Shown here piece after piece: positions 1 to 64,000 of a stretch of 64,000 bases of DNA. Source of the DNA: Leucobacter sp. Ag1 (GTDB taxonomy: Bacteria; Actinomycetota; Actinomycetes; Actinomycetales; Microbacteriaceae). The stretch lies in NCBI RefSeq assembly GCF_000980875.1, contig NZ_LAYO01000099.1:1-64000 (forward strand), in the 5' to 3' direction. The position numbers were made by a program, and so were the translations under genes. A model generated the notes under the pieces. It made no database searches. It saw only the letters and a program-made list of their open reading frames with translations, and had not been told where the DNA came from. Position 1 is the stretch's first letter. The number at the start of each line of letters is the position of its first letter.

Positions 1-948
1 CCGCCCCTCGCACCGGAGCACGACGTCGCCGGGCTTCCCGGCGGGAGCGGGGTCGCCGGGATCCGGATCACCGCCCATGATCATGCGGGCCAGCGACTCC
101 ACGGTGGCGGCCTGCCGCCGGATCACGGGTTCTGTGACCCCGGAACGGAGCACGGTGATCTCGTCGGCGACGCGCACTACCTCCGCGGGCGTGTGGCTGA
201 TGAAGATGACGGTCTTGCCGCGGCCCTCGGCCTGCAGGATCCGGCCGATCACCTCGTCCTTGTCGAGCGAGTGCGCGCGGTAGACGATGTGCTCGATGTT
301 GGCCTGCATCTGGCCCTCGTCGGGATCCGTCGCGCGGATGTGGATCGGCTTCGACATGAAGCGGCGCGCGAGGGTGACGATGGTGCCGGGCATGGTGGCC
401 GAGAACAGCATGGTGTGCCGCGTCGCCGGGGTCTTGGCGAAGAGCTTCTCGATGTCGGCGAGGAAGCCGAGGTCGAGCATCTTGTCGGCCTCGTCGAGCA
501 CCATCTCGCGCACGTTGCCGAGGTTCAGCAGGCGCTGGCTCGCGAGATCGAGCAGACGGCCCGGGGTGCCGACGACGATCTGGGCGCCGGCCTTCAGCTG
601 CTCGATCTGGCCCTCGTAGGCCTTGCCGCCGTAGATCGGGACGACCGTGGCCCCGCGGTTCTTCGCGGCCAGCTCGAGATCCTCGTAGACCTGCACGCAC
701 AGCTCGCGAGTCGGGACGACGATCAGGGCCTGCACGCCGGGCTCCGGGTAGGTGCCGATGCGCTGCAGCAGCGGGAGGCCGAAGCCGAAGGTCTTGCCGG
801 TGCCGGTCTTGGCCTGGCCGATGATGTCCTGGCCCGAGATCGCGAGCGGGATGGTCTGCTCCTGGATGGGGAAGGCGTCGACGATGCCTTCCCCTGCGAG
901 CGCGTCGACCATGTCCTGGTCGACGCCGAGTTCGGTGAAAGTGGTCAC
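1..948 (-). CDS. DEAD-box RNA helicase N-terminal domain, chimeric with sugar-ABC-transporter ATPase (3' partial)
   Basis: Begins with GTG at 948, preceded by AGGA about 7 nt upstream. Residues 1-245 are a normal DEAD-box RecA-like domain 1: a Q-motif region near 25-31, Walker A AKTGTGKT at 46-53, a PTREL motif, TPGRLL, DEAD at 152-155 and SAT at 183-185. The linker ends in GRGKTVIF (to residue 249), where domain 2 of a helicase would continue with an FTRTKR-like strand. Instead the frame continues ISHTPAEVVRVADEITVLRSG, which is the H-loop region of a ribose/guanosine-type sugar ABC ATPase (His252), followed by a VESLARMIMGG segment and an inter-domain linker. No stop or frameshift is seen before the window edge. 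Helicase motifs IV-VI are therefore missing. The helicase half is clear; the ABC assignment rests on motif reading. Confidence 0.8.
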   Translation of the reverse strand, partial: MTTFTELGVDQDMVDALAGEGIVDAFPIQEQTIPLAISGQDIIGQAKTGTGKTFGFGLPLLQRIGTYPEPGVQALIVVPTRELCVQVYEDLELAAKNRGATVVPIYGGKAYEGQIEQLKAGAQIVVGTPGRLLDLASQRLLNLGNVREMVLDEADKMLDLGFLADIEKLFAKTPATRHTMLFSATMPGTIVTLARRFMSKPIHIRATDPDEGQMQANIEHIVYRAHSLDKDEVIGRILQAEGRGKTVIFISHTPAEVVRVADEITVLRSGVTEPVIRRQAATVESLARMIMGGDPDPGDPAPAGKPGDVVLRCEGR

Positions 949-1053
949 GTGCGTCCTGTCTCGTGGGATGTCGGCTCCGCGCTGATTCGACTCTTCCGAG
1001 CGGAGCACGCTGCCGCTCCGCGGCGGCAGCAGTCTGATTTGCGTACGGCGACC

Positions 1054-1059
1054 AGTCTA
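1054..1059 (-). promoter_or_regulatory. Probable -10 element for the DEAD-box helicase gene
   Basis: TAGACT on the minus strand in the 148-bp divergent intergenic region between the helicase and the ferritin-like gene. It would give a 5' untranslated region of about 100 nt before GTG 948. No convincing -35 is seen, so this is a sequence-match inference only. Confidence 0.3.
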
Positions 1060-1084
1060 TGCCGGGGCCGGGCTCCGACGCCGG

Positions 1085-1090
1085 TACACT
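1085..1090 (+). promoter_or_regulatory. -10 element of leaderless promoter for the ferritin-like gene
   Basis: TACACT followed by exactly 6 nt and then GTG 1097. This spacing places transcription start at or next to the start codon, the arrangement seen repeatedly in this window. No recognisable -35 box. Confidence 0.5.
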
Positions 1091-1096
1091 GACGGG

Positions 1097-1816
1097 GTGT
1101 TCGAGTGGATCCGTAACCTGCGCAAGTCGTCTGCGCCCGCACGCAAGATGCGTACGCGGAGCGAATCCGACGAGGCGGTGCGCGTCGAGCTCGCCGAGTT
1201 CGCCCCCGGGATCCTGCCGTTCCTCGGCCTGACCGCGTACCTCCAGCTGGAGCTGTACGAGGCGGCGACGCGCGGTGTCTCGGGCGCTGCGACGCTCGAG
1301 GCGAAGGAGGTGCTCGCCCGGGTCGCGGGCCAGACCCTCGCCAAGCACCAGCGCTTCACCGATGAGATCCGGCGCCGCGGCAAGGAGGCGCACACCGCGA
1401 TGCAGCCGTACAGCTCGGTGATCGACGCCTACATCGAGCGGATCGACGTCGCCGACTGGCATCAGCACGTGCTGTCGCTGTACCTCGTCGGCGGTCTGTT
1501 CGACGGATTCTTCGCGAGCCTCGCGCACGGGCTGACCGATCCCTATCGCGGCGAAGCCATCGAGATCCTGGAGGACGACCCGGGCCGGGTCGCCCTGCGC
1601 GAACTGCTGGCCGCCGAGATCGCCGCGGACCCGAAGCTCGCCAACCGGCTCGCGCTCTGGGGCCGCCGCCTCGTGGGCGACACGCTGCTGGTCTCCCGGG
1701 CGGTGCTCGGGCTGAGCGAGCACCGCGAGTTCATCGCGAGCGAGGTCGAGCCGGTGTTCACCGAGCTGATCGCCGATCACATTCGACGGATGGACCGGCT
1801 TGGGCTCACGGCCTGA
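1097..1816 (+). CDS. Ferritin-like fold protein (MiaE-like hydroxylase family of actinobacteria)
   Basis: A 239-residue, mostly helical soluble protein with no signal peptide. After a basic N-terminus (about 1-25), the order of helices matches actinobacterial proteins annotated as ferritin-like fold or tRNA-(ms2io6A)-hydroxylase-like. Candidate metal ligands include Glu in the LQLELYEAA helix, Glu/His near KEVL...AKHQRF, and later acidic residues. I could not assign a complete di-iron EX2H pair, so catalytic activity is unproven. The GTG start is supported by the TACACT hexamer 6 nt upstream. It overlaps the rlmC reading frame by 17 nt and is divergent from the DEAD-box helicase, a common actinobacterial neighbour. 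The biological role is not known from sequence alone. Confidence 0.7.
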   Translation: MFEWIRNLRKSSAPARKMRTRSESDEAVRVELAEFAPGILPFLGLTAYLQLELYEAATRGVSGAATLEAKEVLARVAGQTLAKHQRFTDEIRRRGKEAHTAMQPYSSVIDAYIERIDVADWHQHVLSLYLVGGLFDGFFASLAHGLTDPYRGEAIEILEDDPGRVALRELLAAEIAADPKLANRLALWGRRLVGDTLLVSRAVLGLSEHREFIASEVEPVFTELIADHIRRMDRLGLTA

Positions 1817-3026
1817 GCGCACCGGGATCCCGCTCGTCGCGGCCGGCTCGCCGCACGAGGGGCAGCTGCGGTGCCGGTACTTCGTCGCGGGCGAATGCCG
1901 GTCCTGCGCGCTGATCGAGACCCCCTACGACACGCAGCTCGCCGACAAGCAGGCGCGCTGCGCCGAACTGCTGCCCGGCGTGCCGCATGACGCCTGGCTG
2001 CCCGCGTTCACCGCGGGCGATCGCGGCTTCCGCAATCGGGCGAAGCTCGTGGTCGGCGGACGGCGCGGCCGGGTCACGCTCGGGATCCTCGGGCCCGACG
2101 GGCGCGGCGTCGACCTGCGCGAGTGCGCGATCCAGTCGCCCGGCATCGCCGCGGTGATCCCGCGGCTCGCCTCCCTGCTCGACGGGACCGGGCTGCCGCC
2201 CTACTCGGTACCCGAGCGGCGGGGCGAACTCAAGTTCGTGCACGTGACCGAGGCGCCGTCCGGCGAACTGATGCTCCGCTTCGTGGTGCGCAGCGAGCGC
2301 GCGCTGCGTACGCTGCGCGACGCCCGTGACGCGATCCGCGCCGCCGTGCCGAACGCCGCGGTCATCTCGGTCAACCTGCTGCCCGAGCACAAGGCGGTGC
2401 TCGAGGGCGAGCACGAGGAGCTGCTGCTGGGATCCTCGCTGCGCATGGGGCTCGGCCCGATCGATCTGCACCTGCTGCCGCAGAGCTTCTTCCAGACCAA
2501 CACCGCCGTGGCGCGCGAGCTCTACGCCCAGGTCGCCGACTGGGTCGCCGAGGCCCGGCCCCGGTCGCTCTGGGACCTCTACTGCGGGGTCGGCGGGTTC
2601 GCGCTGCACTGCGCCGAGGCCGAAGCCGCCGAGGGCGCACCCGCGGCGCGCGAGGTCGTCGGGGTCGAGCTGACCGAGGCGGCCGTGCGCTCCGCCCGCA
2701 GGAGCGCACGCGATGCGGGACTGCACGCGCGGTTCATCGCCGCGGATGCCACGGCGTTCGCGCTCGACGGCGGGGTCCCCGCCGGCTCCGAGCCGATGCC
2801 GGAGCTCGTCGTCGTGAACCCGCCCCGGCGCGGCATCGGGCCGGAGCTCTCCGACTGGCTCGAGCGCTCCGGCATCGCGAACGTCGTCTACTCGAGCTGC
2901 AACCCCGAGTCGCTGGCGCGCGACCTGGAGGCCATGCCGTCCTACGCGGTGCGCGAGGGCCGCCTGTTCGACATGTTCCCGCACACGAAGCACCTCGAGG
3001 TCGCCGTCCGCCTCGGGCGACGCTGA
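1800..3026 (+). CDS. rlmC: 23S rRNA (uracil-747-C5)-methyltransferase RlmC-type
   Basis: A SAM-dependent RNA m5U methyltransferase of the TrmA/RlmC/RlmD family, 408 residues. Cys25, Cys33, Cys36 and Cys109 fit the [4Fe-4S] ligands in the RlmC spacing (Cx7CxxC, then a distant Cys). Further matches to RlmC are RGELKF, MLRFVLRS-like, LLPQSFFQTN, the SAM-binding DLYCGVGGFALHC, VVNPPRRGIG, the catalytic YSSCNPES (Cys367) and DMFPHTKHLE near the end. It lacks the TRAM domain of RlmD, as RlmC does. The start is taken as TTG 1800, inside the end of the ferritin-like gene; no other start codon lies close upstream of the first cysteine. Translational coupling to the upstream gene is likely. The specificity for U747 is by family resemblance. 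Confidence 0.88.
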   Translation: MGSRPERTGIPLVAAGSPHEGQLRCRYFVAGECRSCALIETPYDTQLADKQARCAELLPGVPHDAWLPAFTAGDRGFRNRAKLVVGGRRGRVTLGILGPDGRGVDLRECAIQSPGIAAVIPRLASLLDGTGLPPYSVPERRGELKFVHVTEAPSGELMLRFVVRSERALRTLRDARDAIRAAVPNAAVISVNLLPEHKAVLEGEHEELLLGSSLRMGLGPIDLHLLPQSFFQTNTAVARELYAQVADWVAEARPRSLWDLYCGVGGFALHCAEAEAAEGAPAAREVVGVELTEAAVRSARRSARDAGLHARFIAADATAFALDGGVPAGSEPMPELVVVNPPRRGIGPELSDWLERSGIANVVYSSCNPESLARDLEAMPSYAVREGRLFDMFPHTKHLEVAVRLGRR

Positions 3027-3031
3027 CCGCC

Positions 3032-3811
3032 TCAGCGCAGGGCGAGCGGAGCACCGAACGCGGGTGAGCCCCAGCGGCCCGGGCGGCGCAGCACCGCGGA
3101 GACCAGATCGATGCCCGCGTCGCCGACCTCCGCCACGCACACGAGCAGCGACAGGGTGGGGTAACCGTGCGGGCGATTGTCGCGGATGATCGCCCGATCG
3201 TCCGTCGGCCCCAGCTCGGCGCTGCGGGCGAGCAGCGAGATCCAGCGCTCCCGCCACTCGGGGAACGGCTCGGATCCGGACCCGGAACCCTGCTCGCGCA
3301 GCGCGGAGAACTCCGGCAGCCAGTGGGCGATCCGCGCGGTCGCGCGGTCGTCCACGCCGTCGTGGGCGAGCATGTGGACCCCGGGGGAGAGCCGCGCCCG
3401 TCGGAGATCGGACCCGCCCCACTCGGTCACGCGCGCGCCGGCGGTCGACACCTCGACGAGGCTGAACGCAGCGGTCCCCGGCGGGTCGGCGGGCTCGATC
3501 CCCGCGACCGCATCGAGCACGATGCCGCCGCGGGAAGCGAGCGGCGCCGCTCCGCGCGGACGCACCGTCTCACCGCGGTTGAGGATCACCGCGAGCCGCG
3601 CCGCACCGTCGCCCGGTCCGGCGCTCGGCCCCACGGCCGCGAGCCACGCGCCGTTCGCGCGTCGATCCCGCACGCCGACGACGCCGGGCCGCTCCTCCGG
3701 CCACCACTCGCCGGGAGGATCCCACGCGCGCTCCGGATCCTCGTCGCGCACGGCCAGCAGACGGATCGGCGCGTCCGCGCGCGTCGGGACATCGAGGATC
3801 ACCGTGCACAT
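3032..3811 (-). CDS. TANGO2/NRDE-family protein
   Basis: A 259-residue protein beginning Met-Cys-Thr-Val, with the N-terminal Cys2 typical of the NRDE/TANGO2 family, which has an Ntn-hydrolase-like fold. The family NRDE signature appears as VRDED near residue 24-28, followed by RAWDPPGEWWPE. Start ATG 3811 is preferred over an in-frame start 36 nt upstream because only it exposes Cys2, and because TAGACT lies 8 nt before it. It converges on rlmC (6 nt apart) and is divergent from coaBC. The family has been linked to haem trafficking and to coenzyme A metabolism in eukaryotes. Proximity to coaBC fits the second idea but does not prove it. Confidence 0.72.
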   Translation of the reverse strand: MCTVILDVPTRADAPIRLLAVRDEDPERAWDPPGEWWPEERPGVVGVRDRRANGAWLAAVGPSAGPGDGAARLAVILNRGETVRPRGAAPLASRGGIVLDAVAGIEPADPPGTAAFSLVEVSTAGARVTEWGGSDLRRARLSPGVHMLAHDGVDDRATARIAHWLPEFSALREQGSGSGSEPFPEWRERWISLLARSAELGPTDDRAIIRDNRPHGYPTLSLLVCVAEVGDAGIDLVSAVLRRPGRWGSPAFGAPLALR

Positions 3812-3819
3812 GGCGACGG

Positions 3820-3825
3820 AGTCTA
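3820..3825 (-). promoter_or_regulatory. -10 element of leaderless promoter for the TANGO2-like gene
   Basis: TAGACT on the minus strand, 8 nt upstream of ATG 3811. The opposite strand of this short divergent gap must also carry the coaBC promoter. Confidence 0.4.
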
Positions 3826-3849
3826 GCGCGGGATGGAATGATGGCACTC

Positions 3850-5226
3850 ATGAACATCGTTCTCGGAGTCACCGGCGGGATCGCGGCGTACAAGGCGGTC
3901 CTGCTCGCGAGGCTGCTCGTCGAGGCGGGCCACGAACTGCACGTCGTCCCCACCGAGGCCGCGCTCCGCTTCATCGGCCGGCCCACGTGGGAGGCCATCA
4001 GCCGCCACCCGGTGACCACCTCCGTGCACGAGGACGTCCCCGAGGTGCGTCACGTGGCGCTGGGCCAGCGGGCGGACCTCGTCATCGTCGCCCCCGCCAC
4101 CGCGAACACCCTCGCGCGCATGACCGCGGGGCTCGCCGACGACCTGCTCGGCACCACCCTGCTCGCCACCCGCGCGCCCGTGCTCGTGGCACCCGCCATG
4201 CACACCGAGATGTGGGAGCACCCGGCCACGCAGGACAACATCGCGATCCTGCGCTCCCGGGGCGTGCACTTCGCCGGGCCCGAGCGCGGCCGGCTCACGG
4301 GCGACGACAGCGGGGTCGGACGCATGAGCGAGCCCGAGACGATCCTCGCCCAGGCGCTCGCCCTGCTGGAGGGCGCGCCCGCAGGAGCGCCCGCACCGCA
4401 CGCCGAGGCGCCGGAGCCCGAGCGCAGCCCCGCACCGCCCGCGACCGTCGCGGCGACCGCGGTACCGAGCCCGGCCGAAACGGAACCCGAACCCGAACCC
4501 GAACCGCTGCAGGCGACGCCGTCCCGTCACGACCTCGACGACGTCCGCGTCCTCGTCACCGCCGGCGGAACCCGGGAACCCATCGACCCGGTCCGATTCA
4601 TCGGCAACCGATCCAGCGGCAAGCAGGGCGTCGCGCTCGCCGCCGCGGCCGCGGACCGCGGCGCTAAGGTCGTGCTGCTCGCGGCGAACGTCGAGGCCGC
4701 GGTGCTGGCCGACGTCTCGGAGCGCGACGACGTCCGAGTGGTGCCGGTCGGCACCGCGGCCGAGCTCGAGGCCGCGGCCCAGGGCGCGGCCCCGGGCGCC
4801 GACGCGGTGATCATGGCCGCGGCCGTCGCCGACTACCGGGTCGCGGAGGTCTCGGACTCCAAGCTGCGCAAGGAGGACTCGGACGCCCCGCCCGTCCTCG
4901 AACTCGTCGAGAACCCCGACATCCTCGTCGGACTCGTGCGCGCCCGGCACGACGGCCAGGTGATCGTCGGCTTCGCCGCCGAGACCGCCGAGGACGCCGA
5001 CGAACTGCTGGAGCGCGGGCGCCGCAAGCTGGCGCGCAAGGGCGTCGACCTGCTCGCCGTCAATGCGGTCGGCTGGGTGCAGGGATTCGAGTCGGCCGAG
5101 AACGCCGTGCAGGTGCTCGACGCGGACGGCCGGATGGTGCGCGAGATCGGCGGGAGCAAGCGCGAGGTCGCCGAGGCGATCCTCGACACGGTCGTGGACG
5201 AACTGGCGGCCGCGCGCCGGGAGTGA
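3850..5226 (+). CDS. coaBC: Bifunctional phosphopantothenoylcysteine decarboxylase / phosphopantothenate-cysteine ligase
   Basis: Catalyses two consecutive steps of coenzyme A biosynthesis. The N-terminal CoaC flavoprotein domain (about 1-175) starts MNIVLGVTGGIAAYKA, carries the active-site His in the VRHVAL segment, and has the substrate-recognition motif as APAMHTEMWEHP (PAMN is PAMH here). A Pro/Ala/Glu-rich linker with an (EP)n run follows (about 176-230). The C-terminal CoaB ligase domain begins VLVTAGGTREPIDPVRFIGN and contains RSSGKQG, MAAAVADYR, SKLRKED and GFAAET. ATG 3850 is chosen because it starts at the conserved first strand; ATG 3838 and 3841 are in-frame alternatives. The linker is longer and more repetitive than usual. 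Confidence 0.93.
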   Translation: MNIVLGVTGGIAAYKAVLLARLLVEAGHELHVVPTEAALRFIGRPTWEAISRHPVTTSVHEDVPEVRHVALGQRADLVIVAPATANTLARMTAGLADDLLGTTLLATRAPVLVAPAMHTEMWEHPATQDNIAILRSRGVHFAGPERGRLTGDDSGVGRMSEPETILAQALALLEGAPAGAPAPHAEAPEPERSPAPPATVAATAVPSPAETEPEPEPEPLQATPSRHDLDDVRVLVTAGGTREPIDPVRFIGNRSSGKQGVALAAAAADRGAKVVLLAANVEAAVLADVSERDDVRVVPVGTAAELEAAAQGAAPGADAVIMAAAVADYRVAEVSDSKLRKEDSDAPPVLELVENPDILVGLVRARHDGQVIVGFAAETAEDADELLERGRRKLARKGVDLLAVNAVGWVQGFESAENAVQVLDADGRMVREIGGSKREVAEAILDTVVDELAAARRE

Positions 5227-5280
5227 ATCCCATGCGCGCGGCCGCCGGTCGATCGCGCTCGTGAGCGCCGGGTCAGGGGG

Positions 5281-5505
5281 TCAGCTGACGAAGCCGACCT
5301 TGCGCCCGGTGTCGCCGCCGATCTCGACGTAGGCGATCGCCGCCGCGGGCACCAGGTACTGGCGGGACTTCGCGTCGGTGAAGCTGACGACGGACTTGCC
5401 GCCCTCGAGCGCGGCCTCGACGGCGGCGTGCAGATCGGCCGCCGACGCGTCGGTCTCGAAGCTGATCTCGCGCGGGGACTGGATGATGCCGATGCGAACT
5501 TCCAC
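5281..5505 (-). CDS. DUF3107 family small actinobacterial protein
   Basis: A 74-residue protein starting (V/M)EVRIGIIQSPREISFETD and ending GGDTGRKVGFVS. It matches the conserved actinobacterial DUF3107 family, whose function is unknown. GTG 5505 is chosen over longer in-frame starts because a strong AGGAGG lies 7 nt upstream and because homologues begin at this point. Downstream it faces the end of coaBC (54 nt apart). There are no cysteines, membrane segments or recognisable catalytic motifs. Confidence 0.85.
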   Translation of the reverse strand: MEVRIGIIQSPREISFETDASAADLHAAVEAALEGGKSVVSFTDAKSRQYLVPAAAIAYVEIGGDTGRKVGFVS

Positions 5506-5671
5506 GGGGGCCTCCTGAGTGAGTGGTCTGATGGCTCCGGACCGAGCGACGCGCCGACCGGGCCGCCGGTGCTCGGGCACCGGATCTGATCCGAGTCTAT
5601 GGCGCGCCGCCGGGCCGGGACCCGGTTGGATGCCGCCGTTCGCTGTCGGCGCAGGACCCCGCGGACGCCGC

Positions 5672-8365
5672 TCACCGGGGTTCGAGCCGCAGCGTGTCGC
5701 GCGTCGTCGCCGACACCGCCGCGGCGCTGAACGCCCAGGGGCGCGAGCGGACCGCGGCCCAGTCCCCGGTCTGATCGGTGTAGTGCGGATGGAAGGCGTG
5801 CCCGCTGGCGCCCGTCAGGTGGATCCACTGCGACGCATCCCAATCGGACACGTCGACGACCATGCGCATCGAAGGCACCGTCGACGTCTCGTAGCCCTCG
5901 TCGAGCCCCCAGCCGGTCGCGTTCACGACCCCGGACCCGCCGCCGACCGGGAACGGCCCGCGGTTGAACAGCGCCTCGATGGGTGCGATACCGCTCTTGC
6001 CGAAGGTCCCGCTGCGCAGGGTCAGCGCGTGCAGCTCGCCCCAGTTCCAGTGCGACGCGTCCGAGCCCTGCGCCCGCACCAGCTCGGCGTACGCCTCGTT
6101 CGCAGCGCGCTCCAGCAGCGCCTCGCGCGAGGTGATCCCGGCCTTCGCGTTCCGCCACCACCGGGATCCCGGATCCCGCAGCTGCTCGGCGAAGAACACG
6201 GCGAATCGCGACTGATCGTCCCGGGGGATCGCGGTGGACCCGCCGCCCACCATCAGCGCCGTCACCCGGTTCCAGAGCACGTTCGCGAACGCGGCGACGG
6301 GGGAATCCGCGCGGTTCTGCTCGTCCCAATCGCGGAGCCCGTCGAGCGCGGCCTGCACCTTCGGATCCTCCACCGAGATCCCCGCGTAGGCGCGCCGCAG
6401 CGAGGCGGCGGCGGGCATCCGGTCGTCGGCCTGGATCTCCCGCAGATCGTCGGCGGTGATCGGCCCCTCCGCGATCTTCCGGTCGAGCAGGGCCGTGATC
6501 CGCGCCGCGCGGTACCCGTAGTCCCAATCCCTGCTGAGGAAGTAGGGGTACGAGTCGGGGACGATCGCGTTGTTCGCCGTCACGATGTACCCGGCGGGCG
6601 GGTTGTAGCTCCGCGGCAGCTCCTCGAACGGGATGAAGCCGGTCCAGTCGTACGCGCTGTCCCAGCCGGGCTGCGGGAGCCAGCCGTCCCCGGCCCCGCG
6701 GATCGGCAGCCGGCCCGGCGCCTGATACCCGATGTTGCCGTCCACATCCGCGTAGATCAGGTTCTGCGCGGGCACATCGAACTTCTCGGCCGCCGCACGG
6801 AAGTCGTCGTAGTCCTCCGCCCGATCGAGCCGGAAGATCGCCTCCGCGGTCGTCCCCGGATCGAGCGCCGTCCACCGCAGGCTCACGGCGTACTCGCCGG
6901 AGAGCCGATCCGTCCCGGCGCCCGGCGCCTCCGCCCGCTCCGTCGATCCGGTGCCCCGCCCGATCCGCGGCGTTCCCGCGATCGCGGTGAAGTCATCGGT
7001 CAGACCCGATACGACGGGGCCGTGCCCCGTCGCACGCACCTCGAACTCGACGTCCGGACCGCCCGCGACCTTCAGCGTCTCCCGCCGCGTCTCGAGCGGG
7101 TGCAGCTTCCCGTCCTTCCAGTACCGATCGCCGTCGATGCGCTCCACGTACAGGTCGGCGACATCGGTCGTGAGATTGGTGAAACCCCACGCGACGCGCT
7201 CGTTGTGCCCGATCACGATCCCCGGCAGCCCCGAGAAACTGAACCCGGCGACCGCGAACGGGCAGTCCGGACCCACCGTCGAGCAGCGCAACTGCATCTG
7301 GGTCCAGACCGACGGCAGTGCCGCGCCCAGGTGCGGATCGTTCGCGAGCAGCGGTTCGCCGGTCGCCGTGTGCGCGCCCGACACCACCCAGGAGTTCGAG
7401 CCGATGCCCTCGCCCTGGGCGCCGATCAGCGCATCCACCGTCGCGATCGCCCGCGCGGTGTCCTCCGACAGGCCCGCGGTACCGATCGGTCCGGTGGCGG
7501 ACGCGGGGGACCCGGCGGATGTGGGGGACCCGGCGGATGCGGGGGACCCGGCGTTCGCGGGGGACCCGGCGTTCGCGGGCGATGATCCGCTTCCGGTCCT
7601 GTTCTCGATTCCGCTCCCGTTCCCGACGATCGTCGGGTGCTCCGAGAACGGGTACGGCGGGTAGAGCTCGGCCAGGCTCTCGGGATCGAGCGTCCGCGCG
7701 AGCAGCGCGCGCGTCGACTCCTCGTCCACGTTGGTGCGCAGATCCCACGCCATCGCCTTGAACCAGGCGACCGAATCGGCCGGGGTCCACTTCTCGGGTG
7801 CGTAGCCGGGGCTCTGGAGGTCGAGCACCGCGTACTCCAGCGACAGGTCCGCACCGGATCGCTGCGCGAGGTAGGCGTTGACGCCGTCCGCGTAGGCCTC
7901 GTAGTAGGCGCGGACCTCCTTCGGCAGGTCGCGGACCTCCTGCTCGGCGATGCGGTGCCAACCGAGCGTGCGGAGGAACCTGTCGGTCCCGACCTGAGAT
8001 TCGCCGAACAGCTCCGCGAGTCGGCCGCTGGTCAGGTGGCGGCGGAAATCCATCTCCCAGAACCGATCCTGCGCGTGCACGAAACCCTGCGCGAAGAACA
8101 GGTCGTGGCCGGTGTCCGCGGTGATCGTGGGGATCCCGCTCGCGTCCCGCTGCACCGTGACCGCGCGGTCGAGCCCCTCGGCGGGCAGCGTCCCGGTGGT
8201 CTGAGGGAAGGACCGGGCGACGGTCCAAGCGCCGAGGCCCGCCGCGACGAGCGCGATCACGACGAGGGCCGCGAGCACCCATCCGAGCGCCCGGAGCGCG
8301 CGGCGGGGCCTGCGACGCGCCCGACGCTCGGTGCGCGGTGCCGGTGCTGCTGCGGCGTGCGTCAT
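5672..8365 (-). CDS. Penicillin acylase family Ntn hydrolase, membrane-anchored precursor
   Basis: An 897-residue single-chain precursor of the penicillin amidase (S45) family, which is usually autoprocessed into alpha and beta chains and cleaves amide bonds of beta-lactams or N-acyl-homoserine lactones. A basic N-terminus and a hydrophobic helix at about residues 25-50 suggest export or a membrane anchor. The alpha region has HAQDRFWEMDFRRHLTSGRL. The predicted nucleophile is Ser323 in GSNSWVVSG, which would become the N-terminus of the beta chain. GHNERVAWGFTN and TANNAIVPDSYP are also family features. Just before the nucleophile is a spacer of AGSPAS-like hexapeptide repeats (about 262-290). 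The start has GGAGGT upstream. Substrate cannot be told from sequence. Confidence 0.87.
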   Translation of the reverse strand: MTHAAAAPAPRTERRARRRPRRALRALGWVLAALVVIALVAAGLGAWTVARSFPQTTGTLPAEGLDRAVTVQRDASGIPTITADTGHDLFFAQGFVHAQDRFWEMDFRRHLTSGRLAELFGESQVGTDRFLRTLGWHRIAEQEVRDLPKEVRAYYEAYADGVNAYLAQRSGADLSLEYAVLDLQSPGYAPEKWTPADSVAWFKAMAWDLRTNVDEESTRALLARTLDPESLAELYPPYPFSEHPTIVGNGSGIENRTGSGSSPANAGSPANAGSPASAGSPTSAGSPASATGPIGTAGLSEDTARAIATVDALIGAQGEGIGSNSWVVSGAHTATGEPLLANDPHLGAALPSVWTQMQLRCSTVGPDCPFAVAGFSFSGLPGIVIGHNERVAWGFTNLTTDVADLYVERIDGDRYWKDGKLHPLETRRETLKVAGGPDVEFEVRATGHGPVVSGLTDDFTAIAGTPRIGRGTGSTERAEAPGAGTDRLSGEYAVSLRWTALDPGTTAEAIFRLDRAEDYDDFRAAAEKFDVPAQNLIYADVDGNIGYQAPGRLPIRGAGDGWLPQPGWDSAYDWTGFIPFEELPRSYNPPAGYIVTANNAIVPDSYPYFLSRDWDYGYRAARITALLDRKIAEGPITADDLREIQADDRMPAAASLRRAYAGISVEDPKVQAALDGLRDWDEQNRADSPVAAFANVLWNRVTALMVGGGSTAIPRDDQSRFAVFFAEQLRDPGSRWWRNAKAGITSREALLERAANEAYAELVRAQGSDASHWNWGELHALTLRSGTFGKSGIAPIEALFNRGPFPVGGGSGVVNATGWGLDEGYETSTVPSMRMVVDVSDWDASQWIHLTGASGHAFHPHYTDQTGDWAAVRSRPWAFSAAAVSATTRDTLRLEPR
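7496..7580. repeat. 18-bp tandem repeat inside the penicillin acylase gene
   Basis: The motif GGGGGACCC recurs at 7505, 7523, 7541 and 7559, an exact 18-bp period. On the coding (minus) strand it encodes AGSPAS-type hexapeptides in the spacer peptide just upstream of the processing site. Copy number is probably variable between strains. Confidence 0.8.
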
Positions 8366-8474
8366 TGCGAAGACCTCCGGTGGTTCGAGGGATCCGGTCC
8401 CCGTAGTCTGCCACGGGCTGGAACTCTGTCGGCCGCCGACTCGTGCTCGGAGCGTCGATGTCGGGGGCGCTCAC

Positions 8475-8480
8475 TAGGCT
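8475..8480 (+). promoter_or_regulatory. -10 element of leaderless promoter for adnA
   Basis: TAGGCT, then 6 nt, then ATG 8487. It lies in the 121-bp divergent gap between the penicillin acylase gene and adnA. Confidence 0.5.
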
Positions 8481-8486
8481 TGCCGC

Positions 8487-11400
8487 ATGCCCTCCTTCGA
8501 CCCATCCCAGTCGCGCGTGCTCGCGCTCGACCGGGCTCGGCACGCACGCATCCTCGGGGCTCCGGGCAGCGGTAAGACCTCGGTGCTGATCGAGGTCGCG
8601 GTGGGCGAGATCCGCGCCGCGACCGACGCCGCCGATCGGGCGGGCGAGGGCGGATTCTCCCTCGACCGGGAACTGCTGGTGCTCACCGCCGACCGGCGCG
8701 CGGCGGGGCGGCTCCGCTCGGGCATCGAGGACCGCCTGGGCCGACCGATCGAGTCGACCCCCGCGCGCACCTTCACGGCCTTCGCCTTCGGACTGCTCGC
8801 CAAAGACGCAGCGTCCCGGGGCGCGCCGGCGCCCCGCCTGCTGACCGGAACGGCGCACGACGAGGCGATCTCCGCGACCATCGAAGACCCCGCGATCTCG
8901 GCGTCTGCCGAGGTGCGCGAGCTCATCGGCGTCGATGCGGTGCAGAGCCCGGCGTTCCGCGCGGAACTGCGTGAGCTGGCGCGCATCGTCGACGACTTCG
9001 GCTGGGACTCGGAGGCGCTGTCGCAGCGCATCGTCGACGCCGCGCGCGCGAGTGCCGGCGAACGGGTCTCGCGGGCGCCGGATGCGGCGCTCGCGTCCCG
9101 GTGGATCGCGGCGCTTCGCCTGCTCGTTCCGGTCGAACGGCGGCTCGCCGTCGAGCACCCCGGGGAGCGCTCCGCGAGCGGTCTGCTCTCGGCGGCCGCC
9201 CGCGCGGTGCGCGAGTCCGGCGTCGAGTTCCGGGCGCCCAAGATCGTGCTCGTCGACGACGCTCAAGACCTCGGCGAGGGGCAGCTGGCGCTGCTCGCAG
9301 CGCTGGCCGACCGCGGCGCGCGCATCTGGGTCTTCGGCGACCCCGACATCGCGACGGCCGCGTTCCACGGCGAGAGCACCGAGGTGCTCAGCGATCTCGC
9401 CGGGGCGCTCCGACGCGCGGGCGCCCGCGCCGAAGCCGCCCCCGAACCGCAGACGGTCGTGCTCGAGCTCGTGCACCGCCAGACGGCGCCGCTCCGCGCG
9501 TTCGTCGCGGGCCTCAGCGGGCGCATCGGCGCGGCCGGCGTCGGAGCGCAGCGTGCCGCGATCGCGGCTACCGATACCGCCGCATCGGACGGCGCCGAGG
9601 CGGGCGACGGCCGGATCGCCTTCGCTCGGGCTTCGACCACGGCCGAGCAGATCGGCGCGGTCGCGCACCGGCTCAGGCGCCGCAGACTCGGACTCGACGG
9701 CATCGCCGCGGTGCCCTGGGACCGCATGGCGGTGCTCTGCCGCAGCCGCGGCGAGGCGACCCGGGCGGCCCGGGCGCTCGCCGGACTCCAGGTCCCCACC
9801 GATGTCGGCGCGGGCGGCATCGTCCCGGGGGAGCACCGCATCGTGCGGGAGCTGCTCCGCCTCCTGCAGCATGCGCTCGGCATCTCGGATCTCCGACCGG
9901 CCGAGATCCTCGACATCGCCGGAGGCACCATCGGCGGGCTCGACCCGGTGGCTCTGCGCCGACTGCGCGCGGGCCTCTCGCTGCACGAGCGCCGTCGGGC
10001 GCGTGCCGACGACCGGCCGCCCGAAGCGATCGAGGGACTCGTCGCCGAGGCCTTCGCGTTCCCCGGCGATCAGCCGCTCATCGACAGCCGCGGCGGGCGC
10101 GTGCTGCGGCGCATCGGTCTCATCGCGGCCGCGGGGCGGGGGGTCGCCGAATCCGGCGGCACCGCACGCGAGACGCTGTGGGCGATCTGGGAGCGCACTC
10201 GGCTCTCCGAACGCTGGCAGGAGGACGCGCTGACCGGTCGCGGCATCGTCGCCGATGAGGCGAACCGATCGCTCGACGCCGTGCTGGGGCTCTTCTTCAG
10301 CCTGCAGCGCCACGAGGAGCAGGCGAGCAGCCAGCCCGTGGCCGAGCTCATCGAGGCGCTGCTCGACCGGGCGGTTCCCGAGGACTCGCTCGCTCGGCGC
10401 AGCGAACGCAGCACGGTCACCGTCACCACCCCGCAGGGCGCCGTCGGCCGCGAGTTCGACGTCGTCTGCGTGCTCGGTCCGCAGGACGGCGCCTGGCCGA
10501 ATCTGCGCAGCCGGGGCGCGATGCTGGGCACCGCGGCGCTCGAACGCTGGTTGCGCGGGGGGCCCGCGGAACCTCCGTCACGGCGGGAAACCCTGCACGA
10601 CGAGCTCCGACTGTTCCTGCAGGCCTGCTCCCGCGCTCGCACCGAGCTGCTCGTGCTCGGCGTCTCCGACGACGAGCAGCATCCGAGCCCCTTCTTCGGG
10701 TTCGGGGCCGCGCACGAGGTGCCGACCCCGCCGAGCTCCCGGCTCACGCTGCGCGGCTCCGTCGCGCAGATGCGGCGTCGTCTCGAGGACGATCCCGCGG
10801 ACGCGGTGGCGCTCGCGTCCCTCGCCGCTCTGGCCGACGCCGAGGTCCCGGGCGCTCGCCCCGACGACTGGTACGGCGTGCTCCCGCCGAGCACGGACGC
10901 GCCGCTCGTCGATCTCGGCGGAGACCCCGACGCGGTCGTGCGGGTCAGCCCCTCGCAGCTCGAGCAGTCCGAGCAGTGCCCGCTCGACTGGGTGGTGTCG
11001 CGGCTCGCGGGCCCCGACGGCGGCGCGAGTTCCGGGCTCGGCACTCTGCTCCACCACGCGATGGAGACCGCCGAGACTCCCGACGTGGATGCGCTGATGG
11101 ACGCGGTGCTCGCCGAGTGGGACCGGCTGCCGTTCGAGTCGCAATGGCAGTCCGAGCAGGGACGGCGCACGGCCCGGGCCATGGCGACCGGGCTCGCCGA
11201 CTACCTGGCGCAGTTCACCCGCTCCGATCGCGAACTGATCGACAGCGAGGCCCGCTTCGAGGCGCGCATCGACCGCGCGCTGCTGGTCGGCTCGGCCGAC
11301 CGGATCGAGCAGACCACCCGAACCGACGGCGGGGTCGAATGGTCCGTCGTCGACCTCAAGACGGGCCGATTCCGCCCGAGCGCCGCCGACCTCGCCGAGC

Positions 11401-11729
11401 ACGCGCAGCTGCAGGCCTATCAGCTGGGAGTCATCATGGGCGCGTTCGCGCACGAGACCGACGCCGTACCCGCGGGTCTGCCCGGCAACGGAGGTGCACG
11501 GCTCCTGTTCGTGCACCCGAAGGCCGTGCGCGCCGGAACGACTTTCACCGAGGCCGGGCAGGAGCCGCTCGACGCGGACGCCCAGCGCGCGTTCCGCGAA
11601 CGCGTTCGCGCAGCGGCAGGGGTCATGGCGGGCGACCGTTTCACCGCGCGGGTCGAGCATCACTGCAGCGATCCGCACCGTCCCGGATCCTGCGCGATCC
11701 ACATTGTTCCGGCGGTGAGCCACTCGTGA
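8487..11729 (+). CDS. adnA: AdnA-type helicase-nuclease subunit
   Basis: A 1080-residue UvrD-like protein with a C-terminal RecB-type nuclease domain, matching AdnA of the mycobacterial AdnAB DNA end-resection complex. Walker A is LGAPGSGKT (24-31). Motif II is degenerate (VDDAQD) and motif III reads FGDPDIATAAFHG without the usual QSIY, so this motor is probably the weaker one, as known for AdnA. The nuclease begins near residue 850 (GTLLHHAMETAE) with GSADRIE, VVDLKTG (Asp956, Lys958) and an AYQLG helix. Cys831, Cys1060 and Cys1069 flank the nuclease and could be part of an Fe-S staple, but the fourth ligand is not obvious. The gene overlaps adnB by a GTGA stop-start, so the two are co-translated. 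Confidence 0.87.
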   Translation: MPSFDPSQSRVLALDRARHARILGAPGSGKTSVLIEVAVGEIRAATDAADRAGEGGFSLDRELLVLTADRRAAGRLRSGIEDRLGRPIESTPARTFTAFAFGLLAKDAASRGAPAPRLLTGTAHDEAISATIEDPAISASAEVRELIGVDAVQSPAFRAELRELARIVDDFGWDSEALSQRIVDAARASAGERVSRAPDAALASRWIAALRLLVPVERRLAVEHPGERSASGLLSAAARAVRESGVEFRAPKIVLVDDAQDLGEGQLALLAALADRGARIWVFGDPDIATAAFHGESTEVLSDLAGALRRAGARAEAAPEPQTVVLELVHRQTAPLRAFVAGLSGRIGAAGVGAQRAAIAATDTAASDGAEAGDGRIAFARASTTAEQIGAVAHRLRRRRLGLDGIAAVPWDRMAVLCRSRGEATRAARALAGLQVPTDVGAGGIVPGEHRIVRELLRLLQHALGISDLRPAEILDIAGGTIGGLDPVALRRLRAGLSLHERRRARADDRPPEAIEGLVAEAFAFPGDQPLIDSRGGRVLRRIGLIAAAGRGVAESGGTARETLWAIWERTRLSERWQEDALTGRGIVADEANRSLDAVLGLFFSLQRHEEQASSQPVAELIEALLDRAVPEDSLARRSERSTVTVTTPQGAVGREFDVVCVLGPQDGAWPNLRSRGAMLGTAALERWLRGGPAEPPSRRETLHDELRLFLQACSRARTELLVLGVSDDEQHPSPFFGFGAAHEVPTPPSSRLTLRGSVAQMRRRLEDDPADAVALASLAALADAEVPGARPDDWYGVLPPSTDAPLVDLGGDPDAVVRVSPSQLEQSEQCPLDWVVSRLAGPDGGASSGLGTLLHHAMETAETPDVDALMDAVLAEWDRLPFESQWQSEQGRRTARAMATGLADYLAQFTRSDRELIDSEARFEARIDRALLVGSADRIEQTTRTDGGVEWSVVDLKTGRFRPSAADLAEHAQLQAYQLGVIMGAFAHETDAVPAGLPGNGGARLLFVHPKAVRAGTTFTEAGQEPLDADAQRAFRERVRAAAGVMAGDRFTARVEHHCSDPHRPGSCAIHIVPAVSHS

Positions 11730-14700
11730 GCCCGCAGCCGCACACGCATCCCGAGGGAGGCGAACCGGTCGTCCCCGTGTTCGCCCCCCTCCGCATCGCC
11801 GAACTCCTCGCCGGCCCCGACGGGCAGGTCCTCGCGCCGACCGCGGAGCAGCGCGGCGTGATCGAGCACCCGCTCGCGGGCAGCGCGCTCGTCATCGCCG
11901 GCGCGGGCAGCGGCAAGACCGAGACCATGGCGAACCGCGTGGTGTGGCTCGTCGCGAACGGCGTCGTCGCACCCGAGCAGATCCTCGGCCTCACCTTCAC
12001 CCGCAAGGCCGCCGGCGAACTCGGCGAGCGCATCTCCCGCCGTCTCGCCGGATTCTCCGCTGCCCTCGACGACGCGGAGGAGCGCGGCCTGCTCGCGCCG
12101 CCCGAGTCCGCGCGTGCGGCCGCGCTCCGCGAACAGCTGTCCGACGGCTTGGACCTGCCCAGCGTGAGCACCTACCACTCCTTCGCGGCATCGGTGGTGC
12201 AGGAGTTCGGCGCCTCGGCGGGACTGGCATCGGACGCCGCGCTGATCGACGAGGCCTCGGCCTGGCGGATCGCCCGCGAGGTCGTGCTCGCGAGCGACGA
12301 TCCCGACCTGCTCGACGACGATCGCTCGGTCGCGCAGCTCGTCTCGCAGGTGCTGCGCATGGATCACGAGGTCGCCGACCACCTGACCTCGCTCGAACGA
12401 GTGGACCTGGTGATCGACGAGTTCGCTCGGGTCGTCGAACTGCCCTACTCCGAGAAAGAGGTCGGCAAGCCGCCGAGCGGCAAGGTCTACGCGCCGGTGC
12501 GCGACGCCGTCGCCGATGTGCGTTCGACGGCGCTGATCACCCGCCTGGCGCGCGCCTACGCCGAAGAGAAACGCAGGCGCGGCCTCATGGAGTTCTCCGA
12601 TCAGCTCGCACTGGCGGTACGGATCCTCGACGCCGCACCGGACGCGGTGACGGCCCTGCGCCGTCGGAGCCGCGCCGTGCTGCTCGACGAAGTGCAGGAC
12701 ACCTCGGTCGGACAGACCCGATTGCTGTCCCGGATCTTCGCGGGACTCCCGGTCATGGCCGTCGGCGACCCGCACCAGTCGATCTACGGCTGGCGCGGGG
12801 CCTCCGCCGAGGGCCTCGAATCCTTCCACCGCGATTTCCGCGGAGCGGGCCCCGAGCGCGCCGCGACCCTCACCCTGTCGACCAGCTGGCGCAACCCGGA
12901 GCTGGTGCTCCGCGCCGCCAACGTGCTCGCCGGCCCCCTGCGGTCGGAGGCCGCGATCGATGTCCCCGAGCTCGCGCCGAGGCCCGGCGCGCAGGAGGGG
13001 ACTCTGGAGGTCGCCTACCCCGAGACGCTGCACGAGGAGCAGGCGGCGCTCGCCGATTGGATGCGGGATGCGCGGTCGGCGCACCGCGAGGCGACGGGCG
13101 AGTGGCCCACCGCAGCGATCGTCTGCCGCAACCGGCGGGTCATGCCCGCCCTCGCGAGCGCGCTCTCGGATCGCGGCGTGCCGAACCGCATCGTCGGCGT
13201 CGGCGGCCTGCTGACCACACCCGAGGTGACCGACCTCGTCTCCACGCTGCGCTGCCTCTGGTTCGCCGACGCGGGGAGCGAGCTGGTCCGCCTGCTCGGC
13301 GGCCCGCGATTCCGCGTGGGCGTGGCGGACCTCGGCGGGCTCGTCCGGGCCGCGCGCTGGTTCGCGGAGCGCGACGTGGCGCATCAGCGCATCGACGACG
13401 CCGACCGCAGCACGGGCGGCGTGCTGCCCGACCCCGATCAGGCGTTCACGACCATCGACGCGGTCGACGAGATCGCGGGGCTCGCCTCGCTCGACCACAC
13501 CGCGCTGAAGGACATCAGTCCGACCGGACGGCAGCGGATCCGCGAGGCAGGCATCATGCTGCGGCAGCTGCGCCAGCTCGTCGGAGGCGCGATCCCCGAG
13601 CTGCTCCGCGCGGTCGAGCAGGCCCTGCGGCTCGACATCGAACTCGATGCCCACGCCGCCCGCGGTCACGACGGGGCCGCCTCCGCCCGCGCCAACCTCG
13701 ACGCGTTCGCCGACGCGGTCGACGCCTTCCTCGCGGTCGATCGGGACGGCACGCTCCCCAGCCTGCTCGCCTGGCTCGAACTCGCGACCGAGGACGACGC
13801 GGCGGCGGAGCACGTTCCCGAGCCCGAACCGGGAACGGTGCAGCTCATCACCGTGCACGGGTCGAAGGGGCTCGAGTGGGACCTGGTGGCGATTCCCCGA
13901 CTCGTGGACCAGGAGTTCCCGGGACGCGGACGCGACTCCAAGGGGTGGCTTCGCCCGGGCCAGCTGCCCGACGAGCTCCGCGGCGATGCGGCGGCGCGAC
14001 CCGATCTCGCCTGGCGGATCGCGTCGACGCAGCAGGACGTGCGCGATGGGATCACCGGCTACCGGGAGGCACTGGCCGAGCGCTTCGCGGCCGAGGAGCG
14101 TCGCCTGGCGTACGTGGCCGTCACGCGCGCCGCGAAGCGCCTCTTCCTGAGTGGCTCGTTCTGGGGCGGGCAGACCCGCGCGCGCGGGGCGTCCACGTAT
14201 CTGATCGAACTCGCCGATGCCGGGCTCATCCCCGCGATCGCCGCCGAGAGCGCCCACGAGAGCGATCCGAGCGCGTCCGAAGAGACGGTCCTCGAGTGGC
14301 CACTCGACCCGCTGGGCGCCCGCGCCGACGCGGTGCGTCGGGCGGCTAGGGCCGTCGAGGCACGCCTCTCCGAGGGCGGCGCGTCGGAGGGTGGCGGTGC
14401 GCCGGTCGACCCGATCGTCGAGCTCCTCCTCGCCGAACGCGAGCGGGCGCGCTCCGCGCTCAGCGCTCGGGCCGCCGGCACCGACGCGGCCGCTGGGACC
14501 GACTCGGCCGCCGGCACCGACGCGGCCGCCGATGCGGACGACCGCAGCGGGGACGACGCGGAGTTCGGCGCAGGTGTCGGCGCAGGCCGCGCCGCGACGG
14601 TCGAGCGGATCACCGCGTCGACGTTCCACGAGTTCGTCGACGAGCCGGAAGCCGCCGAGCGCGCGCGCCTCCGTCCGGTTCCGCAGCGCCCCTACCGGCG

Positions 14701-15382
14701 CACGCGCGTCGGCAACCGGTTCCACGAGTGGGTCGAGCGCCGCAGCTCCACGGCCGTGGGCACGCGGCTCACGCTGCCCGGCTTCGGCGACGGCGCGTTC
14801 GTCGTCGAGCCCGGGGAATCCGGGGTCATCGATGCCACGGGCTTCGAAGAGTCTGGCGAATTCTCCGACTCGTTCGGCGCGCCGGAGCTGCCCGACGCTG
14901 AGGTCGCGTTCGGCGCGTCCGGTGTGATCGGCGAGCCCGTCGAGTCCGCGGTCGTGCCCGTCGACGGGCACGACGATGAGGAGCGCGCGCTGCAGCAGCT
15001 CATCGCGAACTTCGAGCGTTCGGAGTGGGCCGAGTTGCAGCCCATCGCGGTCGAGCAGGAGATCTCCCTGCCGTTCGCGGGCAACCGGCTGGTCTGCAAG
15101 CTCGACGCCGTGTTCCGTCACGGGGACCGGGTCGAGATCGTCGACTGGAAGACGGGTCGGGCGCCGAGGGACGACGCGGAGCGGGAGACCCGGTTCTACC
15201 AGTTGGCGCTGTATCGGCACGCGTGGGCGAGCTGGACGGGCACTCCGCTCGACCGGATCGATGCCACTCTCTACTACGTCGCGGACGACGTGATCCTCCG
15301 CGACGAGCACCCGCTCGGTCTCGACGAACTGGAGCGGCGCTGGTTCACGGCTCGCCGCAGCCTCGAGGCGCGCCTGGACTGA
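11726..15382 (+). CDS. adnB: AdnB-type ATP-dependent helicase-nuclease subunit
   Basis: A 1218-residue partner of AdnA. An intact SF1A motor: Walker A AGAGSGKT (Lys64), FTRKAAGEL, motif II LLDEVQDTS, motif III GDPHQSIYGWRGA, STSWRNP, motif V TVHGSKGLEWD and motif VI VAVTRA. The C-terminal RecB-like nuclease has GNRFHEWVE, KLDAVF and IVDWKTG (Asp1140, Lys1142), then YQLALYRHAW. Motor and nuclease are joined by an Ala/Gly/Thr/Asp-rich repeat linker (AAGTD units, about residues 910-935) and a variable acidic stretch. GTG 11726 overlaps the adnA stop. Within the family the complex unwinds and resects double-strand breaks for recombination. Confidence 0.9.
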   Translation: MSPQPHTHPEGGEPVVPVFAPLRIAELLAGPDGQVLAPTAEQRGVIEHPLAGSALVIAGAGSGKTETMANRVVWLVANGVVAPEQILGLTFTRKAAGELGERISRRLAGFSAALDDAEERGLLAPPESARAAALREQLSDGLDLPSVSTYHSFAASVVQEFGASAGLASDAALIDEASAWRIAREVVLASDDPDLLDDDRSVAQLVSQVLRMDHEVADHLTSLERVDLVIDEFARVVELPYSEKEVGKPPSGKVYAPVRDAVADVRSTALITRLARAYAEEKRRRGLMEFSDQLALAVRILDAAPDAVTALRRRSRAVLLDEVQDTSVGQTRLLSRIFAGLPVMAVGDPHQSIYGWRGASAEGLESFHRDFRGAGPERAATLTLSTSWRNPELVLRAANVLAGPLRSEAAIDVPELAPRPGAQEGTLEVAYPETLHEEQAALADWMRDARSAHREATGEWPTAAIVCRNRRVMPALASALSDRGVPNRIVGVGGLLTTPEVTDLVSTLRCLWFADAGSELVRLLGGPRFRVGVADLGGLVRAARWFAERDVAHQRIDDADRSTGGVLPDPDQAFTTIDAVDEIAGLASLDHTALKDISPTGRQRIREAGIMLRQLRQLVGGAIPELLRAVEQALRLDIELDAHAARGHDGAASARANLDAFADAVDAFLAVDRDGTLPSLLAWLELATEDDAAAEHVPEPEPGTVQLITVHGSKGLEWDLVAIPRLVDQEFPGRGRDSKGWLRPGQLPDELRGDAAARPDLAWRIASTQQDVRDGITGYREALAERFAAEERRLAYVAVTRAAKRLFLSGSFWGGQTRARGASTYLIELADAGLIPAIAAESAHESDPSASEETVLEWPLDPLGARADAVRRAARAVEARLSEGGASEGGGAPVDPIVELLLAERERARSALSARAAGTDAAAGTDSAAGTDAAADADDRSGDDAEFGAGVGAGRAATVERITASTFHEFVDEPEAAERARLRPVPQRPYRRTRVGNRFHEWVERRSSTAVGTRLTLPGFGDGAFVVEPGESGVIDATGFEESGEFSDSFGAPELPDAEVAFGASGVIGEPVESAVVPVDGHDDEERALQQLIANFERSEWAELQPIAVEQEISLPFAGNRLVCKLDAVFRHGDRVEIVDWKTGRAPRDDAERETRFYQLALYRHAWASWTGTPLDRIDATLYYVADDVILRDEHPLGLDELERRWFTARRSLEARLD

Positions 15383-15523
15383 GATCTGCGGCGCGAGATC
15401 GCCGGATTCTTGCGGCGGGGAAGGACCCGGCACCCGGCGGAGGTTCGCCTGGGCGGGTCACGCCGGGTCCGGTTCGGTCGAGTCGGGCCCCGCCCGGTCG
15501 GGCCCCGCCGAGTCAGGCGTCGG

Positions 15524-16828
15524 TCAGCGTTTGCGGGGCTCGTCGCCGAGGGGCTCGATGACGTCGGTGACCTGCTCGGAGGCGCCCTCGTCGGATGCTG
15601 CGGCCTCGCGGTCGGCGGCTTCCGACGGGTCGGCCGTTTCCGATGGGTCGGCGTGGTCGTGCTCGGACGGGTCCTGCGCGTCGGTGTGCGACTCGTCGGG
15701 GGTTTCGGTCGATGCTCCGGGTTCGGGATCGTTCGCGGTGCCGGGTTCGGTCGGGCGCTCGTCGAGCGGCTCGATGAAGTCGGTGTCGGCGTGGAACATG
15801 CGGTCTTCGTCGAGCGCTTCGAACGCGGCGGTTTCGGAGAGCCCGTCGGGTGCTTCGGGGGTCTCTTCGAGGAGCTGTGCGACTTCGGCGGTGCCGAGTC
15901 CGGTGCGGATGGGTACGGGGGAGGTCAGTTTGGTGAGTCGGTCGACCATTCGGTCGAGCATGGCGACGGCATCGCTGACGATCTCCTGGTCGTGCGCTTC
16001 GACTCCGTGCATGAGCCATTCGGCGACTTCGAGTTCTCGGTAGAGCTTGGCGCGTGCGCGGATCCAGCCGACGTGGCCGGTGTCGCTGATCGCGGCGTAT
16101 CTGGCGAGGACGGATTCGAAGACTTCGTCGCCGGCGGCGAGGAGCCAGGCGAGGTCCGCGGCGGGGTCGCCGACGGCGAATTCGGACCAGTCGAGTACGC
16201 CGGTGATCCGGTCGTCAGCGACGAGGATCGCTTCCGCGGTGAAGGCGCCGTGCACCGGCGCGGGAGCGAAGTCCCAGAGCGCGGTGGATTCGAGTGCTTC
16301 CATCCACCGGTGGTGCACGGTCTCGGGCAGGAGGCGGGTGCGCTGGGCGCGGTCCACGAGCCGGGCGACTTGGGCGCGGACTTCGACGGCGTCCCGGACG
16401 GGGAGGCCGCCCTGCTGCACCAGTGCGGTCGGGAGCGCGTGGATCGCTGCGATGGTTTCTGCGATGGACTGCAGGAGGAGCGCGTCCGATTCGAGGTCCT
16501 CGACGTCGATGCGGGCTCCGTCGAGCAGCGTGGTGACGACCGCGCGGGAGTCTCCGGCACGGGTCAGGCCGAGCGTCTCGGGCACGGCGAAAGGCAGCGC
16601 GGCCCGCGCGCCTTCGGCGAGTGCGGCGAGGCTGAGCAGCTCGGCGGACTGGGCGACTTCTGCTGCGGGGGTGCGCGGCACGCGGACGAGCAGGTCGCGG
16701 CCGTCGCCGACGATTCTGGCCGACACGAACTCCCCGCTGCGATCCTCGTTCATGTCCAGTGCCGAGACGGTGAGTCCGGGCACCGCGGAGGTCGCGAGCG
16801 CGGCTAGGGTGAATGGGGAGCTGGCCAT
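15524..16828 (-). CDS. Aminoglycoside/macrolide-phosphotransferase-fold protein lacking catalytic Asp and Asn, with acidic tail
   Basis: A 434-residue protein. Residues about 20-300 follow the APH/Mph kinase-like fold: an N-lobe with LLVRVPRT, a C-lobe LPETVHHRWME, the catalytic-loop region, and the metal-binding strand GVLDWSEFAVGDPAADLAW (Asp213, Asp221). The catalytic loop, normally HGDxxxxN, reads HGAFTAEA at 193-200, so both the base Asp and the metal-binding Asn are replaced by Ala. Residues about 310-434 are a disordered acidic Asp/Glu/Ser/Thr/Pro tail containing two similar FIEPLDERP and VIEPLGDEP motifs. TACGCT lies 6 nt before ATG 16828. It is convergent with adnB and divergent from nudC. 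A pseudokinase or regulatory role is inference. Confidence 0.72.
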   Translation of the reverse strand: MASSPFTLAALATSAVPGLTVSALDMNEDRSGEFVSARIVGDGRDLLVRVPRTPAAEVAQSAELLSLAALAEGARAALPFAVPETLGLTRAGDSRAVVTTLLDGARIDVEDLESDALLLQSIAETIAAIHALPTALVQQGGLPVRDAVEVRAQVARLVDRAQRTRLLPETVHHRWMEALESTALWDFAPAPVHGAFTAEAILVADDRITGVLDWSEFAVGDPAADLAWLLAAGDEVFESVLARYAAISDTGHVGWIRARAKLYRELEVAEWLMHGVEAHDQEIVSDAVAMLDRMVDRLTKLTSPVPIRTGLGTAEVAQLLEETPEAPDGLSETAAFEALDEDRMFHADTDFIEPLDERPTEPGTANDPEPGASTETPDESHTDAQDPSEHDHADPSETADPSEAADREAAASDEGASEQVTDVIEPLGDEPRKR

Positions 16829-16834
16829 GCACTC

Positions 16835-16840
16835 AGCGTA
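16835..16840 (-). promoter_or_regulatory. -10 element of leaderless promoter for the APH-like gene
   Basis: TACGCT on the minus strand, then 6 nt, then ATG 16828, in the 84-bp divergent gap to nudC. Confidence 0.45.
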
Positions 16841-16912
16841 GGCAGGCGGCGCATTTCGTGCCGTACGCCACGCGCATCTGCGGGGAGCTCACGGGGAAGA
16901 AAGGACGATCGG

Positions 16913-17818
16913 ATGACCGCGACTCCGTTGCCGCCGCTCTCGAGCGGGACGCTCGACCGGGATGCTGCGACCCGCACCGATTCCGGGCTGCTCGCCGCGG
17001 CTTGGTCCGACCCCGCGGCGCGCCTGCTCGTGCTGCGCGGTTCCCGAGTGCCCGTGCTCGATGCTGCGGCGGACGGCGGCGCCCGGCTCGCGCTTTCGCC
17101 CGTCCGGGGCGCGTTCGGAGACGAGCACGCGTATCTGGGCCGCATCGATGGTGCACCGGTGTTCGTCGAGTTCGGCGCCGCCGATGACGGCGACACGCAG
17201 AGGGTCGGCGCCTCCGTCTCGTGGGTGAACCCGCTCGAACTGGAGGGCCTGCGCAGCGACTGCGAGCGAGAGCTCATGACCGCCGGCCTCGCTCTCGCGG
17301 CATGGCATCGATCGGCGGGCTTCTCGCCCGCGGACGGCCGGCCGACGCACCCGAGCTGGGGCGGATGGTCTCGAACCGATCCCGACGGAGCGCTGCTGTT
17401 CCCGCGCACCGATCCCGCCGTGATCGTGCTCGTCGAGCACGAAGGACGTGCCCTGCTCGGCTCGAACGCGCTGTGGGAGACCGGCAGGTTCTCCCTGCTC
17501 GCCGGCTTCGTCGATGCCGGCGAGTCCGCTGAGCAGGCCGTGGTGCGCGAAATCCGTGAGGAGGCCGGCGTTCCGGTCGATCGGATCCGATACATCGCCT
17601 CGCAACCGTGGCCGTTCCCGCGCTCGCTGATGCTCGGTTTCCACGCGAGCCTGCAGTCCGGCTTCGATCCGGAAGCCCTGGCTCCCGATCCCGAAGAGAT
17701 CTCCGAGCTGCGCTGGTTCACGCGCGATGAACTGCGGACCCCTCCTCCCGGCGTCCGCCTTCCCGGCCCGCTCTCGATCGCCCGGTGGCTGATCGACCGC
17801 TGGGTGGACGAGGCATGA
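16913..17818 (+). CDS. nudC: NADH pyrophosphatase-type Nudix hydrolase
   Basis: A 301-residue NudC-family protein that hydrolyses NAD(H) and may remove NAD caps from RNA. The Nudix box runs from Gly198 to Val220 (GFVDAGES ... REIREEAG) with its Glu cluster intact, followed by the NudC-specific SQPWPFPRSLM. The zinc ribbon found between the N-domain and the Nudix fold is degenerate: the segment AWHRSAGFSPADGRPTHPS has none of the four cysteines. An AAGGAC-like Shine-Dalgarno lies upstream of ATG 16913. The stop overlaps the uvrD2 start (ATGA), matching the nudC-uvrD2 neighbourhood of mycobacteria. Confidence 0.9.
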   Translation: MTATPLPPLSSGTLDRDAATRTDSGLLAAAWSDPAARLLVLRGSRVPVLDAAADGGARLALSPVRGAFGDEHAYLGRIDGAPVFVEFGAADDGDTQRVGASVSWVNPLELEGLRSDCERELMTAGLALAAWHRSAGFSPADGRPTHPSWGGWSRTDPDGALLFPRTDPAVIVLVEHEGRALLGSNALWETGRFSLLAGFVDAGESAEQAVVREIREEAGVPVDRIRYIASQPWPFPRSLMLGFHASLQSGFDPEALAPDPEEISELRWFTRDELRTPPPGVRLPGPLSIARWLIDRWVDEA

Positions 17819-19503
17819 TCCGAGAGGATCCGCTGGCCGGGCTCGATCCCGAGCAGCGCGAGGTCGCGGAGTGCCTCAGGGGACCCGTCGCCGTGCGCGC
17901 TGGAGCCGGCACCGGGAAGACCCGGACCATCACCCACCGGATCGCTCACGGAGTCCAGTCCGGTGCCTATGCGCCGGACCGGGTACTCGCCGTGACCTTC
18001 ACGCGGAAGGCCGCGGGGGAGCTGCAGTCCCGGCTCAGAGCGCTCGGCGCCGAGGGCGTTCGAGCGCAGACCTTCCACGGGGCCGCGCTCGCCCAGCTGG
18101 GGCACTTCTGGCCGCAGCTCGTCGGAGGGACGGCGCCCCAGGTGCTGCCGGGCAAGGTCGCCGCGGTCTCGCAGGCGGTCGAGGCGATGGGTCTCCGTCT
18201 GCCGTCCGAGGCGCTGCGCGACATCGCGTCCGAGATCGAGTGGCGCAAAGTCTCGATGCTGAGTCTCGAACGATACGCCGCCAGGATCGACGAGCGCCCC
18301 GTGCCGCAGGGGCTCAGCGCGGAGCAGCTGATTCAGGTGCACGAGTCCTACACGGAACTGCTGGAGGCCCGGCGCCAGATCGACTTCGAGGATGTGCTTC
18401 TGCTGCTCACCGGCATGCTCGAGACCGAGCCGCGCGCCGCGGTGCACGTGCGCGAACGGTACCGCTTCTTCACCGTCGACGAGTATCAGGACGTTTCGCC
18501 GCTGCAGCACGCGCTGCTCAGGGTCTGGCTCGGAGATCGGAACGACGTCTGCGTGGTCGGTGACGCGAGCCAGACCATCTACGGCTTCGCCGGGGCGTCG
18601 AGCACGCCGCTGCTGCGCTTCGGCGCCGAGTATCCGGGGGCCCGCGAGTTCCGTCTCGAACGCAACTACCGTTCGACCCCGCCGATCGTGCAGACGGCGA
18701 ACCGCCTGATGCGGGATCGACCCGGGGCGCTCACGCTGCGCGCGATGCGACCGGAGTCCGAGGGCGACGAACTGCCCCGCGTCGAGTGGTTCGCGTCCGA
18801 GCATGACGAGGCGGCTGCCGTCGCGGCTTCGATCAGAGCGAGCATCGAGGCGGGCACCCCGGCGTCCGAGATCGCGGTGCTCTCTCGCACGAACGCGCAG
18901 TCGGCCCGCGTGGAGACGGAGCTGGCGCACCAGGGCGTGGGCAGTCGCGTGCACGGCGGACAGCGCTTCTTCGACCGCGCGGACGTGCGTCAGGCGGTAC
19001 TGCTCATGCGGGGTCAGGCGAAGGTCGCCGATCCGCGCCCGCTGTTCCAGGTGGTCAGCGATGTGCTGCGCTCGTGCGGATGGACCTCGCAGGAACCGGA
19101 GGGCGCGGCCCAGCGCGAACGCTGGGAGGCGCTCGGCGCGATTCTCTCCCTCGTCGACGAGATGCCGGCGGGAACCACCATGGACGCGTTCAGCGAAGAG
19201 CTGCTGGCCCGGCAGAAGGCTCATCATGAGCCCACCCTCGAAGCGGTGACCCTCAGCGCGATCCACGCCGCGAAGGGTCTCGAGTGGTCCCTGGTCCATG
19301 TGGTCGGTCTGAGCGAGGGGCTGCTGCCGATCGCCCACGCCGTAGACGAGGAGGACATCGATGAGGAGCGGCGTCTCTGCTACGTCGCCTTCACCCGAGC
19401 GCGGGACGAGCTCCGCCTGTCGGGTTCCGCCGCGGGCGCCAGAGCAGCGCGGATGCCGTCCCGGTTCCTTGCCGAAGCCGGCATCACGCTGACCGAGCAC
19501 TGA
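17815..19503 (+). CDS. uvrD2: UvrD2-like superfamily 1 DNA helicase, short form
   Basis: A 562-residue 3'-5' helicase. Walker A is RAGAGTGKTRTITHRI near residues 26-35, then FTRKAAGEL, motif II VDEYQDVSP, motif III GDASQTIYGFAGA, ERNYRSTP, motif V SAIHAAKGLEWS and motif VI YVAFTRARDEL. It ends soon after motif VI. Mycobacterial UvrD2 is about 140 residues longer and carries an HRDC domain and a four-Cys zinc module, both absent here. ATG 17815 overlaps the nudC stop, so the two are translationally coupled. The 3' end overlaps the convergent cyclodehydratase-like gene by 20 nt. Confidence 0.88.
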   Translation: MIREDPLAGLDPEQREVAECLRGPVAVRAGAGTGKTRTITHRIAHGVQSGAYAPDRVLAVTFTRKAAGELQSRLRALGAEGVRAQTFHGAALAQLGHFWPQLVGGTAPQVLPGKVAAVSQAVEAMGLRLPSEALRDIASEIEWRKVSMLSLERYAARIDERPVPQGLSAEQLIQVHESYTELLEARRQIDFEDVLLLLTGMLETEPRAAVHVRERYRFFTVDEYQDVSPLQHALLRVWLGDRNDVCVVGDASQTIYGFAGASSTPLLRFGAEYPGAREFRLERNYRSTPPIVQTANRLMRDRPGALTLRAMRPESEGDELPRVEWFASEHDEAAAVAASIRASIEAGTPASEIAVLSRTNAQSARVETELAHQGVGSRVHGGQRFFDRADVRQAVLLMRGQAKVADPRPLFQVVSDVLRSCGWTSQEPEGAAQRERWEALGAILSLVDEMPAGTTMDAFSEELLARQKAHHEPTLEAVTLSAIHAAKGLEWSLVHVVGLSEGLLPIAHAVDEEDIDEERRLCYVAFTRARDELRLSGSAAGARAARMPSRFLAEAGITLTEH

Positions 19504-20482
19504 GGTCCGTTCCGGTCGCGGCGAATCCGCGGCGCTGAGCGTTCCTTCGGGGCGTGTCCACGACGGTCTCGCTCAGCTCGCGGGATTCGAAGGAATGGCA
19601 GTCGCACGACGGGTGCGGGCGAGCCGGCCTCGGAGACGGGATCTCGAGAACCGCGCCGCGTCGGCAGGACAGGCGGAGTCCCTGAGCGCCTCCCGAGACC
19701 GGGGAGACCTCCCGTCGCGCGTCCGCGATGGCCCGGATCACCAGAGCGGCTGCGAGCTCGCTCGTCTCAGCCGTCTCGCTCGCCGGGACGGTCTCCCGAA
19801 GCTGGATCGCGAGGTCGACCTGATCCGGATCCCGATCCCGATCGTGCAGCGCGAGGCAGGTGATGCAGGGGGAGCCGTTCCCAGCGATCACCGGGCTGAT
19901 CTCGACGCTCCGGTCTGAGAAGCGCACCGCCAGGTGCGGGATGCCCGTGGCGAGTGCGTGCTGCGAACCGGTGACCGGCCACCCGAAGCGCGAGAGGAAG
20001 ACGACGAGGTCGGCCGGGGCCGCCGGCCCCCGTGCCGAGCGCTGCGGAAGCACGCGGCATCCGGACCGTTCCAGCATCGACCGGAGCGCTGCCGCGGGAA
20101 GGCCGTCGCCGATGAGCCTGACGCGCCTGGCGTTGAGCGGCATCTCTGACGGAGGCGGCACGGCGGAACCCGGACGCATTCGAGGCGCGGCAGGTACCAG
20201 GGCCTCTTCGAGCTCGGAGAGCAGCGCGGGGATCTGCTGCGTCGGAACCCCGCACCGCCGCGCCACCTGAGCGAGCCGGGAGCGGGGGACGGGCGCGCGG
20301 AGCGCGGCGATGAACCGCTCCACCCCGGCACCGAGGCCGTCGATGCGCGCGACCGGAGTGTCGAAACCTAGGCGGAGCGCTCCGCGGCGGTCGAAGCCGA
20401 GCGGCAGATCGGGGTCGAGCCGCACGTCTTCCGCGGGCTCGGTGTCGGGCGGGGAGGGGAGGTCGTACGCGGTGGAATGCAT
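19484..20482 (-). CDS. Cyclodehydratase-like (ThiF-fold, leader-peptide-binding type) protein without YcaO partner
   Basis: A 332-residue protein resembling the actinobacterial group annotated as TOMM leader-peptide-binding protein or cyclodehydratase, commonly located beside uvrD2 and the DUF2342 metalloprotease. An N-terminal winged-helix-like part (about 30-100) precedes a Rossmann-like part with VRLIGDGLPAAALRSMLE (about 120) and DLVVFLSRFGWP. Zinc-type cysteines are present as CITC near residue 230 and CDC near residue 290. ATG 20482 is taken as start because homologues begin shortly before the PLGFDRRGALRLGF motif. No YcaO enzyme or precursor peptide is visible in the window, so a RiPP role is unsupported. 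Confidence 0.62.
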   Translation of the reverse strand: MHSTAYDLPSPPDTEPAEDVRLDPDLPLGFDRRGALRLGFDTPVARIDGLGAGVERFIAALRAPVPRSRLAQVARRCGVPTQQIPALLSELEEALVPAAPRMRPGSAVPPPSEMPLNARRVRLIGDGLPAAALRSMLERSGCRVLPQRSARGPAAPADLVVFLSRFGWPVTGSQHALATGIPHLAVRFSDRSVEISPVIAGNGSPCITCLALHDRDRDPDQVDLAIQLRETVPASETAETSELAAALVIRAIADARREVSPVSGGAQGLRLSCRRGAVLEIPSPRPARPHPSCDCHSFESRELSETVVDTPRRNAQRRGFAATGTDLSARSA

Positions 20483-20623
20483 GCGGACCAGTGTGCGATC
20501 CGGGAGCGCGTGTCGCCCCGCTATCCACAGGAGCGTGAGCGCGGACGGTCGATCGCCGCTGAGCCCGACCGGTGTGCGGGGCGAAGTCCGACGGCTTCGG
20601 CCCCGCCGCACCGGCCACGGGGT

Positions 20624-22078
20624 TCAGACGGCAGGGGGCCGGGGCTCCTCATCGGGGTTCGCATCACCGTCGGAATCGTTCGCGGGAGACGCGGGGCCGT
20701 CGAGCCCCTCGAGTCCGCCCGCCAGCAGCTTCTGCAGTTCGCGATCGAACTCGTCGGCCTCCGGTTCCGGATCCCCGGCCAGACCGATGCGCTCGAGCAG
20801 GCGGGCCGGATGGTCGAGCTCCTCCGCGGTCGGCAGCAGGTCGGGGTGCGCCCAGAGCCCGTCGCGCGCGGAGATCCCACCGCGTTCGGCGACGAGACGC
20901 CATACGGCCGCGGCCTCGCGCATGCGTCGAGGACGCAGTTCGAGTCCGACCAGCGTTCCGAACGCGTGCTCCGCCGGGCCTCCGGTCGCCCTCCGGCGTC
21001 GGACCATCTCGGCGATGGCGTCGGCGCCGGGCAGGCGGGACACGGCATCGGCGGTGACCGCGTCCACCCATCCTTCGATGAGGGCGAGCGTGTTCTCGAG
21101 GCGCGCGTGCGCGGCCTCCTGCTCGGCGGTCTTCGGCGGGATGAGCGCGCCGCCGGCGAGCATCTCCTGGACCTGCTCGGGACGCTCGATGTCGAGCTCC
21201 GAGGCCAGCTCCTCGATGCGGTCGGTATCGATCCGGATCCCTCGCGCGTAGTCCGTGATGGCGCTCAGCAGGTGCTGCCGCAGCCAGCGCGCGTGGCGGA
21301 ACAGCCGCGCGTGCGCGAGTTCGCGCACCGCGAGATAGAGCGTGACCGCCTCCGCATCCTGGTCGAGTCCTTCGGCGAACGCCGCGACCCCGCTGGGAAG
21401 GAGGGCACCGCCCTCTCGTCCGGGGCCGGTGAGGAGCGGGATGCCGATGTCGCCGCCCGCGCTGATCTCGCGCGAGAGCTTGCCCACGACGGTTCCGAGT
21501 TGCGTGGCGAACAGCGCGCCTCCGACGCTGCGCAGCATGGGTCCTGCGCCGGCGAGCGACTCGCCGAGCTCCTCGGGGAGCTGGGAGGTGAGCGCCTCCA
21601 TGAGCGCCCGGGTGATGGATTCCGCGACCGGCTCAGCGAATCCCACCCAGGTATCGATGGTGGCCTGGACCCACTCGATACGGGTGATCGCCCGCGGAGC
21701 GTCCGGAGCCGCACCCACCTCGGTCACCTCGTCGAGCCAGAGTCCGGCGACGGGGAATGCGCGCTCCACCTGCGCGCGATCGCCCCCTTCGCCGCCCTCC
21801 GCGGCGACATCGATCGCGGTGCGGCGCGTGACGGACCAGTCGATCCCGTCGGAGGGCTGTCGCATCGCGTTCTGCAGCGTGTTCATGAGCCCCTGCAGGG
21901 CCTGCTGGTCGATGGGAAGCCCCGCCGCCGAAGCGAAGGCGGAAGGATCGATCCCGCCCGCGGGACCGTTCCCCGAGAGGAACTCGCGCAGCATGCGCTG
22001 CAGATCGTTCTGATCGTCAGGGGTGTTCTGCTCGTCTTCGGGCCCGCGGCCCTCGCCATCGTGCGAATCGGTGCTCAT
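20624..22078 (-). CDS. Zinc-dependent metalloprotease, DUF2342 family
   Basis: A 484-residue soluble protein of the actinobacterial DUF2342 (coenzyme F420 biosynthesis-associated / zinc-dependent metalloprotease) family. The metal motif is in the helix LAVRELAHARLFRHARWL (Glu253, His256). Family landmarks include GLWLDEVTEV, AVAESITRAL-like segments, FATQLGTVVGKLSREI, GIPLLT and the MVRRRRATGGPAEHAFGTLVGLELRPRRMREA block. Both ends are acidic and disordered. ATG 22078 is chosen over ATG 22102 because AGGAGG lies 7 nt upstream. It follows the PDZ-Lon protease gene divergently, as in many actinobacteria. Proteolytic activity has been proposed for the family; the substrate is unknown. Confidence 0.85.
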   Translation of the reverse strand: MSTDSHDGEGRGPEDEQNTPDDQNDLQRMLREFLSGNGPAGGIDPSAFASAAGLPIDQQALQGLMNTLQNAMRQPSDGIDWSVTRRTAIDVAAEGGEGGDRAQVERAFPVAGLWLDEVTEVGAAPDAPRAITRIEWVQATIDTWVGFAEPVAESITRALMEALTSQLPEELGESLAGAGPMLRSVGGALFATQLGTVVGKLSREISAGGDIGIPLLTGPGREGGALLPSGVAAFAEGLDQDAEAVTLYLAVRELAHARLFRHARWLRQHLLSAITDYARGIRIDTDRIEELASELDIERPEQVQEMLAGGALIPPKTAEQEAAHARLENTLALIEGWVDAVTADAVSRLPGADAIAEMVRRRRATGGPAEHAFGTLVGLELRPRRMREAAAVWRLVAERGGISARDGLWAHPDLLPTAEELDHPARLLERIGLAGDPEPEADEFDRELQKLLAGGLEGLDGPASPANDSDGDANPDEEPRPPAV

Positions 22079-22239
22079 GTGCCGACCTCCTGGTGTTACC
22101 ACAACGGTAGGGCAAGGCCCCCGGGATCGTCCGGGGAATCCGCGGTTTTCCCCGGGATTCCTTTGCGCCCACCGCGAACGTCCCCGGGCGGGCGGACCGT
22201 CATCCGTCGACGCTCAGTCCGCGCATGGGCTCGACGGGC

Positions 22240-22245
22240 TACTCT
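22240..22245 (+). promoter_or_regulatory. -10 element of leaderless promoter for the PDZ-Lon protease
   Basis: TACTCT, then 6 nt, then GTG 22252. It lies downstream of the alternative in-frame ATG 22225, arguing that GTG 22252 is the true start. Confidence 0.45.
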
Positions 22246-22251
22246 GGCGCA

Positions 22252-23415
22252 GTGCCCGCAGAAACCCCGTCCCACGCCGCAGAGCGAGCAGGCGCTCGCA
22301 CCGGATCGCTCGCGTTCCATGACACCGATCTGCGCGGCCCCGAAGGCGGACGCCGTGGGCGCGCGCTCTTTTACGCGGTCGCGGTTGCGGTGATCCTCGT
22401 CCTCCTCGCCTCGGTGATCCCGTCGCCCTATGCGATCGAGCGTCCGGGGCCCGTCGTCGACACGCTCGGTACTGTCGAAGGCGGCGGAAAGGGCACGCCG
22501 CTGATCACGATCTCGGGGGAGAAGACCTACCCGACCTCCGGGACGCTCAACCTGTTGACGGTGACCCTGGTCGGCACGCCGCAGAAGCCGAACTCCTGGC
22601 TCTCCCTGCTGCCGGCGCTGCTCGACCCGAATCAGGAGCTGGTGCCACTGGAGCAGATCTACCCGAAGGGCACCACCGCGGAACAGCGGGACGAGGCCAA
22701 CGCCGCCCTCATGACCTCATCGCAGGATCTCGCCACGGTGGCGGCGCTGAACGCCCTCGGCCGGAAGGTACCCGTCGAACTCGTGGTCGGTCGAGTCGTC
22801 GACGGCGGGCCGTCCGTGGGGATTCTCAAGGACGGCGATGTGATCCGCTCGATCGACGGGCGACCGGTGACGAGCCTCACCGAGCTCCGGGACGGACTGC
22901 AGCGGGCCGACGGCGAGGTCGAGCTCGTGATCGATCGGGACGGGACATCGCAGACGGTGCGCGTGACGCCGCGGGCGACGGACTCGGGATCCTCGCCGCA
23001 GCTCGGGATCCTGGCGGGATCCCGATTCGACATCCCGGTGAAGGTCCGGGTCGAGGTCGAGGGGATCGGCGGGCCGAGCGCCGGAACGATCTTCGCTCTC
23101 GCGGTCTACGACAAGCTGACGCCCGGCGACCTGACCGGAGGGCTGCGGGTGAGCGGCACGGGGACCATCGACGAGTCGGGCGCGGTCGGCGCGATCGGAG
23201 GGCTGCCGCAGAAGCTCGCGGGCGCGGAGCGCGCGGGGACCGACCTCTTCTTCTTCCCGGTGGCGAACTGCGCCGATCTGCCGAGCTCGCTCCCGAAGGG
23301 CCTGCGGGTGGTTCCGGTCTCGACCTTCTCGGAGGCGCTCGAGGCCGTGCAGGACGCCGCCGCGGGCAAGCCGACCCCGACCGTATCGGAGCGCTGCGCG
23401 GTATCCGGAGGCTGA
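22252..23415 (+). CDS. Membrane-anchored PDZ-Lon (S16) serine protease, YlbL family
   Basis: A 387-residue protein with a short cytoplasmic N-terminus, one membrane helix (about residues 40-62, FYAVAVAVILVLLASVI), then extracytoplasmic domains. A PDZ-like domain lies around 175-245 (DGGPSVGILKDGDVIRSIDG), and a C-terminal Lon-type catalytic domain carries Ser276 in IGGPSAGT and Lys321 in GLPQKLAGA, the Ser-Lys dyad. The start is GTG 22252 on the evidence of the TACTCT hexamer 6 nt upstream; ATG 22225 would add nine residues. It is divergent from the DUF2342 metalloprotease and followed by the UPF0182 gene, a conserved actinobacterial order. YlbL proteins act in envelope protein quality control or cell-division checkpoints. 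Confidence 0.88.
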   Translation: MPAETPSHAAERAGARTGSLAFHDTDLRGPEGGRRGRALFYAVAVAVILVLLASVIPSPYAIERPGPVVDTLGTVEGGGKGTPLITISGEKTYPTSGTLNLLTVTLVGTPQKPNSWLSLLPALLDPNQELVPLEQIYPKGTTAEQRDEANAALMTSSQDLATVAALNALGRKVPVELVVGRVVDGGPSVGILKDGDVIRSIDGRPVTSLTELRDGLQRADGEVELVIDRDGTSQTVRVTPRATDSGSSPQLGILAGSRFDIPVKVRVEVEGIGGPSAGTIFALAVYDKLTPGDLTGGLRVSGTGTIDESGAVGAIGGLPQKLAGAERAGTDLFFFPVANCADLPSSLPKGLRVVPVSTFSEALEAVQDAAAGKPTPTVSERCAVSGG

Positions 23416-23432
23416 GTGTCAGGGGCGACCGG

Positions 23433-23438
23433 TAGGCT
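23433..23438 (+). promoter_or_regulatory. -10 element upstream of the UPF0182 gene
   Basis: TAGGCT in the 68-bp gap after the PDZ-Lon gene. It would give a transcript with a leader of about 38-40 nt, with GGAAGA acting as a Shine-Dalgarno before GTG 23484. Confidence 0.4.
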
Positions 23439-23483
23439 GTCCGGAATTCAAGCATCTGCCCGATTTCGACCGGAAGATCACAC

Positions 23484-26400
23484 GTGACCGATCAGACAGC
23501 CCCGAACACGACCGGGCGCCGCCGTATTTCTCCGATCGCGATCACCATCGCGCTCGTCGTCATCCTCATCCTGGCGTTCCTCGCAGTCGCCTCCGTCACC
23601 ACCGAGGTGCTCTGGTACCAGCAGCTCGGTTTCCTCTCGGTGTTCACTACTCAGTGGATCGCCACCGCCGCGATGTTCCTCGTCGGGTTCCTCGGCATGG
23701 CCGTCCCGGTGTTCTTCGCGATCGACATCGCTTACCGGAAGCGCCCGGTCTACGCGCGCCTCACCGCGCAGCTCGACCGCTATCAGGAACTCGTCGAGCC
23801 CCTGCGCCGGGTGATCAAGTGGGTGCTTCCGGCAGTCATCGGCCTCTTCGCCGGTGCCACCGCCGCAGCATCGTGGGAGCGCGTCCTGCTCTGGCTGAAC
23901 TCATCATCGGTGGGCACCAAGGATCCCGAGTTCGGGATCGACATCTCCTTCTTCATGTTCGATCTGCCGGTCTGGCAGGGAGTCGTCGGTTTCGCCTCGG
24001 CGGTCGTGCTGATCTGCCTCATCGCGGGTGCGGTCACGAGCTACCTCTACGGCGGCATCGCGTTCTCCGGGCGCGACACCCGTATCTCGAAGGCCACCCG
24101 CGTGCAGTCCGCGATCCTGGCGGGTCTGTACCTCCTGCTCCAGGGCCTCAGCCTCTGGCTCGACCAGTACCGCACGCTGACCGACGACAGCGGCCGATTC
24201 ACGGGCGCGACTTACTCAGGTGTGTTCGCGGTCATCCCGGGCAAGCAGATCCTCGCCGGCATCGCGATCATCATCGCGATCCTCTTCCTCATCACCGCGT
24301 TCACCGGTCGCTGGCGTCTGCCCGTGATCGGCACCGCGCTGTTCGTCGTCACCGCTCTGGTGGTCGGCGTCGGCTACCCCTGGGGCGTGCAGACGCTGCA
24401 GGTCAAGCCCGACGAGAAGCGTCTGGAGGCCGAGTACCTCGGCCGGAACATCGAAGCGACCCGTGCCGCCTACGGCATCGACAAGGTGCAGACCGAGTAC
24501 TACGACGCGAAGACCACCGCCGAAGCCGGCGCGCTCCGCAACGACGCCGTCGCGACCTCGAACATCCGCATCATCGATCCGGCCATCGTGTCGCCGACCT
24601 TCGCGCAGCTCGAGCAGAGCAAGCAGTACTACAAGTTCCCGAACCCGCTGAGCGTCGACCGATACACGATCGACGGCAAGGTGGAGGACACGGTCTCGGC
24701 CGTGCGCGACATCGACGTGTCGGATCAGCAGGGCTGGTACAACCAACGCCTCGTGTACACCCACGGCTACGGCCTCGTCGCGGCCTACGGCAACCAGCGC
24801 TCCCCGAGCGGTGAGCCGGTGTTCCTCGAGAGCGGCATCCCCACCAGCGGCAAGCTCGGCACCTTCGAGCCCCGCGTGTACTTCGGGCAGAACTCGCCGA
24901 CCTACTCGATCGTCGGCGGCAAGCACGACAAGCCGATCGAGGTCGACTACCCGGCTGACGCCGAGAGCAACGCCGAGTCGGCCGAGAGCGGCAAGACCGG
25001 TGATCCGAAGGCGGCCGACGCGAAGGAGCAGAAGGGCGGCCAGAACCTGACGACCTTCTCGGGCGATGGCGGCCCGAAGCTCGACGGACTCTTCACGCGG
25101 CTCATCTACGCGCTGAAGTTCCAGGACATGGAGATCCTGCTCTCCGGCTCCGTGGTCGATGGGTCGCAGATCATGTACGACCGCAACCCCGTGACCCGAG
25201 TCCAGAAGGTCGCGCCCTATCTGACCCTGGACACCGCGCCCTATGCGTCCGTAGTGGACGGACGCGTCGTCTGGATCGTCGACGGGTACACGACCTCGGC
25301 GGACTACCCGTACTCGCAGATGTCCGACATGACCAACCTCAAGTCCGACGTCCACTCGCAGAACGCGAATGAGGTAGGAAAGCGGATCAACTACATCCGC
25401 AACTCGGTCAAGGCGACGGTCGACGCCTACGACGGCTCGGTCAAGCTCTACGCGTGGGACGACAAGGATCCCGTGCTGCAGGCATGGGGCAAGGTCTACC
25501 CGGGTACCCTCACCAGTGTGTCGAAGATGAGCGGCGACCTGCTCAGCCACGTGCGCTACCCGAGCGACATGTTCAAGGTGCAGCGCGAGATGCTCGCGAC
25601 GTACCACGTGACCGACCCCGGCGCGTTCTACTCGGCGGAGGACGCCTGGCGTACCCCCGACGACCCGGTGGCAAAGACGGCTCAGCAGCAGCGCACCGCG
25701 ACGACCGCGACCTCGGGCGCGGCCGCGGCGGTGCCCGAGACCGATTCGGTGACGAGGCAGCCTCCGTACTACCTCACGCTGTCCGCGGGCGCGAAGGCGG
25801 CACCGACATACTCGATCTACTCGACGTACATTCCGAAGTCGCGCAAGGAGAACTCGCGAGAGATCCTCACCGGATACCTCGCGGCCGACGCCAACGCGGG
25901 ATCGACCTCGGGCAAGATCGCCGAGGGGTACGGAACGCTCAAGCTGCTCACGCTGCCCAAGGGCGACACCATCCCCGGGCCCGGCCAGGTGCAGAACAGC
26001 TTCACCACCAACTCCGGGGTGTCGAGTCAGCTCAACCTGCTGCGGCAGGGCGAGAGCCAGGTCCTGAGCGGCAACCTGCTGACGTTGCCGATGGGCGGGG
26101 GACTCCTCTACGTGCAGCCGGTCTATGTGAAGGCCTCGTCGGGAACGAGCTTCCCGACGCTGCAGAAGGTCCTGGTCTCCTTCGGCGACCGTATCGCCTT
26201 CGAGGACACGCTCGATGCCGCGCTCGACAGCCTCTTCGGCGGCAACTCGGGCGCGAGCGCAGGCGACGGCGATACCCCCGTGGACAACGGGGGTGGGAGC
26301 TCGTCCGGCGGTTCCTCGGGCGGAACCGATTCGGGCGGGTCCGGTTCGACCGGCGGGAGCGACTCCGCTCTGCAGTCCGCGCTGGCGCAGATGAAGCAGG

Positions 26401-26516
26401 CGATCGCGGACCGCGATGCAGCGATGAAGGCCGGTGACTGGACGGCCTACGGCAAGGCCGACGCGCAGCTCAAGGCGGCGCTCGAGGCTGCGTTGAAAGC
26501 AGAACCCAAGAAGTAG
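23484..26516 (+). CDS. UPF0182 family multi-pass membrane protein
   Basis: A 1010-residue protein with about seven N-terminal membrane helices between residues 20 and 330 (for example ITIALVVILILAFLAVASV, IATAAMFLVGFLGMAVPVFF and AVIPGKQILAGIAIIIAILFL). A large extracytoplasmic domain of some 550 residues follows, containing family landmarks ESGIP, RVYFGQNSPTYSIVG, KFQDMEILLSG, YPYSQM and HVRYPSDMFKVQREML. The tail is a Gly/Ser-rich linker (about 920-955) followed by a short charged helix. The family is conserved across actinobacteria and has no established function. Start GTG 23484 is preceded by GGAAGA. A strong terminator follows 18 nt after the stop. Confidence 0.9.
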   Translation: MTDQTAPNTTGRRRISPIAITIALVVILILAFLAVASVTTEVLWYQQLGFLSVFTTQWIATAAMFLVGFLGMAVPVFFAIDIAYRKRPVYARLTAQLDRYQELVEPLRRVIKWVLPAVIGLFAGATAAASWERVLLWLNSSSVGTKDPEFGIDISFFMFDLPVWQGVVGFASAVVLICLIAGAVTSYLYGGIAFSGRDTRISKATRVQSAILAGLYLLLQGLSLWLDQYRTLTDDSGRFTGATYSGVFAVIPGKQILAGIAIIIAILFLITAFTGRWRLPVIGTALFVVTALVVGVGYPWGVQTLQVKPDEKRLEAEYLGRNIEATRAAYGIDKVQTEYYDAKTTAEAGALRNDAVATSNIRIIDPAIVSPTFAQLEQSKQYYKFPNPLSVDRYTIDGKVEDTVSAVRDIDVSDQQGWYNQRLVYTHGYGLVAAYGNQRSPSGEPVFLESGIPTSGKLGTFEPRVYFGQNSPTYSIVGGKHDKPIEVDYPADAESNAESAESGKTGDPKAADAKEQKGGQNLTTFSGDGGPKLDGLFTRLIYALKFQDMEILLSGSVVDGSQIMYDRNPVTRVQKVAPYLTLDTAPYASVVDGRVVWIVDGYTTSADYPYSQMSDMTNLKSDVHSQNANEVGKRINYIRNSVKATVDAYDGSVKLYAWDDKDPVLQAWGKVYPGTLTSVSKMSGDLLSHVRYPSDMFKVQREMLATYHVTDPGAFYSAEDAWRTPDDPVAKTAQQQRTATTATSGAAAAVPETDSVTRQPPYYLTLSAGAKAAPTYSIYSTYIPKSRKENSREILTGYLAADANAGSTSGKIAEGYGTLKLLTLPKGDTIPGPGQVQNSFTTNSGVSSQLNLLRQGESQVLSGNLLTLPMGGGLLYVQPVYVKASSGTSFPTLQKVLVSFGDRIAFEDTLDAALDSLFGGNSGASAGDGDTPVDNGGGSSSGGSSGGTDSGGSGSTGGSDSALQSALAQMKQAIADRDAAMKAGDWTAYGKADAQLKAALEAALKAEPKK

Positions 26517-26533
26517 TTCTGCTGCGCTGACAG

Positions 26534-26579
26534 GCGAAGAGCGGTCGGCCCCGGTTCTCCGGGGCCGACCGCTCTTCGC
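26534..26579 (+). terminator. Strong hairpin terminator after the UPF0182 gene
   Basis: A perfect 21-bp inverted repeat, left arm 26534-26554 and right arm 26559-26579, with loop TTCT. It has no long U-tract, which is usual for high-GC actinobacteria. Confidence 0.85.
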
Positions 26580-26814
26580 ATGTGCGGCGCTGTCTCAGGA
26601 CGGCTCGGTCCTGCACACTGATCCCGCACACCGTGCGTAAACGCACAGCCCGATCGCTGCTGAGGCGGCGAGCCGCGGGTGCGCTCTTCAGCGACCCGCT
26701 CGTGCCGCGTTCAGCGAACCGTGTGCGCGGCTGCGTGAGTAGGAGGGCTCGTCCGGGGGAGAACGCAGATTGCGCGACGTGATCCGACGTGCGAGAAGAA
26801 GCTCAGGAAAAGGC
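26580..26814. other. Intergenic stretch with no gene recognised
   Basis: About 235 bp between two terminators. I see no coding frame with convincing third-position bias, no RNA fold that I recognise and no repeat. Confidence 0.5.
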
Positions 26815-26856
26815 GGAAGGCCCTGATCTGGTGTAAACACCTGATCAGGGCCTTCC
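26815..26856 (-). terminator. Terminator hairpin downstream of tRNA-fMet
   Basis: On the minus strand, GGAAGGCCCTGATC pairs with GATCAGGGCCTTCC around a smaller inner stem (AGGTG/CACC). It starts 3 nt after the encoded CCA end of the tRNA. Confidence 0.75.
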
Positions 26857-26859
26857 TCA

Positions 26860-26936
26860 TGGTTGCGGGGGCAGGATTTGAACCTACGACCTCCGGGTTA
26901 TGAGCCCGGCGAGCTACCGAACTGCTCCACCCCGCG
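26860..26936 (-). tRNA. tRNA-fMet (initiator, anticodon CAT)
   Basis: A 77-nt cloverleaf on the minus strand. The acceptor arm CGCGGGG faces CCCCGCA, giving the unpaired C1-A72 that marks initiator tRNA. The anticodon stem is CCGGG/CCCGG around CTCATAA, and the T-arm reads GGTTCAAATCC. The 3' CCA is encoded. A terminator hairpin follows directly. Confidence 0.96.
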
Positions 26937-27096
26937 GCACAAGAATTAACTTTAACCCCGGACTGCACGAAGGGCAAGTCGGGGCACGAAAAGTCGCATC
27001 CCGGGCGTGTCGGAGCTGGTGTGGATAGCGCCCTCGCGGAGCGGATCGTTGCGCATCCTGGTCGCCCGGCGGATCCTCCGCCGCGAAAGGAGACCC

Positions 27097-29556
27097 ATGC
27101 AATTGCCTCCCCGAATACGCGCGGTGCCGCCACCGAGCATCTGTGCTCCCGTTCTCGGCCGGATTCTTCCGGGAAAGGCCGCCACCGTGCTGGCGGTGGG
27201 GACGCTCGTGCTCGCGCTGCTCCTGACGCTCCTGACGATCGACCGAGCTCCCGCGGCGAGGGCGGCGGAAACCGCCGATGTCGTGTCCATCGCGGGTTGG
27301 GAGCTCGGAAACTTCCGGTCGTCGAACGGCGAGATCGTGTACTGCTTGGAGCCCGGGGGCAGGATGCCGGCCGGGGCTCAACGAGAACCGGCGATCGTCA
27401 CCGAGCTTCCTGGCTTCTGGACGACTTCGTTCGATCCGACCGGGTGGTCCGGCGCGGTGTCGAGCGCTGCCGCCGGAGGAGAGGTCATCCGCCGGATGAA
27501 CTACCTGCTGTCGGTGCACGGAGGGACCCGGGAGCCTCGTGCCGCTGCCGCTGTGCAGCTCGCGGTGTGGTTGGTCCGACCGGACCCGGGAACCGACGCT
27601 TGGATGCAGCACCACATCTCCTGGGCCGAAGCGCACGGTGCGGCGGATATCGTCCAACGAGCTCGTGCGCTGGCGAGCGAGGCCGTCGCCAATGCGGTTC
27701 CGGTGCGAGTCGAGGCACCTGGCGCCCTGACTCTTCGCGCGGACGACGGATTCCGCAGCGGCGAGCTCGCGTATCCGAGCGGGACCACCTCGGTCACCAT
27801 TGCCGGCGCCCGATTCGGCGACGGCTCGACGACGAAGGCGATTGCCGGTGGTGCTGCCGGTACGGTCGCCTGGCGAGTGGACCTGCATGCCGAGGAGTGG
27901 GAGCGCAAGCGGGTCGTCACCGCAGAGGGCACGTGGACGCGATCGAGCAGGCAGTGGCCGGATTCGCTGCGCCTGCACCCGCCGACGGTCGATGCTCAGC
28001 AGCGGCTCGGCGCCGGGATCGGGCCCGGTGAAGCCCGAACCGACGGGCGCTTCGAGCCGGCGTCGCTGGAGCACGATGAACGCTTCGAACCGGTGCTGAC
28101 GACACGTGTGCAGCAGATCGACCTGACCCGGGACCGGGATCGCTTCGCGGACACCGTGACGCTCGGGGTCGCCGAAGGGAGCAATCCCTGGCCCTGGCGC
28201 ATGCGGAAGGGGGAGATCGAGCACGCTCCGATTCGTGCGGAGGGCACGGTCTACGGGCCCTTCGCGCAGGCCCCCGCCGAAACGGAACGGGTTCCCGATG
28301 GCGCGCCCGTCGCGGCGCGAGCGGAACTGCTCGCCTCGCGAGGCCCGGGGGAGTACGAGGCCTCTGCGGACTCCGCGCCCGACGAGTCCGGCTACTACGT
28401 CTGGGTCTGGCGAATTCGAGGGGAGCGGCAGCCGGAGAACGTCAGGGCGGTGGGGCTGATCGACCCCGACTACCGGTTCCAGGATCGGTTCGGAATGCCC
28501 GAAGAACAGCATCGCGTGGCCACGGCCCTGCGCTGGGGGACCCGGATCTCGGCGGACGGGCTGAGCTGGGACCGGCGAACGTTCAGCGATCGGGTAACCG
28601 TCGAGCTGCAGCACGGTGTCTGGTTGCGGGACGATGCCGGACAGCGGATTCCCGCGAGGATCCGCCTGACCGCGTACGGGAGCGAGCAGCGCCCAGAGCG
28701 GCGGGCGGAGCCGCCGACGGCCGCCCCGGAACTCGCCACTGCCCTCGTCGAGGTCGGCGGGCCGGGCACGGTCGAGAGCGGACCCATGGAACTCCCGCAC
28801 GGGACCCGCGGCTGGGTGACCGTGCAGGCGTGCCTGCGGCAGGAGGATCAGGACCCTCGCGCGGTCGGCGCGTTCGAAGACTGGTGCGACGACTACGGGG
28901 TCCCCGACGAGACCGCGGAGATCGCACTCCCGAGCATCCGCACCGAGGCGCAGGCGCGAGCGCTCGTCGGCGACGGAATCCGGGATCGGGCGATCGTCGA
29001 AGGGACCGTGCCGGCGGGGACCGAGATCGACTTCACGTTCTACCTGGAACCGAAGGCAGGCGAACCGAAGTTCGATGAGAGCTGGCGACCGAAGCGCGAT
29101 GCGAACGGGACGCTCCTGCGCTGGACTGCCTCCGAACTCGAAACGCTGAGCGCCGAGGCGCGCTGCCTCGCCCAGCCGGTCGGCCGTACTGCCGCGATCT
29201 CGATCTCCGAAGCCGGACGGTTCGACTCTCCGGAGCTCAGCGCCCGCAGCGCTGGCACGGGGTACTGGGTCGAGACGGCCACTGCTCCCGGCGATGAACC
29301 GGGCGCCCCGCGCGTCGAACTGCACCGCGGCGAATGCGGATTGGAAGCCGAACGGACGATCATCGGGACGGAAGCCGAGGAGCCGCCGGCGGTCGTCCAA
29401 CCGGATGCGCTGCCGCGTACGGGCGCCGCTCCCAGTTGGACCGCTGCCGGTGCCGGATCCGCGCTCATCCTGGGAGCGGCGACCCTGATCCTGCGATCCG
29501 TGCGCCGGCGCGGCGGTGTTCGGCGGAGGAGCGATGCGCGTCCGACAGCGCCCTGA
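27097..29556 (+). CDS. LPXTG-anchored surface protein with thioester (TQXA-type) domain
   Basis: An 819-residue secreted, wall-anchored protein. A signal peptide with hydrophobic core lies about 28-45 and is followed by an ARAAE cleavage region. The N-terminal domain carries the two halves of an internal thioester: Cys83 in VYCLEPGG and Gln154 in AVQLAVW. In Gram-positive adhesins these form a Cys-Gln thioester that bonds covalently to host or surface targets. The middle consists of several beta-rich segments of similar length (WGTRISADGLSWDRRTFSD-type modules). The C-terminus has sorting motif LPRTG (772-776), a hydrophobic helix and a basic tail. Start ATG 27097 has GAAAGGAG upstream. No sortase gene is in the window. 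Confidence 0.82.
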   Translation: MQLPPRIRAVPPPSICAPVLGRILPGKAATVLAVGTLVLALLLTLLTIDRAPAARAAETADVVSIAGWELGNFRSSNGEIVYCLEPGGRMPAGAQREPAIVTELPGFWTTSFDPTGWSGAVSSAAAGGEVIRRMNYLLSVHGGTREPRAAAAVQLAVWLVRPDPGTDAWMQHHISWAEAHGAADIVQRARALASEAVANAVPVRVEAPGALTLRADDGFRSGELAYPSGTTSVTIAGARFGDGSTTKAIAGGAAGTVAWRVDLHAEEWERKRVVTAEGTWTRSSRQWPDSLRLHPPTVDAQQRLGAGIGPGEARTDGRFEPASLEHDERFEPVLTTRVQQIDLTRDRDRFADTVTLGVAEGSNPWPWRMRKGEIEHAPIRAEGTVYGPFAQAPAETERVPDGAPVAARAELLASRGPGEYEASADSAPDESGYYVWVWRIRGERQPENVRAVGLIDPDYRFQDRFGMPEEQHRVATALRWGTRISADGLSWDRRTFSDRVTVELQHGVWLRDDAGQRIPARIRLTAYGSEQRPERRAEPPTAAPELATALVEVGGPGTVESGPMELPHGTRGWVTVQACLRQEDQDPRAVGAFEDWCDDYGVPDETAEIALPSIRTEAQARALVGDGIRDRAIVEGTVPAGTEIDFTFYLEPKAGEPKFDESWRPKRDANGTLLRWTASELETLSAEARCLAQPVGRTAAISISEAGRFDSPELSARSAGTGYWVETATAPGDEPGAPRVELHRGECGLEAERTIIGTEAEEPPAVVQPDALPRTGAAPSWTAAGAGSALILGAATLILRSVRRRGGVRRRSDARPTAP

Positions 29557-29824
29557 GTGGCTCCGGAGTCGAGCCCCGCGGGCCGGAATCGGTCCGGATC
29601 CCGAGACCCGATGAGCGAGGCCAGCGAGGCCAGTGCGGACGGGCGCCGGTGCGAGCGGAAGCTCCGCCCGGCGCCCGTCAGGGCCGGATTTCCGGTCCTG
29701 GAATCCGGTCCTGGAATCCGGCCCGAGCCCGGTGCCGAGCCGTTCGGGGCGGTTATGGAGCATGCACAAGTCAATTTCATAGGATTGGTGGGCAGTCTGG
29801 GTGCATCGAGAAGGGAACCCCCAA

Positions 29825-31558
29825 ATGAGTACGACTCCTGAACACGAGCCCGCACAGACTCCGTCCGGGCAAACACCGCAGGGCAGCGTGCCGCAGGTGC
29901 CCGCACCGGGCGCACCGAACGAGGCGACGGCAGCGCAGCCGACCGCACCCGAGCAGCAGGCGCAGCCCGTCGAGCAGGTGCCCGCGGCCGAGCCGCAGCA
30001 GGCGCTCCCGCAGGCCACCCAGCCGACCGTGCAGCTCCCCGAGACCCTGCCTCAGCAGCCCGTCGCCCAGCACTACGGCGTCCCCGCGGCGCAGACGTAC
30101 CCGCAGGGTGCGCCGGCCGCCGCTCCGTACCCGGGCGCAGCCGGCGCGTACGCCGCGCAGCCCGAAGGGCAGCACGAGTTCGCTCAGCAGCCCGGCGCAG
30201 CCTTCGGCCAGGCGCCCGAGTACGCATCCGGGCAGCATGCCGCGCCTCAGGCCGTCGCCGCTCCCCAGCAGGGCCGCGGACGCAGCGGTGCACTGCTCGC
30301 CGGGCTCGCGATTGGAGCGCTCGTGGGCGGTCTCGTCGGCGGCGGAGCCGCAGCGGTCGTGGCAGCGAATTCGAACGACTCGGCCAGCACGAGCAGCCAC
30401 GGTGGAACCCTCACCCTCAAGAATGGGAGCACCGCGACCAACGTCTCCGGCGTCGCCGCGGTGGCGACCCCGAGCGTCGTGACGCTGGAAGTCTCCGGCA
30501 GTTCCTCGCAGGGATCCGGTTCCGGTGTCGTCTACCGCGCCGACGGCTACATCATCACGAACGCGCACGTCGTCACGCTCGACGGCGCGGCCGGCAAGAA
30601 CCCCACGATCCGCGTCATGACCAGCGATGGTCGGATCCTCGCGGGCAAGACCGTCGGCGTCGATCCCTACGCGGACCTCGCGGTCGTGAAGGTCGAAGCC
30701 ACCGACCTGACCCCGATCAAGGTGGCCGACTCCGACAAGCTCAACGTCGGCGACATGACGGTCGCGATCGGCGCCCCGCTGAACCTCGCGAGCACCGTGA
30801 CCAGCGGCGTGATCAGCGCGCTCAACCGAGGCATCTCCGTCGGCAGCCCGCTCATCCCCGACAACACGCAGTCCCCGGATCAGGGCGGCGGATCCGATAG
30901 CAACGGCGGATCCGGCAGCAACGGCGGATCGAACGACGGGAACGGTTTCCCCTGGGACTTCCGATTCCAGGATCCGGGCCAGGGCGGCAGCAACGGCGGG
31001 TCCGGCAGCAACGGCGGATCGAACGGCGGGCAGCAGAGCCAGCAGCAGTCCTCCGGCGGGACGGTGACCCTCCCGGTCATCCAGACCGACGCCTCGATCA
31101 ACCCCGGCAACTCCGGCGGCGCGCTCCTGAACGGAGACGGACAGCTGATCGGCATCAACGTGGCCATCGCCTCGAACGGCAGCGACCAGCAGACCGCCGG
31201 CAGCGTGGGCCTCGGCTTCGCCATCCCGTCGAACCTGGTCACCCGCGTCGCCGACGCGCTCATCGACGGCAAGCAGCCGAGCCACGGCCTGCTCGGAGCG
31301 TCGGTGTCCGACCCCTCTGGCGACGCGAGCCACGCCGGCGGGCTGGTCCGCTCCGTCGAAAGCGGCAGCGCGGCCGACAAGGCCGGCCTCAAGGCCGGGG
31401 ACATCATCACCTCCGTCGGCGGCGTCCCCGCCTCGTCCGGAACCTCCGTGTCCGGCCTGATCCGCATGCACGAGGGCGGAAGCAAGGTCAAGCTCGAGTA
31501 CATCCGCAACGGGAAGACCGAGGAGACCACCGCGACGCTCGGCACGCTCAAGTACTGA
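29825..31558 (+). CDS. HtrA/DegP-like trypsin-type serine protease with PDZ domain
   Basis: A 577-residue membrane-anchored protease. Residues 1-150 are a cytoplasmic Pro/Gln/Ala-rich region, followed by a glycine-rich membrane helix (about 158-182). The trypsin-like domain has His248 (ITNAHVV), Asp284 (YADLAVVKV) and Ser430 (NPGNSGGAL). A PDZ domain lies at about 490-570 (AGLKAGDIITSVGGVP). Between Asp and Ser is an unusual low-complexity insert of Gly/Ser/Asn/Gln repeats (about 355-415). ATG 29825 is preferred over a GTG-type start 24 nt upstream because AAGGGA lies before it. HtrA proteins clear misfolded extracytoplasmic proteins. A terminator follows. Confidence 0.9.
   Translation: MSTTPEHEPAQTPSGQTPQGSVPQVPAPGAPNEATAAQPTAPEQQAQPVEQVPAAEPQQALPQATQPTVQLPETLPQQPVAQHYGVPAAQTYPQGAPAAAPYPGAAGAYAAQPEGQHEFAQQPGAAFGQAPEYASGQHAAPQAVAAPQQGRGRSGALLAGLAIGALVGGLVGGGAAAVVAANSNDSASTSSHGGTLTLKNGSTATNVSGVAAVATPSVVTLEVSGSSSQGSGSGVVYRADGYIITNAHVVTLDGAAGKNPTIRVMTSDGRILAGKTVGVDPYADLAVVKVEATDLTPIKVADSDKLNVGDMTVAIGAPLNLASTVTSGVISALNRGISVGSPLIPDNTQSPDQGGGSDSNGGSGSNGGSNDGNGFPWDFRFQDPGQGGSNGGSGSNGGSNGGQQSQQQSSGGTVTLPVIQTDASINPGNSGGALLNGDGQLIGINVAIASNGSDQQTAGSVGLGFAIPSNLVTRVADALIDGKQPSHGLLGASVSDPSGDASHAGGLVRSVESGSAADKAGLKAGDIITSVGGVPASSGTSVSGLIRMHEGGSKVKLEYIRNGKTEETTATLGTLKY
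30890..31050. repeat. Gly/Ser/Asn-coding imperfect repeats inside the HtrA gene
   Basis: GGCGGATCCGGCAGCAACGG-type units recur at several points, coding for GGSGSNGGSN repeats on both sides of a short FPWDFRFQDP island. Confidence 0.7.
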
Positions 31559-31593
31559 GCCCGCCACCGTGCACGCGGAACCCGACTCGAACG

Positions 31594-31624
31594 AGGGGGC
31601 GGTCGCACCGAGCGACCGCCCCTT
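31594..31624 (+). terminator. Terminator after the HtrA gene
   Basis: GGGGCGGTCGC pairs with GCGACCGCCCC around loop ACCGA, an 11-bp GC-rich stem extended by two weaker pairs. It separates the HtrA gene from the glycopolymer genes. Confidence 0.8.
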
Positions 31625-31670
31625 CGGTGTGCACCGGGCGCACGGAAGGATCGCGGGTGCAGCGGACGGC

Positions 31671-31676
31671 TAGAGT
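31671..31676 (+). promoter_or_regulatory. -10 element of leaderless promoter for the glycerophosphotransferase gene
   Basis: TAGAGT, then 7 nt, then ATG 31684. The GGAG in the spacer is too close to the start to act as a Shine-Dalgarno. Confidence 0.45.
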
Positions 31677-31683
31677 GGAGCAG

Positions 31684-34080
31684 ATGAGCAGCGGTGGATT
31701 CGGCTTCGCGAGGGGCAACCTCGAGAAGATGCTCGCGATACCCAAGTACGCGAGCTCGCTCCTGCTCTCCTGGTTCATCCCGCGCATCGCCTCCCTCTGG
31801 GTGTTCGGCAGCGGTATCGGCGTCGGCGAGGGCGCACTCGCGCTCGCCCGCGAACTCCGACGCACCGACCCGACCGCGCGGATCGTCTGGCTCGTCGCCG
31901 ACGACACCGAAGCCGCGCTCGCCGAAGCCGAGGGCTTCCAGCCCGTGCCTCGACGAGGACGCCGGGGATTCTGGGCCACGCTCCGTGCCGGCCGCATCGT
32001 CGTGACCCACGGGCTCGGCGACGCCAACCGATTCGGCGTGTTCGGTGGACGCATCATCCAGCTCTGGCACGGCGCCCCGCTGAAGCGACTCCACCTCGAC
32101 TCGCCGGTGACGACCAGGATCGGAGGACCCGCGCCGGTCCGGATCCTGCTCCGCCGCATGTACGAGGCGGGAGCGAAACAGGTGGCGATCTACGTCGCGG
32201 GCTCGATCGAATCCGCCGAACGGCTCCGCTCGGCGTTCCGCGTCGATCCCGGCCGCGTGCAGGTGCTCGGCGATCCCCGGGACGACGCGCTCGCCGAGCA
32301 GCGCAGGAACCCCGCGGCAGCGGCCGACGCACGAGCACGGGTGCTCGCCCTGCTGCGGGACGTGCGCGCAGAGAACGACGCCGACGGCGCTGTCGACGCC
32401 GACCTCTCCGGCCAGTTGGTGCTCTACGCGCCGACCTGGCGGGACGGCGAACCGGATCCCGCGATCCCCGACGATTCGGAACTCGCCGCGATCCGGCAGA
32501 CGCTCGAACGTCTCGGCGCGCGCCTCGTGATCCGCTCACACCCCCTCGGCGCCGGTGCCTACGCCGATGCGCTGGGCGGGCGGATACACGAGCTCGGAGC
32601 GGATCGCGTCCGCGACATCACGCCGCTCCTCGGCGCCTTCGACGCGGTCATCACCGACTACTCCTCGATCGCGATCGACTTCTCGTTGCTCTCGCGCCCC
32701 ATCGTCTGGTTCGCGCCGGACCTGGAGGCGTACGCCGCGACCCGCGGACTCTACGAGCCGCTCGAGGTCACCTCGAGCGGCCGCGTCGAACGGAGCTGGA
32801 GCGAGGCGCTCGAGCGGCTCGCCGAAGTGCTTCCCGAGAACGCCCCGGCGCGGCGCGGCGCGGTCGCCGCGAGCCGCGCGCTCGCCGAACGATTCCACGC
32901 GCACCCCGAGGGCGGCGCGGCAGCGCGGGTGCTCGCCGCCGCACTCCGGCTCTCGGCGAGCGACGCCGAGCGGATCCCCGACGGCGCGGTGTTCTTCGAG
33001 AGCTTCTACGGCCGTCAGGTCACCTGCAATCCGCTCGCTCTGGACCGCGAGATCGCGATCCGCTTCCCGGAGGCGCCGCGCTACTGGAGCGTCACGAGCG
33101 AACGGCAGGCGGTCCCCGCGGGAGCGACGCCGCTCCTCGTCGGATCCGCCGACTGGTTCGCCGCCCGCCGTCGCTCGCGCCTGCTCGTGGTCAACGACTG
33201 GCTGCGCTTCCGGTTCCGGCGCGGACGCCATCAGACCGTGCTCCAGACCTGGCACGGCACCATGCTGAAGCATCTCGCGCTCGGGCGCCCGAACGTCTCC
33301 CTCCGTACCCGCATCGCGATCCGGCGCGAAAGCCGCCGGTGGAGCATGATGCTGTCGCAGAACCCGCACTCGACCGAGCAGTTCCGCGAAAGCTACGCCT
33401 TCCGCGGCGAGATCCTCGAATCGGGCTATCCGCGCGACGACCGGCTCGCCGCGTCCGTCGCGGGTGGCGCGAGGATCCCGGTGGCGGTGGATCGGGCCCG
33501 CCGCGAGCTCGGCATCGACGCGGGCGTACGCGTGCTGGTCTACGCGCCGACCTGGCGCGACTCGGGCTCCGCGCTCGTCGACGAGCTGGACGTGCGCGCG
33601 CTGGCCGACGACCTCGGCACGGGGTGGATCGTGGCCGCCCGGGGGCACACCCGGACGCACGGCTTCGGCCGCTACGGGGTCGAGCATCCCCGCGTGCTCG
33701 ACGTCTCGCGGCACCCCGACGTCAACGATGTGCTGCTGGCCGCCGACCTGCTGGTCACCGACTACTCGTCGCTCATGTTCGACGCGGCCGTCGCACGGGT
33801 TCCGATGGCGTTCTTCGTGCCGGACCTCGCGTCCTACCGGGACCGGGAGCGCGGCTTCACCTTCGACTTCGAGGCGCAGGCCCCGGGGCCGCTGCTCACG
33901 CGGAGGGACGAGGTCGCAGAATGCGCCCGCGAGATCGAGGCCGAAGGCCCCGACACCGACTGGGTGCGGGGCGTGGACGAACGCTACGAGAACTGGTGCG
34001 CGACCTTCGTACCGCACGACGACGGAGCGGCGGCGGCGCGGGTCGTCGACGCCCTCGTCCAGCGGGCTGCGCTGGGCTGA
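31684..34080 (+). CDS. Double-domain CDP-glycerol:glycerophosphotransferase family protein
   Basis: A 798-residue protein with two tandem copies of the TagF-like (Glyphos_transf) domain, which transfers polyol phosphates during wall teichoic acid synthesis. Copy one (about 1-420) has QLWHGAPLKRLH, VYAPTWRDGE-type, RSHPLGAGAYAD and ITDYSSIAIDF. Copy two (about 430-798) has QTWHGTMLKHLALG, VYAPTWRDSG, AARGHTRTHGFGRYG and VTDYSSLMFDA. Both retain the acceptor/phosphate-binding His and the DYSS motif, so both may be active. ATG 31684 is supported by TAGAGT 7 nt upstream. It is followed convergently by a glycosyltransferase and the TagGH-type exporter. The exact polyol is unknown. Confidence 0.86.
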   Translation: MSSGGFGFARGNLEKMLAIPKYASSLLLSWFIPRIASLWVFGSGIGVGEGALALARELRRTDPTARIVWLVADDTEAALAEAEGFQPVPRRGRRGFWATLRAGRIVVTHGLGDANRFGVFGGRIIQLWHGAPLKRLHLDSPVTTRIGGPAPVRILLRRMYEAGAKQVAIYVAGSIESAERLRSAFRVDPGRVQVLGDPRDDALAEQRRNPAAAADARARVLALLRDVRAENDADGAVDADLSGQLVLYAPTWRDGEPDPAIPDDSELAAIRQTLERLGARLVIRSHPLGAGAYADALGGRIHELGADRVRDITPLLGAFDAVITDYSSIAIDFSLLSRPIVWFAPDLEAYAATRGLYEPLEVTSSGRVERSWSEALERLAEVLPENAPARRGAVAASRALAERFHAHPEGGAAARVLAAALRLSASDAERIPDGAVFFESFYGRQVTCNPLALDREIAIRFPEAPRYWSVTSERQAVPAGATPLLVGSADWFAARRRSRLLVVNDWLRFRFRRGRHQTVLQTWHGTMLKHLALGRPNVSLRTRIAIRRESRRWSMMLSQNPHSTEQFRESYAFRGEILESGYPRDDRLAASVAGGARIPVAVDRARRELGIDAGVRVLVYAPTWRDSGSALVDELDVRALADDLGTGWIVAARGHTRTHGFGRYGVEHPRVLDVSRHPDVNDVLLAADLLVTDYSSLMFDAAVARVPMAFFVPDLASYRDRERGFTFDFEAQAPGPLLTRRDEVAECAREIEAEGPDTDWVRGVDERYENWCATFVPHDDGAAAARVVDALVQRAALG

Positions 34081-34116
34081 TCCGGCCGGACACGTCGGCG
34101 GAACGACCCGCCGCGG

Positions 34117-35166
34117 CTATTCGGTGCGCGACCGGTCAACCGTTCGGCCGCCGCCGAACAGGATCCCCTTGAGGAACCCGGCACCCCAGCTGAAGTGCAT
34201 CGTCACCAGGGTGCGGAACGAGAGCATGCGATCGCGGATCCCGCGCTGCTCGGGCATGCGCGCGATGCCGAGCAGCACTCCCGCGAGGTAGCCCAGGGTG
34301 CCGAGGTGCAGCGCCGACCAGAGCGACCACCAGGGGAGCACCCCGCAGCACTGGAGCACGAGGACGGCGAGATCCACCGTCACTCCCAGCACCAGGGCCC
34401 CGGGAACGAAGAAGCGCCACGGGTTGGCCCTGCCGTACCTGCGGACGAGCACCGCGCGCCAGGCGCCGGTCGCGAAGAACTGCCGCGCGAGCGCGTCGAA
34501 GCTCGCTCGCGGCCAGTAGGTCACCTGCAGGCGCGGATCGAACCAGATGCGACCGCCGGTCCGGCGGATCCGCAGGTTCAGCTCCCAGTCCTCGCCGCGG
34601 CGGATCCCCGGATCGAAGCCTCCCGCTCGTTCGATGGCGTCGCGCCGGAACACGCCGAGGTAGGCGGACTCGGCGGGTCCGGGCACCCCGTCGCCGTGGT
34701 AGGCGCCTCCGCCGAGACCGAATGGGCTGTTGTAGCCGCGGGCGATCGCGCTCTGCACCGCGCCGCGGCCGGCTGCGCGCATGATGCCGCCGACGTTGTC
34801 GGCGTCCTGCTCGCGGAGGGACTCGATGCCCCGTGCGGCGTAGTCGGGCGTGAGCTCGGAGTGCGCGTCCACGCGGATCACGACCGGATGGCGGCTCGCA
34901 GCGATGGCGAGGTTCAGCGCGACGGGGATGTCCCGATCGGGGTTGTCGACGAGCCGCACGCGAGGATCCTCGGCCGCGAGTCGACGGGCGATCTCCGTCG
35001 TCCCGTCCGTCGACGGGCCCAGAGCGAGGATGATCTCCTTCTCGCCCGGATACTCCTGCGCCAGCACGGTGCGCACCGCGGGCTCGAGGTACTCGGCCTC
35101 GTTGAGCACGGGCATGATGAAGCTCACCGCGGGCAGGGCGGGAAGCTCGAGTCGGGGAGAAGTCAC
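34117..35166 (-). CDS. Glycosyltransferase family 2, membrane-associated
   Basis: A 349-residue GT-A fold enzyme. The N-terminal nucleotide-sugar domain has VSFIMPVLNEAEYLE, the substrate DxD-like motif RVDAHSEL (about residues 95-102), and the acceptor/base motif RRGEDWELNLR (about 190). Two or three hydrophobic helices fill residues 245-310 (VLGVTVDLAVLVLQCCGVL and the following LGTLGYLAGVLLG), suggesting a membrane-bound enzyme that elongates a lipid-linked polymer. It ends 36 nt from the convergent glycerophosphotransferase gene and lies just downstream of the TagGH-type exporter on the same strand, so it is probably part of that operon. Sugar specificity is unknown. Confidence 0.86.
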   Translation of the reverse strand: MTSPRLELPALPAVSFIMPVLNEAEYLEPAVRTVLAQEYPGEKEIILALGPSTDGTTEIARRLAAEDPRVRLVDNPDRDIPVALNLAIAASRHPVVIRVDAHSELTPDYAARGIESLREQDADNVGGIMRAAGRGAVQSAIARGYNSPFGLGGGAYHGDGVPGPAESAYLGVFRRDAIERAGGFDPGIRRGEDWELNLRIRRTGGRIWFDPRLQVTYWPRASFDALARQFFATGAWRAVLVRRYGRANPWRFFVPGALVLGVTVDLAVLVLQCCGVLPWWSLWSALHLGTLGYLAGVLLGIARMPEQRGIRDRMLSFRTLVTMHFSWGAGFLKGILFGGGRTVDRSRTE

Positions 35167-35230
35167 CCGTCGATCCTCGCACGCGCCGTGCGCGCTTCGC
35201 TGGTGGATCGCTCGTCGCCTCCGCTCGGAA

Positions 35231-35977
35231 TCATGCCGGATGATCCTCGTTGTAGCGCTTCAGGACCTCGTCGATCGGGCCGTCGAGCCGGAGCGCGCCG
35301 CGGTCGAGATAGAGCCCGCGCGAGCAGAAGCGGCGCAGATCCCGTTCGCTGTGCGAGACGAGGAAGAGCGTCTTCCCCTCGGCGAGCAGCGCGTCGATGC
35401 GTCGGTAGCACTTCTCGCGGAATGCGCGGTCGCCGACGGCGAGCACCTCGTCGACGAGCAGCACTGGTTCGTCGAGCTGCGAGATGAGCGAGAACGCAAC
35501 GCGCACCTGCATGCCGCTGGACAGATGCTTGTAGGGCGTATCGAGCACGTCCGCGGCGCCGGCGAAATCGATGATGTCGTCGAAGCGGTCCGCGATCTCG
35601 CTGCGGCTGAGCCCGTGCAGGCCGGCGGTCAGGTGCAGGTTGTCGCGGACGGTGAGGTCCCCGACGAACCCTCCGGTGATCTCGATGAGGGGTGCGACTC
35701 CGCCGTTCACGGTGACGCGTCCCTCGTCGGGCAGGAGAACGCCCGCGACGAGCTTGAGCAGGGTCGATTTCCCCTGGCCGTTGCGGCCGACGACGCCGAT
35801 CGCCTCGCCCGCGCGCACGGTGAAGGAGACATCGCGCAGCGCCCAGAACTCGCTCGGGGCGCTCCGGCGGGAACCGCCGGAGAGGAGGTCCTTGAAGCTG
35901 CGCCGGGCACCGCGATTGCGTCGGAAGCGGACGCCGAGATTCGACGCGACGATGATGGGGGAGTCCGTGGCGGTCAC
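35231..35977 (-). CDS. ABC transporter ATP-binding protein, polysaccharide/teichoic acid export (TagH type)
   Basis: A 248-residue ATPase of the TagH/KpsT/Wzt export family. Walker A is VVGRNGQGKST (about residues 60-70), and the signature LSSGMQVRVAFS replaces the usual LSGGQ, as is typical of this family. Walker B reads PVLLVDEVLAVGD, and the H-loop is LVSHSERDL. Before the first strand is a family-specific insert (RRSFKDLLSGG). It has no C-terminal carbohydrate-binding domain. GTG 35977 lies 1 nt after the stop of the permease gene, so the two are co-translated. Confidence 0.9.
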   Translation of the reverse strand: MTATDSPIIVASNLGVRFRRNRGARRSFKDLLSGGSRRSAPSEFWALRDVSFTVRAGEAIGVVGRNGQGKSTLLKLVAGVLLPDEGRVTVNGGVAPLIEITGGFVGDLTVRDNLHLTAGLHGLSRSEIADRFDDIIDFAGAADVLDTPYKHLSSGMQVRVAFSLISQLDEPVLLVDEVLAVGDRAFREKCYRRIDALLAEGKTLFLVSHSERDLRRFCSRGLYLDRGALRLDGPIDEVLKRYNEDHPA

Positions 35978-35978
35978 G

Positions 35979-36767
35979 TCAGAGCTCCTTCAGGACGCCG
36001 CCGATGGTGCGGCGGAAGACGAGGATTCCGGCGATCAGGGCGACCGCGGTGAGGGCGACGGAGACTCCGACGAGCGCCCAATCGAGCTGGTCGGGGAAGA
36101 ATCCGGCGCGGAACAGGGAGAAGATTCCCGAGAGCGGGTTGATCCAGGCGAGGGGGCTTACCGCCTCGGGGAGATCGCTCGCGCCGTAGATGATCGGGGA
36201 CGCGTAGAAGAGGAGCCTCAGGACCAGCTTGGTCGCGCGCTCGAGGTCGCGGAAGAAGACGGTCAGCGGCGCGATGAGCAGTCCGAGTCCGAGGATCAGC
36301 GCTCCGAGCAGCAGCAGACCGACCGGGAAGAGGACGATCTGCCACCCCACGTGCGCCCCCGAGAACACCGCGAACACGATCAATACGGGCAGGCTGAGCA
36401 GGAACTCGACGCCCTTGGAGCAGACGATGCGCCCCACCCAGATCCATCGCGGGAGCGCCACCGAACGGACGAGCTTGATGTCGCGCAGGAACGCCCGGGT
36501 GGAATCCGAGATGGCCCCGTTGAACCAGACCCACGGGAGCATGGCGCACAGGAGGAAGACGATGTAGGGATCCTCGCCGAGACCCCGCTTGAGCATCTGG
36601 GTGAAGATGAACCAGTAGATGAGGCTCATGAGCAGGGGATCGAGGATCGACCACAGGTAGCCGAGCAGCGAGGTCGCGTAGCGGACCTTCAGGTCGCGCT
36701 GCGTGAGTAGGCGAAGGGATCGCCAGGCGACGGCGCGTGGTTTCGGTGGATTCGCTGCGGAGGGCAC
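35979..36767 (-). CDS. ABC-2 type exporter permease (TagG/KpsM type)
   Basis: About 262 residues with six membrane helices (YLWSILDPLLMSLIYWFIF, YIVFLLCAMLPWVWFN, the segments following GVEFLL, WQIVLFPVGLLLLGALILG, LLFYASPIIY, and the final VGVSVALTAVALIAGILVF). The amphipathic N-terminal WRSLRLLTQRDLKVRY segment and the DLERATKLVLR loop are typical of polysaccharide-export permeases. It pairs with the downstream ATPase to move a lipid-linked glycopolymer across the membrane. GTG 36767 is chosen to begin just before the conserved amphipathic helix; ATG 36824 is an in-frame alternative close to the divergent promoter region. Confidence 0.85.
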   Translation of the reverse strand: MPSAANPPKPRAVAWRSLRLLTQRDLKVRYATSLLGYLWSILDPLLMSLIYWFIFTQMLKRGLGEDPYIVFLLCAMLPWVWFNGAISDSTRAFLRDIKLVRSVALPRWIWVGRIVCSKGVEFLLSLPVLIVFAVFSGAHVGWQIVLFPVGLLLLGALILGLGLLIAPLTVFFRDLERATKLVLRLLFYASPIIYGASDLPEAVSPLAWINPLSGIFSLFRAGFFPDQLDWALVGVSVALTAVALIAGILVFRRTIGGVLKEL

Positions 36768-36836
36768 ACGAACATTCTGCCGGGTGATGGCGCGAACCGG
36801 GGACTCGGCTGTGAGCCGGAGCATGACGAGGTTTGG

Positions 36837-36842
36837 TAGGTT
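36837..36842 (+). promoter_or_regulatory. -10 element of leaderless promoter for the second ABC exporter
   Basis: TAGGTT, then 6 nt, then GTG 36849, in the divergent region shared with the TagG-type permease. Confidence 0.5.
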
Positions 36843-36848
36843 AGGCAG

Positions 36849-37802
36849 GTGCCGTCGAACTCCCCGTCCTCCATGCCAGAAGCGCCGGTCGAGGCTGCCC
36901 GCGTCGACACCGGCTCCGCCCAGGCCGCAGCCGCAGATCCATCGGTGAACGATGCCGCTCCGCGCACCGGTCGCATCCAGGTCCCGGTCCCGTCGATCGT
37001 CCGCGCTCGCGAGCGCGGACGTCTGGCCGCGCAGAACCCGGTGGTTCTCCGAACCGAGGTGCTGACCAAGAACTACGGGCAGGTCGCCGCGGCGAGCGAC
37101 GTCTCGATCCAGGTGCACGCGGGATCCTTCACCGGCATCGTCGGCCCCAACGGCGCGGGCAAGACGACCACGCTCTCGATGATCAGCGGACTGAACCGTC
37201 CGACGTCCGGTCGCATCACGGTGCACGACATCGACGTCTGGGCCGACGGTCCCGCCGCGAAGCGCCTGATCGGCACCCTGCCGGATCGACTGCGTCTGTT
37301 CGACCGCCTGACCGGGGCGCAGCTGCTCTACTACATCGGCATCCTCAACGGCGTCCGCGAGGACGCGGTCGCCACGCGCGCCGCCGAACTGGCCGAGGCC
37401 TTCGGACTGGGGTCGGCTATGGACCGGCTCGTCTCCGACTACTCGGCGGGCATGCAGAAGAAGATCGGTCTCGCCTGCGCGATGATCCACGCTCCCGAGG
37501 TGCTGGTGCTCGACGAGCCGTTCGAGGCGATCGACCCGGTCTCCGCCTCGAACGTGACCGACATCCTCGAGAAGTTCGTGGCCGGTGGCGGCAGTGTCAT
37601 CATGTCGAGCCACAGCCTCGACCTGATCCAGCGCGTCTGCGACCACGTCTCGGTCATCGTCGACGGCAGCGTGATCGCTCAGGGTACGGTCGACGCGGTC
37701 CGCGACGGCATGAGTCTCGAAGAGCGATTCGCGCACCTCACCGGCGAATCCGGCGCAGAGAAGGGACTGCAGTGGCTGCACGGCTCCTCCGACTCCGTCT
37801 GA
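36849..37802 (+). CDS. ABC transporter ATP-binding protein (ABC-2 exporter)
   Basis: A 317-residue ATPase with an unusually long disordered Ala/Pro-rich N-terminal extension (about 1-60) before the domain starts at LRTEVLTKNYGQ. Walker A is GPNGAGKTTT, the Q-loop segment is LPDRLRLFDRLTG, the signature is DYSAGMQKKIGLA, Walker B is VLVLDEPFEAIDP, and the H-loop is MSSHSLDL. The same-strand permease overlaps its 3' end by 31 nt, so the two form one transporter. Substrate is unknown; this layout resembles general ABC-2 exporters rather than drug or sugar importers. Confidence 0.88.
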   Translation: MPSNSPSSMPEAPVEAARVDTGSAQAAAADPSVNDAAPRTGRIQVPVPSIVRARERGRLAAQNPVVLRTEVLTKNYGQVAAASDVSIQVHAGSFTGIVGPNGAGKTTTLSMISGLNRPTSGRITVHDIDVWADGPAAKRLIGTLPDRLRLFDRLTGAQLLYYIGILNGVREDAVATRAAELAEAFGLGSAMDRLVSDYSAGMQKKIGLACAMIHAPEVLVLDEPFEAIDPVSASNVTDILEKFVAGGGSVIMSSHSLDLIQRVCDHVSVIVDGSVIAQGTVDAVRDGMSLEERFAHLTGESGAEKGLQWLHGSSDSV

Positions 37803-39340
37803 CGCTGCTCGGGTCCGCGTTCCGCGGGTCCGCGGCCCAGGGATTCCGGGCGGTGCTGGTCGGTCTGCTCGCCGTCGCGGTCGCCGTCGCGCTCGCCTGG
37901 CTGCCGACGCTGATCCTGCCCGAGGCGGCCGCACGCGCCGACCTGGACGTATTCATCGGCTCGGCGCTGCTCGGTGCGGCGCTGCTCGTTCCGTTCTTCG
38001 CGAACCGCGGGCACCTCGAGCCGCGGCAGTTCGCCTCGGTTCCGGCGCGTCCGGGGTCCATCGCGTCCGCGCTGCTGTTCAGCACCGTGCTGACCTGGCC
38101 CGCGATCCTGCTCCTGGTCTGGCTCGTGGCGCTCGCCGTCCTGCGACCGGAGTGGCAGCAGCCGGTCTGGGCCCTGGCGCTCGGGCTGGTGCTCGCGTAC
38201 CTGTTCGCGGTCACCGCGACCCGGGTCTCCTCTGCGCTCTCGAAGCTCTGGTTCGGACACGACCGCGGCGGTGTGCTGCGGGTCGTCGGAACGGTCCTGC
38301 TGATCGCGCTGCTCCCGCTCGCGTTCTTCGGCATCACCGCGATCTCGGGTGCGCCGGAAGGCAGCACCACCGCAGCCGCACGGGCGCTCGGCTGGTCGCC
38401 GTTCGGCGCGGCGTTCGCGGGCGCGCAGCAGGCCGCGAACGGGGACCTCGGTGCCGCGCTCCTGCACTTCGGCGTCCTCATCGCCGCAGTGATCCTGCTG
38501 CTCGCGATCTGGTTCCCGATCGTGCGCGCATCCCTCCAGTCGGTCGAACGACCGGCCGACCCGGCGATCGCGCGGCGCGGCCTGGGCTGGTTCGAGCGCT
38601 TCTCGGCCAAGCCCGCTTCCGTCATCGCCGCGCGCGTGCTCACCTACTGGAGCCGCGACCCCCGCTACCGGGTGGGGCTCTCCGCGATCCCCTTCGTCCC
38701 GATCCTGATGATCCTCGCGTTCTGGGTCGCGGGTGCGGATCTGCGCACGCTGGCGGCGGTTCCGCTGCCCGTGATCCTCCTGCTGCTGGCGTGGTCCCTG
38801 CACAACGACGTCGCCATGGATTCGACCGCGATCTGGAGCCATGTCGCCAGCGGTATCGCCGGCCGCGACGATCGCCGCGGACGTCTCGCTCCCGTGCTGC
38901 TGATCGGCCTGCCGGTCGCGCTGATCGGCTCGACCGTGACCGTTACGGTCATGGGAGAGTGGCGGGTGCTCCCCGCGGTGATCGGCATGAACCTCGCCGT
39001 GCTGTTCGTCACCTGCGGCGTCTCGAGCGTGTTCTCCGTGCTCATCCCGTATCCGACCACGCGCCCGGGCGACAGCCCGTTCGCTCAGCCCCAGTGGTCC
39101 GGCTCGGGTTCCGGGCTGTCCCAGACGCTGTCGATGATCGCCGCGCTCGTGTTCTCGGTGCCGGCGGTGTGGATCGCGGTCATCGCCCTGGTCGACGTGA
39201 CTCCCGCGTGGAACCTCGGCGCTCTGGCCTTCGGCGTCGTCTACGGCGCTGCGGTCCTCGGGCTCGGGATCCTGCTCGGCGGGAAGATCTTCGACCGCCG
39301 CGGCCCCGAGCTCATCGCCGCGACGCAGGTCTTCGACTGA
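37772..39340 (+). CDS. ABC-2 type transporter permease, large
   Basis: A 522-residue integral membrane protein with around twelve hydrophobic helices (for example VLVGLLAVAVAVALAWLPT, LLIALLPLAFFGITAI, LAPVLLIGLPVALIGSTV and LSMIAALVFSVPAVWIAVI). The start is GTG 37772, overlapping the ATPase gene by 31 nt. A cytoplasmic loop with RVLTYWSRDPRYRVGLSAIP, found in actinobacterial exporter permeases of this type, lies near residue 290. It partners the preceding ATPase; cargo cannot be deduced. Confidence 0.85.
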   Translation: MAARLLRLRLTLLGSAFRGSAAQGFRAVLVGLLAVAVAVALAWLPTLILPEAAARADLDVFIGSALLGAALLVPFFANRGHLEPRQFASVPARPGSIASALLFSTVLTWPAILLLVWLVALAVLRPEWQQPVWALALGLVLAYLFAVTATRVSSALSKLWFGHDRGGVLRVVGTVLLIALLPLAFFGITAISGAPEGSTTAAARALGWSPFGAAFAGAQQAANGDLGAALLHFGVLIAAVILLLAIWFPIVRASLQSVERPADPAIARRGLGWFERFSAKPASVIAARVLTYWSRDPRYRVGLSAIPFVPILMILAFWVAGADLRTLAAVPLPVILLLLAWSLHNDVAMDSTAIWSHVASGIAGRDDRRGRLAPVLLIGLPVALIGSTVTVTVMGEWRVLPAVIGMNLAVLFVTCGVSSVFSVLIPYPTTRPGDSPFAQPQWSGSGSGLSQTLSMIAALVFSVPAVWIAVIALVDVTPAWNLGALAFGVVYGAAVLGLGILLGGKIFDRRGPELIAATQVFD

Positions 39341-39387
39341 GCACGACGGCGGTGCGGAACTCGCAGCGGCGTTTCGGCGTCGCCGCG

Positions 39388-39393
39388 TAGAAT
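39388..39393 (+). promoter_or_regulatory. -10 element of leaderless promoter for the DUF3039 gene
   Basis: TAGAAT, then 6 nt, then ATG 39400. Confidence 0.55.
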
Positions 39394-39399
39394 CGTCGC

Positions 39400-39675
39400 A
39401 TGGGTATCTTCACGCGCGGCGACTCCTCTCCGGCCGGTGGCACCGATGTGCTGGACCGCGAGCTCGAGGAGCTGCTGAACCAGGACCAGGTCGAGGACGG
39501 CGATCACGAGCGCTTCTCGCATTACGTTCCGAAGGACAAGATCCTCGAGTCCGCGATGACCGGTAAGCCGGTGCGCGCGCTCTGCGGGAAGAAGTGGACG
39601 CCGTCGCGCGATCCCGAGAAGTTCCCGGTGTGCCCGGACTGCAAGCGCGTGTACGAGCGTATGCGCAAGGACTGA
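39400..39675 (+). CDS. DUF3039 family small zinc-binding-like protein
   Basis: A 91-residue protein characteristic of actinobacteria. An acidic N-terminal half (LDRELEELLNQDQVEDGDHE) precedes a putative metal site made of His47 (SHYVPKDK), Cys in VRALCGKKW and CPDC near residue 80. The function is unknown. It has its own leaderless promoter and a terminator, so it is probably monocistronic. Confidence 0.86.
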   Translation: MGIFTRGDSSPAGGTDVLDRELEELLNQDQVEDGDHERFSHYVPKDKILESAMTGKPVRALCGKKWTPSRDPEKFPVCPDCKRVYERMRKD

Positions 39676-39721
39676 TCGGAGAGCGCGGGGTCTTCTCGGA
39701 TCCGCGGGGCTTCCGGTCTCC

Positions 39722-39770
39722 GACGCACGAGGGCCGTTCATCCGGATCGGATGAACGGCCCTTCGTACGT
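39722..39770. terminator. Bidirectional terminator between DUF3039 and pncB
   Basis: AGGGCCGTTCATCC (39730-39743) pairs with GGATGAACGGCCCT (39749-39762), a 14-bp stem with a 5-nt loop, and flanking ACGA/TCGT bases can extend it. It is followed by TTCGTACGTTTTCT on the plus strand. It sits between convergent genes. Confidence 0.85.
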
Positions 39771-39800
39771 TTTCTCGTGCGTTCGCGCGGTGCGTCCGGC

Positions 39801-41123
39801 TCAGCGGTATTCGGTCGCGATCGCGGGGTCTCCGCGGGTGAGGCGCATCGCGATCGGGGGCAGTTCGGCGACGCAGCGGGTGTGACGCTCGCGTGCCGCA
39901 GCGATCCCGTCGGAGCCGGTGAAACCGTCCTGCACGGTCCCGTCGATGACGAGGGGGACCAGCACTTCGCGGTTCGGCGAGGTGAGGTCGGCGCCTTCGG
40001 GCTCGCCCCCGGGGCCGTCTCCGAGAAGGATCAGTTCGGTCCGGGCGCGACCGCTCGCGTCGAACACCCGGCGGACGCTCTTGCGCCCGCCGACGGAGGC
40101 CTTGTCGGTGGACTTCTTCGCGACGGAGACCCAGCCGCCCGCGTCGTCGGTGCGTGCCACGAGCTTGTAGACCATGCCGAGCGTCGGGGTTCCCGATCCG
40201 ACGACGACGGAGGTGCCGACTCCGAAGCTGTCGACGGGGGAGAACGCGAGCGAGGCGACGGTGTATTCGTCGAGGTCGTTGGTGACCGTGATCTTCGTCC
40301 GGGTCGCGCCGAGGCTGTCGAGCAGGTCGCGGACCTGCGCGACGACCACGGGGAGGTCGCCGGAGTCGATGCGGACGGCGCCGAGGTCGGTTCCGGCGAC
40401 CTCGATCGCGGTGCGCACGCCCTGCTCGATGTCGTAGGTGTCGACGAGGAGGGTGGTGCCGGTGCCGAGCGCGGCGATCTGGGCCTCGAACGCGGCCTGT
40501 TCGCTGTCGTGGAGCAGGGTGAAGGCGTGCGCCGCGGTGCCCATGGTGGGGATCCCGTAGCTGCGTCCCGCCTCCAGGTTCGAGGTGGCTGTGAACCCGG
40601 CGATGTAGGCGGCGCGCGCTGCGGCGACGGCGCTGCGCTCGCTCGTGCGGCGCGACCCCATCTCGGCGAGGGGCTTGCCGTTCGCGGCGTGGCTCATGCG
40701 GGATGCCGCGGTCGCGACGGCGGAGTCGGCGTTCAGGATGCTGAGCGCGAGCGTCTCGAGCAGGACTCCCTCGGCGAAGGTGGACTCGACGATGAGGATG
40801 GGGGAGCCCGGGAAGAAGACTTCGCCCTCGGGGTATCCCCAGATGTTGCCGGTGAATCGGTAGTCGGCCAGCCAATCGAGGGTTTCGGGTCGGAGGAAGT
40901 CCTCCTCGCGGAGCCAGTCGAGCTCGGCGTCGGTGAATCGGAACTGCTCGATCGCTTCGAGGAGGCGGCCGGTGCCTGCGACCACGCCGTATCGTCGACC
41001 GCCCGAGAGCCTGCGGGCGAAGAGTTCGAACATGCTCCGCCGATGCGCGGTGCCCGATGCGAGGGCCGCGTCGACCATGGTGAGTTCGTAGCGATCGGTG
41101 AGGAGAGCCGTTGAAGGAGTCAC
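39801..41123 (-). CDS. pncB: Nicotinate phosphoribosyltransferase
   Basis: A 440-residue enzyme that converts nicotinate and PRPP to nicotinate mononucleotide in NAD salvage. Family landmarks are ALLTDRYELTMVDAAL at the N-terminus, GNIWGYPEGEVFFPGSPIL, GSRRTSERSAVAAARAAYIAG, FTATSNLEAG, GTAAHAFTLLHDSE, LVDTYDIEQGV, VRIDSGDLP and VVVGSGTP...YKLV. Start GTG 41123 places translation one residue before the conserved TPSTALLTDRY segment. It is convergent with DUF3039, and nothing suggests an operon with dnaE2, whose stop lies 29 nt upstream. Confidence 0.92.
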   Translation of the reverse strand: MTPSTALLTDRYELTMVDAALASGTAHRRSMFELFARRLSGGRRYGVVAGTGRLLEAIEQFRFTDAELDWLREEDFLRPETLDWLADYRFTGNIWGYPEGEVFFPGSPILIVESTFAEGVLLETLALSILNADSAVATAASRMSHAANGKPLAEMGSRRTSERSAVAAARAAYIAGFTATSNLEAGRSYGIPTMGTAAHAFTLLHDSEQAAFEAQIAALGTGTTLLVDTYDIEQGVRTAIEVAGTDLGAVRIDSGDLPVVVAQVRDLLDSLGATRTKITVTNDLDEYTVASLAFSPVDSFGVGTSVVVGSGTPTLGMVYKLVARTDDAGGWVSVAKKSTDKASVGGRKSVRRVFDASGRARTELILLGDGPGGEPEGADLTSPNREVLVPLVIDGTVQDGFTGSDGIAAARERHTRCVAELPPIAMRLTRGDPAIATEYR

Positions 41124-41152
41124 GTCGCCAGCATATCGCCGGGGCTGCCGCG

Positions 41153-44100
41153 TCATCGGAAGTCCCGTGACGACACCGCCTGCGGGGCCGGGAGCGGTTC
41201 GAACTCGGCGGCGACGACGTTCACGACGCCCTCGGGCGAGCGTTCGAGCGCTCCGGAGACGATGAGGGCGGGTGAGGCGCGCGCGATGGTCCGGAACCGC
41301 TGCCAGACGTCCGCCCACGTGATGATGTTGACGGTGCCGGATTCGTCCTCGAGGGTGAGGAAGACCACGCCGCCGCCGGTCGGCGGCTGCTGCCGATGCG
41401 TGACGATACCGGCGACCGTGATGAACCTGCCGGGCGGGAGCTGCTTGACCCGGTCGGAGCGGACGACGCCGCGCCGGTCGAGGCGATCGCGGAGCAGTGC
41501 GAGCGGGTGCCGGGATTCGCCGATCACGCCGGTGGTCCAGAGGTCGAGCGCGGTCTGTTCTTCCGGTGTGAGGAGCGGGAGGAGCGGCGGCTGCACGTGC
41601 ACGGCGACCCCGGGCAGGTAGCGATCCCGGTTGTCCGCGGCGGGGCCGGCGCTCCAGAGCGCTTCCCTGCGGTCCACGCCGAGGCCGGCGCAGGCCCCGG
41701 CGGAGGCCAGGGCCTCGAGCTGCCTGCGATCGAGGTCGGCACGCCGGGCGAGATCCGCGAGATCGAGGAACGGGCCTGCCGTGCGCGCGGCTGCGATCCG
41801 TTCGGCGACCGCGGTCTCGATGCCCTGGATGCCGGAAAGCCCGAGGCGGACGGCGAACGGACGGTCTCGGCGATGCCGGCCCGAGTCGTCGGCGGACCCT
41901 CGGACGAACGGCGGAATCGGCGGCTGATCCGCGCTGACGCACGACGCGGGGCCGCTGGAAGCGGCCGGGCGTGCCGGGGCGTGCTGCGTGTCCTGCGGGT
42001 GCGTGTTCTTCGAAGGCGTCTCCTTCCGGGCTGTCTCCTGCGGTTCGAGCGATGCGTGGGCCTCGGACCGCTGCACGTCGGCCGGGTGGACCTGGACGCC
42101 GTGGCGGCGCGCGTCTTCGACGAGGGTGCGCGGCGCGTAGAAGCCCATGGGCTGCGCCCGGAGGAGACCGACGAGGAACGCGGCCGGATAGTGGAGCTTG
42201 AGCCACGCGCTGACGTAGACGAGCAGCGCGAAGCTGATGGAGTGGCTCTCGGCGAACCCGAAGTTGGCGAATGCCTCGATCTGCTCGTATATGCGCGTGG
42301 ACTCCTCGGGACCGAGCCCGTTGCGCTTCATACCCGCCAGGAGCTTGTCCTTGAGCGTGTTCATCTGCTCGGTGCCGCGTTTCGACCCCATGGAACGCCG
42401 CAGCAGATCGGCGTCCTCGGCATCGCAGCCTCCGATCGCCATGGCCATCTGCATCAGCTGCTCCTGGAAGAGGGGGACGCCGAGCGTGCGCTCGAGGACC
42501 GGCTTCAGTTCGGGGTGCGGGTATTCGGGTTCTTCCGTGCCGGCCCGGCGTCGGAGATACGGGTGCACGGCGCCGCCCTGCAGCGGACCCGGCCTGATCA
42601 GGGCGATCTCGATGACGAGGTCGTAGAAGCTGCGGGGGAGCAGTCGAGGGAGCGTGTTGATCTGGGCGCGGCTCTCGAGCTGGAAGACGCCGACGGCATC
42701 GCCTCGGCAGAGCATGTCGTAGACGCCGGCTTCCTCTTTGGGGATCGTCTCGAGCGTCCAGCGTTCTCCGAGTGCTTCGGCCACGAGGTCCATCGAGATG
42801 CGGATCGCGCCGAGCATGCCGAGCCCGAGGAGGTCGAACTTGACGAGTCCCATGGCGGCGCAATCGTCCTTGTCCCACTGGAGCACGGTGCGCCCCGGCA
42901 TGCGGGCGTGCTCGATCGGGCAGACTTCGCCGACGGGCTGCTCGGTGAGCACCATGCCTCCCGAATGGATGCCGAGGTGCCGCGGAGCCTTCATGAGTTG
43001 CTCCGCGAGGCCGGCGACGTCCGGTGGGAGCGCGTCGAGGTCCTGCTTGCCCGGTGTGTAGCCGAGCGCTTTCGCGGCGTCCCGCGCGGCGCTCTTGGGT
43101 CGATAGCTGATCACGTTCGCGACCTGGGCGGCGTTGCGTCGGCCGTAGCGTTCGTAGACGTACTGGATCACTTCTTCCCGACGTTCGGAATCGAAGTCGA
43201 CGTCGATATCGGGTTCTTCCTCGCGCATGCTGGAGAGGAACCGTTCGAACGGGAGGTCGTAGAGCACCGAGTCGACGGCGGTGATGCCCAGCACGAAGCA
43301 GATCGCCGAGTTCGCCGCGGAGCCGCGTCCTTGGCAGAGGATGCCGCGTCCTTTGGCGAACTGAACGATGTCGTGCACGATGAGGAAGTATCCGGGGAAA
43401 TCGAGCCGTTCGATGACGGCGAGCTCGCGCTCGAGCCGGTCCTCGACCTCGGGGTTGGGCAGCCGGTACCGTTCGGCAGCACCTCGCCAGGCGAGTTCGC
43501 GGAGCCAGCTGATCTGCGTATGGCCTTCGGGCACGTCGAGCTTGGGGAGCTTCGGCCGGGCGGTGCGGAGCGGGAATCCGATCTGGCGGGCGATGCTCGC
43601 CGTCCGCGTCACCGCGTCCGTGTGCCCGGCGAATCGGCGGAGCATCGAGGCGCCGGAACGGATCCGAGCGGCACCGGTCGCGGGCAGGTACGCGTCGATC
43701 TCGTCGAGGCTGCGCCGTGCGCGGATCGCGGCCATGGCGTCCGCGAGCTGGGCATGATCGGAGTGCGCGTAGTGGACGGCCCCGGTCGCGACGGTCGCGA
43801 CTCCTGCCGCGGAGGCGAGCGCGGCCAGGCGGTCGACTCGGACGTCGTCGCCGGGGAGCCCGTGGTCGGTGAGTTCGACGAGGACGTGGTCGCGGCCGAA
43901 TCTGGCGATCAGGTCGTTGAGAGCCCGAGCGGCTGCGGTGTCGCCGGCCTCCCGTGTGCCGGCGGAGTCCATCGCCTGACGGACCGCGCCCTTTCTGCAC
44001 CCGGTGAGGATGGTCCATTCGCCGTTCGCGGTACCCGAGAGTGCATCGAGATCGTAGCGTGGGCGCCCCTTTTCTCCACCGGCGAGCTGGGCTTCGGTGA

Positions 44101-44605
44101 TCGCCCCGGCGAGGCGATGGTACCCGTCGACGCCGTTCGCGAGGACGAGCAGGTGCGTGCCTCCCGGGTCGGCGATTCCCAGCTGGGGTGCGTCGAGACC
44201 GATGGTGAGCTCCGCGCCGTACACCGTGTCGAGCGGTGCGGCTGCGAATCGCGCGGCCTCGGCGAATCGCGCGGCGCCGTAGAACCCGTCGTGATCGGTG
44301 ATCGCGATGCCGGTGAGGCCGAGCCGGGCGGCTTCCGCGATGAGCGCCTCCGGCGAGCTCGCCCCGTCGAGGAAGCTGTAGTGGGAGTGCGCGTGCAGTT
44401 CCGCGTACGGCACGGACGCCGGAGGCGCTGCCGGATCGCCGATGCGTTCGTTCGTAGCCGTTCGCGGTGGAGCCGATCCATCGGCCGGTTCTGGCCCTCG
44501 CAGCGGGGCGAGCATGGCGTCGTGCGCGCGAGCGTGCGTTGGCGGACGGGCCGAGAGGATGCGTTCGAGCTCACTCCACTCCCGTCGAGAACTGTCCCAT
44601 TTCAT
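41153..44605 (-). CDS. dnaE2: Error-prone DNA polymerase III alpha subunit DnaE2
   Basis: A 1150-residue C-family polymerase of the damage-inducible mutasome. A variable Pro/Ala-rich N-terminus (1-60) precedes the PHP domain (YAELHAHSHYSFLDGAS, ITDHDGFYG). The palm domain has CQGRGSAANSAICF and the catalytic PDIDVDFDSERREEV. GIHSGGMVLTE and HSISFALLVY follow, then HhH and OB-fold regions (ITWADVW). A low-complexity insert lies around residues 855-905. It is shorter at the C-terminus than replicative DnaE and lacks the beta-clamp/tau region. It is the third gene of the SOS-controlled imuA-imuB-dnaE2 operon, 21 nt after imuB. Confidence 0.94.
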   Translation of the reverse strand: MKWDSSRREWSELERILSARPPTHARAHDAMLAPLRGPEPADGSAPPRTATNERIGDPAAPPASVPYAELHAHSHYSFLDGASSPEALIAEAARLGLTGIAITDHDGFYGAARFAEAARFAAAPLDTVYGAELTIGLDAPQLGIADPGGTHLLVLANGVDGYHRLAGAITEAQLAGGEKGRPRYDLDALSGTANGEWTILTGCRKGAVRQAMDSAGTREAGDTAAARALNDLIARFGRDHVLVELTDHGLPGDDVRVDRLAALASAAGVATVATGAVHYAHSDHAQLADAMAAIRARRSLDEIDAYLPATGAARIRSGASMLRRFAGHTDAVTRTASIARQIGFPLRTARPKLPKLDVPEGHTQISWLRELAWRGAAERYRLPNPEVEDRLERELAVIERLDFPGYFLIVHDIVQFAKGRGILCQGRGSAANSAICFVLGITAVDSVLYDLPFERFLSSMREEEPDIDVDFDSERREEVIQYVYERYGRRNAAQVANVISYRPKSAARDAAKALGYTPGKQDLDALPPDVAGLAEQLMKAPRHLGIHSGGMVLTEQPVGEVCPIEHARMPGRTVLQWDKDDCAAMGLVKFDLLGLGMLGAIRISMDLVAEALGERWTLETIPKEEAGVYDMLCRGDAVGVFQLESRAQINTLPRLLPRSFYDLVIEIALIRPGPLQGGAVHPYLRRRAGTEEPEYPHPELKPVLERTLGVPLFQEQLMQMAMAIGGCDAEDADLLRRSMGSKRGTEQMNTLKDKLLAGMKRNGLGPEESTRIYEQIEAFANFGFAESHSISFALLVYVSAWLKLHYPAAFLVGLLRAQPMGFYAPRTLVEDARRHGVQVHPADVQRSEAHASLEPQETARKETPSKNTHPQDTQHAPARPAASSGPASCVSADQPPIPPFVRGSADDSGRHRRDRPFAVRLGLSGIQGIETAVAERIAAARTAGPFLDLADLARRADLDRRQLEALASAGACAGLGVDRREALWSAGPAADNRDRYLPGVAVHVQPPLLPLLTPEEQTALDLWTTGVIGESRHPLALLRDRLDRRGVVRSDRVKQLPPGRFITVAGIVTHRQQPPTGGGVVFLTLEDESGTVNIITWADVWQRFRTIARASPALIVSGALERSPEGVVNVVAAEFEPLPAPQAVSSRDFR

Positions 44606-44626
44606 GTGCGCTCGCCTCCTGGCCGC

Positions 44627-46432
44627 TCAGTCGTACTGTCCTTCCGCGAACCAGGCCGGAGGGTCTGCGGAGACACCGTCGGAGTCGGCCGCATCGGCGG
44701 TGCCGGTCCCCGGACGCTCTCCCGGAGCGGCTCCGCCCGCAGCGCCCTGGATCTGCGGGCCGTGCTGGATTCGGCCGGTGCGATGCAGCAGCCAGGCACT
44801 GCCGTCGTCGAGGACCAGTTGCACGCGGAAACGCTCCACGGAGGTGTTCCACCACCGTTCTCGGACGGGCCACGGCGCGGACCAGGCGATGACGCGGTGA
44901 GCGGCTCCGTGCCCGTCGACCCTGAGCGATACCGGATCACTGCTCAGCAGGTCGTCGTCGAGCAGCACCGGGTTGCCCGAAGCGTCCAGCAGATCCGCGG
45001 GGAGCGGGTCCGGGAATACGCGACTCGGCGCATCGGCCGCGGCGAGTCCATTGGGCCAGGGACCCGCCCCCAGACTTCGGTGCGCGGTACGAGGTGCGCG
45101 CGTGCCCCAGGGGGAGAACCTCTGACGTTCCGCGCTGAGTCTGCCTCCGGTCAGCGACCCGATGACGGCGCCGTCGTGCCCGACGAGGTTCTGCAGGCGG
45201 GTGATGTGGTGGTGCACGCGTTCGTCGGGCTCGCTGCTCCACAGGCCGGGCTCATGGGCTGCGGTGCGTTCGACGCGTTCGGGAGCCACGCGCAGCGCCG
45301 CGATTCCCGCACCGGTGCGCTCGGTACTGCTGTGCAGCCCGCTCGCCTGCCAGCGAATCCGGTTGATGAGGTCCGAAGCGGTGAACCGTCCCGGGTGCGC
45401 CCAGGTGCGTTCGTAACGGACTCCGACGTCATCGATGAGTTCGATGCGAACCTCCGTGCAGACGAGAGTTTCCGCGAGGAGCTCCGTGATGAAGCGTTCC
45501 GCCGCCGCGCTGGATGCGAAGGCCAGCTGGTCGGTGCTGCTCAGCGGCGGCTCGAAGTCGAGGGACAGAGCGATCTCGCGGGGAGCGGTGGGAAGCGGTG
45601 CATGATCGAGGGCGGTGGGTCGCGCCCCGGCGAGCCGATGCGCGTCGACGCCGGACGGTCCGAAACGCTGCCTGACGGACTCTTCGGGGAGCGCGGCGAA
45701 GTCCCCGAGCGTGCGGATGCCGAGTCCGAGGAGCACCTCTGCGAGGTCCGGGGGAGCCGCGCGGGAAATGGGCAGCGCGCTCAGGAATCGAGCCGATGCT
45801 GAGCGTGGAACGATCCGAACGCCATCTGAGGGCGCGCTGACCATGGGTACGGCGCTCCCGGCTCGTGCGGCTTGGGCGGCTGCGAACCGGCCATCGGCGA
45901 TTCCGACCCGAGCTTCGGAGAAACCGAGCTCATGGACGAGTCCGAGCAATGCTTCTGCTGCCGCCCGTTCGGTGCCGTAGTAGCGGGCGGGCCCACGAGC
46001 TCGAAGCGCGCAGATGCCGGGACGGATCTGCCGGGCGCCCGGAACGAGTCGTTCGATTGCGGCGAGCACGGGGGCGAAGCGGCGGTCGTCGGTCTCCGGG
46101 TGGTGAGGATGGAGCTCGATCCCGGGGCAGAGGCGGCTGGCCTCTCGCTCTCGGATGCCGACGCGGACCCCGGAAACTCGAGCTGCAGCCGAGCAGGCGA
46201 CGACGCGGTGCCCGGAGATGAGCGCGATGGGTGCTGCGAGAGTCCCCGATCCCACCACGTCCTCCGCACGCGGAGCGCTGTGACCGAGCGTTCGCGGTGT
46301 GCTCGTGTCCTGCGGCGCGAGGCGTTGTTCGGCTTCGCGCTCCAGCCGGTGAGCGTGGATCGGCCAGTCGGGTACCCAGACGACGATCGTACGATCGGGG
46401 TCATCCGATGCACGCCCGGTGTGAACGGTCAT
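44627..46432 (-). CDS. imuB: ImuB, Y-family polymerase-like mutasome protein
   Basis: A 601-residue DinB-related protein that bridges DnaE2 to the sliding clamp in the SOS mutasome. The fold begins RTIVVWVPDWPIHAH and includes ACSAAARVSGVRVGIREREA, RYYGTE and an HhH region (LGIRTLGDFAALPEESVRQRFG). The catalytic acidic residues of active Y-family polymerases are not evident, as known for ImuB. The C-terminal half has an RVDGHGAAHRVIAWSAPWPV segment and ends in a short acidic tail. ATG 46432 overlaps the imuA stop by an ATGA, so the two are coupled. Longer in-frame starts upstream lie inside imuA and are rejected. Confidence 0.88.
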   Translation of the reverse strand: MTVHTGRASDDPDRTIVVWVPDWPIHAHRLEREAEQRLAPQDTSTPRTLGHSAPRAEDVVGSGTLAAPIALISGHRVVACSAAARVSGVRVGIREREASRLCPGIELHPHHPETDDRRFAPVLAAIERLVPGARQIRPGICALRARGPARYYGTERAAAEALLGLVHELGFSEARVGIADGRFAAAQAARAGSAVPMVSAPSDGVRIVPRSASARFLSALPISRAAPPDLAEVLLGLGIRTLGDFAALPEESVRQRFGPSGVDAHRLAGARPTALDHAPLPTAPREIALSLDFEPPLSSTDQLAFASSAAAERFITELLAETLVCTEVRIELIDDVGVRYERTWAHPGRFTASDLINRIRWQASGLHSSTERTGAGIAALRVAPERVERTAAHEPGLWSSEPDERVHHHITRLQNLVGHDGAVIGSLTGGRLSAERQRFSPWGTRAPRTAHRSLGAGPWPNGLAAADAPSRVFPDPLPADLLDASGNPVLLDDDLLSSDPVSLRVDGHGAAHRVIAWSAPWPVRERWWNTSVERFRVQLVLDDGSAWLLHRTGRIQHGPQIQGAAGGAAPGERPGTGTADAADSDGVSADPPAWFAEGQYD

Positions 46433-47073
46433 CGCAGCGCCTCCAGGATCCGTTCCCTGGGCGCGGACGGTCTCCCGCCGTCGAAGCTGATGGTGCGCGT
46501 GCTCGGTCCGCGCCGATCCATGGTCTGCACGGTGAGCGTGTGCTGAGCGAGGATGCCGCGCCCGGTTCCGAGACCCTGCCACCTCGAATCAGTGACCCGA
46601 AGGGTGCTGGTCGGATGCGGCCAATCGCCGACGCAGATGAGGACGGCGCCGCGTTCGCGCAAGCGTGCGGCTACGCGGTCGGCATCGGCTTGACGGACGG
46701 GTCCCGATGTCCGGGTCAGGACGACGGAAAGTACCTCTGAGAGCGTGGCGACGGCACCCAGCGTTCGGTCTCCGGGGCGCGGTACCAGGACGAAGCGCTC
46801 GAGGGCGATGCCGAGCGCGGCTGCGGCTTCGAGCCCGAGATCGGGGAACCCCACGGCCCCGCACCACATGCCGGACGCCGAAGCGCCAGCGATCAGTGCC
46901 AGCGCGAGAGCGAGCGAGCCGTGCACGGAGTAGCTGCAGCCGCGCATCAGGGCTCCTCCGGGGAGGAGCGACGCCAGCTCCGAGCGGGTCGGCACGCTGC
47001 GATCGCCGAGCTGCGGAACCTGCATCTCGGTGATGCGCTGCTGCAGAGCGCGGACTGCGGAGGGGGCTGACAT
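46429..47073 (-). CDS. imuA: ImuA-like (RecA-fold) mutasome protein
   Basis: A 214-residue protein matching the actinobacterial ImuA' partner of ImuB and DnaE2. The order of strands resembles a shortened RecA core: LLPGGALMRGCSYSVHGSLAL, where RecA's Walker A would be, then MWCGAVGFPDLGLEAAAALG and VLVPRPGDRTLGAVATLSEV. The P-loop Lys/Thr is missing, so ATP hydrolysis is unlikely. The start is ATG 47073; an upstream in-frame ATG at 47091 lies inside the LexA operator and only 6 nt past the -10, and is rejected. It heads the SOS operon. Confidence 0.82.
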   Translation of the reverse strand: MSAPSAVRALQQRITEMQVPQLGDRSVPTRSELASLLPGGALMRGCSYSVHGSLALALALIAGASASGMWCGAVGFPDLGLEAAAALGIALERFVLVPRPGDRTLGAVATLSEVLSVVLTRTSGPVRQADADRVAARLRERGAVLICVGDWPHPTSTLRVTDSRWQGLGTGRGILAQHTLTVQTMDRRGPSTRTISFDGGRPSAPRERILEALR

Positions 47074-47079
47074 GGAGCA

Positions 47080-47108
47080 ATATTCGAACATGTGTTCGAA
47101 TAAGTCAA
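47080..47108 (-). promoter_or_regulatory. SOS promoter of imuA-imuB-dnaE2 (TTGACT -35, GAATAT -10)
   Basis: On the minus strand, -35 TTGACT (47108-47103), a 17-nt spacer, then -10 GAATAT (47085-47080), then 6 nt to ATG 47073. The mRNA is predicted to be leaderless. Confidence 0.65.
47081..47102. promoter_or_regulatory. LexA operator (SOS box)
   Basis: Core TCGAAC-ATGT-GTTCGA at 47084-47099, an exact match to the actinobacterial LexA consensus TCGAAC(N4)GTTCGA, within a 22-bp near-perfect palindrome. It fills the -35/-10 spacer of the imuA promoter. Confidence 0.95.
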
Positions 47109-47188
47109 TCTGATTGCGCAGATGCGCTCCGCCTCGCGTGTCGGCGCGGAGCGAGACACCGGTGCTGTTGACTGCTCCGGGGAATCGC

Positions 47189-47194
47189 TAGGAT
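47189..47194 (+). promoter_or_regulatory. -10 element (with TTGACT -35) for the DUF2469 gene
   Basis: TTGACT at 47168-47173, a 15-nt spacer, TAGGAT at 47189-47194, then 7 nt to ATG 47202. The spacer is short, but both hexamers fit well. Confidence 0.5.
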
Positions 47195-47201
47195 GGGTGC
47201 G

Positions 47202-47525
47202 ATGAACGAAGACGACCTGGACGACTACGAACGCGATGCAGAGCTTGCTCTGTTCCGCGAGTACCGCGACATCGTCGGGCAGTTCCGATACGTCGTCGAG
47301 ACCGAGCGGCGGTTCTACCTCGCGAACGAGGTCGATCTGCAGCGGCGCGACGCCGGGAGCGACTTCTACTTCGAGCTCGCGATGAACGACGTCTGGGTTT
47401 GGGACGTCTACCGTGCCGATCGGTTCGTGAAGTCGGTCCGAGTGCTCACCTTCAAGGACGTCAACGTCGAGGAGCTCTCCGCGCGGGAGTTCTCCTTGCC
47501 GCAGGACCTCTCGCTCGACAAGTAG
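47202..47525 (+). CDS. DUF2469 family actinobacterial protein
   Basis: A 107-residue acidic soluble protein starting MNEDDLDDYERDAELALF and containing ETERRFYLANEVDL and DVWVWDVYRADRFVKSVRVL, all typical of the highly conserved actinobacterial DUF2469 family. The function is unknown. Its usual neighbours in actinobacteria are ribonuclease HII, yraN, yifB and dprA, and it precedes yraN here. ATG 47202 is preferred to a GTG-type start 9 nt upstream because of the TAGGAT-7-nt-ATG arrangement. Confidence 0.9.
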   Translation: MNEDDLDDYERDAELALFREYRDIVGQFRYVVETERRFYLANEVDLQRRDAGSDFYFELAMNDVWVWDVYRADRFVKSVRVLTFKDVNVEELSAREFSLPQDLSLDK

Positions 47526-47659
47526 TCGCGCACCGCGGGAACGTTCTGCGTCCCTCCCCAAGGCGCGTCGACGCGCGCATGAGCTCTGTGACGCGCTGAG
47601 GCCTGTGCACAGCGCACCGGGCGGGTGCGCCACCTTCGAGACTGTGCTCGGAGGTGCAA

Positions 47660-48049
47660 ATGACCAGCACGAATACCCGGACGCTCGATACCATCCCCGA
47701 CCGCCAGACTCTGGGGCGATGGGGCGAGAAGACCGCGGCGGACTACCTCGAATCCCGCGGATACCGCATTCTCGCTCGCAACTGGCGTACGCGGGAAGGC
47801 GAGCTCGACCTCGTCGCCTGCCAGACTGATTGCCTCGTCGCGGTCGAAGTGAAGACTCGGAGCGGTCAGGGGTACGGCAGCCCGCTCGAAGCGATCACGC
47901 GACGTAAGGCCCGCCGACTGAGACGACTGCTGCTCGAATGGGTCAGGGAGCATCGGCCGGGAGCTGAACGACTCCGGATCGACGCGATCGGCATCACGGT
48001 GAGGCCCGGAGAACTCCCCGGGATCGACCATCTCCGGGGGATCGTATGA
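47660..48049 (+). CDS. yraN: YraN family endonuclease-like protein
   Basis: A 129-residue protein of the UPF0102/YraN family with a Holliday-junction-resolvase-like fold: LGRWGEKTAADYLESRGYRIL at the N-terminus, then the putative active site GELDLVACQ...VAVEVKTR (Asp and the Glu-x-Lys motif), and ITRRKARRLRR. ATG 47660 has GGAGG 6 nt upstream; the in-frame GTG at 47654 lies inside that Shine-Dalgarno. The last four bases overlap the yifB start (ATGA). Nuclease function is suggested by the fold, not shown. Confidence 0.9.
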   Translation: MTSTNTRTLDTIPDRQTLGRWGEKTAADYLESRGYRILARNWRTREGELDLVACQTDCLVAVEVKTRSGQGYGSPLEAITRRKARRLRRLLLEWVREHRPGAERLRIDAIGITVRPGELPGIDHLRGIV

Positions 48050-49641
48050 GCGAGACCGCAGTCTGCCGTGCCGCTGCGATCGCACTGTCTGGACTCGACG
48101 GGGCACCCGTGTTCGTCGAGGCGGCGCTCTCCCAGCAACTCCCCGGGATCGGAATCGTGGGTCTCCCCGACACCGCGCTCGCCGAAGCGAAGTCTCGTGT
48201 CCGGGTGGCCACTGAGAAGGTCGGACTCAAACTGGCCGACCGATTCATCCTGATCAACCTCGCGCCCGCTGCGCTTCCCAAACACGGGTCGGGGTTCGAC
48301 CTCGCGATCGCGCTTGCCGCCCTCGCCGCTTCCGGAAGAGCTCCGGCCGCACGGATGAGCAGCGTCGTGCATCTGGGTGAGCTCGCACTGGATGGTGAGC
48401 TCCGGCGTCCTCCGGGCCTGCTCAGCGCGGTTCTCGCTGCGCGTCGCCTCGGGTTCGAACGGGTCATGGTTCCGGAATCCGCCGCGGTCGAATCCTCGCT
48501 GGTGCCCGGCATTGAGACGATCGCGGTCCGCGATCTCGCGGACGCCGTCGCCTGGCACTCCGGAGAAGACCGCGCCTGGCGAATCGTGGCCCCGGAGACC
48601 TCCGCGCGGCGGAACGAGCCTGCTCGCGCACGTGACCTCCAAGATGACGATCGTGCGCACCCGGCACCCGACGGGGCTCCGGACACGGTCGACATCATCG
48701 GACAGGACGAAGCGGTGGACGCGCTCGTCGTCGCAGCGGCGGGCAGGCACCATCTCTCACTGACCGGTCCTCCGGGCGCAGGGAAGACCCTGCTGGCGGC
48801 TTGCCTCCCGACGATCCTCCCCGATCTGAGCCCGGAAGAATCCCTCGTCGCGAGCAGCATCGCCTCGCTCGGCAGCGACACGCTGAGGCACCTGGTCGTG
48901 CGCCCTCCCTTCGAACAACCTCATCACACTGCATCGGCGATCGCGATCATCGGCGGGGGCGATGGCAGAGGAGTGCGTCCCGGAGCAGTGACGCGGGCTT
49001 GCCACGGAGTGCTGTTCCTCGACGAGGCCGCGGAGTACCCGAGGCACGTCCTCGACGCGCTCAGGCAGCCGCTCGAATCAGGAACCGTCGACATCCACCG
49101 TGCTCGTTTCCGCGCGACGCTCCCGGCGAAAACGCAGTTGCTGCTGGCATCGAACCCCTGTCCCTGCGGGAATGCAGGATCTCTCGACGCCGCGGCGGAA
49201 TGCACGTGCACGCCCATCGCCAGGATGCGGTACCGGTCGCGTATCTCCGGCCCGCTGTCCGACCGGATCGATCTCAAGATCGAGGTGCGTCGAGTGTCCA
49301 GCGTGCAGGAGCGCCCCGCAGGCGCCGAGGGACGGACGAGCGCAGAACTCCGTGCGCGTGTCACACGCGCACGAGAACGGGCGGCCGTGCGGCTGCGAGA
49401 AACCCCCTGGACCGTCAACTCCGACCTCCCAGGGCAGTGGCTTCGCGGACCCGCGGCGAAACTGCCCCGCTCCGAGACGGTGGTGCTCGACCGGGCCCTC
49501 GCTCTCGGGGCGGTGACGCTTCGAGGCTACGACCGGACGCTCCGCGTCGCATGGACCCTGGCTGACCTCTCTGAGGTCGACCGTCCCGGACGCCGGGAGA
49601 TCGCCCAAGCGCTCATCCTTCGTGAGGGGAATCTGGCATGA
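48046..49641 (+). CDS. YifB/ComM-family Mg-chelatase-like AAA+ ATPase
   Basis: A 531-residue AAA+ protein. The N-terminal ChlI-like domain (about 1-180) has ALSGLDGAPVFVEAALSQQLPG, GLPDTALAEAKSRVR and INLAPA. The ATPase domain has Walker A TGPPGAGKT (about 240), VLFLDEAAEYPRHVLDALRQPLE with Walker B and sensor region, LASNPCPCG and RISGPLSDRIDL. The C-terminal chelatase domain has RALALGAVTLRGYDRTLRVAWTLADL. ComM helicases drive branch migration during natural transformation in other bacteria, and the placement between yraN and dprA suggests DNA processing here. ATGA overlaps join it to both neighbours. Confidence 0.9.
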   Translation: MSETAVCRAAAIALSGLDGAPVFVEAALSQQLPGIGIVGLPDTALAEAKSRVRVATEKVGLKLADRFILINLAPAALPKHGSGFDLAIALAALAASGRAPAARMSSVVHLGELALDGELRRPPGLLSAVLAARRLGFERVMVPESAAVESSLVPGIETIAVRDLADAVAWHSGEDRAWRIVAPETSARRNEPARARDLQDDDRAHPAPDGAPDTVDIIGQDEAVDALVVAAAGRHHLSLTGPPGAGKTLLAACLPTILPDLSPEESLVASSIASLGSDTLRHLVVRPPFEQPHHTASAIAIIGGGDGRGVRPGAVTRACHGVLFLDEAAEYPRHVLDALRQPLESGTVDIHRARFRATLPAKTQLLLASNPCPCGNAGSLDAAAECTCTPIARMRYRSRISGPLSDRIDLKIEVRRVSSVQERPAGAEGRTSAELRARVTRARERAAVRLRETPWTVNSDLPGQWLRGPAAKLPRSETVVLDRALALGAVTLRGYDRTLRVAWTLADLSEVDRPGRREIAQALILREGNLA

Positions 49642-51026
49642 CAACCGCTGACGCCCGAACACACGGGCAGAGCGCCGATGCCTCGAAGCCGACGCTCGCG
49701 GACCGTGAGCTTCGCAGAGCACTACGCAGGCTCTATCCGAGTTCTTCCGAGACCGTCTCCGCGCCGGAAGACGACTCGGGCGCCGACGAGGCGAGGATCG
49801 CCCGAGTGGCATGGTCGCGCATCCTCGAACCCGGAGACGGAACCGCAGGGGCCCTCATCGCAGCAGTGGGCGCGTCGACCGCGCTGAAACTGCTTCTTGC
49901 CGGAGCCTCACCCGAGCAGGTCGCCCGGGCATGGACGGAAGCGGACCCGCATGCCGCGCCCCAGAATCGATCGCTCCACGCCGCACTCGAACGCTGGAAA
50001 CCGCGTCTGGACCGCAACGCGACGCTCGCCGACCTCGAACGAGCGGCTCAGGCCGGCCTGCAACCCGTATTCCCCGGAGACGGAACCTGGCCGGAACAGC
50101 TCCACGACCTCGGGCCACACGCGCCGGTCATGCTGTGGGTGCGCGGAGACCCGCGCGCACTCGGACTGCATTCGCTGGCGATCGTCGGGGCGCGAGCCGC
50201 AACTCCGTACGGAACGCACACCACCGCGGAACTCACCTCAGGAGTGTGCGTCGCGGGCGCATCCATCGTCTCCGGAGCAGCCTACGGAATCGACGCAGCG
50301 GCTCACCGCGCCGCGCTCGCCGCAGGCGCTCCGACGGTGGCGGTGCTTGCCGGCGGAGCCGAGCGTCCGTACCCCATGGGCAACTCGGATCTCATCGATC
50401 GAATCGCGGAGCACGGGGCAGTCTGCTCGGAGGTCGTCCCGGGCACTGCGCCGACACGATGGCGGTTCCTACAGCGCAACCGTCTCGTGGCAGCGCTCTC
50501 CGCTGCGACGCTGGTCACCGAAGCGGGCATCAGGTCCGGCTCGTTGAACACGGCAGGGCACGCGGCGCAGCTCGGACGTGCGCTGGGCGCCGTGCCCGGT
50601 CCGATCACATCGGCGGCCTCCGCCGGGTGCCACCGGCTGATTCGCGAGTACTTCGCATCGCTCGTCACGTCTCCGAGCGATGCCTGCGAGCTCGTCGGCC
50701 TGGACCTGGCCGTCGAAGCCCCGGGGACGCAGGTGAACTCGCGGGGCAATCGCAATGGTCCGATCGACGCGGATTCCTCCCCGGGTGGAACCGCAGGTGG
50801 GCCCCAGCGTTCTCCGATCATGCACCGACGCATCCTCGATGCGCTCCCGCTTCGAGGAGCACGCGGGCTGGACGCGATCGTGCAACTCGCGGGTGTCGCG
50901 CCCAGGGACGCCCGTGAAGCGCTCGCGGAGCTGGAACTGCTCGGTCTGATCGAGAAGCGCGAACGGCCGGATAGCTATGAACACCAGTGGGCGTTCTGCC
51001 GAGCCGGACGGGAGCGGCGCGGGTGA
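49638..51026 (+). CDS. dprA: DNA processing protein DprA
   Basis: A 462-residue protein that protects incoming single-stranded DNA and loads RecA. An extended N-terminal region (1-125) includes a SAM-like domain. The Rossmann-like DprA domain (about 125-345) has PVMLWVRGDPRAL, LAIVGARAATPYGTHTTAEL, SGAAYGIDAAAHRAAL, VAVLAGGAERPYPMGNSDLI, RFLQRNRLVAALS and VTEAGIRSGSLNTAGHA. A C-terminal winged helix spans about 390-460 (RILDALPLRGARGLDAIVQLAG...LGLIEKRE). ATG 49638 overlaps the yifB stop. It converges with the SDR gene 18 nt downstream. Confidence 0.92.
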   Translation: MTTADARTHGQSADASKPTLADRELRRALRRLYPSSSETVSAPEDDSGADEARIARVAWSRILEPGDGTAGALIAAVGASTALKLLLAGASPEQVARAWTEADPHAAPQNRSLHAALERWKPRLDRNATLADLERAAQAGLQPVFPGDGTWPEQLHDLGPHAPVMLWVRGDPRALGLHSLAIVGARAATPYGTHTTAELTSGVCVAGASIVSGAAYGIDAAAHRAALAAGAPTVAVLAGGAERPYPMGNSDLIDRIAEHGAVCSEVVPGTAPTRWRFLQRNRLVAALSAATLVTEAGIRSGSLNTAGHAAQLGRALGAVPGPITSAASAGCHRLIREYFASLVTSPSDACELVGLDLAVEAPGTQVNSRGNRNGPIDADSSPGGTAGGPQRSPIMHRRILDALPLRGARGLDAIVQLAGVAPRDAREALAELELLGLIEKRERPDSYEHQWAFCRAGRERRG

Positions 51027-51044
51027 AGGGACGGGGCGCTCGGA

Positions 51045-51791
51045 TCAGAAACGTTCGTCGAGAATCGCCGGGAGCACGAGCTCTCGCACGAAGGACGCGG
51101 GGGAGAGGCGCATCATCGTGCGCACGACCTCGACGACGTCATGCACCGGAATGAGCGTGCCTGCACCGCGAGCCGCTGCTTCTTCCACCGGGACCGACAG
51201 GGGGTCCTCGGTGTTCAAGAACCCCAATTGCAGCACGCTCACCGAGAGGCGGTGCTGACGGTAGCCCTCACGCAGAGCGTCGGCGATGCCGGTGAGAGCG
51301 AACTTGGAAGCACCGAACGCGACTTCCGGCCGGCCGCTGCGCGGCACCCCGGAGGTCGAGCCGGTGAGAATCACCCGCGGATGCGAACTCGCCAAGAGCG
51401 ACGGCAGCAGACGGTGCAGCAAGAGCAGCGGGCCGGTGACGTTCGCGGTCACCAGCGCCTCGACCTCCTCCGCGCCGGACCCGAGGAAGTCGTACTCCTC
51501 GGAAAAGGCGGTCTCCTCCCAGATCCCGAGGTTGTAGAAGATCACGTCGAGCGTCGGCGGAAGGGCCTCGGCGATCGACGCTGCGGCTCCGCGCGGATCG
51601 GAGAAGTCGGCGCCGATCCAGGACAGAGAGCCGCTGCGTGCGTCTGCGGCGAGTTCCTCCGGCGGGTTCGCGCCGCGGGAAACACCGAAGACACGATGTC
51701 CGTCCTCGAGCATCGCGGAGGCGCGAGCGAGCCCTAGGCCGCGACTCGCTCCGACGATCAAGACGTTCAGAGAGGGCATTGCACTATTCAT
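51045..51791 (-). CDS. Short-chain dehydrogenase/reductase family protein with Tyr-to-Phe at the active site
   Basis: A 248-residue Rossmann-fold protein. The nucleotide site is VGASRGLG (13-20), NLG replaces the usual NAG, and the catalytic Ser lies in LTGSTSG. The YxxxK motif reads FGASK, so the catalytic Tyr is Phe. This leaves redox catalysis doubtful unless another residue substitutes, while NAD(P) binding seems intact. ATG 51791 overlaps the stop of the upstream Cys-rich small gene (ATGA), suggesting co-expression and perhaps a shared role. The substrate is unknown. Confidence 0.83.
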   Translation of the reverse strand: MNSAMPSLNVLIVGASRGLGLARASAMLEDGHRVFGVSRGANPPEELAADARSGSLSWIGADFSDPRGAAASIAEALPPTLDVIFYNLGIWEETAFSEEYDFLGSGAEEVEALVTANVTGPLLLLHRLLPSLLASSHPRVILTGSTSGVPRSGRPEVAFGASKFALTGIADALREGYRQHRLSVSVLQLGFLNTEDPLSVPVEEAAARGAGTLIPVHDVVEVVRTMMRLSPASFVRELVLPAILDERF

Positions 51792-52078
51792 CGGAGGGCC
51801 TCCGGGTTGCCGTCACAAGAACCACCGCAGCAGAAGCGCCCAGGCCGGAGTGCGTCGAACGTCTCGTGAACCGCGCGGAATCGGTCTCCGAACGGCCTCG
51901 CCTCCGCGCCGAAGCAACGGCAACAGGAAGGCGTGCGCCCCGGGAGTCCCGCAGTTCGAGCGGTGGCATCGACCGCGATCTCGTCTCGCCCGCGTTCCGT
52001 GAGCAGTTCGACCGTCAGCCCTGAGCCCCGTTCGCGAACAGTCCGTCGAGACGGCATGCGGGTCGATCTGGTCGGCAT
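51788..52078 (-). CDS. Small Cys-rich hypothetical protein coupled to the SDR gene
   Basis: A 96-residue protein with a basic N-terminus (MPTRSTRMPSRRTVRERG), then SGLTVELLTERGRDEIAVDA. Two Cys clusters follow, SCCRCF around residue 53 and FCCGGSC around residue 84, joined by a short helix RFRAVHETFDALRPG. Two features support a real gene: TAGCCT lies exactly 6 nt before ATG 52078, and its stop overlaps the SDR start by ATGA. The Cys clusters suggest a metal or Fe-S site. I do not recognise the family. Confidence 0.5.
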   Translation of the reverse strand: MPTRSTRMPSRRTVRERGSGLTVELLTERGRDEIAVDATARTAGLPGRTPSCCRCFGAEARPFGDRFRAVHETFDALRPGRFCCGGSCDGNPEALR

Positions 52079-52084
52079 TTCCAC

Positions 52085-52090
52085 AGGCTA
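52085..52090 (-). promoter_or_regulatory. -10 element of leaderless promoter for the Cys-rich small gene
   Basis: TAGCCT on the minus strand, then 6 nt, then ATG 52078. Confidence 0.45.
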
Positions 52091-52170
52091 GCAGCGCGTG
52101 TGCGGCGTAGCCCGCGAGAAACCGCAGTCACCGACACGGGCAGCAGCGCGCACGATTTCGCCGGCAGCGC

Positions 52171-52176
52171 CAGAAT
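52171..52176 (+). promoter_or_regulatory. -10 element of leaderless promoter for xerC
   Basis: CAGAAT, then 6 nt, then ATG 52183, divergent from the Cys-rich small gene promoter. Confidence 0.45.
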
Positions 52177-52182
52177 GGGAGC

Positions 52183-53142
52183 ATGAACCTCGGCACGGCG
52201 ATCGACGGCTTCCTCACGGCAGTCGAGTTCGAGTACGGCTACTCGCCGCAGACCGTTCGCGCCTACCGTCGAGACCTCCTCTCCTTCTCGGAGTACCTCG
52301 AAGCGTCGGACCCCGACTCGGGGCCGGACTCGGACGTATCCGGACTCGGGCTCGAAGCGCTCCGGGATTGGCTCTGGTCCCGCCAGGAACAGGGACTCGC
52401 GCAGAGCACCCTCGCACGCAACGTCGCGACGCTCAAATCGTTCGGGAAATGGCTCGAACAGCATCGGCTCGTCGCGGGAAACCCGGCATCCCGACTCCGG
52501 ACGCCGAAAGCCCCGCGCGCCCTCCCGAGAGTGCTCTCCGATGATCAGATCTCGCGCATCCTCGACCGTGCCGACGGCCTGGCGCAGACCGGAGACCCGA
52601 TCGCGGTACGGGATCGAGCCCTTCTCGAACTGCTCTACGCGACGGCGCTTCGCGTCTCCGAAGTGTGCGGCCTCGACCTCTCGGGACTGGATCGCACCCA
52701 GCGCACCGTGCGCGTCGTCGGTAAAGGCGCGAAAGAACGGGTCGTCCCGTTCGGCGCCCCCGCCGCGCTCGCGCTCGAACAGTATCTGACGAGCGCCAGG
52801 CCGGATCTGCTGAGCGCTGCCACGGACACCGCGAACGCCTCGAAGGCCGAACGTGAGCGAGCAGGGGCGGCGGTGTTCCTCTCGGCATCCGGAAGCCGGA
52901 TCCAGACGCACCAGATCTACCGCCTGGTCGCACGTTCGCTCGAGCAGGAACCCGGGAGCGGGCCCCGAGGCCCGCACACGCTCCGGCACACGGCCGCGAC
53001 GCACCTGCTGAACGGAGGCGCGGACCTGCGCGTCGTCCAGGAGATGCTCGGCCACTCGAGCCTCGCGAGCACCCAGGTATACACCCACGTCTCGACCGAG
53101 CGCCTCGCGCAGAGCTATCGGCAGGCGCACCCACGCGCGTAA
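52183..53142 (+). CDS. xerC: Tyrosine recombinase XerC
   Basis: A 319-residue site-specific recombinase that resolves chromosome dimers at dif. The N-terminal core-binding domain spans about 1-100 (EYGYSPQTVRAYRRDL). The catalytic domain has Arg157 (ALRVSEVCGLD), a Lys in GKGAKER, His265 and Arg268 in HTLRHTAATHLL, His291 (LGHSS) and the nucleophile Tyr300 (TQVYTHVS). The full set of catalytic residues is present. The length and chromosomal context beside dprA fit XerC rather than a phage or integron integrase. There is an antisense overlap with the read-through frame of the M23 peptidase gene. Confidence 0.93.
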   Translation: MNLGTAIDGFLTAVEFEYGYSPQTVRAYRRDLLSFSEYLEASDPDSGPDSDVSGLGLEALRDWLWSRQEQGLAQSTLARNVATLKSFGKWLEQHRLVAGNPASRLRTPKAPRALPRVLSDDQISRILDRADGLAQTGDPIAVRDRALLELLYATALRVSEVCGLDLSGLDRTQRTVRVVGKGAKERVVPFGAPAALALEQYLTSARPDLLSAATDTANASKAERERAGAAVFLSASGSRIQTHQIYRLVARSLEQEPGSGPRGPHTLRHTAATHLLNGGADLRVVQEMLGHSSLASTQVYTHVSTERLAQSYRQAHPRA

Positions 53143-53148
53143 CCCGTG

Positions 53149-53812
53149 TCACGGCCGCCGGCGGGTCGGCGTGCCCGCGACGCGGCTCTTCGCAGCGCGA
53201 GGCGACCCCATCGCCCCGATGCGGCCTCCGTCCGCGCCCCGGATCGCGACCGCGCACCGGACTCGGCATCGAAACGGTCGAACTCGACCAGGGGAGGAGC
53301 CTCGGCTTCGACACGAAGAACCTCACCGGATTCGCGTACTCGCCGTCGACGCGCACCCCGATATGGATGCACTCGTCCGTGCAATGGCCGCCCTGAGCGA
53401 CGACGCCGACGGTGTCGCCTGCGGCCAGCGGCGTGCCTGCGACGAGCGTCGATTCGACCGGCTCGATCGAGAGCACCGTACGCTCATCGATCCTGATGGA
53501 GAGCACCGGCCGATCCACCACGGTTCCCGCGAAGGCGACCGTTCCGCGGGCGGGCGCGCGCACCGGTCCGCCGGGAAACGCGGGTACATCGATTCCTCGG
53601 TGCCCCGACGCGTAAGGCGAGGGCGGCGCCCGATACGGACCGATGACCCGGAAGGGCCCGGGAACGGGCGAAGACCAAGCCACCCGCTCGCTCGGCTGGA
53701 CCGGCGGCGTCGCTGCAGACGGCCCGGCGGTCGACGCGGTCGACCAGGAGAGGAGCAGTGCGGCGACGGGCGCGAGCAGCGGCCGTGCACGGAATCGGAG
53801 AGGGAGGGGCAT
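53149..53812 (-). CDS. M23-type (LytM) peptidase domain protein, 3' end unresolved
   Basis: A secreted protein beginning MPLPLRFRARPLLAPVAALLL (signal peptide, cleavage near ASTAG). The LytM core has YASGHRGIDVPAF with zinc-binding-type His and Asp, RAPARGTVAFAG, and GHCTDECIHIGVRVDGEY; the first His of the usual HxH is Cys, as is frequent in actinobacterial homologues. After FFVSKPRLLPW the frame has no stop and continues antisense through xerC to 52433, about 475 residues in total, losing protein-like composition. A neighbouring frame has a high-GC3 tail and a TGA at 53149-53151, just past the xerC stop, so a frameshift near 53290 is suspected. I give the likely extent rather than the read-through. 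Confidence 0.6.
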
Positions 53813-54185
53813 GCGTGAAGTCTGCGGTCGGGTGGGTGTGCGCGGTGCCGACTCCACAGGAGATCGGGCGAGAAGGCATGACCGGATGCGCCGACGCTGC
53901 TTGGGGAAGCAGAAGCGGCTCTCGGAGGCGCGCCGGAGCGCGTTCGACGGTGCCGCGTATCGGCAATCCGTGTATGCTTGTGGGGCACCTCTTATGGGGT
54001 GACTTCGCGTGCCCGCTCATCGGCGCGCCGCCACCGGTCTTCACCGAGCACTTCCCTCGCGGTTCTTCGTGAGGTGTGCATGGGGAAGCGGCGGATCCCG
54101 AGGGCACCAGGAATCGGTCGCATCGCGACCGGCACTCAACCGCAAGCGCGCACCGTTCGGTGCGCTGACACCAAGGAGAACGACC
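53813..54185 (+). promoter_or_regulatory. rpsB upstream region with candidate promoter and leader hairpin
   Basis: A 373-bp region without a supported gene. A -10-like TATGCT lies at 53973-53978 and would give a leader of about 200 nt. Close to the start, GCGCACC-GTTC-GGTGCGC (54148-54165) can form a 7-bp hairpin just before the AAGGAGA Shine-Dalgarno. S2 often regulates its own operon through the leader, so this is a candidate site; I cannot match a known S2-binding structure. Confidence 0.4.
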
Positions 54186-55028
54186 ATGGCCGTCGTCACC
54201 ATCCGCCAGCTGCTCGACAGCGGCGTCCACTTCGGACACCAGACCCGTCGCTGGAACCCCAAGATGAAGCGCTTCATCTTCACCGAGCGCTCGGGCATCT
54301 ACATCATCGACCTCCAGCAGTCGCTCGGCTACATCGACGACGCGTACGAGTTCGTCAAGAACACCGTCGCCCGCGGCGGCAACATCCTCTTCGTCGGCAC
54401 GAAGAAGCAGGCCCAGGAGGCCATCGCCGAGCAGGCCGCTCGCGTGAACCAGCCCTACGTGAACCAGCGCTGGCTCGGCGGTCTCCTCACCAACTTCCAG
54501 ACCGTCACCAAGCGCCTCGAGCGCATGAAGGAGCTCGAGCAGCTCGACTTCGAGGGCGGCACCAGCGGCTTCACCAAGAAGGAGCTCCTGCTCAAGAAGC
54601 GCGAGCTCGAGAAGCTGCAGAAGTCGCTCGGCGGCATCCGTCACATGACCAAGACGCCGTCGGCGCTCTGGGTCGTCGACACCAAGAAGGAGCACCTCGC
54701 GATCGACGAGGCGAAGAAGCTCGGGATCCCCGTGATCGCGATCCTCGACACCAACTGCGATCCCGACGAGGTCACCTTCCCGATCCCCGGCAACGACGAC
54801 GCCATCCGCTCGGTGTCGCTGCTCACCCGCGTGATCGCCGACGCCGCCGCTGAGGGCCTCATGGAGCGCCACCAGAAGCCGGCCGAGGGCGAGACCGCCG
54901 CCGAGCCGCTCGCCGAGTGGGAGGTCGAGCTGCTGAACGCCGACCAGGCCGCCGAGGCGCCCGCAGTCGAGGCACCCGCAGCCGAGGCCGCCGCGGCGAC
55001 CGAGGCTCCCGCCGAGTCTGCCGAGTAA
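54186..55028 (+). CDS. rpsB: 30S ribosomal protein S2
   Basis: A 280-residue ribosomal protein: [27 protein letters not shown] at the start, [36 protein letters not shown], and [15 protein letters not shown]...[10 protein letters not shown] near the end. It carries a C-terminal Ala/Glu/Pro-rich extension (about 235-280) common in actinobacteria. ATG 54186 follows an AAGGAGA Shine-Dalgarno. It forms the usual rpsB-tsf operon, with tsf 55 nt downstream. Confidence 0.97.
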
Positions 55029-55083
55029 TCGGTTTCCGAACCACCGACAGAACCGACACACCACAATCCTGAAGGAGTCACAC

Positions 55084-55914
55084 ATGGCTGCAGTGAGCAT
55101 GGCCGCTGTGAAGGAACTGCGCGATCGTCTCGGCGCAGGAATGGTCGACAGCAAGAACGCTCTGGTCGAGGCTGAGGGCGACATCGAGAAGGCCATCGAG
55201 ATCCTGCGTCTCAAGGGCCTGAAGGGCGTCGCGAAGCGCGGCGACCGCGAGGCGAGCGAGGGTCTCGTCGCGGTCAAGCAGACCGAGGGCGCTGCCACGA
55301 TGATCGAGCTCGTCTGCGAGACCGACTTCGTCGCGAAGAACGAGAAGTTCATCGCCCTGGCGGATCGCGTCCTCGAGGCGATCGCCACCGCCGGTGCGGG
55401 CACCGCCGAGGAGGCCCTCGCGGCACCCCTCGACGGCAAGACCGTGGGCGACGTCATCAACGACGAGGCCGCGATCATCGGCGAGCGCATCGTGCTCCGC
55501 AAGGTGACCCGCATCGAGGCTCCCGCCACCGCCGTCTACCTGCACCAGACCTCGAAGGATCTGCCCCCGCAGATCGGCGTGGTCGTGGGCTACGAGGGTG
55601 CCGACGCCGATGCTGCGCTCAGCATCGCCCGTCACATCTCGTTCGCCGATCCGGTGTACCTGAACCGCGAGGACGTTCCCGAGGCCGAGGTCGAGAAGGA
55701 GCGCGCGCTCGTCACCGAGATCTCGAAGAACGAGGGCAAGCCCGAGGCTGCACTGCCGAAGATCGTCGAGGGTCGCCTCACCGCGTTCTTCAAGCAGATC
55801 GCGCTCAACGAGCAGGTGCACGCGCTCGACGCCGACAAGCGCGAGGTCAAGAAGGTCGCCGATGCCGCAGGCATCACCGTGACCGGCTTCGCACGCGGCA
55901 AGGTCGGCGCCTAA
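55084..55914 (+). CDS. tsf: Elongation factor Ts
   Basis: A 276-residue nucleotide-exchange factor for EF-Tu. The N-terminal UBA-like domain has VKELRDRLGAGMVDSKNALVEAEGD, then ELVCETDFVAKNEKF (the TDFV contact motif), and EGRLTAFFKQIALNEQ at the C-terminus. ATG 55084 is preceded by GAAGGAG. A terminator follows 10 nt after the stop, so the following pyrH uses its own promoter. Confidence 0.97.
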   Translation: MAAVSMAAVKELRDRLGAGMVDSKNALVEAEGDIEKAIEILRLKGLKGVAKRGDREASEGLVAVKQTEGAATMIELVCETDFVAKNEKFIALADRVLEAIATAGAGTAEEALAAPLDGKTVGDVINDEAAIIGERIVLRKVTRIEAPATAVYLHQTSKDLPPQIGVVVGYEGADADAALSIARHISFADPVYLNREDVPEAEVEKERALVTEISKNEGKPEAALPKIVEGRLTAFFKQIALNEQVHALDADKREVKKVADAAGITVTGFARGKVGA

Positions 55915-55924
55915 CCGCTGATGC

Positions 55925-55959
55925 AGAGAGACCCGGGTCCTGGTGACCCGGGTCTCTCT
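55925..55959 (+). terminator. Terminator of the rpsB-tsf operon
   Basis: AGAGAGACCCGGGTC (55925-55939) pairs perfectly with GACCCGGGTCTCTCT (55945-55959) around a CTGGT loop, giving a 15-bp stem. Confidence 0.9.
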
Positions 55960-55973
55960 CCATGTCCAGACAC

Positions 55974-55979
55974 TAGAAT
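55974..55979 (+). promoter_or_regulatory. -10 element for the pyrH-frr-cdsA run
   Basis: TAGAAT just downstream of the tsf terminator, giving a leader of about 25-30 nt with GAAGGAG before ATG 56010. Confidence 0.5.
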
Positions 55980-56009
55980 TCACTCAGCCCAACCCGAAGG
56001 AGACCTCCG

Positions 56010-56729
56010 ATGACCTCGACCGCCACCCGCAAGCGCCGCGTTCTGCTGAAGCTGTCGGGGGAGGCGTTCGGCGGAGGGACGCTCGGGGTCAACCCCGACG
56101 TCGTGAGTCAGATCGCGCGCGAGATCGCGGCCGCGATGGAGACCGCGGAGGTCGCGGTGGTCGTCGGCGGCGGTAACTTCTTCCGCGGCGCCGAGCTCTC
56201 GCAGCGCGGCATGGACCGTGCTCGAGCCGACTACATGGGCATGCTCGGAACGGTCATGAACGCGCTCGCGCTGCAGGACTTCCTGGAGCAGGCCGGCGTC
56301 TCGAGCCGCGTGCAGTCCGCGATCACCATGACCCAGGTCGCCGAGACCTACATCCCGCTGCGCGCCGTCCGGCACCTCGAGAAGGGGCGCGTGGTCATCT
56401 TCGGTGCCGGCGCCGGCCTGCCCTACTTCTCGACCGACACGGTCGCGGCGCAGCGCGCCCTCGAGATCCAGGCCGACGAGGTGCTCGTCGCCAAGAACGG
56501 CGTCGACGGCGTCTACACCGCCGACCCGCGCCAGGATCCGGACGCCCAGCTGCTCGACGAGATCAGCTACAACGACGCGCTCGTGCGCGGCCTCAAGGTC
56601 GTCGACTCGACCGCGTTCAGCCTCTGCATGGACAACGGCATGCCGATGCGCGTGTTCGGCATGGAGCCCGCTGGCAATGTCACCCTGGCCATCCGTGGAG
56701 AGCGTCTGGGAACGCTCGTCCACCGCTAA
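56010..56729 (+). CDS. pyrH: UMP kinase
   Basis: A 239-residue amino-acid-kinase-fold enzyme that phosphorylates UMP to UDP. Motifs are [83 protein letters not shown] and a final [25 protein letters not shown] Shine-Dalgarno precedes the start. frr follows after 33 nt with its own Shine-Dalgarno. Confidence 0.97.
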
Positions 56730-56762
56730 GCTTGAAACATTCACTTCAGAAAGGGGCGCACC

Positions 56763-57317
56763 GTGATCGATGAGGTCTTCGCCGACGTCAAGGACCGCAT
56801 GAACAAGGCGGTCGAATCCGCGAAGGAGAGCTTCGCCACGGTGCGCACCGGCCGTGCCAACCCCGCACTGCTCCAGGGCGTGCTGGTCGACTACTACGGC
56901 ACCCCGACGCCGCTCCCGCAGCTGGCCGCGGTCGCCAACCAGGACGCGCGCAGCCTGATCATCACCCCCTACGACAAGGGTGCGATGAAGGACATCGAGC
57001 AGGCGATCCGCGACATGCCGAACCTCGGGGCCAACCCCTCGAACGACGGTTCCGTGATCCGCGTGAACCTGCCCGAGCTCACCGAGGAGCGCCGCAAGGA
57101 GTTCGTCAAGATCGTCAAGGCCAAGGCCGAGGACGCCCGAGTCGCCGTGCGCAACCTGCGCCGCCGCGCCAAGGACGATCTCGACGCGCTCAAGAGCGAG
57201 GTCGGCGAAGACGACGTCGTGCGTGCCGAGAAGGAGCTCGAGGCGCTCACCAAGCAGATCATCGACCAGGTCGATGATGCGATGAAGCGCAAAGAGACCG
57301 AGCTGCTGGAGGTCTAA
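56763..57317 (+). CDS. frr: Ribosome recycling factor
   Basis: A 184-residue factor that, with EF-G, splits post-termination ribosomes. Landmarks are [59 protein letters not shown] and [12 protein letters not shown]. Start GTG 56763 lies after AAAGGGG. Only 5 nt separate it from cdsA, so the two are probably co-transcribed. Confidence 0.97.
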
Positions 57318-57322
57318 TCCAG

Positions 57323-58222
57323 ATGTCGGGCGCCGAGCGGCGCGAGGAGCTTCGCGCACAGCTCGAAGCCACCAACGCCAAGATCGAAGCCCGTGCGGGA
57401 CGCAACCTGTTCCTCGCGGTCGGTTCGGGCGTCGCCTTCGGCGCGCTCTTCCTGGTGAGCCTGTTCATCTGGAAGGATCTCTTCGCGCTGCTCGTCGCCG
57501 CGATCGTCTCGGTCGCGCTCGTTGAACTCGCGGCCGCGTTCCGCACCGCGGGACGCCGGGTCCCGAGAGTCGGGGTCGTGCTCGGCGGACTCATCGTGGT
57601 GGGCGGCGCCTACTTCTACGGTGCGGCGGGCATGGTGCTCGGCCTCTTCGCGGGCTCGATCCTGCTCACCGTCTGGCGGCTGATCGAGGGGCTCTTCCCG
57701 CAGTGGGAGACCCCGCCGAAGACGCTCAACCGGGACGTCTTCTCGGGGCTGTTCACCCTCGTCTACGTCGCGTTCCTCGGTTCGTTCAGCGTGCTGCTGC
57801 TCATGTCCGACCGGGGCGAGTGGTGGGTGTTCACGCTCGTGCTCGTCGTGGTCTCGGTCGATATCGGCGCGTACGCCGCGGGAGTGACGCTCGGCAAGCA
57901 CAAGATGACACCGCGGATCAGCCCGAACAAGACGTGGGAAGGATTCGCGGGAGCCGCGGTCGTGGCGCTCGCCTCCGGCGTGCTCGCCTCGATCTTCGCG
58001 CTTGAGGAATCCTGGTGGGTCGGTGCGATCATCGGCGTGCTGGTACTGCTGACCGCGACCGGCGGAGACCTCACCGAGTCGCTCATCAAACGGAATCTGG
58101 GAGTCAAAGACATGAGTTCGTGGATCCCCGGTCACGGCGGTCTGCTCGACCGTCTCGATTCGCTGCTGCCCTCTGCGGTCGCCGTGTACGGCGTCGCGCT
58201 GGCGCTCGGAGCGGCGGCATGA
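57323..58222 (+). CDS. cdsA: Phosphatidate cytidylyltransferase
   Basis: A 299-residue integral membrane enzyme that makes CDP-diacylglycerol from phosphatidate and CTP. It has a charged N-terminus (1-25), seven to eight membrane helices, and the CdsA signature spread over SPNKTWEGFAG, TGGDLTESLIKRNLGVKDMSS and PGHGGLLDRLDSL. The start is ATG 57323, 5 nt after frr. The stop overlaps the DivIVA-like gene by ATGA. Confidence 0.95.
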   Translation: MSGAERREELRAQLEATNAKIEARAGRNLFLAVGSGVAFGALFLVSLFIWKDLFALLVAAIVSVALVELAAAFRTAGRRVPRVGVVLGGLIVVGGAYFYGAAGMVLGLFAGSILLTVWRLIEGLFPQWETPPKTLNRDVFSGLFTLVYVAFLGSFSVLLLMSDRGEWWVFTLVLVVVSVDIGAYAAGVTLGKHKMTPRISPNKTWEGFAGAAVVALASGVLASIFALEESWWVGAIIGVLVLLTATGGDLTESLIKRNLGVKDMSSWIPGHGGLLDRLDSLLPSAVAVYGVALALGAAA

Positions 58223-58884
58223 CCGCGGGAGCGCCGATCGACGGCGCCGCGGGCACGACGCCGATCCCGGTCGGGGACCCGGTCGAAGCAGATACCGCAC
58301 CGGTGCCGAGCCAGCAGCTCGGCGGGGGAGCAGCCGACACCTCCTTCCCGAGGGCCGGCCGCAAGCAGCTCGGCTACCGCACCGCCGACGTCGACCAGTT
58401 CCTGCTGCAGGCGCGTCGCACGTACGAGGGCGATCCGTCGCTCGCGAGCCCCGTCACCTCGCAGGAAGTACGGCGCACGGCGTTCCCGGTGCACCGGCGC
58501 GGGTACTCCGCGCGGTTCGTGGACGCCGCGATGGATCGCCTCGAGGAGGTCTTCTTCGAGCGGGAGCGTCGCGAACGGATCCGTGAGATCGGTGAGGACG
58601 CCTGGTGGGCGGATACGCAGCAGCTGCTCTCCGAGGTGAAGGGACGGCTGCAGCGCGACCGCGGTCGGCGCTTCCGGCGGCGGGGGTTCCTGACCACGGG
58701 CTACCGGATCTCCGAGGTCGACGCGTTCCTCGACCGCATCACCGCGATGTTCGAGGGCAACGAGACCGTATCGAGCATGGAAGTGCGCTCGGCGGTGTTC
58801 CACTCGCAGTGGCGGGGCTACGACGAGGACCAGGTCGATGCGCTGCTCGACAGCGTCGTGGTGCTGCTGCTCGCGACCCGTTGA
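58219..58884 (+). CDS. DivIVA-domain-like actinobacterial protein
   Basis: A 221-residue protein with a disordered N-terminus (1-45), then two DivIVA-like motifs of related sequence: KQLGYRTADVDQFLLQARRTYEG (about 48-70) with TAFPVHRRGYSARFVDAAMDRLEE, and GYRISEVDAFLDRITAMFEG (about 160) with AVFHSQWRGYDEDQVDALLDSVV. This double motif resembles actinobacterial proteins that carry DivIVA-type segments without the long coiled coil. ATG 58219 overlaps the cdsA stop. A cell-pole or division role is inference. Confidence 0.8.
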   Translation: MTAGAPIDGAAGTTPIPVGDPVEADTAPVPSQQLGGGAADTSFPRAGRKQLGYRTADVDQFLLQARRTYEGDPSLASPVTSQEVRRTAFPVHRRGYSARFVDAAMDRLEEVFFERERRERIREIGEDAWWADTQQLLSEVKGRLQRDRGRRFRRRGFLTTGYRISEVDAFLDRITAMFEGNETVSSMEVRSAVFHSQWRGYDEDQVDALLDSVVVLLLATR

Positions 58885-58964
58885 ATCCGCGTGAACCGGG
58901 ACGCACCGCACCGACGAACCGACGCGCCAGCTGAATCCGGGCTGCGCCGCAACCACTATTGAGA

Positions 58965-58970
58965 TAGAAT
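58965..58970 (+). promoter_or_regulatory. -10 element for the transglycosylase-like gene
   Basis: TAGAAT ending 10 nt before GTG 58981. The alternative GTG 58972 lies 1 nt past the hexamer and would not be transcribed from it. Confidence 0.5.
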
Positions 58971-58980
58971 CGTGACCATT

Positions 58981-59619
58981 GTGACTGCAACGACTCGACA
59001 GAACCGACCCGCACCGGGATGGCGACGCGTGCGTGGCATGGCCTCCGCGACCGCCGTTCTCGCCTTCGTCGGTACCCTCTCCGTGGTGCCCTATACGGCG
59101 CCGAACGCTTACGCGGACCAGGAGTTCATGGCGACCCAGGATCAGCGGCTGCACCAGCAGTTCGTCCCTGCGACGGCGACCGAGACCTCCTTCGACCTCG
59201 CGGCATCGCCGATCGAGCTGGTGCCCGAGGCGAAGCCCAAGAAGGTCGAGAAGACCGAGACGGCGACCGACACCTCCGAGCAGAGTGCGCAGGATCCGGC
59301 TCCGGCCGGGGCGGGTGCTCCGCCGATGTACACCGGCGGGGGCTCGCCCGCCGAGTGGATGGCCGCCGCGGGCATCGCGAAGAGCGACTGGGGCTACGTC
59401 GACTACATCATCTCGCACGAGAGCACCTGGAACCCGAACGCGACGAACGCGAGCTCGGGCGCCTGCGGGCTCGCCCAGGCGCTGCCCTGCAGCAAGGTTC
59501 CCGGCGGGAACGGCTACGATCCGGTCGCGAATCTCCAGTGGGCGAGCGGCTACGCCGTGAGCCGGTACGGCAGCTGGAAGGGCGCCTACGAGGCCTGGAC
59601 CGTTCAGAACTGGTGGTGA
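58981..59619 (+). CDS. Secreted transglycosylase-like (lysozyme-fold) protein
   Basis: A 212-residue exported protein. The signal peptide has a hydrophobic stretch around MASATAVLAFVGTLSVVPYT and cleavage near NAYAD. A Thr/Glu/Ala/Pro-rich linker spans about 70-115. The C-terminal domain (about 120-212) has DYIISHESTWNPNATNASSGACGLAQALP and ASGYAVSRYGSWKGAYEAW, the soluble-lytic-transglycosylase/Rpf-type lysozyme fold, with the likely catalytic Glu in SHES. Two cysteines may form a disulfide. GTG 58981 is chosen from the position of TAGAAT. It probably acts on peptidoglycan. Confidence 0.85.
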   Translation: MTATTRQNRPAPGWRRVRGMASATAVLAFVGTLSVVPYTAPNAYADQEFMATQDQRLHQQFVPATATETSFDLAASPIELVPEAKPKKVEKTETATDTSEQSAQDPAPAGAGAPPMYTGGGSPAEWMAAAGIAKSDWGYVDYIISHESTWNPNATNASSGACGLAQALPCSKVPGGNGYDPVANLQWASGYAVSRYGSWKGAYEAWTVQNWW

Positions 59620-59667
59620 GGCCGGTGGCTCCCGGAGCCATCCGCATGAACGCACCGAGGCCGCACC

Positions 59668-59955
59668 GTGCCGCGTAAGCATCGCCGGGGTCCGGCGCAG
59701 GCTCCGCGCGGCGGCGACGTCACCCGTCTCGCGAACGGAGGCGCCCAGCGCGTGACGCGGTCGGGTCGCGAGTGGTTCGTGCGCGAGATCCCCGCGCATC
59801 GCGCGGAGAAGGCGTACCGATGCCCGTCGTGCGGGAACGAGATCCCACCGGGCCAGGCGCACGTCGTGGCCTGGAGCGCCGAGCATCTCTTCGGGGACGG
59901 CGCAGCGGTGCAGGAGCGTCGACACTGGCACGCCCACTGCTGGCGCCTGGTCTGA
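59668..59955 (+). CDS. Small zinc-ribbon actinobacterial protein
   Basis: A 95-residue basic protein. After a disordered RK/GP-rich N-terminus comes REWFVREIPAHRAEKAYRCPSCGNEIPPGQAHVV, then a C-terminal RRHWHAHCWRLV. CPSC, followed by His and Cys (HWHAHC), is a typical zinc ribbon. It belongs to a conserved actinobacterial group sometimes called an ATP/GTP-binding protein without evidence. The start is GTG 59668; no clear Shine-Dalgarno or -10 is seen. It is convergent with the RNase H gene. Confidence 0.75.
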   Translation: MPRKHRRGPAQAPRGGDVTRLANGGAQRVTRSGREWFVREIPAHRAEKAYRCPSCGNEIPPGQAHVVAWSAEHLFGDGAAVQERRHWHAHCWRLV

Positions 59956-59967
59956 ACGCCGAGCGGC

Positions 59968-60981
59968 TCAGGCCTCCGCGGTTCCCTGGTGGAACCTGAG
60001 ACGGTACGCGCCGTCGACGCGCTGCCAGATCGAGCTGCGCAGCGACGAACGGGTGATCCCGTCGACCCGAGCGATGCTGCGGTACAGCAGCTGCGCCACC
60101 CCGGGCGCGAGCTCGACCGCGGAGATCGGATCGCAGTCGGCCTCGAGCGCGGGACTTCCGGGCAGCGCGCTCAGCGTCGCTTCGCGATCCCAGACGCGAC
60201 CGGACGCACCGATCTCGACGAACTCGGGGTGCAGGAGCTCATCGAGACGGCGCGCATCACCACGCACCGCAGGGTCGAGGAGCATGCGCTCGAGCTCGAC
60301 GAGCTCGGCTACCAGGTCGTCGTCGGTCGGTGAAGCGGACCCGCTCGGCTCGGGAGGGACCGAAGCCGATCCCGCGGGGCTCGCCGAGAGATCGGCATCC
60401 AGATCGAAGAGGTCGAACAGCGATGGCTCCGCAGCGGAGCCGGGGGCGGGAACCGACGGCGCGGAGGGCGCGACGGCGGGTGTCTGCATCGACGTCGATT
60501 CCGTCACGGGGTCCGCACCGATCAGTCCGGGCCCCGAATCGGGATCCCGACGCTGCTGGTACGCGGTCGCCGCGGCCCGCGCCCGCGTGTCCGCAGCCTC
60601 GTTGAGCGGATGCCCGGCGTGCCCCTTCACCCACTCGAAACGAACCTCCCGGCCGCGGAGCGCGGCATCGAGGTCCTCGAGGAGTTCGCGATTCAGCACG
60701 GGCTTGCCATCGGCCTTGCGCCAGCCCTTCCGCTTCCAACCCGGCATCCACTTGGTGACGGAGTTGATCACGTACTGGCTGTCGCAGAGCACGAGCAGCG
60801 GCTCGTCGCGTCGCGACTCGGTCGAGCGCAGCAGATCGAGGACGGCCATGAGCTCGCCCTGGTTGTTCGTCGCGCGGGGCCAGCCGCCGGCGCGCCACTC
60901 CTGATCGCTGATGACCCAGGCCCAGCCGGCGGGACCGGGATTGCCGAGTGCGGAGCCGTCCGCTGCTGCAACGATCGTCAT
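59968..60981 (-). CDS. Ribonuclease HI fused to a DUF4440 (SnoaL-like) domain
   Basis: A 337-residue two-domain protein. Residues 1-150 are RNase HI, which cuts the RNA strand of RNA-DNA hybrids: Asp8 (AAADGSALGNPG), Glu43 (NNQGELMAV), Asp67 (LCDSQYVINS) and Asp131 (LNEAADTRA), plus WVKGHAGHPLNE. A disordered Pro/Ser/Ala/Asp-rich linker spans about 155-215. Residues 216-337 form a DUF4440/NTF2-like cone fold (LVAELVELERMLLDPAVRGDARRLDELLHPEFVEIG...YRLRFHQGT). CAGGAT lies 6 nt before ATG 60981. It is divergent from the alpha/beta hydrolase gene. Confidence 0.88.
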   Translation of the reverse strand: MTIVAAADGSALGNPGPAGWAWVISDQEWRAGGWPRATNNQGELMAVLDLLRSTESRRDEPLLVLCDSQYVINSVTKWMPGWKRKGWRKADGKPVLNRELLEDLDAALRGREVRFEWVKGHAGHPLNEAADTRARAAATAYQQRRDPDSGPGLIGADPVTESTSMQTPAVAPSAPSVPAPGSAAEPSLFDLFDLDADLSASPAGSASVPPEPSGSASPTDDDLVAELVELERMLLDPAVRGDARRLDELLHPEFVEIGASGRVWDREATLSALPGSPALEADCDPISAVELAPGVAQLLYRSIARVDGITRSSLRSSIWQRVDGAYRLRFHQGTAEA

Positions 60982-60987
60982 CCCTCC

Positions 60988-60993
60988 ATCCTG
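60988..60993 (-). promoter_or_regulatory. -10 element of leaderless promoter for the RNase H gene
   Basis: CAGGAT on the minus strand, then 6 nt, then ATG 60981. Confidence 0.4.
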
Positions 60994-61041
60994 GCAGAGC
61001 CGCCGGGGTGCCCCGGCGAACGCGCCCGCACCGGCGGCTTC

Positions 61042-61047
61042 TATATT
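61042..61047 (+). promoter_or_regulatory. -10 element for the alpha/beta hydrolase gene
   Basis: TATATT, an unusually AT-rich hexamer here. A GTG lies 6 nt downstream (61054, in frame), so the transcript could be leaderless with a start there, or have a leader of about 50 nt to ATG 61105. Confidence 0.5.
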
Positions 61048-61104
61048 GGTGTGGTGCCCGAGGGCCGTGAGCGGCTCGCAGCCGGACGAGAGGATCCGAC
61101 ACCC

Positions 61105-61839
61105 ATGATCGACATCACCAGCGGAACCGTGCTGCGCGCAGAGCGGGAGAACGTCGAGCTGCGCACCGCGGACGGGCTCACCCTCGTCGGAGAACTCGCG
61201 ATGCCGATCGGCCGTCCGCCGCAGGCCACCCTCGTGACGCTCCACCCGCTGCCGACCGCCGGCGGATTCATGGACTCGCACGTCCTCCGCAAGGCCTCGT
61301 GGCGTCTGCCCGAGCTCGCCGACCTCGCGGTGCTCCGCTTCAACACGCGCGGCACGTCCTCACCGCGCGGCACCAGCGATGGATCCTTCGAGGAGGGCGT
61401 GGGCGAGCGGCTCGACGTCGAGGCCGCGATGCGTTTCGTCGCCGAGCGCGGTCTGCCGAACCCTTGGCTGGTCGGCTGGTCGTTCGGCACCGAGCTCGCG
61501 CTGAAGTACGGCCTGCAGCACCCGATCGAGGGCGCGATCCTGCTCTCGCCGCCGCTCCATCGCGCGACGGACGCCGAGGTCGCCGCGTGGGCGAGCGCTG
61601 CGCCGGAGCTCGTGGTGATCGTGCCGGAGCTCGACGACTACCTGCAGCCTGCCGAGGCAGCGGAGCGCTTCGCCTCGGTGCCTCGCGCCGAGATGATCCC
61701 GGTCGAGGGCGGACGCCACCTGTGGGTGGGGGAGAAGCAGGTGCGACGGGTGCTCGACGAGATCGTCGCCGCGGTGGGAACCGCGGCGACGCCGCTCCCT
61801 GGCTCGGTCGCCGAGGAGCGGGTCGAGCCGCACCGTTAG
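61105..61839 (+). CDS. Alpha/beta hydrolase family protein
   Basis: A 244-residue single-domain alpha/beta hydrolase. The oxyanion-loop segment VTLHPLPTAGGFMDSHV (about 45), RFNTRGTSSPRGTSDG, and the nucleophile elbow GWSFGTE (about 130; Ser in GxSxG) are seen. A downstream Asp lies in VVIVPELDDYLQP, and the catalytic His is in EGGRHLWVG. The fold matches the KANL3/Tex30-like group of short hydrolases; the substrate is unknown. The start is ATG 61105 with a GAGAGGA upstream; in-frame GTG 61054 is the alternative. Its stop TAG overlaps by 3 nt the convergent stop of the coiled-coil gene. Confidence 0.83.
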   Translation: MIDITSGTVLRAERENVELRTADGLTLVGELAMPIGRPPQATLVTLHPLPTAGGFMDSHVLRKASWRLPELADLAVLRFNTRGTSSPRGTSDGSFEEGVGERLDVEAAMRFVAERGLPNPWLVGWSFGTELALKYGLQHPIEGAILLSPPLHRATDAEVAAWASAAPELVVIVPELDDYLQPAEAAERFASVPRAEMIPVEGGRHLWVGEKQVRRVLDEIVAAVGTAATPLPGSVAEERVEPHR

Positions 61840-64000
61840 CGGTCGGTCTCGCTGCCGCCCGTCGCGGAGGTCGCCGGATCGGTGTCCTCCGAGACCGGAC
61901 CGGTGGGATCCTGGTCGACGATCGGGACGTCGGTGGCCTGCTGCGTCGCCGACGTCATCTTCTGCGCATTGGTGAGCACCTCGCCGAGGCTCTCGAAGTA
62001 GCGGGCGACGGCGCCGCGCTCCACCTTCAGCTGGGTCATACGGTCCTCGGCCGCGGCGAGCACCTTCGCGGCGCGGTTCTCCGCGCTCGTGAAGGTCGCG
62101 TGCGCCCGGCGCTCGGCCTCCTGCACGATCCCCGCGGCCTCGGTCTCGGCGGCGGTGCGGATCCGATCGGCCTCGGTCTCCGAGGCGTCCTCGATGCGGT
62201 GCTGCTCGTCCCGCGCCGCGGTGAGCCGCTCGTGCAGTTCGGCGAGCTGGGTGCGCGCGGCGTCGAGTTCGCGCTGAGCGGTCTCGGCGGCCTCGCGCTG
62301 CCGGGCGACGAACTCCTGCTCGAAGGCCTCGCGGCGCTCGGCCGTGCTGCGTTCGAACTCTGCGGTCTCGGCAGCGATGCGCTCGCGTTCGGCGCGCACC
62401 GAGTCGGCGGTCGCGCTGCGGAGCTCGGCCATCTCGGTCTCCTCGCGGTGTCGGAAGTCCGCGAGCTCGGCCACCGTGTCGGCACGCAGCAGGTCGGTCT
62501 CCTCGGCGACCGCGGCCCGACGGGATTCGACCTCTCGGGCGACCTGCTCGGTCGCCGCCTCGCGCTCGTGGCGGAGCGTCTCGTCGTGCAGTTCGCGGGC
62601 CGCTGCGAGTTCGCGCTCGTGCTCGTCGCGCTCGCGCGAGATGTCTCCGGCGAACTGGGCGCGGTCGCGGTCGATGCGCAGCTCGAACTGCTCGCGGGAG
62701 AGCCCGAGTTCGGCCGCGGCTTCCTCGCGGTCGATCCGCATGCGCTCCGCTTCGGCAGCGGCTTCGTCGGTGATGCGGGCCCGGTGCTCGACGAGCTCCG
62801 CGGCGATCGTCTCGTCGTGCAGGGTACGTTCGTCGGCGAGCGTCGCGTCGTGCGCGCTGCGCGCTGCGGCGAGTCGGCGCTCCTGCTCGGCGCGCTCCTG
62901 CTCGAGCCCGTGCTCGTGCGCTGCGCGCTCGGTCGAGATCCGCTCGTCGTGATCCGCGCGCTCGGTGTCCAGGGACGCCCGGTGCTCGGAGAGTTCCGCG
63001 GCGATGGCGGAGTCGTGCTGCTCGCGCTGGGCGAGGAGCTGCCGCTCCTGCGCCTCCCGTTCCGTGCGCAGCTCTTCCTCGTGCGCGGCGCGCTCGGTCG
63101 CGACGGCCTCGTCGTGCGTCGAGCGCTGCTCGGCGAGCTCCTGCTCGAGCGCGGCGCGCTCGCGGGACAGCTCCGTGTGCTGGAGCGATCGGGCGGACTC
63201 CAGCGCGGTCTCGTGCGCGGTGCGTTCCTCGGCGATGCGCTGCTCGTGCGCGGTCAGCGCCGCATCGAGAGCGGCGGTCTGGTCGTTGCGGGCGGCGTCG
63301 AGCTCGGTTCGCTGCGCGTACCGCTCGTCGGCGAGGGACTCGTCGTGCGCGTGCCGCTCGTCCGCGAGCGACCGCTCGTGCGCCTCCCGCTCGGAAGCGA
63401 TCCGCTCCGCCGCCGCTGCGGCTTCGCGAGCGATGCGCTCGGCGTGGGCCGTGGACTCCCGCTCGACGCGGGCGTCCAGGTCGGCGGATTCGCGCTCGAT
63501 GCGGTCGGCGTGATCCGTGGCTTCGCGTTCGATCCGCTCCGCGTGCTCGGTCGATTCGCGCTCGATCCGGTCGCGGTGCTCGGCGGTCTCCCGCTCGATG
63601 CGGGCTTCCAAGTCGGCGGATTCGCGAGCGATGCGGTCGGCGTGGTCGGCGGATTCGCGAGCGATCCGTTCGGCGTGCTCGGCAGATTCGCGCTCGATCC
63701 GTTCGGCGTGCTCGGTCGACTCGCGCTCCAATTGCTCGTCGTGAGCCGCGCGTTCCGCCGAGATACGTGCGTCGTGAGCTTCGCGCTCCCCGGAAAGCGC
63801 GGTGTCGTGCGCCTGGCGCTCCTGCTCCAGCTGCGCATCCTGCGTTCCGCGCTCGCCGATCAGCTGCCGCTCGTGCGTCTCGCGCTCGTCGGCGATCCGG
63901 GTCGCGTGCAGTCCGAGCTCGGCCGAGATGCGCTGGGCGTGCTCAGCGCTCTCGGTGGAGATGCGGAGGTCGTGCTCGGCGCGCTCGTCCGCGAGCAGCG
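61836..64000 (-). CDS. Giant coiled-coil protein with 11-residue repeats (5' partial)
   Basis: The minus-strand frame is open from 61836 to the window edge, at least 720 residues, and its start lies outside. About 46 consecutive 11-residue repeats of the type RESAEHAERIE, DERHAHDESLA and TERAAHEEELR cover roughly 62,460-64,000. Hendecads of this kind predict a long, nearly straight or right-handed coiled coil. The C-terminal end contains ENRAAKVLAAAEDRMTQLKVERGAVARYFESLGEVL, similar to the tail of DivIVA/Scy/FilP-type actinobacterial coiled-coil proteins, then an acidic Asp/Thr/Ser tail. No membrane segment is seen. A cytoskeletal or polarity role is inference from architecture. Confidence 0.85.
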   Translation of the reverse strand, partial: LLADERAEHDLRISTESAEHAQRISAELGLHATRIADERETHERQLIGERGTQDAQLEQERQAHDTALSGEREAHDARISAERAAHDEQLERESTEHAERIERESAEHAERIARESADHADRIARESADLEARIERETAEHRDRIERESTEHAERIEREATDHADRIERESADLDARVERESTAHAERIAREAAAAAERIASEREAHERSLADERHAHDESLADERYAQRTELDAARNDQTAALDAALTAHEQRIAEERTAHETALESARSLQHTELSRERAALEQELAEQRSTHDEAVATERAAHEEELRTEREAQERQLLAQREQHDSAIAAELSEHRASLDTERADHDERISTERAAHEHGLEQERAEQERRLAAARSAHDATLADERTLHDETIAAELVEHRARITDEAAAEAERMRIDREEAAAELGLSREQFELRIDRDRAQFAGDISRERDEHERELAAARELHDETLRHEREAATEQVAREVESRRAAVAEETDLLRADTVAELADFRHREETEMAELRSATADSVRAERERIAAETAEFERSTAERREAFEQEFVARQREAAETAQRELDAARTQLAELHERLTAARDEQHRIEDASETEADRIRTAAETEAAGIVQEAERRAHATFTSAENRAAKVLAAAEDRMTQLKVERGAVARYFESLGEVLTNAQKMTSATQQATDVPIVDQDPTGPVSEDTDPATSATGGSETDR
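63420..63740. repeat. 33-bp DNA repeats coding for near-identical 11-mers
   Basis: Units such as GATCCGCTCCGCGTGCTCGG recur every 33 bp with small changes (for example around 63520, 63550 and 63700), coding for RES(T/A)EHAERIE-type 11-mers. They look like recent tandem duplications inside the coiled-coil gene. Confidence 0.75.

Follow-up and report, generated by a model that had tools for sequence, protein, structure and literature searches.

An open frame that runs from a helicase into an ABC transporter ATPase

Does a single open frame at the end of a contig encode a fusion between a DEAD-box helicase and a sugar-type ABC transporter ATPase, does it record a helicase gene broken by recombination, or was it made by the assembler? 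The question arises at one end of the window (the whole stretch of DNA that was analysed, 64,000 nt), which corresponds to bases 1–64000 of the 78,533-bp contig C14 in a draft assembly of 111 contigs with a completeness of 99.91% and a contamination estimate of 4.47%. On the minus strand, the frame at window 1–1008 is open throughout and runs off the contig end, reading DEAD-box domain 1 up to ...EGRGKTVIF and then ISHTPAEVVRVADEITVLRSG...VESLARMIMGG. We consider it highly probable (about 0.95) that the assembler produced window 1–199 as a chimeric contig tip, and that no gene fusion exists here.

The original prediction, made from the letters and the open frames, described a helicase frame passing into an ABC ATPase, and this description was confirmed by the open frame itself, by a Pfam match to the DEAD domain, by weak matches to ABC models and by a close match to another contig, C55. 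The helicase portion (window 200–948, minus strand; GTG start at 946–948, picked by eye) is genuine and forms the 5’ portion of the gene for a DEAD-box RNA helicase; it encodes the N-terminal RecA-like domain, with the assembled ORF matching PF00270 at an E-value of 1.9e-45. The likeness to DEAD-box RNA helicases lies in this domain (the best NCBIfam model, found with the 530-aa ORF of the related genome G032, is CshA, below its cut-off). Compared with a complete DEAD-box RNA helicase, the C-terminal domain is missing from the assembled ORF, in which Helicase_C (PF00271) gave no match at E-values up to 0.001; this lack follows from the end of the contig and shows no biological difference. The ABC part of the frame matches sugar-ABC models weakly, the best ABC model being NCBIfam MglA (E 2.7e-6, residues 241–315), and window 1–222 gave no Pfam match at E-values up to 1, ABC_tran (PF00005) included. 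The window opens at the very first base of C14, that is, at the contig terminus, and the ABC part is therefore only a 66-codon tip, with the junction 199 bases from the end of the contig. Within these 199 bases there is no stop codon and there are no indels.

The junction coincides with a 22-bp word shared by two genes

A close relative of the tip is present in the same genome. Window 3–221 aligns to C55 with 209 of 219 bases identical, and the tip proper (window 1–199, minus strand) reads as an error-laden version of the central part of that contig’s ABC ATPase gene, sharing 188 of its 199 bases with G000:C55:148929-149127. The C55 gene is intact, encodes 515 aa with an ABC_tran match at an E-value of 1.2e-40, and adjoins genes for a BMP-type binding protein and a permease, as in sugar/nucleoside-type ABC systems with a BMP-family binding protein (best NCBIfam model ABC_ATP_B6, below its cut-off). 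Compared with this ATPase, the tip is a mere piece, 66 codons with 11 mismatches and without a Pfam ABC_tran match.

The helicase and the ABC gene are identical at exactly window 200–221 (minus strand), which comprises the KTVIF codons and flanking bases; on either side, the identity stops at the very next base. This 22-mer occurs in only two exact places of the searchable genome, C14:200-221 and C55:148907-148928. The stretch shared by the two families, proposed earlier at 202–216, therefore exists but is slightly longer than claimed. An exact junction word is thus found together with an intact parent gene elsewhere in the assembly.

Where the missing halves of the two genes lie was also asked of the assembly, and the answer was divided: the N-terminal half of the ABC ATPase is on C55, while the C-terminal half of the helicase was not found in the searchable assembly. 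A second close ABC copy was likewise looked for there and rejected, as beyond C14 only C55 is close, the next ABC protein matches being at 36% (C58) and 33% (C86). These results apply to the searchable part of the assembly: when the starts of 20 contigs were sampled, 5 were readable, and in the other 15, all of them at most 2,459 bp long, the first 400 bases read as N. Such short contigs could harbour the source of the tip, or indeed the missing half of the helicase.

The BMP-type (nucleoside/B6-like) ABC operon occupies L027:2205-7458 and is followed by an isochorismatase-like gene, the latter assigned by eye. For the part searched (L027:2200-6000), G032 lacks a close copy, the best-scoring match there reaching 73% over 162 bp, and the operon may be variable between strains.

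The helicase is intact in a close relative and its second half falls in a contig gap

The same locus was compared across the genus, with 54 genomes searched including the window’s own and 53 congeners compared; all figures refer to the matches listed. Among these matches, the left edge of the helicase match lay at window 180–200 in 50 of the 53 congeners, at 200 in 44 of them and at 180 or 183 in six. The three remaining congeners were uninformative, two (G031 and G041) being represented by contig-end fragments and one (G043) having the ABC part as its best match. In all 50 informative congeners, window 1–199 lay outside the helicase match beyond window 180 in the matches listed, and none of the matches listed in the 53 congeners spanned the junction, although a match covering both parts would have ranked at the top. 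In the closest congener among the matches listed, G032, 1280 of 1301 bases over window 200–1500 are identical and colinear, and the helicase is an intact ORF of 530 aa with both helicase domains (Helicase_C E 2.8e-33).

Alignment to G032 also shows what ought to follow. The locus L028 of G032 aligns up to base 2708 to contig C10, which ends there (90,995 of 90,995), and C14 resumes at base 3517, leaving a gap of 808 bp between C10 and C14 as measured on G032. The true continuation of the helicase falls within this gap. Outside the flanks, the missing stretch matched only paralogues on C33 (72% over 302 bp) and C72 (77% over 125 bp), the rest of the matches being 75 bp or shorter. Taken together, the relatives and the contig gap suggest that the helicase is intact in this cell. 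The proposal that the helicase C-terminal domain was lost, perhaps by illegitimate recombination, finds no support, as the place of that domain is a contig gap.

The gap has features that may explain it. The very end of C10 (C10:90936-90995; L047:4937-4996) is a 60-bp hairpin with perfect 25-bp arms, terminator-like and located downstream of the helicase gene, and the gap begins right after it. On G032, the GC content of the gap is 74% overall compared to 72% for the surrounding 7 kb, rising to 80% over the initial 392 bp and peaking at 87% per 100 bp; nowhere in the 64-kb window does a 100-bp stretch attain this peak value. Since the overall value is little above that of the surroundings, it is the local peak and the hairpin that speak for a dropout. 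According to a bird-genome paper, GC-rich stretches assemble poorly (PMC7757076), and we infer that dropout of the GC-rich, hairpin-bounded 3’ half of the gene caused the gap and with it the dead end.

At least two further drafts break within this same helicase gene: a G008 contig starts 557 bp beyond the junction, at a point where the G032 ORF has 784 bp remaining, and a G031 contig starts at the equivalent of window 261.

The same fusion is not seen elsewhere

We searched genome_contigs with a strict degenerate pattern for the fusion (EGRGKTVIFISH) and, in parallel, with a normal-helicase control (EGRGKTVIFMRTK). The control found 29 stretches, and therefore the pattern method works; 26 of the 29 records are titled Leucobacter, the others Gulosibacter, Microbacteriaceae MAG and Actinomycetota MAG. 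The fusion pattern found 0 stretches in genome_contigs, a collection that may omit the window’s own or near genomes; being strict, the pattern would overlook a fusion that carried a different residue at any of its positions. With no place found by the strict pattern and no listed congener match across the junction, a conserved fusion was rejected, and the search for the same fusion in independent genomes left the misjoin unrefuted.

The mismatches of the tip and the source of its reads

The tip is not identical to C55 and was therefore not simply stitched from the consensus of the C55 locus. Its 11 mismatches in 199 bases (5.5%) are distributed over codon positions 1, 2 and 3 as 3, 6 and 2, and nine of the 11 are nonsynonymous. 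For comparison, the differences between the helicase and its G032 counterpart over window 222–954 are distributed as 1, 0 and 16, with one of 17 nonsynonymous, a pattern that differs from that of the tip (Fisher P 7e-5). Measured against the ABC gene’s own divergence, the contrast is only suggestive: of the 211 differences that separate the C55 segment from 4 of 7 ABC homologues (72–76% identity), 109 are at third positions, compared to 2 of 11 in the tip (Fisher P 0.06), these homologues being far more diverged and hence a weaker yardstick. The HKL motif, which is kept in all 7 ABC homologues examined, reads HTP in the tip. On the plus strand, G is the new base at seven of the 11 mismatches.

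In PMC3334598, Illumina errors are described as nearly all substitutions, with 6.5% in low-quality read tails; the absence of indels and the 5.5% substitutions of our tip fall within that range. The error cited as most frequent in the same text, A to C, is not the leading change here. The sequencing data are presumably of Illumina origin, and by its mismatch pattern the tip looks error-like. At the same time, mismatches scattered at random would be just as compatible with a decaying pseudogene or copy.

A minor strain or contaminant carrying a 95%-identical ABC gene might have supplied the reads, joined at the same 22-bp word; this would still be a misjoin, only with another source of reads. 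Such a source would account for the differences between the tip and C55, and is compatible with the contamination estimate and with the many short contigs that could not be read, but divergence between close strains is expected mostly at third positions (16 of 17 for the helicase against G032), where the tip has two of 11, and the strain would have had to turn an HKL conserved in every homologue examined into HTP. We regard this origin as unlikely, and favour error-bearing reads as the probable source of the tip. What doubt remains concerns chiefly this choice between errors and a minor strain, and not the verdict of a chimeric tip.

Readings in which the junction is real fare far worse. Illegitimate recombination at the 22-bp word could have placed a second, decaying fragment of the ABC gene in the helicase with loss of the C-terminal domain, perhaps in a subpopulation only, so that some cells would have a truncated helicase. 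No stop interrupts the frame at the junction, a shared word of this length could serve a rare recombination, and the mostly nonsynonymous changes of the tip are as expected of a decaying copy. On the other hand, the contig extends no more than 199 bases beyond the junction, the missing half of the helicase coincides with a gap flanked by the colinear C10, neither the listed congener matches nor the strict pattern in genome_contigs yielded the junction, and the supposed decaying copy has neither a stop codon nor an indel. We consider such a rearrangement, whether in all or in some of the cells, very improbable; it is the contig end and the gap, and not the mismatches, that disfavour a real decayed copy. 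A true fusion protein of helicase domain 1 and an ABC fragment, endowed with a new function, would have in its favour the open frame only, and it is contradicted by an assembled ORF that matches neither Helicase_C nor ABC_tran in Pfam, that ends with the contig and whose strict pattern was not found elsewhere in genome_contigs; this we regard as practically negligible.

A proposed origin of the chimeric tip

The suspicion of an assembly misjoin raised in the original prediction is thus supported by the contig end, the 22-bp word and the intact ABC gene on C55, and also by the intact helicase of G032, the location of the C-terminal half in a contig gap and the error-like tip. We propose that, to the left of window 200, the true DNA continues with the 3’ half of the helicase gene, which would not have been covered well enough to assemble, leaving C14 with a dead end within the helicase. 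At this dead end the assembler would have crossed the 22-bp word common to the ABC ATPase gene of C55 and then taken a branch of ABC reads, short and of low quality, over roughly 200 bases. This mechanism presupposes a short-read assembly, which is likely here.

Chimeric contig ends are a familiar kind of artefact in short-read drafts. Our case shares with them the contig terminus, the short exact word and a true continuation that is hard to sequence, and nothing notable sets it apart; a literature search provided background only and found no paper describing exactly such a chimeric contig end. The locus is a clear example of how dropout, combined with a word common to two ATP-binding proteins, can give a false in-frame fusion. 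The ORF should be annotated neither as a fusion nor as a naturally truncated helicase, and bases 1–199 of C14 should be trimmed.

Other contig ends of the assembly were also inspected. Of the 5 readable contig starts, that of C10 was compared with G032; it aligns over all 400 bases at 86%, with no alien tip. The other end of C14, outside the window (C14:78493-78533; L048:2494-2534), has a 41-bp overlap with the end of C35, 39 of 41 bases being identical. A second chimera at this end was considered and rejected, given the overlap with C35, which is the syntenic neighbour of C14 on G032; by this synteny, C14 and C35 are adjacent contigs left unjoined. Lastly, contig C63 starts within DEAD-box-helicase-like sequence (C63:1-413; L029), whose matches to the window helicase reach 73% (120 bp) and 70% (106 bp); a contig end may thus interrupt a second helicase gene of the draft.
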